DNA from: Microcaldota archaeon
GTDB taxonomy: Archaea > Micrarchaeota > Micrarchaeia > Micrarchaeales > CABMGC01
Reading direction: 5' to 3'
Assembly: GCA_021852055.1 (NCBI GenBank)
Contig: JAJZOD010000011.1
Span: 1-41,033, forward strand
DNA length: 41,033 nucleotides
In this document: positions 1 through 41,033 of the stretch, in pieces
Position numbering within the stretch: the stretch's first letter is position 1
Layout: every line of letters starts with the position of its first letter
The notes under the pieces: model-generated
The model's input: the letters and a program-made list of their open reading frames with translations, nothing else
Database searches by the model: none
What the model was told of the DNA's origin: nothing
Program-made: the position numbers and the translations under genes

Positions 1-2353
1 TCAATGCATTATAAAACTTTTCAAGTTCATTTACAGTTGATATAGGCATTACATTTACATAATATAGTCCATCAGATCCTTTTACTCTAAAGAAGGAAGG
101 CGTTCCTTCAGTAAAATTAGGAGATCCGTGTTTATTTAATGTGTATGGCTGTGTAATGGTGCCGAAATTATCTGTATACTCCCTGTTGTAACGATAAACC
201 TCATAATCGTCTACTTTTTCTTTATATACCGTGGCGCCATCTCCGTGTGGTAGTTGTGAAACAACAAAATTACTTCCTAATTTTCTATTAAGTGCTGCAA
301 ACCAAGGCTCTAATTTAAATCCATCCACCGGCAAGGGAGTCATTAAATCAGTACCACCTATCTGATAATACGCTGTGCCTCTAGGACCTTCATTGGCTAA
401 GAATGGATTTTCAATTGTACCTGTCCTTTCATCAGCATTTTTATCATCATTTATTATATCGAACTTAACTCCGTTGATAATCTTGTCGTAAGATGATACC
501 TTTTTCCTTGTCGTGATATTTGGGATAGGTGGTTCATTAATTGAGATCTGGCTTGTTTTGCTAACGATTGCAATGGGTCTTCCGTATTTGTCATATATTA
601 TATGGCCATGCGATCTATTTGCTAAATCTTGTATATTTTTTTCTTCAATCTGGGCCATACTTGATGGTCCACTGCCATTGGTAATTTCTATTCCATAATT
701 TGGAGAAAACAGTTCTGCAGAAAATGTTTTTAGAAATTGGTTTGTAGATATTATCTGCATGAATTTATTATATTCCATATTAGAGTTTACAACTGGAGTA
801 ATGACTCCGTTTATTTTATAATGGCCTTTTTTTGTAAATTTGTTATTGATATACGGGTGCAGTATGCTTCCATCCTGATAGCCTCTCGTAATAAAGTTAT
901 TTATTCCTAAAACATTTGTTCTTCCTCCAAAGATAAATTTATATTTACCTATGGTTACTCCGTAGACCTCAAAGTTCTCCTTTGAATTAGAATTTTGATA
1001 TATAGAACCATTTCCATATACCTTTTCATATAATAATTTTAATTCATCCCTGTTTGATATTTCTTTAGTAGTCATTGCATGTATTAGCGGCGTGATTTCA
1101 AAACTTTTTGGCATAGGGAATGAATTAATGTCTGTAAATGCATAATATCCTCTTCCACTCCAAATAGGCCTATTTTTATTTATTTGAAATGGAAACTCTT
1201 TTGTTCCATCTCCAAAACCCGGAACATAATTTATTTCTTGGTATTTAAATTCCTCCCCTCTATATATACAGAACATATCATTAAATGAAACTCCTTCTGG
1301 AATATAATTCTTAAGCAATTGTTCAGGTGTAATTAATTTATGTATAAATTTATTAGGCAGCTTTACTGCTATTAGTTCTCCTAAAACGGTATACATTAGA
1401 GTAATGCCATGGACTGTTCTTCCAACATTTTTTAGGGGTTGTAAAAAGTGATGAGCTTCATCATTTCTTTTTATAAATTCATTTATAAATTGCAAATTAT
1501 TATCTCCATAAAAATAGGCGGAAGTTTTATTGAATTTATATAGAGTATTCAAATCAGTTAAAAATTGCTTGTAAGTAACATTATTTGGAGTTTCTAGATA
1601 AAAAATATTTTCTCCTGATGTTCCAAGCGATTGCAATCCTAATATAGGCGTTGCAACTTTAAATACATAGTGCCCTTTTCCATCATATGAAGCAAGTGCG
1701 TTTGGATTGCCTCCTGCTTCATTTATTGGTCCAAGGTTCCAATTAGCTTCAACTATATTCGATACCTCTTGAGGCAAGAACTGTGTGATAAACATCTGTG
1801 TAACTGGTGCAGAAATAGTTATCTCTAAAGGTTTTTTAACATAAGGTTTATATAAAGAACCATTGCTCGTAAACTTTGTATTTGGACTGATATTACACTT
1901 CAAAAATTCTATACCGTCTACGTAAACTTTATTGCCTTTGTATTGTATCTCTTCAGGCTCTAATGTTGGGATTATATACGGTTGTATTACAAAACCGCTT
2001 TGTATTGGGGTGCCAATGCCTCCACTTTCTTCAACATTTATATGTGTATTTGGATTGTTTAAAATACTTTCTGGTATTTGTTTTCCTATCATAAATTGAT
2101 TTTGAACTGTTGGCTGTGTTGCTGTAGCGCTCTCAATAAACCTATTACCTGAAAATAAGCCTAAAGCTAAAGCAGTTACAGTTGCAGATTTTGTTAACAT
2201 ATTTTTAATATTTACTCCATCGCTTTGATACGTTGCAGTTTTTACTCTCTTAGATTCATTATCTAACGTAATCGGCCTAACTACACCTAACAAATTAGAG
2301 TTAGTTACACCCATATCTGTAACACTACGTATGGGCTTTGTTTTCTTTCCCAT
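1..2353 (-). CDS. Large A/T-rich protein of unknown function, 3' end beyond the window (partial)
   Basis: Reading the minus strand from the ATG at 2353 gives an unbroken frame of 784 codons to the left edge, so the C-terminus is missing. I do not recognise the family. The N-terminus (MGKKTKPIRS) is basic and is followed at about residues 56-68 by a hydrophobic stretch (ATVTALALGLFSG) and a small-residue region (ESATATQ). This could be a signal sequence with an unusually long n-region or a single membrane anchor. The rest is rich in Asn, Ile, Lys, Tyr, Phe, Gly and Pro, with many short Gly-containing turns (YYAFTD, KFIFGGRT), as in secreted beta-rich proteins. Codons end mostly in A or T, unlike the G/C-richer codons of every other gene here, which suggests transfer or a mobile or viral origin. 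The gene starts 56 bp from a dead insertion element. The coding call is firm; secretion is inferred. Confidence 0.8.
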   Translation of the reverse strand, partial: MGKKTKPIRSVTDMGVTNSNLLGVVRPITLDNESKRVKTATYQSDGVNIKNMLTKSATVTALALGLFSGNRFIESATATQPTVQNQFMIGKQIPESILNNPNTHINVEESGGIGTPIQSGFVIQPYIIPTLEPEEIQYKGNKVYVDGIEFLKCNISPNTKFTSNGSLYKPYVKKPLEITISAPVTQMFITQFLPQEVSNIVEANWNLGPINEAGGNPNALASYDGKGHYVFKVATPILGLQSLGTSGENIFYLETPNNVTYKQFLTDLNTLYKFNKTSAYFYGDNNLQFINEFIKRNDEAHHFLQPLKNVGRTVHGITLMYTVLGELIAVKLPNKFIHKLITPEQLLKNYIPEGVSFNDMFCIYRGEEFKYQEINYVPGFGDGTKEFPFQINKNRPIWSGRGYYAFTDINSFPMPKSFEITPLIHAMTTKEISNRDELKLLYEKVYGNGSIYQNSNSKENFEVYGVTIGKYKFIFGGRTNVLGINNFITRGYQDGSILHPYINNKFTKKGHYKINGVITPVVNSNMEYNKFMQIISTNQFLKTFSAELFSPNYGIEITNGSGPSSMAQIEEKNIQDLANRSHGHIIYDKYGRPIAIVSKTSQISINEPPIPNITTRKKVSSYDKIINGVKFDIINDDKNADERTGTIENPFLANEGPRGTAYYQIGGTDLMTPLPVDGFKLEPWFAALNRKLGSNFVVSQLPHGDGATVYKEKVDDYEVYRYNREYTDNFGTITQPYTLNKHGSPNFTEGTPSFFRVKGSDGLYYVNVMPISTVNELEKFYNAL

Positions 2354-2408
2354 ATCTTATCCCAATACTACTATAACTATTAACCTTTATTAATTTTTGC
2401 TTTTTAAC

Positions 2409-2793
2409 TGCTGTGTCCAATAAATAATCAAAATTAAATTTATTCTATACTATGATTTTCCCTATTGACTCGGTTTATGAAGTTATGTAAAAATTCAGCA
2501 AGTTTGTCTTTGCAATTATCTCTTTTTCAACGTTTCCTGATTTTCTGGAGAATACATATTTTCCAAATTGCCTCTTGAAACGAGAGTAAAATCCTTCTAC
2601 TCCCAATCTGTCTCCGTGACTAGTATTTTTCCTCCACCTATTCTGCTTATTTTTCTTATCTTCGCAGGATAAATGTCGTGCCCAATTTGGCGGCCTTCCA
2701 AATCGTTTTGGTACATGCATTATGTCGCCAAAAACATAATGTGTCCTGGGGATTAAATACCCCTAGGAAATAGTGGAATCATTGGACACAGCA
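2409..2793. mobile_element. Degenerate insertion element with 13-bp terminal inverted repeats
   Basis: A perfect 13-bp inverted repeat, tgctgtgtccaat at 2409-2421 and its reverse complement at 2781-2793, brackets a 385-bp segment that carries only the C-terminal end of a DDE-type transposase on the minus strand (2475-2720). This is the layout of an internally deleted IS or MITE-like derivative. I see no obvious target-site duplication directly outside the repeats. The element lies between the A/T-rich frame at the left and the large surface-protein gene, so it may mark a junction of acquired DNA. A full-length transposase elsewhere in the genome could still act on these ends, but that cannot be judged here. 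Confidence 0.7.
2475..2720 (-). pseudogene. C-terminal remnant of a DDE transposase (IS5-like)
   Basis: The 81-residue frame ends with a stretch typical of archaeal IS5-like transposase C-termini: GVEGFYSRFKRQFGKYVFSR, then a KEIIAKTNLLNFYI helix. The Glu in GVEGFYS sits where the final acidic residue of the DDE triad is expected, followed by the usual F-K-R/basic helix. The first about 20 residues (MHVPKRFGRPPNWARHLS) have no recognisable transposase motif, and the two catalytic Asp residues are absent. The protein is therefore a fragment and cannot be active. It lies wholly inside the 13-bp inverted repeats at 2409-2793. The family assignment is from memory of motif style, not from a search. 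Confidence 0.65.
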
Positions 2794-2805
2794 CCAAAAC
2801 CAAAA

Positions 2806-2816
2806 CTTATTTAAAC
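2806..2816 (+). promoter_or_regulatory. TATA box for the large surface-protein gene
   Basis: The sequence cttatttaaac is a good archaeal TATA element centred 36 nt before the TTG start at 2847. With the usual 25-27 nt from TATA box to transcription start, the mRNA would have a leader of about 10 nt. The TATA box lies just outside the right inverted repeat of the dead insertion element (ending 2793), so the promoter survived the insertion or was supplied at its edge. Confidence 0.55.
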
Positions 2817-2846
2817 TACCATATGTATTAGTTATCTGGTGCAGTT

Positions 2847-5800
2847 TTGAGAAGTCAACGGTTGCAATCAGCAATGGAGTTCTTGTCGCAGTATGCTGCG
2901 GCTATACTAATACTCATAGCTGCGGTTATTGCCGTTTACATGTTTGCTGTGCCTTTGAAGCCATCTACATACAGTCCATCCTACTGCTACATAACTCCAA
3001 ATCTGTACTGCTATCAGATGTTAATAACAACAAATTCAGTTGCAACAGACATTGAAATTGCGTTTACAAACAACCTCGGCCGTTCCATATACTTGCCGGG
3101 TGATCCTGCATTCTATGCTTCAATATCATCTGGCAGCAAATATATTGCAGGGCAGTGCAATACAACGGCAACAGGTAACATACTCAAGGCAGGTGCATCT
3201 GCAACGTGTGCTGTATCAGTAGACCTGTCGGTAACTCCAGGTTCAGAGCTACAGCCTACATTTTATCTGCAGTATGCACAGTGCAATGATCCTTCATGCA
3301 GCAACTACGCATCTCTGCCTTTAATAAATACATCGGGCTCTGCTGTTGCTTACGCTACGCCTATGTTACCAAGCACAACAAGCACCACTTCTTCAACTAC
3401 ATCAACTTCAACTACAACTTCAACTACCACTTCAACAACTTCTTCAACTACCACCTCCACAACTACAGTTTCTGTACAGCAATTATACGCGACAATCTCT
3501 CCTTCCACTGCCACAGTGCAGGTAAACCAGCAGCAAATCTTTACGCTGACAGTGTCAGGCGGCCAGTCTCCTTACACATACCAGTGGTATGGCGGAACAA
3601 GTCCAAACTGTAATTCAGACCCAGAGATACCAGGGGCAACAGGCATTACTTACGCGGCATCGCAGTCTTCAGCAGGTGTTTATTATTATTGCGCTGTTGT
3701 TTCAGATAGTAACCATCAGACTGCAGATGCAGGTCCGGTCCAGCTTAATGTAATATCAGCACCTCCGCTATTGTCGTCAAAATACGGGTGCTATGCCGAA
3801 GTAAACATATCAAACCAGCAGAATGTCGGAACAGGCCCATATTTCCAGCAGATGGTTGTTATACCATCCTATAAATACTCATCATGCGCAAACAAAAATC
3901 TGAGCAATATGCTGTTTACTGCAGATGCACCTGAAAACCAGACCGGAAATGTACCTTTATACTCCTGGATTGAGTCAGGCGCAAGCAACACCTCTACAAA
4001 TACCCTAATATGGATAAATATGAACAGCATTTCTCTTGGCGCTGAAGGTTCATTCAAAAATACAACTACCCTGTACATGAACTTCCTGCCAAACAACAGT
4101 CCTGTGACATCAAAGTATACTGGCTATGCGCCGCAGCTATGGTGCGCATCCGGATGCTACCAGACAAGTTATGCACAATACGACAACGGCGGAAAAGTTT
4201 TTGATTTCTACGACAATTTCGCCGGCAATGCATTAAACACAAGTAAATGGAGTGTGTCAAATGACGGAGGTTTATTACCCTCCTGCATTTCATACGCTGT
4301 TAATAACGGATTCACAATTACTGGGTACGATATTAACAATTGTGGATTCGGTGCATTCGGGGCAATACAATCAGTATTTCCAATAAGTTCAAGTCAAGTA
4401 GCGGATGTATATGGCACTTCCTTCGGAAGTTCAAATATTTATGGCGACATGTATACTGGTTATACTGTCATGGGTGACAATCCTGCTGGTGTATATCTAC
4501 TTTCAGATCATGGGCGTGGCGAATGCGGCGGGCCTACATCTCTTTGTGGTTGTATAAAAACCACCGAAAATCAAAACTCATGCACCGGTTCACTTCCTTC
4601 GCTTTCCGGGAGCGATCTTGGTGTTTGGAGCATTAGTATAAATTCAATCTCGCCATCATATATCAGTGCCAATTTCCAATTAAATTATAGCAATACGCAG
4701 AGCGCTTACCTGTCTTCAAGTTCCGGATTTCAGACCCTCGGTTTGGACTTGTTTGGATACTACGATGACATATCTTATACCAATGGCATTCCATATTATA
4801 TACAATGGATAAGGCTTAGACAGCAGCCTCCGAACGGTGTAATGCCTACTGTTAACATATCAAAGCTTACTCCATTATCAGTTTCTTTAAGTACTTCTCA
4901 GACGTACTTATTCTCGTCTGGGTCTGCTGTGCTCACGGCCAATGCATTAGGTGGCATAGCCCCTTACACATACAGTTGGTATGAAGAGGCCCCCGGGCAG
5001 TCGGTGTATACCTTAATAACCGGCGCTTCATCCAACACATACAATTTCAATGCGTTTGGTATGCCGGCTGGCACCTACTCGTTTATTGCATCAGTGCACG
5101 GCAATACGGAATACCCTATCACGCAGGCAAACAGCTCCCCAGTAAAAATAACAGTAAACGATGTTGGCTATGCATACGTTTTTAATTCAGAGTCTTGCCC
5201 TGTTTCAACGTGCTATCCCGCAAATGTTGTAAGCGTAAGTACCTCAACAAGCAGCGTTACAAGCAATGTAACCTCATTTACTCAAAAAACCCAGCAAGGC
5301 CTACTCGAAACTCACAATGGCGGTGCTGTTGCATTTGCTCCAAGCGGTGCGTACGCTTATGCAACAAATCCCGATTTAAATGAAGTAGAGATAATAACAC
5401 CTTCAGGGATAAATGGCAATATAACATCGGGCTTCAGCGATCCTAAAGGCGTGGCTATCTCTCCAGACGGATCATTTGCGTACGTTACAAACTATAACTC
5501 AAACAATGTAGTGATAATTAATACAGCAACAAGCAGTGTTGTCGGTGCAATAACTGCAGGGTTCAGCAAACCGTTTGGCGTAGCAATAGCACCGAATGGT
5601 AAATATGCTTATATTGTAAATTACTATACGCAAAATGTTGTAGTGGTAAGTACCTCAACAAACAGCGTTGTCGGTGCAATTGATGCTGGCGAATATTACG
5701 GCTTAAACTATCCTACGGGCGTAACATTCTCTCCTAACGGAGGATATGCGTACATCCTTAATACGCAATCCGACGGAAACAATGCGCTAATAATAAACAC

Positions 5801-7196
5801 TGCAAATGGGCAACCCGTAAATGTTATAACTTCCGGTTTCAACAATGCAACTGGTATTGCAATAATGCCAAACAGCGCTATGCTTTATGTTACAAACTAC
5901 GGCAATGAAGGTGGCGCCGAACCAGGATTTGGTGCAAATGTAGTTATAATAAATGCAGTAAATAATCAGGTTGTAGGTGCCATAAGCTCCGGCATAGCCG
6001 GTCCTGGAGGTGTCGCATTCTCTCCAATTGGCACATACCCTGCGCCGAGCGGTGCATATCCTGCACCATTAACGCCTCCACCTCTTGCAGTAACAGCAAT
6101 ATCACAGCAAAGCTCTGTATACGCAGGAGAAACCATGAGAATATCTGCAACAGTTTCAAATGGTGTGCCTCCTTATACATCGCAATGGTATGAAGAGGCC
6201 CCTGGGCAGTCAGTGTATACACCCGTACCAGGAACCCAGGAATCAGGCTATACTACGTTTAGGCCATTCTCAGAAACAGCGCCATCAACTCCGGGAACAT
6301 ATTCTTTCTTCATATCGGTAAGCGACGCTAATACGCCTACACATCAGTCGCAGACGGTCAACAGCCTGCCTGTCAGTATAATCGACACAGGCACATTGAC
6401 AAATTATGCATACGTTACAAATATGTACGGCCAGGATATCTCGATAATAAACACCGCATCAAATACAGTTCAAGGTTCAATATCCAACTACCAGTTCGGA
6501 TACACACTTAACGATCCAGATGGCGTTGCATTCTCGCCAGACGGCACAAATGCATACATAACAAACTCTGGTTCAAGCAACGTTATAATATTCAGTACCT
6601 CAACAAACAGCGTTGTTGGCGCAATTAATTCAGGTTTCTCACATCCGAGCAGCATTGCAATATCCTCTGGCGGCTATGCATACGTTGCAAACAGAGGCAG
6701 CTCGAATGTAGTTATAATAAACACAAATAAAAATACTATTGTCGGGTCTATAAAATCAGGAATATACGATCCATTTAGTGTAGCTGTAGAACCAAACGGT
6801 AATGCCTATGTTGTAAATTACTATTCATATAATGTAATTATAATAAACACAGCAACTGGAGTTCCAGCAGGCATAGTAAATCTGGGGTACAGACCTTCTC
6901 CTGTAAGCGTAGCGTTGTCGCCTAGTGGAAATTATGCATATATCTCACTAAGCACTACCGGCGGAACTGACGAAATTGCCACTGTAAATACCATAACAAA
7001 TGACGTGACTAACACAATAATAACGAGCGGCACCGGAAACATAGCCGTCTCCCCTGACGGGTCGTTTGCGTATCTGATAAGCGGCAGCGAAATTGAGATT
7101 ATAAATCTTGCAACCGACTCAATAGTAAGCACAATATCTTCATCAACATTTGACTTACCTGCTGATGTAGCGTTTCATCCTGTCCCTACAGGCTAA
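2847..7196 (+). CDS. Giant cell-surface protein: pilin-like anchor, Ig-like, DUF2341 and YVTN beta-propeller domains
   Basis: A 1449-aa protein starting at TTG 2847; a stop codon at 2829 excludes an upstream start. The N-terminus RLQSAMEFL followed by a hydrophobic helix to about residue 36 resembles an archaeal class III (type IV pilin-like) signal, so it is probably processed and held in the membrane by that helix. In order: globular region (40-175); Ser/Thr linker (about 178-206) suited to O-glycosylation; Ig-like domain (about 215-305, SPYTYQWY); DUF2341 with a lectin-like tail (about 310-670, YAPQLWCASGC, FDFYDNFAG); second Ig-like domain (about 677-770); YVTN beta-propeller repeats (about 772-1075, repeats such as YVTNYNSNNVVIINTA); third Ig-like domain (about 1078-1180); second YVTN propeller (about 1185-1449). 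Likely exposed and used for adhesion or as cell-wall component; that role is inferred. A DUF2341 paralogue lies at the right edge. Confidence 0.88.
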   Translation: MRSQRLQSAMEFLSQYAAAILILIAAVIAVYMFAVPLKPSTYSPSYCYITPNLYCYQMLITTNSVATDIEIAFTNNLGRSIYLPGDPAFYASISSGSKYIAGQCNTTATGNILKAGASATCAVSVDLSVTPGSELQPTFYLQYAQCNDPSCSNYASLPLINTSGSAVAYATPMLPSTTSTTSSTTSTSTTTSTTTSTTSSTTTSTTTVSVQQLYATISPSTATVQVNQQQIFTLTVSGGQSPYTYQWYGGTSPNCNSDPEIPGATGITYAASQSSAGVYYYCAVVSDSNHQTADAGPVQLNVISAPPLLSSKYGCYAEVNISNQQNVGTGPYFQQMVVIPSYKYSSCANKNLSNMLFTADAPENQTGNVPLYSWIESGASNTSTNTLIWINMNSISLGAEGSFKNTTTLYMNFLPNNSPVTSKYTGYAPQLWCASGCYQTSYAQYDNGGKVFDFYDNFAGNALNTSKWSVSNDGGLLPSCISYAVNNGFTITGYDINNCGFGAFGAIQSVFPISSSQVADVYGTSFGSSNIYGDMYTGYTVMGDNPAGVYLLSDHGRGECGGPTSLCGCIKTTENQNSCTGSLPSLSGSDLGVWSISINSISPSYISANFQLNYSNTQSAYLSSSSGFQTLGLDLFGYYDDISYTNGIPYYIQWIRLRQQPPNGVMPTVNISKLTPLSVSLSTSQTYLFSSGSAVLTANALGGIAPYTYSWYEEAPGQSVYTLITGASSNTYNFNAFGMPAGTYSFIASVHGNTEYPITQANSSPVKITVNDVGYAYVFNSESCPVSTCYPANVVSVSTSTSSVTSNVTSFTQKTQQGLLETHNGGAVAFAPSGAYAYATNPDLNEVEIITPSGINGNITSGFSDPKGVAISPDGSFAYVTNYNSNNVVIINTATSSVVGAITAGFSKPFGVAIAPNGKYAYIVNYYTQNVVVVSTSTNSVVGAIDAGEYYGLNYPTGVTFSPNGGYAYILNTQSDGNNALIINTANGQPVNVITSGFNNATGIAIMPNSAMLYVTNYGNEGGAEPGFGANVVIINAVNNQVVGAISSGIAGPGGVAFSPIGTYPAPSGAYPAPLTPPPLAVTAISQQSSVYAGETMRISATVSNGVPPYTSQWYEEAPGQSVYTPVPGTQESGYTTFRPFSETAPSTPGTYSFFISVSDANTPTHQSQTVNSLPVSIIDTGTLTNYAYVTNMYGQDISIINTASNTVQGSISNYQFGYTLNDPDGVAFSPDGTNAYITNSGSSNVIIFSTSTNSVVGAINSGFSHPSSIAISSGGYAYVANRGSSNVVIINTNKNTIVGSIKSGIYDPFSVAVEPNGNAYVVNYYSYNVIIINTATGVPAGIVNLGYRPSPVSVALSPSGNYAYISLSTTGGTDEIATVNTITNDVTNTIITSGTGNIAVSPDGSFAYLISGSEIEIINLATDSIVSTISSSTFDLPADVAFHPVPTG
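4977..5011 (+). repeat. Internal repeat copy 1 in the surface-protein gene
   Basis: The 35-nt segment encoding WYEEAPGQSVY in the second Ig-like domain recurs at 6186-6220 with only two mismatches. The surrounding Ig-like domains are less similar, so this core has been duplicated recently or is kept alike by recombination or gene conversion. Confidence 0.8.
6186..6220 (+). repeat. Internal repeat copy 2 in the surface-protein gene
   Basis: Direct repeat of 4977-5011 (33 of 35 bases identical), encoding the same WYEEAPGQSVY core in the third Ig-like domain. Recombination between the two copies would delete or duplicate one Ig-like domain plus one propeller in frame, because the spacing of 1209 nt is divisible by three. 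Confidence 0.8.
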
Positions 7197-7270
7197 GTAA
7201 GCTATGGTATTGGCTGTGTTGCTGCAGTTTCTAAAGGCAGTGTAGCTGCTCACATGCAGCTCAATGCAAT

Positions 7271-7279
7271 ACTTATATC
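7271..7279 (+). promoter_or_regulatory. TATA box that decides the HerA start
   Basis: The element acttatatc is centred about 27 nt before the ATG at 7302. This places transcription start on or next to that codon (leaderless mRNA). It argues against the upstream in-frame ATG at 7254, which lies before the TATA box. Confidence 0.6.
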
Positions 7280-7301
7280 TTTTGCCGTGTTTACAATTAT
7301 T

Positions 7302-8858
7302 ATGGAGCTGCAGATATCCGAAGAGGTTTCATTGGAAGCCCAGCTGGTCATGACTGGTCGCGGCTGCGTAATAGGACAGAGCGGCTCAGGCAAGTCGTTT
7401 CTGATGGGTCTGATAACAGAGCAGCTTTTGAGGCTGGGCCTGCCATTCTGTGTAATAGATACAGAAGGAGAGTATGTATCATTGAAGGACGCGTCAAAGG
7501 GTGTGCTTATAGTCGGTGGTGAATCTGCCGACGTGCCTGTTGATGTAAATTTTGAGATGCTGTTCAGGGAGGGCATAGCAAAGTCTGTGCCAATGGTGAT
7601 CGATGTTTCAGACACTACAGGCAAGGCAGACATTGTGTATAAAGCCTTGGGAGCTCTTTACACTGTCGAAGAGGAGATGCGCAAGCCGTACCTGGTGCTT
7701 ATAGAAGAAGCTGACAAGTTTGCACCTCAGATAGTGCACCAGAAGATAAATATAATAGAAGAGCTGAGCGTGCGCGGCAGGAAGCGCGGTATAGGGCTTC
7801 TTATAGCAACGCAAAGGCCCAGCAATATAAGCAAGAACGTACTGTCGCAGTGCTCTTACGGTTTCATAGGCAAACTTACAATAGAGAACGATTTAAGCGC
7901 CATAAGCCAGCTGTTCAATGACCGAAGCGCACTGGAAGAGATAGTGAACATGCATACGGGCGAGTTCATGCCGTTTGGCATAGAGTACAAGCAGCGCTTC
8001 AGGGTCAATGGCAGAAGCTCGCTGCATATGGGTTCGACTCCAGAGGTATCAGAAGTGCAGAGTCCTACGCGTCAGGATCTCTCCGGAATCATATCACGCT
8101 TAACTGCAGTGCAGAAACCTGCAAAGAGGCAGGCTATCCGACAGGACGAGAAGTCGGTGCATGCAGAAGCTGTGCCGTTCACATTCACGGACAGCCAGGC
8201 CAAGGCGTATGCTGACAGGACATCAAGAAAGATGTTCGGCATATTCGGAAGAAAGGTTGAAGAGCCGCAGTCGGTAGAGCAGAAGTATATTGCGGCATGC
8301 CTGTGCACAATACGCGTGCCCACAGGAAAGAAACGCGAGTTCGAAGAGCACAGCATACTTATCGGAAGCGGCAACAGCCTGATAAAAATAGGCGCATCAA
8401 TAAAAGTCAGAAGGCTTGGAATTAAACCATTAAGATTGTCGCAGCAGGACGAGAATCTGTTAAGACTGGTGCGTGCAAAAGGGAGCGCAAGAAAAGATGT
8501 ACTGGTAAAAAAAGGTGTCCTGAAACCAAAAGGCGCGTCTGCAGTGCTTAAAAAACTTAACGCAGCGAATCTTGTAACCCTCTCTGGAGATACACTGAAA
8601 TCCGAAGATTACGCCGATTTTTATATGAAGGATAATCTGGCAGCATCTCCTGCCGTTCTGCAAGGCAGCAAAATAGACGGAAACTTTCCAAGCGAAGATG
8701 AATCAGAACTGCTTCTTAAAAACCTTTATCCTACCTGTTCCATGACGCTGTACTCGCGTATACTCCTGCCTATTTACGAGATTACTCTCAGGCGAGGCAA
8801 CAAAGTGCGCGTCTTTAAGATAGATGGAATTAAGGGCAGGGAGCTTGTTTACGCTTAG
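7302..8858 (+). CDS. HerA/FtsK-superfamily (DUF87) ATPase
   Basis: A 518-aa protein from ATG 7302. Walker A GQSGSGKS is at residues 25-32, Walker B is YLVLIEEADKF at about 130-140, and the HerA signature region RGRKRGIGLLIATQRPSNIS follows. This is the DUF87 type of hexameric DNA- or substrate-pumping ATPase. Canonical HerA works with the nuclease NurA in DNA-end resection, but no nurA is next to it. The roughly 270-residue C-terminal part includes a possible winged-helix segment (about 370-430, SARKDVLVKKGVLKPKGA) and is not the standard HerA C-terminus. A role in DNA translocation or in secretion or pilus assembly is equally possible given the pilin-like gene just upstream. It overlaps the convergent metallothionein-like ORF by 4 nt. 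Confidence 0.85.
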   Translation: MELQISEEVSLEAQLVMTGRGCVIGQSGSGKSFLMGLITEQLLRLGLPFCVIDTEGEYVSLKDASKGVLIVGGESADVPVDVNFEMLFREGIAKSVPMVIDVSDTTGKADIVYKALGALYTVEEEMRKPYLVLIEEADKFAPQIVHQKINIIEELSVRGRKRGIGLLIATQRPSNISKNVLSQCSYGFIGKLTIENDLSAISQLFNDRSALEEIVNMHTGEFMPFGIEYKQRFRVNGRSSLHMGSTPEVSEVQSPTRQDLSGIISRLTAVQKPAKRQAIRQDEKSVHAEAVPFTFTDSQAKAYADRTSRKMFGIFGRKVEEPQSVEQKYIAACLCTIRVPTGKKREFEEHSILIGSGNSLIKIGASIKVRRLGIKPLRLSQQDENLLRLVRAKGSARKDVLVKKGVLKPKGASAVLKKLNAANLVTLSGDTLKSEDYADFYMKDNLAASPAVLQGSKIDGNFPSEDESELLLKNLYPTCSMTLYSRILLPIYEITLRRGNKVRVFKIDGIKGRELVYA

Positions 8859-9001
8859 TTTTCGTTTTCACTGCGCTCACCCTTACGTTCGCTGCATGTG
8901 CAGCTGCAGAAGCACCCTTTCTTGCAAGAACAGCCTCCTACGCACCCGCACATGCATGCGCCGCCGCACTCGCACCCACCTCCGGGCCCCTGATTTGCCA
9001 T
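8855..9001 (-). CDS. Metallothionein-like cysteine-rich small protein
   Basis: The minus strand from ATG 9001 to TAA 8855-8857 encodes 48 residues with 11 Cys at positions 10, 12, 16, 18, 20, 24, 26, 30, 32, 34 and 36. The core is built of C-x-C pairs (CEC, CMCGC, CSC, CFCSCTC) separated by Gly, Ala and Ser, with no His and a charged tail (SERKGERSENEN). That composition is what metallothioneins use to wrap d10 metal ions in thiolate clusters; binding of Cu(I), Zn or Cd is inferred, not shown. The spacing does not obviously match the bacterial SmtA family. A TATA box at 9025-9034, about 28 nt upstream, predicts a leaderless mRNA. The gene converges on the HerA ATPase and shares 4 bp with its 3' end. 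A Cys-rich frame of this regularity is unlikely to arise by chance. Confidence 0.72.
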   Translation of the reverse strand: MANQGPGGGCECGGACMCGCVGGCSCKKGCFCSCTCSERKGERSENEN

Positions 9002-9024
9002 ATTGTACTGTTTATAAAGCGCAA

Positions 9025-9034
9025 TTTATATACC
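9025..9034 (-). promoter_or_regulatory. TATA box for the metallothionein-like gene
   Basis: On the minus strand the sequence reads gtatataaat, centred about 28 nt before the ATG at 9001, as expected for a leaderless archaeal transcript. A second A/T element (tttataaa on the plus strand, 9011-9018) lies too close to the start to be the functional box. The 9002-9246 stretch otherwise holds only the promoter region of aIF5A; I see no further gene in it. Confidence 0.55.
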
Positions 9035-9246
9035 TGCCTGTACTGCATGCAGTAGTTATGCGTGGAACCTGATCAGTGCGTTATCCCGGAACTTACGAAA
9101 ATGCACGAATCAAAAAGGGTTTAAATACCTTTTCATGCAACTATAAACGTTGTCAGTGCTGCGAATGCTTTGAACTGTACACGCATGCACTGCAGATACC
9201 ATAACATAGTAAATGCGTTCTTGCTAAATATATTCGGGTGTTAATA

Positions 9247-9651
9247 ATGTCAGAGGAGATAACGTACGGCTCAATGAGCGATATAAAACCGGGCAGATTC
9301 ATACTTATAGACGGCATTGCATGCAGGGTTGTAAGCGTGGATACGTCGAAACCAGGCAAGCACGGTGCAGCAAAGATGCGCATAACTGCCATAGGCATAT
9401 TCGACGGAACCAAACGTACTCTGCTTTCTCCAAGCACTGGAGATGCGCAGATACCAGTCATAGGCAAAACCAAGGCGCAGGTCGTCTCAATATCTGACAA
9501 TACTGTGCAGCTGATGAACCTTGAAACATATGAAACTTACGAGGTGCCGATGCAGGAGGAGCTTCGCAAGGAGCTAAAGCCCGGTGCAGAGGTCGAAGTA
9601 ATGGAGTATGGATCCAACAGAACAATGACAAGGATATTAGGTGGCGTTTGA
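9247..9651 (+). CDS. Translation factor aIF5A
   Basis: A 134-aa protein of normal family length. The N-terminal SH3-like domain holds the hypusination loop SKPGKHGAAK with the modified lysine at residue 38 (between Gly37 and His39). The C-terminal OB-fold ends in VEVMEYGSNRTMTRI. aIF5A rescues ribosomes stalled at poly-proline and similar motifs and needs deoxyhypusine synthase. I chose ATG 9247 over GTG 9238 because a gggtg Shine-Dalgarno-like element at 9235-9239 is correctly spaced from 9247 and MSEEITYGS is a natural aIF5A N-terminus. The stop overlaps the next start (TGATG), so it is co-translated with S24e. A TATA-like ggtttaaatacc at 9118-9129 would give a leader of about 100 nt. Confidence 0.95.
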   Translation: MSEEITYGSMSDIKPGRFILIDGIACRVVSVDTSKPGKHGAAKMRITAIGIFDGTKRTLLSPSTGDAQIPVIGKTKAQVVSISDNTVQLMNLETYETYEVPMQEELRKELKPGAEVEVMEYGSNRTMTRILGGV

Positions 9652-10046
9652 TGGAAATCAACATAAAAATAGACAATGATGCAGAAAACAAATTTATGAA
9701 GAGGCGCGAGATAGCAGCAACCGCAAGTTACACAGGCTCAACGCCGAACAGGGAGATAGTCAAGCAGGAGATATGCAAGATGCTTAATCTCAAGCCAGAT
9801 GCATCTGCAATAGTAAACATAAATCAGCGTTATGGCAGCATGTCAAGCAGCGTACTGTTGCACAGCTATGCTACAAAAGAGGCAATGCTTAGGTTTGAGC
9901 GTAAAGAGGCAAAGAAAACTGATGCGCCTCCTGCACAGGCTTCTGAAAAGAAGGAGGCATCTGCAGCACCTGCAGCCAAAAAGGCGGAACCGGAGAAGCC
10001 AGCCGCGAAGGATAAGAAGAAGGATGATGCTGAAGGTGCGAAGTGA
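9651..10046 (+). CDS. Ribosomal protein S24e with Ala/Lys-rich tail
   Basis: A 131-aa protein. The first about 90 residues match the S24e fold ([39 protein letters not shown]), with the conserved RxE and YG motifs for 16S rRNA contact in the small subunit. The last about 40 residues are a low-complexity Ala/Lys/Glu/Pro tail ending [11 protein letters not shown], probably disordered. The ATG at 9651 overlaps the aIF5A stop codon as TGATG, indicating translational coupling. S27ae follows 26 bp later, so this is a ribosomal operon. Confidence 0.92.
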
Positions 10047-10072
10047 GCGGTTTAACAACAAAAGGTATTTTT

Positions 10073-10216
10073 ATGGCTGATGATAAAAAAGCTAAGAAGT
10101 TTGCGGCGTACAAGCCAGGAGAAAAGTTCTGCCCAAAGTGCGGCGTCAGAATGGCCAATCATAATGACAGGTTTGCATGCGGGAAGTGCAAGTACACCGA
10201 GTGGAAAAAGAAGTGA
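10073..10216 (+). CDS. Ribosomal protein S27ae (zinc ribbon)
   Basis: A 47-residue protein: [20 protein letters not shown], then Cys23, then Cys36 and Cys39. The C-x2-C...C-x2-C zinc ribbon (C20, C23, C36, C39) followed by KYTEWKKK is the archaeal S27ae pattern, without the ubiquitin fusion of eukaryotes. It sits 26 bp after S24e, the gene order common in archaea. After its TGA the same frame stays open into the CPBP protease gene. Confidence 0.93.
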
Positions 10217-10324
10217 TCGGGTAATTCAATAGCTGCAGCAACGAGGAGGCACAAGGGCAAAGGCAACGTTGCGCAAAAAAACAAGGCGCATCAGCAGCAC
10301 TACAAAAAATCTCCTCTTGCAGCA

Positions 10325-11029
10325 GTGCAGGAGCGTTCCAATGAATCGCTGCTTCATAAGCTGTTTCCAATTGACTTCAGCATAAGCAGCATAAGAAGCG
10401 CAGCTGTGTTCCTTCTAATATTCATTGTTCTGCTTTTCTTCTTGTCTTATATAGCTGCGGTCTTTTATGTGCTTGGAATAGTGCATAATGAGGTAGCTGT
10501 GGGGAATGCTGCAACAGAGTTCACATTTCTACTTTCCATATTGTTATACATGTTTGCCTATAAGGGAATGAGCGCCAAAGATGTTGTATCTGCCTTAGGA
10601 ATAGGAAGGAGCAGGCTCACCAAAATGGCTTTTGTTATAGGCATAGCGCTGTTTCTTGTGCTCTTCTCCTTTAGCATAATTATCAGCTTAATAGGCTATG
10701 TAACCAATACTACAGTGTCAACAAACACGCAGCTAGTTCTTGCAAACGAACCATTATGGTTCTACGTGTTCACATTCACTCTTGTCCCTGTGTTTGAAGA
10801 ACTTCTATTCAGGGCATTTCTTGTACCAAGGCTTGGCATACTATTGAGTGCTGTGATATTTGCCCTTGGCCATGCAAGTTATAACTCAACATTCGGAATA
10901 GAGATTATGGGTGCACTGCTGTTTGGGCTTCTGGCAGGATGGATATTCAGAAAAACAAAGTCGCTGTATCCTTCTATGATAGCGCACATGCTCGTAAATG
11001 CTCTTGCAGTTGCGGCGTATATCATCTGA
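10325..11029 (+). CDS. CPBP-family intramembrane metalloprotease
   Basis: 234 aa from GTG 10325, with about seven predicted membrane helices. The CPBP (Abi/CAAX protease, Rce1-like) motifs are present: EELLFR at about residues 158-163, the second motif FALGHASYN with His at about 183, and an Asn near the end (MLVNALAV). The family includes prenyl-protein proteases and membrane regulators; the substrate here is unknown. The start is uncertain. The frame is open upstream to the S27ae stop at 10216 and would add a basic segment (RRHKGKGNVAQKNKAHQQHY), but no ATG, GTG or TTG occurs in that stretch before 10325. A non-standard start at ATA 10229 cannot be excluded. Confidence 0.85.
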   Translation: MQERSNESLLHKLFPIDFSISSIRSAAVFLLIFIVLLFFLSYIAAVFYVLGIVHNEVAVGNAATEFTFLLSILLYMFAYKGMSAKDVVSALGIGRSRLTKMAFVIGIALFLVLFSFSIIISLIGYVTNTTVSTNTQLVLANEPLWFYVFTFTLVPVFEELLFRAFLVPRLGILLSAVIFALGHASYNSTFGIEIMGALLFGLLAGWIFRKTKSLYPSMIAHMLVNALAVAAYII

Positions 11030-11296
11030 TCTGCGCTATCTGCGCTGCAGAATGGCAGCTTTTTATTTTCAAGCCCGGTCTTTCTAATCCATAAGAAGTA
11101 TTCCATGCATAGTCCAGCTTCCATGCCCTGCAAATGTACCGGTTTCCAGCATATCCGCAAACAATAAAAGCCTTGCCAATCATATACTCATGTGAGACCA
11201 TGCTTTCAGCAGAGTGACATATAATCTGCGCACTTCTTCTAGTCTTGCTTTTTGTTTTTGCTGCAATACAGTATGTCAGCACAGGGGTACACGGTC
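11030..11296. other. Intergenic region upstream of the ABC exporter
   Basis: No convincing gene. A minus-strand frame of 86 codons (11022-11282) overlaps the protease end and matches nothing I know. A TATA-like acatataat at 11217-11225 probably drives the downstream ABC operon, with transcription starting near 11248. Confidence 0.4.
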
Positions 11297-12283
11297 ATGG
11301 AACATGAGATAATCTATGTAAATGGTCTTAAGAAAAGGTTCAGAACGTTCGAGCGAGCCGAAGGCAAGGGGTTAATAGCCGGAATGCGCCGGCGCTATTT
11401 TTACAAGAATGCGCTGCAGGGCGTAGACTTCACAGTGAACGAGGGCGAGCTTGTAGCGCTGCTAGGCAGAAATGGCAGCGGGAAGTCAACCCTGATAAAG
11501 CTGATGACCGGCATACTGTATCCCGATTCAGGCACTGTCCGCGTAATGGGCATGGACCCGTGGAAGCAACGCGCAAAACTTGCAGAGAATATGGGTGCAG
11601 TACTTGGCGCGCACAGCCAGCTTATCTGGGATCTGCCTGCATCAGACAGCTTTGAGATGATGCGCAGGATATACCATATCCCTGTCCCGGTATTTGATAA
11701 AAGGCTGAAGTATTTCATAAGCAGGCTGAGCCTTAACGATGTTTACAAGCGCCAAGTGCGCCAGATGTCCCTTGGCGAGCAGATGAAATGCAATTTCATA
11801 GCATCAATAATACACCTGCCGAAGCTTGTGCTGCTTGACGAGCCTACTATAGGTGTTGATCTGCCGTCTAAGACGGCTTTGCGCGAGACTATATTTGACA
11901 TGCAGAGGCAGTTCAAGACAACATTCATGCTCACTACCCATATAGTTGAAGACATAAGCATAACGAAGCGCATAATACTCCTCGATAATGGGAGGGTGGT
12001 GTTTGACGGCACGAGGAGCATGCTACTATCTATGTTTGGCAACAAGAAGCACGTCGAGATAACTGTTGACGGGCGCATAGGCAGCGGGTACAACAAACTG
12101 GGCAAGGTCCTGGAGCGGTCTGATGACTTCATAAAATTGGAGGTCGAAAGCTCCGAGGTAAGGTCAAAGAGGTTCAGGAGCATGCTCAATGCAAGCAACG
12201 TGATAGACTATAGGGTTGCAGAGCCTGATGTTGGTTATGTGCTTGAGAAGTTCTACAAAAAGATAGACAGAAGAAAGGTGTAG
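11297..12283 (+). CDS. ABC exporter ATPase (COG4586-like)
   Basis: 328 aa from ATG 11297. Walker A is GRNGSGKS, the Q-loop region reads SQLIWDLPASDSF, the signature is MSLGEQMK (degenerate LSGGQ), Walker B is LVLLDEPTIGVD, and the switch His is in LTTHIVED. The SQLxWDLP...DSF segment is characteristic of the COG4586 subfamily, which pairs with two ABC-2-type permeases as found here. Some bacterial members export toxic cations such as viologens; the substrate here is unknown. In-frame starts also exist at TTG 11252 and ATG 11273. I prefer 11297 because MEHEIIYVNGLKKRF is the usual beginning of the domain and an aggggt element lies 9-14 nt upstream. First gene of a tight three-gene operon. Confidence 0.88.
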   Translation: MEHEIIYVNGLKKRFRTFERAEGKGLIAGMRRRYFYKNALQGVDFTVNEGELVALLGRNGSGKSTLIKLMTGILYPDSGTVRVMGMDPWKQRAKLAENMGAVLGAHSQLIWDLPASDSFEMMRRIYHIPVPVFDKRLKYFISRLSLNDVYKRQVRQMSLGEQMKCNFIASIIHLPKLVLLDEPTIGVDLPSKTALRETIFDMQRQFKTTFMLTTHIVEDISITKRIILLDNGRVVFDGTRSMLLSMFGNKKHVEITVDGRIGSGYNKLGKVLERSDDFIKLEVESSEVRSKRFRSMLNASNVIDYRVAEPDVGYVLEKFYKKIDRRKV

Positions 12284-12286
12284 TGC

Positions 12287-13090
12287 TTGTTCGAAAACAT
12301 CGATGGCTATTATGCAGTATTCATCGCAGGCTTGAAAAGCCGCCTTGTATACAAGAAGGACTGGGTAATGTGGATGCTGGTGCGGTTTGCGGCTGCACTA
12401 GTGATGGTACTTGTGTTCACTGCCATATACCTGGGCAGCGGCACAACTTCAATAAAAGGCTTCACGCTGCCGTTCATTTACTCGTATTTCTTTATTGAGA
12501 ATGCAATATGGTTCGGCATATCGACTGACATACTGGGTCAGATGCAGGATGACATACAAGGCGGCACTGTTGCATCTGCGCTTATAAAGCCGATAAGCTA
12601 TACCGGCCGCCTGCTTTCCAACGGGCTTGCAAACACATCCATGTCTCTTATTGCTGTGTGCCTTCCTCTTCTGGTTGTAGGCATTGCGCTCAGCGGCGTT
12701 GCAATATCGCTTCAGACAGCACTTGTTTTTGCAGGAGAGCTTGTCATTGCATATGGGCTTTACTCTGTATTCTCGTTTCTAATAGGTACAACAGCAGTGT
12801 ATCTTGTAGAGGTATGGGCTGTGTCATCAATATACTGGGGCATAGTGGGCATAATGAATGGCGTGCTCATGCCGTTGAGCTTCCTGCCTGTGTGGCTGCA
12901 GAATATCCTGACCTTTACGCCGTTCCCGGCAATGGCGTATACTGAGGTATCTACCCTCCTTGGCACTGTATCCTCGCAGTACATAATAGAAACAATGGCA
13001 TCCGGAGCAATATGGCTGGCAGTGTTGGCATGCTTTGCATATCTCTGGTGGGGCCGGGTAAGAAAGGACATAACTTCAGCTGGCGGATGA
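12287..13090 (+). CDS. ABC-2-type permease subunit (COG4587-like)
   Basis: 267 aa starting at TTG 12287, three bases after the ATPase stop, with an aaggtg Shine-Dalgarno element at the end of the ATPase gene. Six hydrophobic helices are visible (for example FAAALVMVLVFTAIYL and LIAVCLPLLVVGIALSG). A cytosolic segment after the second helix (DDIQGGTVASALIKPISY) matches the region of these permeases that precedes the third helix. One of the two membrane halves of the exporter. The following permease begins one base after its stop codon. Confidence 0.82.
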   Translation: MFENIDGYYAVFIAGLKSRLVYKKDWVMWMLVRFAAALVMVLVFTAIYLGSGTTSIKGFTLPFIYSYFFIENAIWFGISTDILGQMQDDIQGGTVASALIKPISYTGRLLSNGLANTSMSLIAVCLPLLVVGIALSGVAISLQTALVFAGELVIAYGLYSVFSFLIGTTAVYLVEVWAVSSIYWGIVGIMNGVLMPLSFLPVWLQNILTFTPFPAMAYTEVSTLLGTVSSQYIIETMASGAIWLAVLACFAYLWWGRVRKDITSAGG

Positions 13091-13091
13091 G

Positions 13092-13892
13092 ATGGGAGAC
13101 GGGATACTGGAAAGCATAAGGTACCTTCTGATTACTACAAAGTACAACCTGTTTTCATTTACATACTACCGGGCACAGTTTGTGCTGTGGCTGGTATCGT
13201 CTTTGTTCATATCCCTGTATCCTTTCATAGCCGTGACTGTGATATATTCGGTATCTACCGGGATACAGGGGTGGAACTACTACCAGCTTCTGTTTCTGTC
13301 TTCAACAGCAAGTGCTGCCATCGGTATAATAACAATGTTCATAAGTATCAGCGAGATAAACTACATGCTTATCCATGGCAGATATGATGCAAAGCTCCTC
13401 AGGCCGTACAACAAGCTTGCCATAATCTCCGGAGGAACAGGCTTCGTTCCAAACATATCTAACATCATGGCCAGCGGCCTCCTTATAATCTACTCGCTAG
13501 CTAACCTGAATGTCACTGCCATATACATACTCGAGTATGTTGTGCTGTCAGCATTTGGAATAGCTGCGCTTGCCCTTTTCCTTCTTATGCTTACCTCTTT
13601 CTCGTACCGCTACTTTCGCGGCTACAGTTTTATCGGCAATTTCACAGGGTTTATAAGAAGCGTATCCAACTACCCTCTTACAGTGTACGGCACCACTGGC
13701 GTTATACTGTTTACTGTTCTTCTGCCAATAGGCACAGCCTACTTCTATCCAGCTGAGGCTGTGTTAGGAAATGTCAGCAGTTTTGGCTTTGCATTGTATA
13801 TAATCGGAACAGTGCTTGTGGGGTCTGTGTCATACAAACTGTTCAATATGCTTATCAAAGGCTACACTGGTTCGGGAAGCGCAATGCGATAA
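13092..13892 (+). CDS. ABC-2-type permease subunit (COG3694-like)
   Basis: 266 aa from ATG 13092, immediately after the first permease. Six hydrophobic helices are visible (for example FVLWLVSSLFISLYPFIAVT and ALYIIGTVLVGSVSY). The internal loop HGRYDAKLLRPYNKL parallels the ALIKP loop of the preceding gene (G-x-x-D/ALLKP), typical of this heteromeric permease pair. It completes the ATPase-permease-permease exporter and ends 6 bp before the convergent Nudix gene. Confidence 0.82.
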   Translation: MGDGILESIRYLLITTKYNLFSFTYYRAQFVLWLVSSLFISLYPFIAVTVIYSVSTGIQGWNYYQLLFLSSTASAAIGIITMFISISEINYMLIHGRYDAKLLRPYNKLAIISGGTGFVPNISNIMASGLLIIYSLANLNVTAIYILEYVVLSAFGIAALALFLLMLTSFSYRYFRGYSFIGNFTGFIRSVSNYPLTVYGTTGVILFTVLLPIGTAYFYPAEAVLGNVSSFGFALYIIGTVLVGSVSYKLFNMLIKGYTGSGSAMR

Positions 13893-13898
13893 GAGGAG

Positions 13899-14426
13899 TC
13901 ATATGCCTGCTGCTTCAATGTACCTTTTCAGTGAGTACCTGAAGCCAGAAGTGAATGTCCTCCTGTTGCTTTGAAGCATCTCCCTAATCTCTGGAATAGT
14001 GTAGTACCTTATTGATTTCACTTCCTTTGTGTCTATATTGAAATCATCCAGCCCCCAGTTCCCGATGACCTCAAACACCGTAAACATGTGCAATGGATTC
14101 CCGGGTATTGTCCAGCTTCCCACCCTTCTGAACATCGACGCCGGTATATTTATGCCAAGCTCTTCGTATGTTTCTTTCACTGCGCCTTCTATAGGTGTCA
14201 TGTCCCACCTGAAATGGCCACCTGCAGAATAGTCCAGCAACGAGTCATCGGATCTCTGCTGCAAAAGGAGCTCATCGTTCCTGTTGCGAATTATTACCGC
14301 TGCAACCCTGTGCATACTCCTGTCCTTATGCGCCTCCCTTCTTGTGGCCTTGCCTATTACTTCATCCCTGTTGTTTATAATTGCTATTACCTCATCCGGA
14401 TCGTGCGGTACTCTTTTGCCTGCCAT
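13899..14426 (-). CDS. Nudix hydrolase, isopentenyl-diphosphate-isomerase-like subgroup
   Basis: 175 aa. The N-terminus (DEVIAIINNRDEVIGKATRREAHKDRSMHRVAAVII) follows the pattern of the Idi/YfcD-like Nudix proteins. The Nudix region AGGHFRWDMTPIEGAVKETY plus EELGI aligns without gaps to the box, but the first catalytic Glu position is Met and the Arg of REUxEE is Lys. Metal binding may therefore be altered. It could hydrolyse a nucleotide or diphosphate substrate or act as an isomerase; I cannot decide. The ATG at 14426 lies 4 nt after the stop of the glycosyltransferase, so they form an operon. Confidence 0.8.
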   Translation of the reverse strand: MAGKRVPHDPDEVIAIINNRDEVIGKATRREAHKDRSMHRVAAVIIRNRNDELLLQQRSDDSLLDYSAGGHFRWDMTPIEGAVKETYEELGINIPASMFRRVGSWTIPGNPLHMFTVFEVIGNWGLDDFNIDTKEVKSIRYYTIPEIREMLQSNRRTFTSGFRYSLKRYIEAAGI

Positions 14427-14430
14427 GACG

Positions 14431-15141
14431 TTACCTTATCTGCTCATACCTTTTGTTTGGCATCTTCAGAAAGTGGTATCTGAAAAAGTTTCCCACATAA
14501 AACATGAAGTAGCCGAAAACGCCCCACTGCTGCACGCGCCTTACGCTAGTGTAAACAAGTGCATCGTCGATGTACAGCATTCGCCCGAGTTTCTTCATCC
14601 TTGCTGAAAGGTCCCAGTCCTCATAGGTCATGAAGCGCTTGTCAAATCCATGTACCCTGTTGAACGCCTTTTTCTGAACAGCAAAATTAGAGCCTACAAG
14701 CGCAGGCCTGCCTATATTTATCGTCAGCCTTACGAAAAGGGTGCTTACGAACCTGTAACCCAGCGAGATGGTCTTCTTTGCATCTTCCAGAGGAAGAATG
14801 GGTCCTGTGGCGGCAACAACGTCGTGTTCCATGCCTGTGTGGTATGAGTCAAGCAGCATAGGGCTGGGTTTTGTATCGGCATCTATGAAAACTATTATCC
14901 TACCCCTTGCTATTCTCGCTCCGGCGTTTCTCGCAAGGCCTATACCCCTCTTTTTTTCTATTATGACTTTTGCGTGGTTCTTTTTTGCGATATCGCGCGT
15001 TCTGTCACTGCTGTTGCCGTCCACAACTATGACTTCGAAGTTCTTGAATATCTGCCTTGACAGTCCATCGAACAGGTATTTTATGTACTTCTCCTCGTTA
15101 AGTGCAGGAACAACAACGCTTATCTCAGGGATTCTTGGCAT
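14431..15141 (-). CDS. Family 2 glycosyltransferase
   Basis: 236 aa. A GT-A fold is indicated by ISVVVPALNEEKYI at the start, VIVVDGNSSDRTRD at 37-50, the DxD motif DADTKPSP with Asp87 and Asp89 for metal and nucleotide-sugar binding, and the acceptor-side motif YEDWDLSARMKKLG. The C-terminus has only a short hydrophobic or aromatic segment (GYFMFYVGNFFRYHF), so it is cytosolic or peripherally membrane bound. Likely adds a sugar to a lipid carrier or glycolipid. A TATA-like acatttaatagt (minus strand) is centred about 27 nt before the ATG, suggesting a leaderless mRNA. It lies between a CDP-alcohol phosphatidyltransferase and a Nudix gene, which fits membrane-lipid or glycan synthesis. Confidence 0.9.
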   Translation of the reverse strand: MPRIPEISVVVPALNEEKYIKYLFDGLSRQIFKNFEVIVVDGNSSDRTRDIAKKNHAKVIIEKKRGIGLARNAGARIARGRIIVFIDADTKPSPMLLDSYHTGMEHDVVAATGPILPLEDAKKTISLGYRFVSTLFVRLTINIGRPALVGSNFAVQKKAFNRVHGFDKRFMTYEDWDLSARMKKLGRMLYIDDALVYTSVRRVQQWGVFGYFMFYVGNFFRYHFLKMPNKRYEQIR

Positions 15142-15183
15142 AATTAAGATTACGCAGGAATACTATTAAATGTTGATATCCAG

Positions 15184-15816
15184 TTAAGCAAATGCTTCAT
15201 AAAGCTCGGCAGCACCCCGAAGAAGTATGTATGCGAGCAGCACAGCCACAAGTGCGTAGCCTATTATCGCAGGATATGCATACGCGTAAACAAGCGCCAG
15301 ATATGCAAATGCGAGGAACTTCACAACGTTTATGCCTCCTCTTCCTATGTTCGAGGAGTATATCTTCGCTGCAAATCCGGTTTTCATCTTGCTTGATGTG
15401 CCTCTTGAGCCCATAACTGCATCAACGAAGGAGTGGCGCACGAATACTATAATCAGTATCCATAGCGGCAGCACGTGCAGATAGACAAACGTGGCCCAGA
15501 GCGTATACTCTACAATCCTGTCTCCTGCTATGTCCATGCGCGCACCGTAAGGTGCGCTTGATGATATCCTTCCTTTCAGCGCCTTTACAGATGCCTTCTG
15601 CTTTATATCGCCCATAGCAGCACGGGCATACATTGCAATGCCCACCTTGCCCTTGCTCTGCTCCTTGACTGCAAGGAAGCCGTCGAGCCCGTCAAGTATC
15701 AGTGCCACTGCTATGATAGATATGGCTAGAAAAACCTGAAATTTCGCTATTATCATGTATGCTGCAATGATTACCAAAGCAACCCGTGTAAGCGTTGCAG
15801 CATCAGCGGATCTCAT
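15184..15816 (-). CDS. CDP-alcohol phosphatidyltransferase with interrupted catalytic motif
   Basis: 210 aa, five to six membrane helices. Family members transfer an alcohol (inositol phosphate, glycerol phosphate, serine) onto CDP-activated lipid. The motif DGx2ARx8Gx3Dx3D is recognisable as D42-G-L-D45-G46...G91-A-R-M-D95-I-A-G-D99. The AR pair is Ala49-Val50, and about 32 extra residues (KEQSKGKV through SSSAPY) separate the two halves. The four Asp residues that bind metal and CDP are all present, so activity is plausible. The ATG at 15816 is about 30 nt downstream of the palindromic TATA element at 15842-15851, shared with ileS in the other direction. Confidence 0.82.
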   Translation of the reverse strand: MRSADAATLTRVALVIIAAYMIIAKFQVFLAISIIAVALILDGLDGFLAVKEQSKGKVGIAMYARAAMGDIKQKASVKALKGRISSSAPYGARMDIAGDRIVEYTLWATFVYLHVLPLWILIIVFVRHSFVDAVMGSRGTSSKMKTGFAAKIYSSNIGRGGINVVKFLAFAYLALVYAYAYPAIIGYALVAVLLAYILLRGAAELYEAFA

Positions 15817-15841
15817 TAAACCGCTATTATTTGGTACGGAA

Positions 15842-15851
15842 CATTTATAAG
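15842..15851. promoter_or_regulatory. Shared bidirectional TATA element
   Basis: The element catttataag is centred on the palindrome TTATAA. It lies about 30 nt before the minus-strand phosphatidyltransferase ATG (15816) and about 44 nt before the ileS GTG (15890). One TATA box may therefore serve both divergent genes, giving a near-leaderless mRNA to the left and a short leader with an aggt ribosome-binding element to the right. Confidence 0.45.
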
Positions 15852-15889
15852 GATAATTTGAACATTATGTTTGTAATAGGTATGAGTCA

Positions 15890-18800
15890 GTGTTCAATCT
15901 AAACGCCAATGAGGAGTATGTTCTAAAGTATTGGAGTGATAACAAGATCCTGGAGAAGGCCCGGCAGAAGAATAAGGGCAAGAAACCATTCTACTTCCTA
16001 GACGGTCCTCCATATGCAAGCGGAGATCTGCATCCGGGGCAGATATGGGTAAAATCAGTAAAAGACATACTTGTGCGCTACAGGCGCATGAAGGGCCTTG
16101 ATGTGCATGACAGGGCCGGCTTTGATGTCCACGGCCTTCCCATAGAAAACAAGATCGAAAAGCTGCTTGAGCTCAAATCGAAGAAAGAGATAGAGGATAA
16201 AGTGGGTGTGGAGAACTTCGTGAATGAGTGCAGGAAGTATGTCGACTCCCTTATACCGAAGATGACTGCAGACTTCAGGCGCTTCGGCTCATCCCTTGAT
16301 TTTGATTCCGCATACCTTGCTTACAGGAACGAGTTCATAGAATCGGCATGGTCCATGCTGAAGTCAATTCACAAAAAGGGGCTTCTGTATACTGAACCTA
16401 AACCAATGCTCTTCTGCCCACACTGCGAAACTGTGCTGGCGCAGGGCGGAGCAGAGGTCGTTTACTCTGATGAAAAAGACCCGTCAATATTTGTTGCGTT
16501 CAAGATTGATTCAAGAGCATCAAAAGCCGGAATAAGTGCAGACGGAGACACATATCTGGTCATCTGGACTACAACTCCATGGACTCTGCCTTCAAACATT
16601 GCAGTTGCAGTAAATCCAAAAGAGCGTTACGTGATTGTAAGCGCAAAATCCATGCATCTGATAATTGCAAAGCAGCGCCTCGACGCAGTAATGTCTGCAT
16701 TAGGAGAAAATGCAGTTGTCGAGTCGGAATTCTACGGAAGCGAGCTTGAAGGCATAAGGTATGTAAGTCCGTTGGAAGAAAAAATCCCAAAGCAGGCCGA
16801 GTTTAGGAAATTTCATAAAGTTGTGATGGCCGAAAGTCTTGTTTCATTGGAAGAGGGCAGCGGCCTTGTTCACATAGCACCGGGCCATGGTGCAGAAGAC
16901 TATGTTATAGGGAAAAAGAACAACCTTCCAATATTCTCGCCGGTAAACATGCAGGCAGTATACACTGAAGAAGCAGGTTCATACTCGGGCTTGAAAGTGC
17001 CTGGTGAGGCAAATGCTGCAGTCCTCGCAGACCTAAAGGTCAACGGCTCCCTTCTTGATGAAGGCCATATAACGCACAGTTACCCGCACTGCTGGCGCTG
17101 CAACAGCAAGCTCATACTTATAAACACAAAGCAGTGGTTCCTCAACGTGCAAAAGCTGAAGAAGAAGCTGATAAGCGAGAACAAAAAAGTATTGTGGCAT
17201 CCTGGGGAGGCGCAGGCCTGGTTTGAGGATGTGCTGCAGGGATCACCTGACTGGAGCATAGCCCGCCAGAGATACTGGGGAATACCAGTGCCTATCTGGG
17301 AGTGTGGCAAGTGCGGCAGCACGCATGTTGTCGGTTCGCTTGAAGAGCTCTCATCACTGAGCTTAGACAGCGCAAAGGTTGCATCCATGCAGGACTTGCA
17401 CAGGCCTTACATAGATTCTGTTGTGCTTAAGTGCAGCACATGCGGCTCTGAGATGAAACGCATAAAAGACGTTTTTGACGTTTGGTTTGATTCCGGGATA
17501 GCGTTTAGGTCAAGCTTGTCTGATGACGAGTTCAAGAACATGTTTCCTGCAGATTTTATACTTGAAGGGAAGGATCAGCTTCGCGGCTGGTTCTCAACTC
17601 TCCTAAAAACCAGCGTAATGGTATACGGCAAGGCGCCATATAAAAACGTTGTCATTGATGGCATGCTTCTTGCCGAGGACGGCCGCGAGATGCATAAGAG
17701 CTGGGGCAATTATATCGCATTGAGCGAACTGCTAAAGATAACCAGCGCAGATGCGTACAGGCTGTGGTGCTCAAACCACACGCAATGGCTTGATCTTCAG
17801 TTCAAAAAGGCTGAGATAAAAGAGGCCGAGAAAAAGATAAATACATTGTATAATATATTCAACCTGTTTCAGGATTACTCCTCCGCTGCCGGCTATGTGC
17901 CAAAAAGGGTCAAAAAGCCAGTAATAAAAGAGGATAGCAATTTAGAAGACAAATGGATACTTTCTAGGCTGGCAAGCGTTGCAGCTGAGGTTGATTCTGC
18001 ATTGCAGGGATATACAGTGCAGCGGGCAAACAAGTCTCTGGGCGATTTTCTGCTAAATGACTTAAGCAGGTTCTACCTGAAGATAGCAAAGCGCAGGATA
18101 GCATACGGCACAAAGGCAGACTCAAGGAGAACCCTCGACATAATAAACTACATCATGTATAATGTCATAACATTAATGACGCCTTTTGCCCCTTTGACAA
18201 CAGAGTATCTTTATCTAAACAACTACGCAGGGTATGACCGCGCTCCTGAAAGCATCTCGCTCTGCGGCTGGCCAAAGATTCCCGGAAAACTGATGAATAA
18301 CGAGATAGAACTCCAGTTCAAGGTAGCTGATTCTGCGCTGAGCGCCATACTGAACAGCCGCGAGAAATCAGGCGTGAAGCTCAGGTGGCCTATCCTAACC
18401 GCTACGATCGAAGTGATATCGCCACAAGCTGAAAACGACCTGCAGCGCATGTCCGGAATAATGGAGGAGTATGCCAATGTCAAGAAAATAATTGTTAAGA
18501 GGGTAGAGTCATTTTCTACAGACATAAGGCCTAACTTCTCCGCCATAGGCCCAGAATTCAAAGAGAAGAGCAATGCAGTATCAGAGGCGCTGAAATCTGC
18601 AAATGCGGCAGAGCTGTCTGACGCCATTTCAAGAAGCGGACATTATGAACTGCATACAACCGCAGGAACTGTGCGGATAACTCCACAACATTTCACAACC
18701 ATAGAAAAACTGACAAAGGAGAACTCGGTAAAGTTTGATTATGGGATAGCATACATAGAGCCAAAACTCGACGCAGGACTAATGGAAGAAGCCATCATCC

Positions 18801-19033
18801 GCGAGTTTGAGCGCAGAGTCCAGGTTCTGCGCAAAAATCATGGGCTGAAGAAGGCAGATAAGATTCTGCTGCACTATACCGCATCCCCTGAACTGTCAAG
18901 GATAATAAACTCGAACAGCGCAAAGATACGTGCTGATGTAGGCGCAAAGAGCATAGACAACTCCGCAGGGGAGGGGGCGACGGAATTTGATATAGAGGGA
19001 GAAACAGCAGTTATATCCTTAGAGCGCGTGTGA
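15890..19033 (+). CDS. ileS: Isoleucyl-tRNA synthetase
   Basis: 1047 aa, the normal archaeal length. Class I core: PPYASGDLHPGQIW carries the HIGH equivalent HPGQ at 48-51, and GREMHKSWGNYI carries the KMSKS equivalent near residue 600. The CP1 editing domain (TWTTTPWTLPSNIAVAV, GSGLVHIAPGHGAEDY) is complete. Zinc-type Cys clusters occur in FCPHCE, CGKCGSTH and CSTCGSE. The DIFDVWFDSG-like motif (DVFDVWFDSG) and the GKDQLRGWF motif are specific to IleRS. The HPGQ version of HIGH is unusual but keeps the first His. GTG 15890 is chosen for the aggt element 9 nt upstream; MFNLNANEEYVLKYW is a natural start. It charges tRNA-Ile in the cytosol. Confidence 0.95.
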   Translation: MFNLNANEEYVLKYWSDNKILEKARQKNKGKKPFYFLDGPPYASGDLHPGQIWVKSVKDILVRYRRMKGLDVHDRAGFDVHGLPIENKIEKLLELKSKKEIEDKVGVENFVNECRKYVDSLIPKMTADFRRFGSSLDFDSAYLAYRNEFIESAWSMLKSIHKKGLLYTEPKPMLFCPHCETVLAQGGAEVVYSDEKDPSIFVAFKIDSRASKAGISADGDTYLVIWTTTPWTLPSNIAVAVNPKERYVIVSAKSMHLIIAKQRLDAVMSALGENAVVESEFYGSELEGIRYVSPLEEKIPKQAEFRKFHKVVMAESLVSLEEGSGLVHIAPGHGAEDYVIGKKNNLPIFSPVNMQAVYTEEAGSYSGLKVPGEANAAVLADLKVNGSLLDEGHITHSYPHCWRCNSKLILINTKQWFLNVQKLKKKLISENKKVLWHPGEAQAWFEDVLQGSPDWSIARQRYWGIPVPIWECGKCGSTHVVGSLEELSSLSLDSAKVASMQDLHRPYIDSVVLKCSTCGSEMKRIKDVFDVWFDSGIAFRSSLSDDEFKNMFPADFILEGKDQLRGWFSTLLKTSVMVYGKAPYKNVVIDGMLLAEDGREMHKSWGNYIALSELLKITSADAYRLWCSNHTQWLDLQFKKAEIKEAEKKINTLYNIFNLFQDYSSAAGYVPKRVKKPVIKEDSNLEDKWILSRLASVAAEVDSALQGYTVQRANKSLGDFLLNDLSRFYLKIAKRRIAYGTKADSRRTLDIINYIMYNVITLMTPFAPLTTEYLYLNNYAGYDRAPESISLCGWPKIPGKLMNNEIELQFKVADSALSAILNSREKSGVKLRWPILTATIEVISPQAENDLQRMSGIMEEYANVKKIIVKRVESFSTDIRPNFSAIGPEFKEKSNAVSEALKSANAAELSDAISRSGHYELHTTAGTVRITPQHFTTIEKLTKENSVKFDYGIAYIEPKLDAGLMEEAIIREFERRVQVLRKNHGLKKADKILLHYTASPELSRIINSNSAKIRADVGAKSIDNSAGEGATEFDIEGETAVISLERV

Positions 19034-19203
19034 CTACGACCATCAGGTCTTACCTAGAATGCGATGCTCTATTGCCCGGCATAACTGCATATTCTAAATC
19101 TGGGTCTAAACCCGGGGTATCAATTAATCCGGATGCGCAGCCTAACTTCAATGCAAGAAGTACCTCCAAAACTGTTAAATATCTCAAAATCAACAATTAC
19201 ATT
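19034..19203. other. Intergenic region between ileS and the TPR gene
   Basis: The frame following ileS is open from 19030 but lacks gene-like sequence until 19204. A short hairpin (gggt at 19102-19105 with accc at 19110-19113) and a TATA-like gttaaatatc at 19174-19183 are visible. The latter, about 26 nt before ATG 19204, marks the promoter of the next gene. Confidence 0.4.
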
Positions 19204-20064
19204 ATGTTTAGAGCAAAGCTGTTTAGATCAAACCTACGTCACCACGCAAACAGTCTGCAAGTGCAGCGGCAGGAAGGTCTCGCATGCATTCCAGAAAAGG
19301 TGCAGCTGCCAGCTACAGTACAAGAGATATTTAATATCGAATTCAGCTTTTTCGGTCTGCCACATGAACAACGCAGCCACGTAACCGGCAAATATGCGTC
19401 CCATGTATCCACAATAATGGAAAGTATAAGCACTTCGAAAAAAGATGAAAAGAAGCTTTTTATGGAGATAGCCCGTATTCTCAGGAGCAAGCTAAAGGTT
19501 ACTTTTGAGGAGGACAGCACGCTTATCCGGTCAGCTACAGAAAAATCGTTCAATTGCTATTCGTCTGTTGTGCTTGTATCTGATGTTTTGCAGCGCATAG
19601 GAAATAAAGTCGAGATAATTATCTCACCAGGGCACATACTTTTGGCAGGCAGCACGCATGCATTCGAAACAACCTCCGCTCCAGAATACGCGGCTTTTCA
19701 CAGGAGTTTTATCAAAGGAAATTATCCGGTGCATTGGAAACTGGGCGTTGAAAAACTTGTAGGTCCTGCATGGAACAACATCGGGGTTATGCTTTTAAAA
19801 GAAGGGAAAATCATGCAGGCCCTTCCTGGATTTGAGCGTTCATTAAAAATAAATCCATCTGACACCGAGGCCATGTACAATATCGGTACCGCTCTCTGCA
19901 TGCAGCAAAAATACGAAGATGCCATTGCAGTGTACAGAAAAATACTTGAAATAAATCCACACGATGACGTTGTGGCGCAGAAAGTGCAGCATATACTATC
20001 GCATAACGACCAAAAAAGTAAAACGCCTGCAGCGTCTCAAGAAATGCCTAATCTCCGCATGTAA
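19204..20064 (+). CDS. TPR protein with a transglutaminase-like (SirB1-type) N-terminal domain
   Basis: 286 aa from ATG 19204; the TATA box at 19174-19183 supports this start over the upstream open frame. Residues about 114-160 (FNCYSSVVLVSDVLQRIG, SPGHILL, THAFETT) resemble the SirB1/transglutaminase-like fold, in which a Cys (C118) and His (H144 or H152) form the active site and the PGH motif is typical. Whether it is catalytic is unknown. Residues about 186-255 hold two tetratricopeptide repeats (AWNNIGVMLLKEGKIMQALP, AMYNIGTALCMQQKYEDAI) for protein-protein contact. No signal peptide, so probably cytosolic. The operon context is unclear; it converges on a zinc-ribbon gene 10 bp away. Confidence 0.7.
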   Translation: MFRAKLFRSNLRHHANSLQVQRQEGLACIPEKVQLPATVQEIFNIEFSFFGLPHEQRSHVTGKYASHVSTIMESISTSKKDEKKLFMEIARILRSKLKVTFEEDSTLIRSATEKSFNCYSSVVLVSDVLQRIGNKVEIIISPGHILLAGSTHAFETTSAPEYAAFHRSFIKGNYPVHWKLGVEKLVGPAWNNIGVMLLKEGKIMQALPGFERSLKINPSDTEAMYNIGTALCMQQKYEDAIAVYRKILEINPHDDVVAQKVQHILSHNDQKSKTPAASQEMPNLRM

Positions 20065-20074
20065 TCAAAAGCAG

Positions 20075-20293
20075 TCAATCGCGCCAGTTGCTCCTTGAGG
20101 TGCTCGCTTCCTTCATGGTCCTTTTGTACTTGGTTCTTTTCTTCATGTCGCTCCAGCAGTCCTTGCATATAAACGCCTTCTCTGTTTTAGTAACGCGCTT
20201 TGAGCTCTTAAGGCAGTTGTTGCATATCTTTCTGTTGCAGTAGTTGCATACGACATGCTTGTAATTCTCCCTTCCGCATCTCTCACATAGCAT
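20075..20293 (-). CDS. Small zinc-finger protein with four CxxC pairs
   Basis: 72 aa from ATG 20293. Eight cysteines form four C-x2-C knuckles (C3/C6, C16/C19, C24/C27, C43/C46), enough for two zinc sites in a B-box or treble-clef-like arrangement (CERCGREN, CNYCNRKICNNC, CKDCW). The C-terminus is very basic (KKRTKYKRTMKEASTSRSN), suggesting RNA or DNA binding. I do not recognise a named family. Upstream in-frame codons would extend it into the promoter region of the divergent MiaB-like gene, so the shorter start is preferred. Confidence 0.75.
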   Translation of the reverse strand: MLCERCGRENYKHVVCNYCNRKICNNCLKSSKRVTKTEKAFICKDCWSDMKKRTKYKRTMKEASTSRSNWRD

Positions 20294-20332
20294 AAAATCA
20301 CTGTTATAATACACGGTAAGTATTATGCAACA

Positions 20333-20344
20333 AAATATATAAAT
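20333..20344 (+). promoter_or_regulatory. TATA box that decides the MiaB-like start
   Basis: The element aaatatataaat is centred 15 nt before the ATG at 20353 but 30 nt before the in-frame ATG at 20368. The usual archaeal spacing puts transcription start between them and favours 20368 as the true, nearly leaderless start. Confidence 0.5.
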
Positions 20345-20367
20345 AGAGCACAATGCAAACAGTATCT

Positions 20368-21756
20368 ATGACACGCGTGCTTATCGAGACCCATGGCTGC
20401 ACCCTGAATCAATCCGACAGCGATATAATCGGAGCTGTGCTGAAAAGCAATGGCGTCGAAGTGGAGTATGGCAAGTATAAAAGTGCAATGAATGACAAGT
20501 ACGATTATCTGGTAATGAATACCTGCACTGTAAAGAAACAGACGGAGCAGCGCATAACAGACAGGCTTCAGAGATTCAGTGGCCTAGGCAAAAGGCTCAT
20601 AGTCGCAGGGTGCATGGCCAGTGCAAATCCCGATATTGTGCGCACTGCGGCTCCTGATGCCAGCATACTTAGCACTTCAAAAATAAGCAGCATAAATGAA
20701 CTTATATCATCAGATTTAAGGCAGGAGCTTCTTGGTTACAGCAAGGTTCAGAAACCAGCGCTTCTGCGTCCTGTACGCTCAACTATAGCAAGGATACCGG
20801 TAAGCGAAGGCTGCCTGTCCGCATGTACCTTCTGCGAGACTAAGTCTGCGCGCGGTCCGATCTCCAGCTTCGAAGAGAAGACAATCCTAAAGGCAATATC
20901 GATGTGCGCCGCCTCAGGCTCAAAGGAGATAGAGCTCACATCCCAGGACACAGGCGCCTATGGCGCAGACACAAAGACAGATATTTCAGAGCTGGTTTCA
21001 AAGGCATCAGAGATAAAAGGCGATTTTATGATGCGCATAGGCATGCTTAATCCAGAGCACCTGCACAAATATATCGATAACCTGATACGAGTTTTTAATG
21101 AACCCGGGAGCAAACTGTTTAGGTTCCTCCATCTGCCTGTTCAGTCGGGCAGCAATAGCGTGCTAATGGACATGAAAAGGAGATATACTATTGAGGAGTA
21201 TGCATTGCTTGTAAAGGAGCTGCGCTGCAGGGTAAGCGGCATAAGCATAGCTACCGATGTAATTGTGGGATATCCGGCAGAGACTGAAGAGGCATATGCT
21301 GAAACCCGGAGCATGATTGCTGACCTTAAGCCTACAATAACAAACATATCAAAGTTTAGCAGAAGACCACATGCTTCGGCTTCAAAGCTTCGGCAGCTGC
21401 ATAATGATGTTATAAAAAGAAGAAGCACGGAGCTTTCGCGCATGGTTCGTTTGCTGCAGCAGCAGGAATACGCAAAGCATGTTGGCAGTTCTCTCCCTGT
21501 GCTTGTAACAGAGCGCGCAGGCACAACTGCATCGGGCAGGGATGCTAACTACAGGCCAGTAGGGCTGATAAGTGCCGCAGGCATAAATACTGGCGATGTA
21601 GTAGAGGCCAAAATCCTGCGCAGTTCATATGCATGCCTTGTGGCAGAAGCAACGCGCACTCTGCCGTTTGACAGTATGCTGTCCGGCAGCATGATGCAGC
21701 TGCATTTACAAAAAGCAGTAAGCCAGACGCAGCCGGCGGGCTCTGAAAGAACATAA
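20368..21756 (+). CDS. tRNA methylthiotransferase (MiaB/MtaB family, archaeal CDKAL1 type)
   Basis: 462 aa. The N-terminal UPF0004 domain supplies three cluster ligands (C11 in THGCTLN, C53 in MNTCTVK, C82 in AGCMAS). The radical-SAM motif C149-x3-C153-x2-C156 (CLSACTFC) binds the second [4Fe-4S] cluster and SAM. A short TRAM-like C-terminal domain (about 370-440, LVTERAGTT, VEAKILRSSYACLV) binds tRNA. Archaeal and eukaryotic members convert t6A37 to ms2t6A37 in tRNAs decoding ANN codons. ETHGCTLNQSDSDI is the diagnostic N-terminus. It precedes the CDGSH iron-sulfur gene by 43 bp in the same direction. Confidence 0.93.
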   Translation: MTRVLIETHGCTLNQSDSDIIGAVLKSNGVEVEYGKYKSAMNDKYDYLVMNTCTVKKQTEQRITDRLQRFSGLGKRLIVAGCMASANPDIVRTAAPDASILSTSKISSINELISSDLRQELLGYSKVQKPALLRPVRSTIARIPVSEGCLSACTFCETKSARGPISSFEEKTILKAISMCAASGSKEIELTSQDTGAYGADTKTDISELVSKASEIKGDFMMRIGMLNPEHLHKYIDNLIRVFNEPGSKLFRFLHLPVQSGSNSVLMDMKRRYTIEEYALLVKELRCRVSGISIATDVIVGYPAETEEAYAETRSMIADLKPTITNISKFSRRPHASASKLRQLHNDVIKRRSTELSRMVRLLQQQEYAKHVGSSLPVLVTERAGTTASGRDANYRPVGLISAAGINTGDVVEAKILRSSYACLVAEATRTLPFDSMLSGSMMQLHLQKAVSQTQPAGSERT

Positions 21757-21799
21757 ATAATTTGCCCTTCAATAACTGCTAAATAGCAATGGTGTAAAC

Positions 21800-21973
21800 A
21801 TGGTAGATGTAAGTGTAAAATCAACAAAGGACGGACCCAATCTTGTAGTAGTTGATGGCCAGACAAAGTTTGCATTCTGCAGATGCGGGCATTCAAACAA
21901 CAAGCCCTTCTGCGATGGTTCCCACAGGAAGGCAGAGTTCAAGGCTGAAGAAAAAGAGACCAAAATAGTGTAA
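21800..21973 (+). CDS. CDGSH iron-sulfur protein
   Basis: A 57-aa single-domain protein. The [2Fe-2S] ligands of the CDGSH (mitoNEET-type) family are present as C27-R-C29...C38-D-G-S-H42 within FCRCGHSNNKPFCDGSH, matching C-x-C-x2-S-x3-P-x-C-D-G-S-H exactly. The N-terminal strand region (NLVVVDGQTKFAFC) is the usual beta cap. It probably acts as a cytosolic redox or cluster-transfer protein. The gene has a ggtg ribosome-binding element 5 nt before ATG 21800 and ends 3 nt before gatD, so it is in an operon with the amidotransferase. The link may be only transcriptional, or it may serve the adjacent iron-sulfur methylthiotransferase. Confidence 0.92.
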   Translation: MVDVSVKSTKDGPNLVVVDGQTKFAFCRCGHSNNKPFCDGSHRKAEFKAEEKETKIV

Positions 21974-21976
21974 TTC

Positions 21977-23311
21977 ATGTATTCTCGGGAAGTCGAAAAG
22001 GTTCTCAACGGGAAAAAGATAGCCATAGGCGACAAAGTCCGCCTGGAAAAGGGCAAAGAGGTGTTAGAGGGCATACTCATGCCGCGGCCTGACTCTGGAG
22101 ATCAGTCAATCCTTGTTATAAAACTGGACAATGGCTACAACATAGGCGTTGATTTCAATTCAGTGTCTTCTGTAGAGCGCATGGGCACAACAGCGCAGGA
22201 GTTCACGTTTCCAAAAGCAAAGCTGCAACGCAACAAGGCATTGAATACTGTAAAGCTCCTTTACACCGGCGGCACCATAGGCAGCAAGGTAGATTATGCA
22301 ACCGGCGGTGTGTACATGCTGACAAAGCCAGAAGAGCTTCTGTATGATGTGCCGGAGCTTGCGGGCATAGCAAATCTTGATGTGGAGTACCTGATGAGCG
22401 TAGCCAGCGAGGATATGACTTATACTGAATGGCAGCTTATAGCCCGCAAGGCTGCAGAGGCATTCGCTTCAGGAGTTTCAGGAGTAATGATAACGCACGG
22501 CACAGACACCATGCATTTTACTTCTGCTGCCTTAAGCTTCATGCTCCAGGGTCTTCCCGGGCCTGTGGTCCTTGTCGGAGCGCAGCGCAGCCCTGACAGG
22601 GGGTCGAGCGATGCGTTCATGAACCTTATCTGCGCGGCGCATATTGCAGCATCGAGCGGCATAGCCGAGGTGGGCACATGCATGCATGCAAGCTCGTCTG
22701 ATGACTACTGCGCATTTATACGAGGAACAAAGGTGCGCAAGCTCCACACCTCTGCAAGAGATGCGTTCAAGCCTGTAAACAACGCACCTCTGGCAAAGGT
22801 CAGCGTAGATGGCAGCATGCATCATCTTGGCACTTTTAACAAGGCAGACCCAAAGAAAAAGGTAGTCCTTAAGGATGGCTATGAGCCAAAGGTGGCCCTT
22901 CTATATATGTATCCGAACTCGGATCCATCGCTCATAGGTCATTATATAAGCAAAGGCTACAAAGGGCTTATAATAGGGGCAACAGGGCTTGGACACATGC
23001 CTATATCCACATCCCATAAGGAGTACAACTGGCTGAACGGCGTGAAGGATGCAGTAGCTGCAGGCATGGTTGTCGGCATAACTTCGCAGTGCCTGTTCGG
23101 CAGGGTAAGCGGAACAGTGTACAGATATGGCCGCATGCTGACTGAAGCAGGCGCCATATACTGCGAGGATATGATGCCAGAGGTTGCTTATGTAAAGCTT
23201 GGCTGGCTCCTCGGCAACTACAGCAAAAAAGAGGCGGAGAAACTCCTTGCGGTTGACATGGTTGGTGAGATAACCCGAAGAACAGAGGCCGAGTGGCATG
23301 ATGAACAGTGA
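21977..23311 (+). CDS. gatD: Glu-tRNA(Gln) amidotransferase subunit D
   Basis: 444 aa, the normal length. An N-terminal domain of about 75 residues (IGDKVRLEKGKEVLEGILMP) is specific to GatD and is followed by a type I L-asparaginase-like domain. Its motifs are present: LYTGGTIGS at about 95-103 with the nucleophilic Thr, GVMITHGTDTMHFTSAAL for the second Thr/Asp pair, and VLVGAQRSPDRGSSDA. GatD releases ammonia from glutamine and passes it to GatE, which amidates Glu-tRNA(Gln); the pathway is unique to archaea. It overlaps gatE by 14 nt. Confidence 0.96.
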   Translation: MYSREVEKVLNGKKIAIGDKVRLEKGKEVLEGILMPRPDSGDQSILVIKLDNGYNIGVDFNSVSSVERMGTTAQEFTFPKAKLQRNKALNTVKLLYTGGTIGSKVDYATGGVYMLTKPEELLYDVPELAGIANLDVEYLMSVASEDMTYTEWQLIARKAAEAFASGVSGVMITHGTDTMHFTSAALSFMLQGLPGPVVLVGAQRSPDRGSSDAFMNLICAAHIAASSGIAEVGTCMHASSSDDYCAFIRGTKVRKLHTSARDAFKPVNNAPLAKVSVDGSMHHLGTFNKADPKKKVVLKDGYEPKVALLYMYPNSDPSLIGHYISKGYKGLIIGATGLGHMPISTSHKEYNWLNGVKDAVAAGMVVGITSQCLFGRVSGTVYRYGRMLTEAGAIYCEDMMPEVAYVKLGWLLGNYSKKEAEKLLAVDMVGEITRRTEAEWHDEQ

Positions 23312-25139
23312 TAAAATGGCACATGATTACAAGAAACTGGGCTTCATGTGCGGCCTTGAGATACACCAGCGCCTAGCTACAAAGGAGAAGCTTTTCTGCA
23401 GCTGCAGCGCCTCTTTATCCGAAGACAGGAAGACGCTCAGCATAATGAGGCGGCAGCGCGCTGTTGCTGGCGAGCTCGGGCAGATAGACCGCTCGACAGC
23501 TTTCGAGAGCAGAAAAGGGCGTCACTTCACATACAATCTATTCAAGAGCAGCTCCTGTTTAGTTGATTCAGACGAGGAGCCACCCCATGCCCTAAATCAG
23601 GAAGCACTTGAAGCTGCAATAATAATATCAGAATCTCTGAATGCGAGAATACCAGATGAGATAGAAGTGATGCGCAAGGGTGTTGTCGACGGAAGTGACC
23701 CTGGAGCGTTTCAGAGGACGATGCTCATAGGATTCAACGGCTATATAGAGCTAAGCGGCAAGAAGGTTCCTGTGCCATCAATATTTCTGGAAGAGGAATC
23801 CAGCGGCATAGTATCAAGCAATCCTGATAGTGTGGAGTACAATCTTGACAGGTTCGCCATACCTTTGATAGAGATAGATACGGATCCGGTAATAGAGAGC
23901 CCATCGCATGCAAAGGAGGTTGCCATGCGCATAGGCCTTCTTCTAAGGCTTACTGGGATGGCGCAGCGCGGAATAGGCAGCATACGCCAGGATGTCAACG
24001 TGTCTATAAAGTCGGGGGCAAGGGTTGAGATAAAAGGCTTCCAGGACCTTGACATAATGGACACCATAATTGAAAATGAGGTAACCCGGCAGGTGTCGCT
24101 TGTAAAGGCAAGGGATACGCTCAGGTCAAGGGGTGCAAAGGCAGGGAAGGCCACAGATGTTACGCATCTATTCAAGAGTACTACGGCAAAGATACTGTCT
24201 GCGCAGCTTGCTGACGGGGGTGTTGTAATCGGCATAAGGCTGCACGGCTTCAAGGGTGTTGTCGGCATGGAGATAGCCCCAGGCATGCGCCTAGGGACTG
24301 AGATAAGCGATTACGCAAAGATGGCCGGCGTGCGCGGCATAATACACAGCGATGAAGACATGAATACTTATGGTATCACTGAAAAGGAGCTGCTGCAGCT
24401 GTCTAAGGCGCTGGAGCTTGGCGATGAAGACGCGTTTGTACTTGTTGCAGAGAAGTCCGACAAGGCTGAACGCGCAGCACAACTTGCCATAGAGCGCGCA
24501 GACAAGGCCGTAGAAGGCGTGCCTTCAGAGACAAGGGCTGTTGATCAGAAAAGGCTCTGCACAAGGTTCATGCGACCTGTTCCGGGAGGCTCGCGCATGT
24601 ATCCTGAAACTGACGTGCTGCCTGTTCTGGCAGGGCATCTTGTAAAAAAGGCCCAGTCAAAGAAGGTAGACATAGACGCTGCAAGGAAGGCGCTCCACGA
24701 ACAGATAGGAAACACGCAGCTTGCAGAGCAGATGCTCTGGTCGCGTGAGCTGCCGCTTTACCGTGCCGTCATATCAGAAACAAAGGCGAGCCCTGCAGTT
24801 GCTGCATCTGTGCTCCTCGAGAAGTTCAGGGAGCTCAGTCGGGCAGGAGTGCGCATAGAGCGCATACCTCCAGATACAATAATTGAAATATTCTCGCTTT
24901 ATTCCAAAGGCAGAATAACCAAGGCCGGCATAGGCGAGATACTATCAGAAGAGCCGAAAGACGGCGCAGCTGTAGAAATCATAATAGAAGAGAAAAAACT
25001 GCAAAGGATATCAGGCAAGAAACTGCAAGAGCTCATCAGCAGCTTTGATAAAACAGACAAGCCCTCGCTGATGCGCGAGATAATGCTAAAACACAAATAT
25101 AATGTCGAGGGGGACGAGCTGAGCAGGCTGATAAAATAA
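23298..25139 (+). CDS. gatE: Glu-tRNA(Gln) amidotransferase subunit E
   Basis: 613 aa. The GatB/E cradle domain is clear: FMCGLEIHQRLATKEKLFCSCS at the N-terminus with metal-binding Cys and His, PLIEIDTDPVIESPSHA, and RQDVNVSI. The GatE-specific AspRS-like insert follows (about 270-400, GFKGVVGMEIAPGMRLGTEI), then the PVPGGSRMYPETDVLP motif. The helical plus YqeY-like tail ends at HKYNVEGDELSRLIK. With GatD it makes Gln-tRNA(Gln), implying that the organism lacks a glutaminyl-tRNA synthetase. ATG 23298 lies inside the end of gatD (translational coupling); ATG 23316 is an alternative start that leaves the conserved domain intact. Confidence 0.96.
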   Translation: MMNSDKMAHDYKKLGFMCGLEIHQRLATKEKLFCSCSASLSEDRKTLSIMRRQRAVAGELGQIDRSTAFESRKGRHFTYNLFKSSSCLVDSDEEPPHALNQEALEAAIIISESLNARIPDEIEVMRKGVVDGSDPGAFQRTMLIGFNGYIELSGKKVPVPSIFLEEESSGIVSSNPDSVEYNLDRFAIPLIEIDTDPVIESPSHAKEVAMRIGLLLRLTGMAQRGIGSIRQDVNVSIKSGARVEIKGFQDLDIMDTIIENEVTRQVSLVKARDTLRSRGAKAGKATDVTHLFKSTTAKILSAQLADGGVVIGIRLHGFKGVVGMEIAPGMRLGTEISDYAKMAGVRGIIHSDEDMNTYGITEKELLQLSKALELGDEDAFVLVAEKSDKAERAAQLAIERADKAVEGVPSETRAVDQKRLCTRFMRPVPGGSRMYPETDVLPVLAGHLVKKAQSKKVDIDAARKALHEQIGNTQLAEQMLWSRELPLYRAVISETKASPAVAASVLLEKFRELSRAGVRIERIPPDTIIEIFSLYSKGRITKAGIGEILSEEPKDGAAVEIIIEEKKLQRISGKKLQELISSFDKTDKPSLMREIMLKHKYNVEGDELSRLIK

Positions 25140-25194
25140 GCCGCAAACCGGCCAATGCAATATGCAATAATATGTAATGCTTTAATGTGATTTT

Positions 25195-25881
25195 ATGGAA
25201 TATAAAATAATAGGCAGCTCAATGCAGTCGCTTAATATAAACATGTCCGACGGAGAGTCCGTGTACTCGGATGCAGGCAAGCTGATGAGCAAGAGTTCAA
25301 ACATACACATGACGCCAAGGCTTGTTGGCGGAATTGCCGGAGCATTTGAGAGAAAGATAACCGGCGCTACTGCAATGCTTACCGAGTTCAAATCAGACGG
25401 CGACGGCAGCATCTCTGTATCAGGCATAATGCCTGGCAAGATAAAGCAGATACATCTAGGCGAAGGCCAGCAGTTCATATCCGAGGCATATGCTTTCCTT
25501 GCATGCACTACAAGCATCAAGTTCTCAATGCAGACTATAAGCATAGGTGCAGCATTTCTTGGCGGAGCTGGTCTAGTACTGCAGAAGTTCACAGGTCCCG
25601 GTGATGTTTTCATACACATAGTCGGCGACATAATCGAGTACGACCTTGACGGCACGCTTGATCTTGACGTTGATCCGGGCCACATAGCCGGATTCGACGC
25701 AACCCTGCAGTACAAGATACGCTTTGTAGATAACATACGCACTGCCATGTTTGGCGGCATAGGCCTGTTCCTTGCAAAGTTCAGCGGCAGCGGCCGCGTA
25801 ATCCTGCACAGCGTATCCAGGCACAAGCTTGCTTCAGAGATATACCTGGAGGGAGAGCAGCAGAATAAAAATAAAAAATAA
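25195..25881 (+). CDS. AIM24/TIGR00266 family protein
   Basis: 228 aa. Beta-rich throughout, with repeated G-rich turns and the family landmarks GESVYSDAGKLMSKSSN near the start, FISEAYAFLACTTSIKF, and GGIGLFLAKFSGSGRVILHS near the end. This fits the AIM24 domain (PF01987 type), a trimeric beta-prism found in all domains of life. The biochemical function is unknown; in yeast the relative affects mitochondrial membrane architecture. No signal peptide. A Nudix gene follows 20 bp later, probably in the same operon. Confidence 0.85.
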   Translation: MEYKIIGSSMQSLNINMSDGESVYSDAGKLMSKSSNIHMTPRLVGGIAGAFERKITGATAMLTEFKSDGDGSISVSGIMPGKIKQIHLGEGQQFISEAYAFLACTTSIKFSMQTISIGAAFLGGAGLVLQKFTGPGDVFIHIVGDIIEYDLDGTLDLDVDPGHIAGFDATLQYKIRFVDNIRTAMFGGIGLFLAKFSGSGRVILHSVSRHKLASEIYLEGEQQNKNKK

Positions 25882-25901
25882 AAAGATAATATTCTGATGC
25901 C

Positions 25902-26417
25902 ATGCGGATACTGTACAAAAACCATTTCACTGCTGTAGTGGAAGAGGAGGCGCACAGCAGCACCGGTAAGAAGTACAGTTACGTAGTTGTAACCGGCGAA
26001 CCTGTTGCTGCAGTGCTCCCTGTATTTGAAGACGGTACTATGCTGCTTGAGTTGCAGTACAGGCGGGCTATACGCCGGCATATATACGAGATACCTGCCG
26101 GCCATGCGGATAAAGGCGAAGCTGTTGAAATGACTGCAAAAAGAGAGCTCGAGGAAGAGACCGGCTACACTGCATCTGAGTTTGCCTTTCTTTTCAAAGC
26201 GTACGAATCGCCTGCAGGCAAGAGGCAGACAGTAAGCGTATATCTCGCGACAGGCCTAAAAAAGGGCAAAAAGCATCTGGACGACACCGAAAGCATACAG
26301 ATTAAGAGGGTGAGCCTCGATGCAGCGCTGAACATGATACGCAAAAACATGATAATAGACATGAAGACAATCGCAACAATACTCTTCTACAAGGAGTTCA
26401 TCAAAGCGAAGAAGTAA
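25902..26417 (+). CDS. Nudix hydrolase, ADP-ribose pyrophosphatase-like
   Basis: 171 aa. A complete Nudix box GHADKGEAVEMTAKRELEEE followed by TGY matches Gx5Ex7REUxEExGU. Upstream, LLELQYRRAIRRHIYEIPAG has the arginine-rich strand and EIPAG typical of ADP-ribose pyrophosphatases, which cleave ADP-ribose to AMP and ribose 5-phosphate with Mg2+. The downstream SPAGKRQTVSVYLATGL matches the same subfamily. It follows the AIM24 gene by 20 bp. It is one of four Nudix genes in this window. Confidence 0.9.
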   Translation: MRILYKNHFTAVVEEEAHSSTGKKYSYVVVTGEPVAAVLPVFEDGTMLLELQYRRAIRRHIYEIPAGHADKGEAVEMTAKRELEEETGYTASEFAFLFKAYESPAGKRQTVSVYLATGLKKGKKHLDDTESIQIKRVSLDAALNMIRKNMIIDMKTIATILFYKEFIKAKK

Positions 26418-26495
26418 GCAAAATGCCATATCAAATCTGCTCTGCTTCTAGCGTAAAGATTATAAATCTTGAATTTTTAATAGTCTGTGGTATTC

Positions 26496-26870
26496 ATGGA
26501 CGAACAACAGTGGATCGTGATAACGCTCTTTCTTGGCGGAGCCTTAGTGTTTATCTGGGCAGTTTATGGCTTAATGACAGGCATTTCACCTTCATATTCT
26601 GCATTTAACATAGGGGCAGGGCTTATAATAGCCGATTCGGCATATATGTTCGTTAAACATCCATTGAATCATAAGATGTACGGCTATGTTGCATTAACTG
26701 TGATATCACTGCTTTTCATAGTAATTTATGTAAGTACTATCGTTGCTGCAATAAATCCGTCACAAGCGCAGTATCTGCCAGTCGGAATATATACGCTCCT
26801 AAATTTAGGTATACTCCTCTCCTTTGTTGGAGCAGTCATGCTAATAATGTACAAAAGAACGGACAAGTAA
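26496..26870 (+). CDS. Small four-helix membrane protein
   Basis: 124 aa from ATG 26496 (GTG 26487 is in frame but closer to the TATA box). Four hydrophobic helices: about 6-26 (IVITLFLGGALVFIWAVYGL), 34-50, 63-84 (VALTVISLLFIVIYVSTIV) and 98-117 (LLNLGILLSFVGAVMLIMY), ending with a basic KRTDK tail. No known motif seen. TATA element attataaatc at 26459-26468 is about 32 nt before the ATG. The function cannot be assigned. Confidence 0.7.
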   Translation: MDEQQWIVITLFLGGALVFIWAVYGLMTGISPSYSAFNIGAGLIIADSAYMFVKHPLNHKMYGYVALTVISLLFIVIYVSTIVAAINPSQAQYLPVGIYTLLNLGILLSFVGAVMLIMYKRTDK

Positions 26871-26954
26871 CGCTGCGCATTCCATAAAGAAGGCACCTTA
26901 ATGCTTCAGGTGTAATCACAGCGGGATCTAATCTAATAGGCCGATGCGGTTTTG
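26871..26954. terminator. Convergent intergenic region with possible hairpin
   Basis: Between two convergent genes the sequence cacct...aggtg (26892-26910) forms a 5-bp stem with a 9-nt loop. It could contribute to transcript ends on both strands; archaeal termination usually depends on T-runs, which are weak here. Nothing else is visible. Confidence 0.25.
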
Positions 26955-27602
26955 CTATCTTCCAATAAGATGTTCAGCTGCAATGGCACGTGTTCTAAAA
27001 TCTTTTATTATATTGTATCTCAGGAGGTCAGCTATCATGCCTTCAGGAACAAGGTGCACTTCCATGACTGATTCCTCATACTCCAGCTTTCTTTTGCCCT
27101 CTGTAAGATCCTTTGCTTCCACGACTGTCTCATTCTGCTCAAACCTGAACGGTGCAAAGCGCATGTCGCGCATTATCACATTCATGCCTCCTGCTTTATA
27201 ACCAGTTTCTTCTTCAAGTTCCCTTGCTGCAGTCTGCTCTATTGTTTCTGTCGCTTTCTTGCCGCCGCTTGGGAATTCAAGAAGCCACTGGCCAACTGCA
27301 GGGTGCGGTTTATACAGTAATACGAGAAAATTCTCCTGTTCCTCTGTGAGAACAGGCTTTATTGTAACGCCATCCGATTGCTTCACCACAGTCCAAGTCT
27401 CCTGTATTGATCTTCCTTCGGGTGTGATAATCCTGTAGTTCCTAGGCGACACCTTTATCCTGCTGCCTGGTCCTACGCCCTCCCACGTGTCAGAATCAAC
27501 AACAACCTTATGGCCTGTGTCCTTTTCCCTCAGCAGGCTTTCAAGCAGCTGGATACTCTTATTAAGCTTCGATACTGTCTTGTAGCTCGGCATATCTATC
27601 AT
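26955..27602 (-). CDS. Nudix hydrolase with N-terminal extension
   Basis: 215 aa. The Nudix box GGKKATETIEQTAARELEEE followed by TGY is present, with Thr in place of the Gly before the first Glu. The preceding LYKPHPAVGQWLLEFPSGG has the EFPSG strand of nucleoside-diphosphate-sugar hydrolases. About 85 N-terminal residues before the fold (SIQLLESLLREKDTGHKV, WEGVGPGSRIKVSPRNYR) are not part of the core and may supply a dimer or substrate domain. ATG 27602 is favoured: the minus-strand TATA gctatatatatg, centred near 27632, is about 30 nt upstream. The substrate is not predictable; ADP-ribose or a sugar nucleotide is likely. Confidence 0.87.
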   Translation of the reverse strand: MIDMPSYKTVSKLNKSIQLLESLLREKDTGHKVVVDSDTWEGVGPGSRIKVSPRNYRIITPEGRSIQETWTVVKQSDGVTIKPVLTEEQENFLVLLYKPHPAVGQWLLEFPSGGKKATETIEQTAARELEEETGYKAGGMNVIMRDMRFAPFRFEQNETVVEAKDLTEGKRKLEYEESVMEVHLVPEGMIADLLRYNIIKDFRTRAIAAEHLIGR

Positions 27603-27822
27603 CTTATAGAATATTGCCTAATTTTTCATATATATAGCTTTCCTTTCAATGACTCTTCGTCGACATGTACTTTTGCTTGAATATAACAATATTGTCAAGC
27701 AACTGCATACAACTAGTCCAAAAATAATACATTTGGTACATATGCGATTCAACTGTATTGCTGCCAGGAAAATCAGAGAAACAGATAAATAGCATACTAT
27801 GCAATATTTTCAATATGAGAAC

Positions 27823-29643
27823 ATGAAAATTCATCTGTTCGTTGCTTTGGCTGTTTCTGCATGGATACTTGGGGTTTTCAGCGCTTACAATGCTCCTGCA
27901 GGATACTTCAGCTATATACAGGTAAATACGACATCGCCTTCAACCATAGCACTAGGCTACAGCCTGAATTACAGCGGTACGATAGCTTTGATGACTGCCC
28001 AGCAGTATGCAAACTTCAAGAATGGGTCTTCATACACTTCCATATACGCGGCCAATGTATCTGCCGGCTCTTATGTCAAACCTATAAATGTAGGACCAGG
28101 ATCATACTACGTTACAATAAGCGGCAGCAGCCCAGACGGCAGCTCCCATGCGATAAACTATACCCTCGATTCATTTACAGCTCCTGAAGGCCAGATAAAG
28201 TCAATTAACTTCTCTTATGAATACGCGCTACCAGTCACCCTTCAGAATTACAGCTCTATTACTCTGAAATATATAAGCAATACGGCGCTTAATGTAATAT
28301 TTCCTAACACTATCTACAATAATTTCAGCATAAGCAGCAATGCTACTTCTCATATAAACTACACATGGTTAACCAACCGAGGTGCATACAACCTCTCCGT
28401 TACTGCTCCGGGCAACTCAGAAATGCTTCTGTACACCAACTCAACCCCTGTGCTAGTAAATCCGTTGAACCAGAGCATATACAACATGAGCTCCTTAAGC
28501 AGCCTGCCTATCGGAATAGCCAGCTACGGCCTAAGCAACTCAACAGGCAATCTCGGGCCATATCAAATCAAAACTAATGGCGTCGCCGGCATAGCCAGGT
28601 TAAACTCTGCATCAGCGTATAATGCCATGCCAGGCGCCGGTATATCTAAGAATGGGATGAGCCTCCAGTTAAATGCTGAACTGAACATAGTATCCAAAGG
28701 CAAGACCTACATCTACTGGTTGCAGAATGTCGTGCAGTTGAATACAAGCAACATGTCATACGATCTACTCAGCAACATATGGAACAATACTGCAAAAAAT
28801 GCGAACATATCAAACGCAACTGTATCCGGCAATGGCTACGTCAGCCTGTCGAACGGCACAAAAAACGCAAGTGCCTACTATGCGTATGCAACCAACTCAA
28901 CACCCTACTCATATCCATTGATATTTTCCCCTGTAATGCTGATACAGTACTACTCCGGCAAGCCTGTGGTATCATTCGGCGTGGCTGAAGGATCAGACGT
29001 GTATTACTTTGACAATGTGACGTTCAACATAACCTCGGACAACGCCTCCTTCCTGTTAACTCCGTACTATACGGCTCCCTCTGGAAACTTCTACGACTTT
29101 GAGTTCGTGTTTGGCGGAGAGGGCAACGGCTCTGCGACAACCTTCAATAAAATGTCCTCAAACTTATGGTTATATTATGACTCTAATGGCACCCCGATTC
29201 AGGTGCCAACTGCTTATACATTCGGCAGCGATACCGTTGAATCAGCAACAAATCTCAGAACCTTGCAGAATGTTTCCGGCGCTTTCGTTACGCCAGGCAA
29301 GGTGGATAAGAATCAGGTAATATACGCATCAGGAGCGCCCAGCAACGCAACCTTCGCTAATGCAACATTTGTGGTTCCTCCCACAACTGCAAGCGCACCG
29401 AACAGCACGCCAGCAGGCGCGGGCTACAACAGCTCTATATCTGCATCAAATACAATCAACACCTCTGTGCATACCATAGCGGTGCAGTTACTGCAGAATT
29501 CACAGCAGCCGTTTCCTGTAATCACTATCGCAATATTGGCGCTGGTTCTTGTACTTGTGCTGATAATTCTTATCATAATGCTCAGGAACAGGCGCCGAAC
29601 GCGTGGAAACAACCTGGAAACAGTGCAGCATCATATGCAATGA
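27823..29643 (+). CDS. Secreted membrane-anchored surface glycoprotein
   Basis: 606 aa from ATG 27823, where a clear signal peptide begins (MKIHLFVALAVSAWILGVFS). ATG 27799 would place eight polar residues in front and lies too near the TATA region. The extracellular part is rich in Asn, Ser, Thr, Gly and Tyr with many N-x-S/T sequons, so it is probably heavily N-glycosylated. A C-terminal transmembrane helix (FPVITIAILALVLVLVLIIL) followed by a basic tail (RNRRRTRG) gives a type I topology. Only three to four residues separate the mature N-terminus from aromatic-rich sequence (YNAPAGYFSYIQV). No domain recognised; a structural or adhesive envelope role is inferred. Confidence 0.85.
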   Translation: MKIHLFVALAVSAWILGVFSAYNAPAGYFSYIQVNTTSPSTIALGYSLNYSGTIALMTAQQYANFKNGSSYTSIYAANVSAGSYVKPINVGPGSYYVTISGSSPDGSSHAINYTLDSFTAPEGQIKSINFSYEYALPVTLQNYSSITLKYISNTALNVIFPNTIYNNFSISSNATSHINYTWLTNRGAYNLSVTAPGNSEMLLYTNSTPVLVNPLNQSIYNMSSLSSLPIGIASYGLSNSTGNLGPYQIKTNGVAGIARLNSASAYNAMPGAGISKNGMSLQLNAELNIVSKGKTYIYWLQNVVQLNTSNMSYDLLSNIWNNTAKNANISNATVSGNGYVSLSNGTKNASAYYAYATNSTPYSYPLIFSPVMLIQYYSGKPVVSFGVAEGSDVYYFDNVTFNITSDNASFLLTPYYTAPSGNFYDFEFVFGGEGNGSATTFNKMSSNLWLYYDSNGTPIQVPTAYTFGSDTVESATNLRTLQNVSGAFVTPGKVDKNQVIYASGAPSNATFANATFVVPPTTASAPNSTPAGAGYNSSISASNTINTSVHTIAVQLLQNSQQPFPVITIAILALVLVLVLIILIIMLRNRRRTRGNNLETVQHHMQ

Positions 29644-29746
29644 AAATGGGCATGCGTTGCTTCATTGTGTTTACAATGCATTTTATCATAGTGCAAGTCG
29701 TAAAAACCTGCAAAAAACCTACATTTCCCAAAACCGATTTATAAGT

Positions 29747-29765
29747 ATTAGTAATATGGACTAAT
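29747..29765. promoter_or_regulatory. Palindromic operator candidate upstream of the membrane wHTH regulator
   Basis: The inverted repeat attagt-7 nt-actaat lies directly downstream of the TATA element gatttataagt (about 29735-29745) and ends 8 nt before the ATG at 29774. It covers the expected transcription start. A dimeric regulator bound here would block initiation, so it is a natural autoregulatory site for the winged-helix protein that follows. Only six bases per arm, so chance cannot be excluded. Confidence 0.4.
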
Positions 29766-29773
29766 GTGGTTTC

Positions 29774-30637
29774 ATGACAAAAACACTTCAGACAAAAAAG
29801 AGGATACTTGGCCTGCTGAAGAAAAGGGACATGACAATAAGCCAATTAAGCAGCGAGTTAGGTCTATCGTCAGCAACCATAAGCCAGCATATGGATGAGC
29901 TGGCGCGCATGGGCTCTGTAGAAAAGCTTGAAAGCGAGCACTTCAAGAAGCTTAAGTATTATCACGCAACAAGCAACATGAACACCGCTGTTGCGAAGTA
30001 TGTGCTCGGTGCGCTTATTGTTGTTGTGGCAATAGCTGCAATATACTTTATATCGGACTATTCTGCGGCTGTTCAGAAGCAGGCTTCAAACACGCTATCC
30101 AATGCAAGCATTCAGTCAAATACAGTACAGGCATCGGTTACTACGCAGACTTCAGGAGTCGCAGGCACCAGTTCTATCATGGTGGCGTGCCCAATGATAA
30201 ATTACGACATCAATGGAAGCATTAGCAGTTCATCAGGATTTTCAGTATACAAGGTAAATGGCAGCGCAGGCCAGAGGTACTACGATTATGTAATAAGTCC
30301 CGGCACTTCGGGAATACTATACGCAAACGAATCAATAACGCTGCTATCCTCGGCACATGAAGGCACAAGGCAGCATTATGCGTATATATCCACACTGAAC
30401 GGCACAATGTCAAACAATACAGGCATAACCATAAGCATAAAACCCGAGAACTATACTTTTGCAAACACGACTACGCGTTTTTCAGTGGCAATAGCAGCAA
30501 GCGCAACTGCACCAGCTGGCACATACTGGCTAAGGATAGACGGACCATGCGGCGGAGGGATTCAGCAGGTGCTGCTTACTATTGGCGCAGCTCCATACAA
30601 CGGGACTGTGACCATCCCTGTAGGAATCTATGGATAA
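29774..30637 (+). CDS. Membrane-tethered winged-helix regulator with extracellular sensor-like domain
   Basis: 287 aa. Residues about 5-65 form an ArsR/MarR-like winged helix (KKRILGLLKKRDMTISQLSS, LGLSSATISQHMDELARMGS, then the wing KKLKYYHAT). A single transmembrane helix follows (about 75-95, YVLGALIVVVAIAAIYFIS). The last about 190 residues are Ser/Thr/Asn-rich with many glycosylation sequons and two Cys (VACPM and GPCGG) that could form a disulfide outside the cell. The layout is a one-component system: an external domain joined through one helix to a cytosolic DNA-binding domain. Targets and signal are unknown; the palindrome at 29747-29765 suggests self-control. The 5S rRNA gene is downstream on the opposite strand. 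Confidence 0.83.
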   Translation: MTKTLQTKKRILGLLKKRDMTISQLSSELGLSSATISQHMDELARMGSVEKLESEHFKKLKYYHATSNMNTAVAKYVLGALIVVVAIAAIYFISDYSAAVQKQASNTLSNASIQSNTVQASVTTQTSGVAGTSSIMVACPMINYDINGSISSSSGFSVYKVNGSAGQRYYDYVISPGTSGILYANESITLLSSAHEGTRQHYAYISTLNGTMSNNTGITISIKPENYTFANTTTRFSVAIAASATAPAGTYWLRIDGPCGGGIQQVLLTIGAAPYNGTVTIPVGIYG

Positions 30638-30677
30638 GTGCCCGGCATATAACTAAAATCAGGCCAAACACAGCAAA

Positions 30678-30709
30678 TTAAAAATAGGTACCAAACAGCA
30701 ACATGCTTT
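30678..30709 (-). repeat. 5S rRNA 3' end plus T-run, duplicated in inverted orientation at 40075-40106
   Basis: These 32 bp hold the last about 20 nt of 5S rRNA and the following tacctatttttaa, read on the minus strand. A copy with two mismatches occurs on the plus strand at 40075-40106, 9.4 kb away. The T-run after the 5S end is a plausible archaeal transcription terminator. Confidence 0.8.
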
Positions 30710-30803
30710 CCCACTGTTACAGCAGTATTTCATGTCGTGAGCAGGCTTAGCTTCCGAGTTCGGAATGAGTTCGGGCGTTACCCTGCTCCTATGGCCGTTT
30801 GGC
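30690..30803 (-). rRNA. 5S ribosomal RNA
   Basis: On the minus strand the segment carries the archaeal 5S core: ggccatagga, cccgaactcattccgaactc, ggaagctaagcc, and a loop-E/helix IV-V region ending gggaaagcatg. The terminal helix closes as ccaaacggc with gctgtttgg (one G-U pair), giving a length of about 114 nt. The boundary is set from that helix and may be off by two or three bases. The promoter TATA lies about 25 nt upstream, so the 5S transcript needs little or no 5' trimming. There is no 16S or 23S next to it: 5S is a separate transcription unit. Confidence 0.92.
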
Positions 30804-30817
30804 GTACATATATGCTC

Positions 30818-30835
30818 AAGAAGGTTTATAATTGT
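30818..30835 (-). promoter_or_regulatory. 5S rRNA promoter, sharing a 14-bp core with the 16S promoter
   Basis: Minus-strand core ttataaaccttctt (30818-30831) with the TATA box centred about 25 nt before the 5S 5' end. The identical 14 bases occur at 37061-37074 upstream of 16S rRNA. The plus-strand DUF4382 gene has its own TATA box just beyond (30841-30850), so this short region is a divergent promoter. Confidence 0.6.
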
Positions 30836-30880
30836 TTGTTTCTTTATAAATCCTGTGCGCTTGCACGCATAGTTGATTTA

Positions 30881-32272
30881 ATGGCAGATAAAAAAATTAT
30901 AGGAATCGGCGTAGCGATTATAGTAATAATTGCACTTGTGGCAATAGTTGCATTCACTGGTAATCAGGGAAGCAAGGCATACCAGACAACGTCTGTGACG
31001 TCCAGCACAAATTCAACAGCCACCAGCACTCAGCACGGTTCTGCTCAGCACGGTTCTGTAGTGCTTTCAATAACGGACCCGCCAGAAGTCCCTCCAGGAA
31101 CAAACTCCCTTATATTGAGCTATACAAGTATAATGGTACATGAGAACGGCCAATCTAACACTACAGGATTTGTCAATACAAGCGGCTCAGGAAGCATAGA
31201 TCTGCTCAGCCTGACGAATGTCAGCCAGATAATAGCAGTTGCAAATGTTCCTGCAAACACCTCTTTCGATTCAGTTGTATTTACCGGAGCAAGCGCTAAA
31301 ATAACAATAAGCAATGCAACATACAACGTTACAATTCCAGGCTCAAGGCTCCAAATTAAGATACAGGGCACTCTCAGTTCAGCCAACGGTTCTGCACTGA
31401 TAAATCTGTCGCCTTCTGTAGTGCAGATATACGGCCAGTCAAATGCAAACCAGAGCGTTTTTGTAATGGTTCCGTTTGCCAAGGCCATAGTTACAGGAAG
31501 CATAGGGTCTTCAGCAGTTTCACGTGACAAAGTCGGCTACCGAGCCAATATCAATGCAAGCATACGCGCCAAGCTTGAAACAAATTCAAGCATAAGCATA
31601 AGCTCAACCTCACTGGCAGAGCAGGGCAACGACATGGTCATTTCAGTAGCTGTAAAGAACAGCGGCAACTCATCAGTAGTTCTGAAGCATGTATTCATAA
31701 GAGGCATGATGGCATCCTCATTCAATGGTATTGTTGGTGCAGATGCCACTGCAGGTGCAACAGGCGACATAAGGATCAACACCAACGTGCCTCCTTCGAT
31801 CAACATAAGTATTGGGTCTAACACAGTGATTGGCAGCAATTCAAGCAGCGGCTCTGAAGCAGAAACGCATGCAAACTCAAGCGTAAGCACAGGTCACGAC
31901 AACGGTTCTGAGGCGCACAGCAGTTTAGATCTGAACAGCACCATAGAGCAAGATCTGCATGTTGGCAATGTCACAGCAAAGGTGCGCGCGTTAGTGAACG
32001 GAACGCTCGAATTTGAACATGAGATGCACTCATCTCTGAATTTCCTGATAATGCAGAACGCAACACTGTCATTGCCTCAGTCAGAAGCTGAAGCCGAGGG
32101 CCAGAACGGCTACACGCTTGCTCCTGGCGCAAACATTACCCTTGCGTTTGATGCACAGGCAGTCTTCGGTGAAAGCAGCATGGGCGTACAGCTTATACAG
32201 AACCAGACCTATGCTGTCACCGTGCAGGGAGAATCTGGTGCAACTGCAACTGCAAATGCGACAGCGACCTGA
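30881..32272 (+). CDS. Membrane-anchored DUF4382 surface protein
   Basis: 463 aa from ATG 30881. The frame is open further upstream, but that part is antisense to 5S rRNA; a TATA box tctttataaatcc about 34 nt before this ATG supports the choice. The N-terminal helix (IIGIGVAIIVIIALVAIVAF, residues 5-24) acts as anchor or uncleaved signal. After a Ser/Thr linker comes a DUF4382 domain (about 60-210): VVLSITDPPEVPPGTNSLIL, the IDLLSLTNVSQ segment and the KIQGTL region. The C-terminal half is Ser/Asn/His-rich with many sequons (SSGSEAETHANSS). Function unknown; it is exported and probably glycosylated. Its 3' end faces the ZIP transporter gene. Confidence 0.8.
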   Translation: MADKKIIGIGVAIIVIIALVAIVAFTGNQGSKAYQTTSVTSSTNSTATSTQHGSAQHGSVVLSITDPPEVPPGTNSLILSYTSIMVHENGQSNTTGFVNTSGSGSIDLLSLTNVSQIIAVANVPANTSFDSVVFTGASAKITISNATYNVTIPGSRLQIKIQGTLSSANGSALINLSPSVVQIYGQSNANQSVFVMVPFAKAIVTGSIGSSAVSRDKVGYRANINASIRAKLETNSSISISSTSLAEQGNDMVISVAVKNSGNSSVVLKHVFIRGMMASSFNGIVGADATAGATGDIRINTNVPPSINISIGSNTVIGSNSSSGSEAETHANSSVSTGHDNGSEAHSSLDLNSTIEQDLHVGNVTAKVRALVNGTLEFEHEMHSSLNFLIMQNATLSLPQSEAEAEGQNGYTLAPGANITLAFDAQAVFGESSMGVQLIQNQTYAVTVQGESGATATANATAT

Positions 32273-32340
32273 TGTTGTGTGCAGCTGCATGCACATATGC
32301 ACTCCTGTGCATCTGTGTAATGGCATTAGCCGTTGCTTAG

Positions 32341-32389
32341 CTTAGCATAGAAGTTTAGCATGAATCTTAGCATGAACATTAGCATAAAA
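32341..32389. repeat. Short tandem repeat, unit about 12 bp (TTAGCAT core)
   Basis: Four adjacent units with the core TTAGCAT: cttagcatagaag, tttagcatgaat, cttagcatgaac, attagcataaaa. It lies in the 197-bp convergent gap between the DUF4382 and ZIP genes. A further pair of direct repeats (catttgcaag and catttgtaag, about 32407-32430) sits inside gcactg...cagtgc arms just after it. No gene is visible in this gap. Confidence 0.7.
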
Positions 32390-32469
32390 TAAATTTACAG
32401 CACTGCCATTTGCAAGTTTCATTTGTAAGTACAGTGCCAGAATAAGTTAATCTTGGCTAGTCTAAATAC

Positions 32470-33231
32470 TTAAATAAGATTTACAAGAAAGCCTACGATA
32501 AAGCCGAGGAATATCCCTGCATAAACGAGGCGCTGCTTCATGTTGTCAATGTCGCGTATCTGGTGTTTTATCATTGGCAGTATGACGTAGAGTATTGCAC
32601 CTATAGCGAGTCCGTCAAATAAAATGTTGAAAGTTGTAGAGCTGTAGTAATATCCTACTGCGCCTCCTATTACAGTTGGCAGCCCTCCAACAAGGAATAA
32701 AAGTAGCATAGTGCCCAGCCTTTTTTGATCGTGATTCAAAAATGGCGCAGCTATGGGAAAGCCTTCGGTCATGTTCTGAAGTATGAATCCTATGAGCACT
32801 ACCAGCGCTGCGCCTGAAAGCAGCCCGAGGCTAACTGACAGCGAGCCGAATACCAAGCCCTCTGTCAGGTTCTGGAGGCCTATTCCTATCGCTATCATCA
32901 ATGACATACGCATAGGAGATGGTCCTATACCTGATTTGTTCCTGTTCTCAAAATAATAAAGCATGAAGAAGCCTACAAACAGCGCTGCAGCAAAGACAGC
33001 ACTAAGGAACAGGTTCGCTCCGTAACCTGCCAAGGAGCCTCCAGAATAAAGGCTTGAAGCAACATCCGAAAAGATGTCGCACATAAGAAAGACTAATATG
33101 CCTATGGCTACAGAGTTGAGAAGCCGCGTAATCCTCTCGCTTGTCTTTTTGCGAAGCACTATAGGCAGCGATAGATATATGGAAAAGCCCATCACAACCG
33201 AGAATATAATAGTCCCAAAAAAGTCTGCCAT
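32470..33231 (-). CDS. ZIP-family divalent metal transporter
   Basis: 253 aa from ATG 33231 (GTG 33249 is the longer option). Eight hydrophobic helices can be drawn. The ZIP metal-binding helices are present as IGIGLQNLTEGLVFG and GFILQNMTEGFPIAAP: the HN-x2-EG motif appears twice as QN-x2-EG, with the metal-ligand Asn and Glu kept and the His replaced by Gln. The loop between helices 3 and 4 (YFENRNKSGIGPSPMRMS) lacks the His-rich stretch of many ZIPs. It probably moves Zn2+, Fe2+ or Mn2+ into the cytosol; the exact metal cannot be read from sequence. Confidence 0.83.
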   Translation of the reverse strand: MADFFGTIIFSVVMGFSIYLSLPIVLRKKTSERITRLLNSVAIGILVFLMCDIFSDVASSLYSGGSLAGYGANLFLSAVFAAALFVGFFMLYYFENRNKSGIGPSPMRMSLMIAIGIGLQNLTEGLVFGSLSVSLGLLSGAALVVLIGFILQNMTEGFPIAAPFLNHDQKRLGTMLLLFLVGGLPTVIGGAVGYYYSSTTFNILFDGLAIGAILYVILPMIKHQIRDIDNMKQRLVYAGIFLGFIVGFLVNLI

Positions 33232-33420
33232 CAGCTCAACACTAAACACTACAAATACATTATTCTTACTGCTTCATATCAATTATTGCTGCCTTTATGT
33301 TTGTCTTTCTGTCTTTATAATTAATACACCAACTAATATCAAATTATGCTAAACTTATAGTGCTTTAAGGTTTTCTGACAATGGTATTGTATGCTGCTGT
33401 AACTGCCCTGTTTTCTAAGA

Positions 33421-33532
33421 TGCGAACGCCGGGATTTGAACCCGGGTTTTTGGCTTTCTTCGGTATGAAAAAACTCCATGTGTAAAGTTTTCTTGGAAGG
33501 CCAGAGTCCTGACCAGGCTAGACTACGTTCGC
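33421..33532 (-). tRNA. tRNA-Gly(UCC) with a 38-nt intron
   Basis: Minus strand. Exon 1 is 33532-33494 (acceptor GCGAACG, D-arm, anticodon stem CTGGC and loop CTTCCA). The intron is 33493-33456. Exon 2 is 33455-33421 (A38, GCC stem, short variable loop, T-arm CCGGG-TTCAAAT-CCCGG, acceptor CGTTCGC and A73). The anticodon UCC reads GGA and GGG codons. Acceptor and T stems pair fully; the outer anticodon pair 27-43 is C-A, a mismatch. The CCA tail is not encoded. The intron sits between positions 37 and 38, the canonical archaeal site. Confidence 0.93.
33456..33493 (-). other. tRNA-Gly intron (bulge-helix-bulge type)
   Basis: 38 nt, inserted after A37. CUUC of the anticodon loop can pair with GAAG near the intron 3' end to make a 4-bp central helix. 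Three-nucleotide bulges on each side (CA^A and AA^A, cleavage marked) place both cuts exactly at the predicted exon ends. This is a bulge-helix-bulge substrate for the tRNA splicing endonuclease. The intron-side helix is weak, so the motif is of the relaxed kind. Confidence 0.75.
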
Positions 33533-33777
33533 AGTTAAAACTTAACATAATTGTTGCACAACACAAATGTGACATCCTCTCCCGACTACTATATTGATTT
33601 CTCCGACCTAGCGACAAGAGTCGCAAGGCCAGAATAATGTTCTCGGTTAATCATTTATCACCATTCGTCTTTTTATACTTTTATGATGCTCTACTATCCA
33701 TCGCAGTGCGATATTCTGACTTTCATTAGGGCAGGAGGGCGTTAGTCTGAAGGACGTTGCATTGCAACACGATGGGA
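33533..33777. other. Non-coding region between tRNA-Gly and the IS110 remnant
   Basis: No gene seen. Structure is present: gcgac-aaga-gtcgc hairpin near 33612-33625; an outer inverted repeat ggcaggagg (33730-33738) with cctcctgcc (33787-33795) enclosing the palindrome gttgcattgcaac (about 33756-33768). The latter arms flank the end of the transposase remnant and may belong to the old element. Confidence 0.45.
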
Positions 33778-34095
33778 TCAACGCATCCTCCTGCCTCCCA
33801 AATAGGAATCAAAATCCTGGTTCTGTTTGAGCATATAATAAATTGCTCGCAGCATATGCCTTGCGGCTGCAATCTTTGCCTTTTTGTTTCCTCTTCTCTC
33901 TCGTATGCGTTCATAGGCTGCAGTTATAGGCGAATCCGCGGAGTTCATTATGTGTATCCCTACACATTCTACCAATGTCCATTTCAGGAAGCCATTGCCT
34001 TTTGTAATGTGGCCCTTCCATTCCTTATTGCCAGATTGGTATATTTTAGGCACCAGTCCTGTGTACGCGAAGATGTTTTCCTCCGATGGGCGGCG
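33778..34095 (-). pseudogene. IS110/IS1111-family transposase, C-terminal fragment
   Basis: An open minus-strand stretch of about 105 codons with no N-terminal half. The residues SEENIFAYTGLVPKIYQSGN, KGHITKGNGFLKWTLVECV and IRERRGNKKAKIAAARHMLR match the Transposase_20 part of IS110-type recombinases. That part carries the catalytic Ser region (YQSG) and the GHITK(x)GN..L signature. The upstream DEDD RuvC-like domain is missing and a TGA (34096-34098) closes the frame, so this is a decayed copy. Its 5' side abuts the lemA promoter region. Confidence 0.8.
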
Positions 34096-34243
34096 TCAGG
34101 TGCTAGGAGGAGAAATCAATTATGTCGGTCTAAAAGATAGGAATTTTCCCGCTATGCGGTGCTACTGCAGTCCTGAAGCATCCAAAACCCAAAACTGCAA
34201 TATCCTTTATAAACCTTTAAGTGTAAGTATTAGATGTGATTTA

Positions 34244-34939
34244 ATGGGCTTACTGCTTGATGGAATAATAGGTATTGTAATACTGGTGATAATAATCGCC
34301 ATAGTTGCAATATACAACGGCCTTATATCAAAGAGGAATCGCGTGCAGGACGCATGGGCACAGATAGATGTACAGCTTAAGAGAAGGTACGACCTTATAC
34401 CTAACCTGGTCGAGACTGTAAAAAGCTATGCAAAATACGAGCGCGGAACCCTTACGCAGGTAACACAGCTCAGGTCTTCACTAATAAACGGCTCAGTGCA
34501 GGACAAGGCGCAGGCAAACAACCAGATTTCCCAGGCATTAAAGAGCATATTTGCAGTAGCAGAGAACTATCCAGACCTTAAGGCCTCGCAGAACTTCCAG
34601 CAGCTCCAGCAGCAGCTTACCGACACAGAGGACAAGATATCATTTGTAAGGACTTCATACAACGACTATGTGCTTGATTACAACAACGCACTGCAGGAGT
34701 TTCCAAGCAGCATATTCGCAAATGCATTTCATTTTGTCAAGTATGACTTCTTCCAGACCCAGAGCGAGGCTGAACGCGAGCCAGTAAAGGTAGATTTCGG
34801 CGACCTTAACTCTGCGCCTTCTCAGAAGTCCGGCGGCGCAAAGTCTTCAGGTTCATCCGGTTCCAACACGCAGCAGGGTCCTGCAAGCGGGCCTCCGCAA
34901 TCCGGGTCAAAGGGCAAGTCAAAAGGCAAATCACAGTAA
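34244..34939 (+). CDS. LemA family protein
   Basis: 231 aa from ATG 34244. The long open frame upstream (from 33950) is antisense to the transposase remnant, and a TATA box cctttataaacc lies about 35 nt before this ATG. One N-terminal helix (IGIVILVIIIAIVAIYNGL) precedes the family hallmark NRVQDAWAQIDVQLKRRYDL and PNLVETVKSYAKYE. The long helical bundle then runs to FFQTQSEAEREPVKVDF. The tail is a Gly/Ser/Gln/Lys low-complexity segment. LemA proteins are membrane-bound coiled-coil proteins often encoded with HtpX, as here (9 bp downstream), and are thought to support membrane-protein quality control. Confidence 0.92.
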   Translation: MGLLLDGIIGIVILVIIIAIVAIYNGLISKRNRVQDAWAQIDVQLKRRYDLIPNLVETVKSYAKYERGTLTQVTQLRSSLINGSVQDKAQANNQISQALKSIFAVAENYPDLKASQNFQQLQQQLTDTEDKISFVRTSYNDYVLDYNNALQEFPSSIFANAFHFVKYDFFQTQSEAEREPVKVDFGDLNSAPSQKSGGAKSSGSSGSNTQQGPASGPPQSGSKGKSKGKSQ

Positions 34940-34948
34940 AGTGTTTAG

Positions 34949-35845
34949 ATGGCAAGCTTTTTCGATGAGATAGCTAGAAATAAGATTAAATCGATACTTC
35001 TGATGCTCATCTTTATAGTGTTCTTTTCAGCCATCGTATACCTTTTTGTGTATTTTCTCGGAGGAGGGCTCATAGCATTGGTGATAGGCGTCGCCATAAT
35101 CCTTATCTACGCTGTTATAGTCTATTTCAGCGGTGACAAGATAACGCTGAAGATGGCAGGCGCCAAAGAGGCAGATAGGCAGCAGTACTCATCGCTTTAC
35201 AGCATAGTTGACGGCCTTGCTTCAGCTACGCAGGTATCAATGCCGAAAGTTTACATAGTAAACGATCCGAATCCGAATGCCTTTGCTACGGGAAGGAGCA
35301 AGAAGGTGTCTGCTGTCGCAGTAACTACCGGGCTTCTGTCAATAATGAACAAACGGGATCTTGAGGGTGTTCTTGCCCATGAGATGTCGCACATAGCCAA
35401 TGGCGATATGCAGTTCATGATGATTGCCATAATATTTGCAGGAGCCATAGGCATAATAGCCGCAATCTTAAGGAACATGTTCTGGTTCGGAGGCGGCAGC
35501 CGCGAAGGCAACAACGGCGGCATACTTATAATCGTGGCCATAGTAGTTGGAATCCTCGCGCCGATATTTGCCGCATTGGTGCAGCTTGCGATATCGCGCC
35601 GCAGGGAGTACATGGCAGATGCAAACGGGGCAAGGCTCACGCGCGACCCTGAGGGCCTTGTTGATGCCTTGACAAAGATAAAGAACTATGCAGCCAGTCC
35701 TACATCACAGCCAGTAAAGGCAGCTAATGAGGTCAACGGCTCAATGTACTTTGCAAATCCATTCAAGGGCAAGAGCCTGATGAATATCTTCTCAACGCAT
35801 CCGCCTATCGATGAGCGCATAAACCGATTAAAGAAGATGTACTGA
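34949..35845 (+). CDS. htpX: HtpX-like M48 membrane zinc protease
   Basis: 298 aa. Two N-terminal helices (SILLMLIFIVFFSAIVYLFV, GLIALVIGVAIILIYAVIVY) precede the M48 core. The zinc motif is HEMSH (about 144-148) in VLAHEMSHIANGDM; the third ligand Glu lies in RRREYMADANGARL. Two more helices separate them. NPNAFATGR is the substrate-cleft strand typical of HtpX, and FSTHPPIDERINRL is the C-terminal signature. It degrades misfolded membrane proteins at the inner face. It sits 9 bp after lemA, the conserved LemA-HtpX pair. Confidence 0.93.
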   Translation: MASFFDEIARNKIKSILLMLIFIVFFSAIVYLFVYFLGGGLIALVIGVAIILIYAVIVYFSGDKITLKMAGAKEADRQQYSSLYSIVDGLASATQVSMPKVYIVNDPNPNAFATGRSKKVSAVAVTTGLLSIMNKRDLEGVLAHEMSHIANGDMQFMMIAIIFAGAIGIIAAILRNMFWFGGGSREGNNGGILIIVAIVVGILAPIFAALVQLAISRRREYMADANGARLTRDPEGLVDALTKIKNYAASPTSQPVKAANEVNGSMYFANPFKGKSLMNIFSTHPPIDERINRLKKMY

Positions 35846-35982
35846 TTGTCATCCGCTTGCACCGGTTCCAATGGACTCGGATAAAACATCGAAATAATTT
35901 ACCTGTTTCGCAGAATAAAGCATGTTATTGCAATATCCTGCCCTGTTTCGCCCATCATATAAAAGCCAAACAATGTGGTTTT

Positions 35983-36423
35983 ATGATATTTACAGAAGAG
36001 CCGACCGGTTTCAAGTATAACTTAGAGATAGTGGGCTGTTTTCTTGAAAATGAAGGAAAGTTTCTCCTTCTGCATCGTGTAAAAGAGGAGAGCCAAGGCA
36101 ATACCTGGGGCGTTCCAGGAGGCAAAGTGGAGAAAGGCGAGCATTACATAAATGCCACATGCAGGGAGCTCCTCGAGGAAACAGGCATAAAGGTGCCTTA
36201 TAAAAAAATGCGCTACTGGGGCAGAGTCTTTGTGCGCTATCCCGAAAGCGATTTCATATACCACATCAGCTCAGCAAAATATGTCGCAGGCAATCAAATC
36301 ACTCTTAATCCAAAGGAACACAAAGATTACAGGTGGGTGACTCCAAAGGAAGCCCTTGGCATGAACCTGATACTGGACGAAGATGCATGTATAAAACTTT
36401 TCTACAAGGTAATCTACCTCTAA
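35983..36423 (+). CDS. Nudix hydrolase, MutT/NudC-like
   Basis: 146 aa from ATG 35983, with TATA catcatataaaag centred about 26 nt upstream, indicating a leaderless mRNA. The Nudix box GGKVEKGEHYINATCRELLE followed by ETGI is complete. WGVPGGKVE and the preceding FLLLHRVKEESQGNTW are typical of small MutT-type enzymes that clean up or salvage nucleotides such as GDP-mannose or dNTPs. The exact substrate is unknown. It is the fourth Nudix gene in the window. Confidence 0.9.
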   Translation: MIFTEEPTGFKYNLEIVGCFLENEGKFLLLHRVKEESQGNTWGVPGGKVEKGEHYINATCRELLEETGIKVPYKKMRYWGRVFVRYPESDFIYHISSAKYVAGNQITLNPKEHKDYRWVTPKEALGMNLILDEDACIKLFYKVIYL

Positions 36424-36495
36424 GAAATACGGAATTTATCGACGACAGATTAGGGGTGCAAAATGTGCGTTCTATATATAACCCCAAAGGCCAAG

Positions 36496-36570
36496 TGCTC
36501 CAATCGGGATTTGAACCCGAGTTACGGCCTTGAGAGGGCCGTGTCCTTGACCGGACTAGACGATTGGAGC
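36496..36570 (-). tRNA. tRNA-Glu(CUC)
   Basis: Minus strand, 75 nt without CCA. The acceptor stem GCTCCAA pairs fully with TTGGAGC. Anticodon stem CGGCC/GGCCG encloses loop CTCTCAA with anticodon CUC (GAG codons). T-arm is TCGGG-TTCAAAT-CCCGA. No intron. A TATA element (minus strand ataatatatacc, about 36600-36611) lies roughly 34 nt upstream. In this organism GatDE also uses a mischarged Glu-tRNA(Gln), a separate tRNA not seen here. Confidence 0.96.
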
Positions 36571-36654
36571 AGAAGCAGTAGTAGTTCTTATCAAAGGTAT
36601 ATATTATTTGTGTGCGCGCTTAAAATCCGCATTACACGCCTCTGGGTGTTTCAG

Positions 36655-36672
36655 CAACATATAAATATGTTG
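36655..36672. promoter_or_regulatory. Palindrome centred on a TATA box
   Basis: caacata-taaa-tatgttg is a perfect 7-bp inverted repeat whose 4-nt centre is part of the TATA box for the ORF at 36698 (35 nt downstream). Protein bound to the palindrome would directly compete with TATA-binding protein, so it is a candidate repressor operator. Confidence 0.45.
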
Positions 36673-36697
36673 AAAACATTAAAGATACTGTGTTAAT

Positions 36698-36901
36698 ATG
36701 TTTAGATCATTCAGAATTAAAAGGAAGATGCATGTACAAACCAAGACAGATGAACAGGTTCCTGAACGCTCCATAATGATGACACTTGTTACTGGCAGGG
36801 GTCATGGTCCTATGGGCGAATGGGTTGACGTGCAACCCCTCAAAAGGCCATCAGATGATAATGCAATTGTAATGGATCTTATTCCAGGAAAGCGGAAGTG
36901 A
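36698..36901 (+). CDS. Small hypothetical protein
   Basis: 67 aa: MFRSFRIKRKMHVQTKTDEQ, then VPERSIMMTLVTGRGHGPMG, ending DLIPGKRK. Basic ends, no membrane helix, no known motif. The start codon is placed 35 nt after a TATA box inside a palindrome, the same spacing as several certain genes here, which supports a real gene. It is followed by the 16S leader. Confidence 0.5.
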   Translation: MFRSFRIKRKMHVQTKTDEQVPERSIMMTLVTGRGHGPMGEWVDVQPLKRPSDDNAIVMDLIPGKRK

Positions 36902-37057
36902 AATAAAATACTGATGCATAGCCTTGTGAATCTCCGTATGGCAACAACTTTTCCTCTGCATTTGCCTTATAGCCATCAGATAATGCATTTTGCGTGCGCA
37001 AAAACAGGCGTTTGTGCTGCATTTACAATATAATACACTGTGCATACTGTTGCATAA

Positions 37058-37074
37058 TGTTTATAAACCTTCTT
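37058..37074 (+). promoter_or_regulatory. 16S rRNA promoter with the shared rRNA core
   Basis: tgtttataaaccttctt contains the TATA box and the 14-base core ttataaaccttctt, identical to the 5S promoter (30818-30831). Transcription would start near 37090, giving a leader of about 160 nt before the mature 16S. Confidence 0.6.
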
Positions 37075-37201
37075 CGCTATAATATAGCTCATCTATTCTT
37101 TGGGAGAGTGATGCCCGATGATAAGATAGCTGCCCTGATTCAAGGTTATGCCTTGCTGAAGGTGCGGTTTATGAAAATTCCTATTTGGAATTGGATGTAG
37201 T

Positions 37202-37227
37202 CTTGAGAATGCAAAGAAGCTCGCAAC
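37202..37227 (+). other. 16S processing stem, 5' strand
   Basis: cttgagaat (37202-37210) and gaagctcgcaac (37216-37227) pair with attctcaag (38816-38824) and gttgcggcttc (38799-38809). The two helices are joined by a short internal loop (aaa on this side). Further pairing of tgc with gca would make a bulge-helix-bulge-like site. It brings the ends of pre-16S together for endonuclease cutting. Confidence 0.7.
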
Positions 37228-37249
37228 GCAATTGCAAAAGTAAATTTCA

Positions 37250-38734
37250 ACTCCAGTCGATGCTGCTGGAGGACACTGCTATCAGATTTCGACAGCCATG
37301 CAAGTCAACATCTGGACATCAGGTGTGGCACACGGCTCAGTAACGCGTGGTCAATCTAACGTTGGGAAGGGTATAACCTTGGGAAACTGAGGCTAATTCC
37401 ATATAATCTAAGACATCTGGAAGGAGTTTTAGGTGAAAAGGGACGCGAAATGGAGCGTCTTCGCCCTACGATGAGACTGCGTCGGATCAGGCAGATGGCG
37501 GGGTAACGGCCCACCATACCTTTGACCCGTAGGGGATATGAGAGTATAAGCCCCGAGAAGGGCACTGAGACAAGGGCCCTAGCGCTACGGCGTGCAGCAG
37601 GCGCGCAAACTCCACAATGTGCGAAAGCATGATGGGGGGAGTCTGAGTGGCACGTTTTTAACGTGCCTTTTGCCAAGTCTAGTCAGCTTGGCGAATAAGT
37701 GCTGGGTAAGACCGGTGGCAGCCGCCACGGTAATACCGGCGGCACAAGTGGTGTTCACTATTATTGGGCTTAAAGCGTCCGTAGCTGGCCGGAACCGTCT
37801 TATGTGAAATGTGCTTGCTCAACAAGCATGCGTGCATAAGATACCTTTCGGCTAGGGAGCGGGAGAGGTCAAGAGTACTTACGGGGTAGGGGTTAAATCC
37901 TGTAATCCTGTAAGGACTACCTGTGGCGAAGGCGCTTGACCAGAACGCATCCGACAGTGAGTGACGAAGGCTAGGAGAACGAATCGGATTAGATACCCGA
38001 GTAGCCCTAGCAGTAAATCATGCAGACATTGGTGTTGCACCTGTCTTGAATAGGTGCAGTACCGTAGGAAAACTGTTAAGTCTGCCGCCTGGGGAGTACG
38101 GCCGCAAGGTTGAAACTTAAAGCAATTGGCGGGGGAGCACACAAGGGGTGGATGCTACGGTTTAATTGAATTCAACGTCGGGAATTTTACCTGGAGCGAC
38201 GGCAGGATGAAGGCCAAGCTAAAGACTTTGCCTAACGAGCCGAGAGGTGTTGCATGGCGATCGTCAGTTCGTGGTGTGAACTATCAGGTTAAGTCCTGTA
38301 ACGAACGAGATCCTCGCTGACAGTTGCTACTGGCGTGGATGCACGTCAGGCACTCTGTCGGGACCGCCTGCGTTTAAGCAGGAGGAAGGGGAGGGCTACG
38401 GTACGTCAGTACGACCCAAATCTCCAGGGCTACACGCGGCATACAAAGGCTGGCACAATGGGTTGCCACTCAGAGATGAGGAGCTAATCCCCTAAAACCA
38501 GCCCCAGTTCGGATTGAGGGTTGAAACTCACCCTCATGAAGTTGGAATCCCTAGTAATCGCCTGTTACCATCGGGCGGTGAATATGTCCCCGCTCCTTGC
38601 ACACACCGCCTACCAAGTCATCCAAGTGGGGTCTTAGTGACGCCGTATCTTCTGATATGGTCGAACTAAGGTCTCGTGAGGGGGGCTAAGGTATAACAAG
38701 GTATCCGTAGGGGAACCTGCGGATAGATCACCTC
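37250..38734 (+). rRNA. 16S ribosomal RNA, highly divergent archaeal type
   Basis: About 1485 nt. Landmarks: start actccagtcgatgctgctgg (equivalent of the archaeal 5' end), 530-loop region at 37715-37733, attagataccc near 37983, aaacttaaagcaattggcgg near 38114-38132, cacacaccgcc near 38600, and the 3' end ggatagatcacctc with an intact anti-Shine-Dalgarno sequence. No intron seen. Several nearly universal positions differ: 18 and 917 (swapped pair), 518 and 527, and 1404-1406 with 1495-1497. Most are compensated across helices, so the gene looks functional. No 23S gene follows within the window and no tRNA lies in the flanks. Confidence 0.96.
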
Positions 38735-38798
38735 GAAAAACTTTTATTAAAGGTTTTATCAAGAACTAAATTATCATTTAGTGTGCACAAAAGCATTT

Positions 38799-38824
38799 GT
38801 TGCGGCTTCGCATTAATTCTCAAG
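38799..38824 (+). other. 16S processing stem, 3' strand
   Basis: gttgcggcttc and attctcaag pair with 37202-37227 as described there. The site lies 65-90 nt after the mature 3' end. Between them an A/T hairpin (aaaac...gtttt, 38737-38757) and the rest of 38735-38922 hold no gene. Confidence 0.7.
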
Positions 38825-38922
38825 ACTACATCTCCTATTTTTCTGTTTTTATGTTTCGCTGCCGAGCCTCTGCATTCCTGCAGTTTCAGATACGGCTATA
38901 TAAGTAATACAATAAAATAAGT

Positions 38923-39477
38923 ATGCGTTTCAGCATATGCAGTGATGCAATGAAAGTAAAACTTACTCCGGAGTTATGCTACCTTGCAGGGCTTCAAAGC
39001 AGAAGCAATTCAGAAAGAAACGCAATAGGCATATCTACAAACAATAAAAAGCTTGAAGAGCATTTCATAGACATTGCGCTGAATTCGCTCGGCATCGAGC
39101 CGAATCATCTCCTGATAGAAAAAACTGATGGCAGATACCGCGCGTTCTTCTATCACTCAAAACTAGGGGGCCAGCTGCACAAGATATCTGAATCATGCAG
39201 CATACTCTTCAGGTTTCCAAATGCGAATTCGAGGAGCTATATGGCAGGAATTCTTGACATGGCAGGCCGTGTATCCGGAAAATCGTTGTATATTGACGGC
39301 ATCACAGTTCAGGAGGCATTAATGCTGCAGCACTTCGGAGTGCATATGTCTGGCAACAGGATAAAGGACATCAGCAGGCTCATCGCCCTTGCAAACGGTT
39401 TCAGCATAATGGCAGGCAGTATAGAAGCTGCATTGCAGTACAAAGCACAAAAGCAGCAGCAAATGTCTAAGCCCTGA
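38923..39477 (+). CDS. LAGLIDADG-fold protein lacking catalytic acids
   Basis: 184 aa from ATG 38923 (ATG 38950 is a possible shorter start); the TATA box ctatataag is about 23 nt upstream. Two half-repeats resemble LAGLIDADG homing endonucleases: CYLAGLQSRSNSE (residues about 19-31) and SYMAGILDMAGRVSG (about 105-119). Each is followed by the usual beta-rich DNA-contact region. The catalytic Asp that ends each LAGLIDADG motif is replaced (Ser in the first, Ala in the second), so cleavage is unlikely. Homing endonucleases frequently target rRNA genes; this one lies 188 bp after 16S with its own promoter. A domesticated DNA- or RNA-binding protein, as in WhiA, is a reasonable guess, not proven. 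Confidence 0.68.
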   Translation: MRFSICSDAMKVKLTPELCYLAGLQSRSNSERNAIGISTNNKKLEEHFIDIALNSLGIEPNHLLIEKTDGRYRAFFYHSKLGGQLHKISESCSILFRFPNANSRSYMAGILDMAGRVSGKSLYIDGITVQEALMLQHFGVHMSGNRIKDISRLIALANGFSIMAGSIEAALQYKAQKQQQMSKP

Positions 39478-39654
39478 GCCTAAGAGCAGCAGGAACTAAC
39501 CTGATTGCTGCGATTATCCCTGCCCCAAAACCGCAGAAATCCCAAAATGTTGCTGCTTCATGCTGTAAATGCCTCTGCTGCATGTTGTATTGCTTATGTT
39601 TTTGTAAAACGAACACTTTAAATGCTTTTTTGTAGTTTTTTAAGCAGTGAGTTT
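39478..39654. other. Intergenic region with DUF488 promoter
   Basis: No gene seen. A TATA-like actttaaatgc (about 39615-39625) is roughly 35 nt before the GTG at 39655, the same spacing as several other genes in this window. Confidence 0.4.
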
Positions 39655-40065
39655 GTGCTTCTTGGCATTAAAAGTATTTACGACCGGACAGGGATAACTG
39701 ACGGAAAGCGCATTCTGGTTGATAGGCTGTGGCCGCGCGGTGTTCGCAGAAGCACTGCTAATATAGACACGTGGATGCGCGAAATAGCTCCAAGCAATGC
39801 ACTGCGACTAAAGCTGCATGCCCATCCTGAATGGTACCAGATATTCAAAAAGAAGTACATACGCGAGCTGGAGAAAAACCCGCTTGTCAATACGCTGATA
39901 AACAGGTCAAAACGTGACGACATAATGCTGCTTTATGCATCAAGAGATCATGAACACAACAATGCAGTCGTTCTGTACGAATTTCTTACAAAGCGCATAG
40001 GGCGCACAGAGCGCGCAGAAATGGAACAGATGAAAAAGCAGAATAAAGATGTCATGATGCAGTAG
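39655..40065 (+). CDS. DUF488 family protein (YeaO-like)
   Basis: 136 aa from GTG 39655; the ATG at 39622 lies inside the TATA region. Family landmarks are all present: GIKSIYDRTGITDGKRILVD, RLWPRGVRRS, IDTWMREIAPSNALRLKLHA with the conserved His, WYQIFKKKYIRELEK, and MLLYASRDHEHNNAVVLYEF. DUF488 proteins are small soluble proteins of unsettled function, sometimes linked to heavy-metal or oxidative stress. The C-terminal tail is Gln/Lys/Met-rich. The partial 5S duplicate begins 10 bp after its stop and could provide its terminator. Confidence 0.88.
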   Translation: MLLGIKSIYDRTGITDGKRILVDRLWPRGVRRSTANIDTWMREIAPSNALRLKLHAHPEWYQIFKKKYIRELEKNPLVNTLINRSKRDDIMLLYASRDHEHNNAVVLYEFLTKRIGRTERAEMEQMKKQNKDVMMQ

Positions 40066-40074
40066 CTTACCGGA

Positions 40075-40106
40075 AAAGCATGCTGCTGTTTGATACCTAT
40101 TTTTAA
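40075..40106 (+). repeat. Inverted partial copy of the 5S rRNA 3' end and terminator
   Basis: aaagcatgctgctgtttgat, then acctatttttaa: 30 of 32 bases match the 5S 3' end and its downstream T-run (30678-30709), in inverted orientation. It starts abruptly within the 5S sequence, and no other part of 5S is present here. It may now act as the transcription terminator of the DUF488 gene. Confidence 0.8.
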
Positions 40107-40165
40107 CTCGATGCAACTGTTAATCTTGGCCTTATCGAAACAGAGAACATTTACCTGTGCAACAA

Positions 40166-41033
40166 TCACGACACGCTGCCAAAGCTGAAGCTTGGCATTA
40201 CTCCATTTGGCGGATAGGCACTTAAAAATAACCATGGTATATATAGGGTCCCTGTTGCTGATACAGTATCATATATAAATATAGGATAATTACTATTACT
40301 TTCAGCAATAGAATAGACCCCATTAGTTGTCATAAATGCACTTACACCTCTTGAACTTATTCCAACATTATAAAATGCAATTAAATATCCAGGGGTAGTC
40401 ATTGAAGAAGAGGTTGATACATACGTATATGCTACTTGTAAAGGATATTGGTTTTTTGTATATATATAATTATATCCCCCAGTGCTTAATATTATTAAAC
40501 TATTATCAACGCTAAATGAAGTATCATCATTAGTCCATTTATTTGTATTAAGTGTTGTTCCAGCAAAGTTATCATAGAAATTGAACACACTCGCCCCATC
40601 ATCATACTGCGCGTACGATGTCTGGAAGCATCCAGATGCACACCACAGCTGCGGCGCATAGCCTGTGTAACCGGACGTAACTGGCGCATTGTTTGGCATA
40701 AAGTTCATGTAGATTGTAAGCGTGTTGCTGCCTGAACCAGCAGCACCGAGTGTACTGCTGCCCAGATTCACCCATGCAACAGTGTTTGTCGCTGATGTAG
40801 ACGCACCGCTCTCTAACCATGCATACATGGGCGTGCTGCCTGCCTGCCCTGCAGGCGCACCTGATGTGAACTCGATGTTGCTCAGGTTTGACGCTTCATA
40901 CTGCGCATACTGCGACAATGATGGATTGAAGAAAACCATCTGCTGGAAGTTTGCTGCAGTGCCAGAACTTTGTTGGTTTGAAAGAGTTATTGACACATAA
41001 TGCGACGTTTGTGGACTTCCGCTGCCGGAGCCT
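40166..41033 (-). CDS. DUF2341 surface protein, 5' end beyond the window (partial)
   Basis: The minus-strand frame is open to the right edge, beginning GSGSGSPQTSHYVSITLSNQ, so the N-terminus is missing; the GTG at 40996 is internal. The visible 288 residues form a DUF2341 domain with its lectin-like tail. They share near-identical blocks with the giant protein at 2847-7196: YTGYAPQLWCASGC, QTSYAQYD, F-FYDNFAG and the closing PPNGVMP. It ends right after this domain, whereas the paralogue continues into Ig-like and propeller domains. Probably exported and surface-exposed. Codon use in the tail part (40210-40560) is more A/T-rich than in the conserved block. Confidence 0.88.
   Translation of the reverse strand, partial: GSGSGSPQTSHYVSITLSNQQSSGTAANFQQMVFFNPSLSQYAQYEASNLSNIEFTSGAPAGQAGSTPMYAWLESGASTSATNTVAWVNLGSSTLGAAGSGSNTLTIYMNFMPNNAPVTSGYTGYAPQLWCASGCFQTSYAQYDDGASVFNFYDNFAGTTLNTNKWTNDDTSFSVDNSLIILSTGGYNYIYTKNQYPLQVAYTYVSTSSSMTTPGYLIAFYNVGISSRGVSAFMTTNGVYSIAESNSNYPIFIYDTVSATGTLYIPWLFLSAYPPNGVMPSFSFGSVS

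Follow-up and report, generated by a model that had tools for sequence, protein, structure and literature searches.

A conserved cysteine-rich protein family, probably of metallothionein type, in one order of Micrarchaeota

The DNA analysed here, termed the window, is a stretch of 41,033 nucleotides from a Microcaldota archaeon. A short reading frame on its minus strand ends within the 3' end of a convergent ATPase gene, and the features at this locus are the following.

7254-8858, plus strand: gene for a HerA-like (DUF87, PF01935) ATPase, assigned by Pfam, convergent with the metallothionein-like gene.
8855-9001, minus strand: metallothionein-like gene, 48 codons plus stop (147 nt), defined by translation and homologue alignment.
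9026-9032, minus strand: TATA-box-like TATATAA, at -31 to -25 from the ATG of the metallothionein-like gene.
9250-9651, plus strand: aIF5A gene (IF5A-like_N, eIF-5a), divergent neighbour of the metallothionein-like gene, listed as context only.

Translation of 8855-9001 gives MANQGPGGGCECGGACMCGCVGGCSCKKGCFCSCTCSERKGERSENEN, a protein of 48 residues with no His and 11 Cys at positions 10, 12, 16, 18, 20, 24, 26, 30, 32, 34 and 36. The preliminary description of this DNA had claimed a 48-codon, His-free frame with the Cys layout CxC, CxCxC, CxC, CxCxCxC and a 4-bp overlap with the convergent HerA gene; translation confirms the former, and the HerA-like stop, ending at 8858, leaves positions 8855-8858 shared by both genes. 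At 147 nt the frame exceeds the usual length floor of Prodigal (90 nt). The window belongs to a Micrarchaeota MAG, as shown by its aIF5A, which shares 89% identity with that of Micrarchaeota isolate YP3.bin95 and whose remaining best matches are also from Micrarchaeota. Beyond the HerA-like gene, a 1449-residue ORF (2847-7196, plus strand) with a type IV pilin-like N-terminus, a Thr/Ser-rich linker and YVTN-like repeats probably encodes a surface protein; its broad sequence cluster has relatives near 15 other copies of the metallothionein-like gene, possibly through low-complexity similarity. Further along the window, Rfam detects a 112-nt tRNA gene (33421-33532, minus strand) that ARAGORN misses and that therefore probably contains an intron. 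The genes for 16S (37250-38736, plus strand) and 5S (30690-30802, minus strand) rRNA are not linked and lie on opposite strands, and no 23S rRNA gene lies within the 41,033-nt window.

A frame of this kind could in principle be a spurious ORF, antisense to or between real genes and rich in Cys by chance. Among Markov-simulated windows matching the real one in size, a frame of 30 or more residues with 11 or more Cys within 40 residues arose in 1 of 150 order-1 and 3 of 150 order-2 windows, and this frequency of 1-2% makes the Cys count alone a weak argument for a real gene. The number of CxC steps is a stronger one, with seven in the window frame against a maximum of six among all 300 simulated windows. 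What decides the matter is conservation: the frame at 8855-9001 (minus strand) is a real gene because it recurs as 41 copies in 39 genomes, with invariant Cys, in many different genomic contexts and under strong purifying selection at the codon level. On this evidence a chance ORF is ruled out, and we assign that reading a negligible probability.

The preliminary description had named beforehand, as a check, homologues with conserved Cys in close relatives. Such homologues were found: a search with the single sequence matched 24 of 60 relatives, about 20 of them strongly. A profile search extended this to 41 strong copies in 39 of the 164 genomes of the order, 29 genomes belonging to one family (f1) and 10 to another (f2), with about 19 genera represented. 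This search did not find the family in the remaining 137 of the 301 Micrarchaeota genomes, and a search of 395 genomes of relatives, at least 94 of them outside this phylum, gave no match beyond the order; matches elsewhere with E above 0.001 were short and were not accepted as homologues. In the sample covered by our searches (301 Micrarchaeota genomes and at least 94 others), the family is confined to one order of Micrarchaeota, archaea whose likely hosts are Thermoplasmata. A viral, phage or plasmid origin was considered and rejected, as no homologue was found in IMG/VR viral contigs, phages or plasmids.

Alignment of the copies yields the consensus MANQGAGxGCECGGxCxCGCxxGCxCKxxCxCGCTCGER(R/K). 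The pattern of potential ligands is essentially invariant, with all 11 Cys present in every intact copy but one, and at each Cys position the codons alternate between TGC and TGT. Family members comprise 41-60 residues, with 22.5% Cys, 21.6% Gly, 0.5% His and about one aromatic residue per protein; the layout has seven CxC steps, CC motifs are absent and no His is conserved. The N-terminus is hydrophilic and lacks any signal-like segment. Among 36 distinct copies, synonymous sites are near saturation and non-synonymous sites constrained (mean pS 0.67, pN 0.26; pN<pS in 628 of 630 pairs), and dN/dS relative to the window copy, where estimable, is 0.14-0.45, bearing out the predicted synonymous change around a retained Cys pattern. 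Variability at codon positions 1, 2 and 3 is 0.11, 0.13 and 0.37, respectively, and all 35 members tested keep the coding frame open, whereas each other frame contains stops in 5-19 members.

Conservation is not limited to Cys. The MANQGxG N-terminus, the CECGG block and a (G/A/S)ER(K/R) sequence following the last Cys are retained, and N3, Q4, G5, G7, G9 and R39 are at least 90% conserved. A start and tail kept this strongly exceed what a pure metal sponge would require, which counts against a simple metal buffer. These residues could instead belong to a small structural zinc-binding adaptor, in which the MANQGxG start and the ER(K/R) tail recognise a partner, with metal serving only to shape the fold. 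Structural zinc sites take four Cys each, eight for two sites, and 11 Cys within 27 residues is far above this; most other residues between the Cys, and the tail, also vary freely among copies. We regard an adaptor of this sort as very improbable.

Several copies depart from the consensus or are decaying. In one genome (G133) the Cys at position 20 of the copy MANKSGKGCKCGASCECGHGSGRCMCTYANCDCGCNCGEKI is replaced by His, itself a metal ligand; this is the only departure from 11 Cys in an intact copy. A divergent copy in G022 retains all 11 Cys and lacks the MANQG start. In G073 (L150:2363-2516, plus strand) a TAA replaces the conserved Gly19 in an otherwise intact frame, marking either a pseudogene or an assembly error, and G131 (L174:1397-1730, plus strand) holds a decayed remnant in which stops have appeared and some Cys have become Tyr; it lies downstream of a Sua5-like gene, the locus at which G133 has its divergent intact copy. 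An intact member in G003 (L104:8302-8451, minus strand) has no ATG, GTG or TTG, and ANQG begins after an ATA codon, which suggests either initiation at a non-standard codon or sequencing error. As the source genomes are MAGs, part of the loss and decay may be sequencing error. The in-frame TAA and the decayed locus nevertheless weigh against the metal-buffer explanation, as does the patchy distribution within the order (39 of 164 genomes).

All five genomes of the window's genus that hold the locus have the gene in convergent orientation beside a HerA-like gene, while the other flank of the gene varies. The preliminary description had asked whether the frame is broken in close relatives; it is intact in all five. 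Two further genus members lack the gene, but both are MAGs only 58-59% complete in which the HerA-like gene is missing as well, so that the absence there reflects missing data. Identity among same-genus genomes is 71-89% for the small protein, compared with 52-59% for the adjacent HerA-like protein. In the closest relative, the HerA-like homologue adjoining the metallothionein-like gene (L101; G005:C32, about 14510-16078, minus strand) carries, when compared with the window's gene, a TAG within its reading frame close to the 3' end. The position of TATATAA upstream of the window gene would fit a transcription start near the ATG, that is, a leaderless archaeal transcript; a second TATA-like site, TTTATAA, lies at -17. 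The gene had been described as having its own TATA box, and this holds for the window copy but is not general: the position of TATATAA is not kept among same-genus homologues, and about half of all copies closely follow an ORF on the same strand, at a distance of 0-46 bp, some of these ORFs being possibly spurious. A promoter or operator common to the family was rejected, TATA-like sites occurring at varying places or not at all.

Comparison with known proteins points to a new family covered by no existing one. Pfam, NCBIfam and PDB contain no significant match, so membership of a known metallothionein family was rejected, and family sequences retrieved none of the solved metallothionein structures. 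Metallothio_5 of Drosophila (PF02067) came closest to detection, at a best E of 1.3 in 2 of 17 members, below significance. AlphaFold2 predicted no fold (pLDDT 53, pTM 0.22); the model is uninformative as a structure, and a missing predicted fold is as expected for an apo-thionein. Cyanobacterial SmtA is accompanied by a divergently oriented gene for the repressor SmtB. SmtA/BmtA proteins resemble the present family in being short, Cys-rich, presumably cytosolic metal-thiolate proteins of prokaryotes with similar size and Cys number. They nonetheless use both Cys and His as ligands and form a well-folded cluster containing a zinc finger (PMC7387436, PMC10612145), whereas the present family has no conserved His, no predicted fold and no adjacent repressor that we could see; among annotated neighbours, no SmtB/ArsR-type gene forms a recurrent cluster next to the copies. 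The SmtA/BmtA profile (PF02069, Metallothio_Pro) gave no match in the window's own genome while responding to a Synechococcus control, and matched no family member; together with the lack of a conserved His, this rules out membership.

The mycobacterial copper metallothionein MymT is likewise small, initially unannotated, Cys-rich and, as suspected here, a Cu(I) binder, but its Cys spacing presumably differs, and no copper-responsive operon was seen around the metallothionein-like gene. In layout the family appears to work most like the CxC-type metallothioneins of fungi and animals. Neurospora Cu-MT, yeast CUP1 and Drosophila Metallothio_5 are also His-free, nearly free of aromatics and dominated by CxC, with Gly, Ser and Lys spacers. 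There is no significant homology to these proteins; the present family lacks CC motifs, and the conserved MANQG start is peculiar to it. The likeness is likely to be convergence.

By composition and Cys layout, the protein would work like a minimal, His-free, single-domain metallothionein. It shares the general features of these proteins, namely low mass, high Cys content in CxC motifs, few or no aromatics and a Cys pattern kept across homologues, and the metallothionein-like reading of the preliminary description is supported accordingly by Cys layout, composition and homologues with retained Cys. With seven CxC steps, Gly-rich turns, no His, about one aromatic and no predicted apo-fold, the chain would fold only upon metal binding, its 11 Cys enclosing several ions of soft metals such as Cu(I) or Zn(II)/Cd(II) in a metal-thiolate cluster. 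Formation of the cluster would lower free metal in a cell inhabiting metal-rich acid. We infer metal binding, cytosolic buffering or detoxification and the choice of metal in this way; Cu(I) is a weakly held first guess, suggested by the CxC-dominated layout and the habitat. Acid mine drainage is a typical habitat of Micrarchaeota, and their genomes contain metal-stress genes (PMC5864196). Most relatives also encode members of the heavy-metal P-type ATPase family, which we count in favour of a metal buffer, although their presence is not associated with that of the family (15 of 20 carriers versus 24 of 40 non-carriers; Fisher p=0.39). Among those neighbours that could be annotated, no metal regulator, transporter or chaperone recurs. 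On balance we consider it highly probable that the product of this gene is a cytosolic metal buffer of metallothionein type with a single domain, the window's member of an unnamed family confined, in our sample, to one order of Micrarchaeota.

Outside the genus the gene changes place in the genome, its neighbours differ and it often lies late in unrelated operons. Denoting the metallothionein-like gene as X, the order E2-X-E3, with genes of a lipoyl 2-oxoacid dehydrogenase and gaps of 0-51 bp, occurs in G036 and G060 (both f1) and in G120 (f2); E3 adjoins the gene in G074 and lies about 0.7 kb downstream in G148. The order aconitase-isocitrate dehydrogenase-X is found in G026 and G010, and UbiA-X with UbiD/UbiX-like genes in G017 and G086. 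(Pfam identified E2, E3, aconitase, UbiA, EamA and SIMPL; isocitrate dehydrogenase was assigned by sequence inspection.) Enzymes with lipoyl groups or Fe-S clusters are among the classical targets of soft metals, which attack vicinal dithiols and exposed Fe-S clusters. These operon contexts hint that the peptide may serve mainly in local protection of, or metal-thiol exchange with, lipoyl- and Fe-S-dependent central metabolism, and not in general resistance; co-transcription would then place a metal buffer where it is needed, at 2-oxoacid dehydrogenase E2/E3 and aconitase. Micrarchaeota are unusual among DPANN archaea in having a near-complete TCA cycle (PMC5864196). An E2 gene is present in 19 of 20 carriers compared with 28 of 40 non-carriers, but this association (Fisher p=0.04) is marginal even before any correction, both MAG completeness and shared ancestry confound it, and the adjacency itself was noticed post hoc. 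Moreover, most copies adjoin other genes, including those for a SIMPL-domain protein (preceding the copy in G038, G052, G113 and G140), an EamA transporter (preceding it in G092, G095 and G099), an amidohydrolase and HerA-like proteins. This variety of partners favours a simpler view, in which the gene is just mobile and is tolerated behind genes that are well expressed. We therefore hold the protective role only tentatively; it is a special case of the metal buffer, and the likelihoods given to the two overlap. Equally tentative is the wider proposal that the family arose in one DPANN order independently of known metallothioneins, is operon-mobile and has repeatedly been wired into lipoyl/TCA operons as a guard.

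The same neighbourhoods bear on another reading, in which the 11 thiols per protein would serve redox chemistry or thiol storage (disulfide exchange, or substitution for a low-molecular-weight thiol) or Fe-S transfer, with no multi-metal cluster. Proximity to E3, a disulfide oxidoreductase, and to aconitase in some genomes would suit this, but the rigid CxC spacing of the 11 Cys and the Cys-to-His replacement in G133 better suit metal ligation, and there is no CxxC thioredoxin-like motif set in a fold; we judge such a function very improbable.

Metallothioneins have been described from eukaryotes and some bacteria. The preliminary description had called them hardly described in archaea, and in agreement with this the phrase 'archaeal metallothionein' was not found in 5.39 million open-access papers, though the subscription literature may hold an earlier mention; Micrarchaeota and metallothionein occur together as words only in a data report. 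As a metallothionein-type metal buffer, this conserved family, which existing profiles do not detect, would bring strong evolutionary evidence for metallothioneins in the third domain of life, here in small acidophilic archaea. It would also provide a minimal, His-free scaffold for studies of metal binding and would make the metal tolerance of these archaea directly testable from a synthetic peptide of 48 residues. The most interesting lead is the link to lipoyl/TCA operons, where the E2-X-E3 order offers a concrete hypothesis in which the connection between metal toxicity and lipoyl enzymes would extend beyond mitochondria and bacteria.
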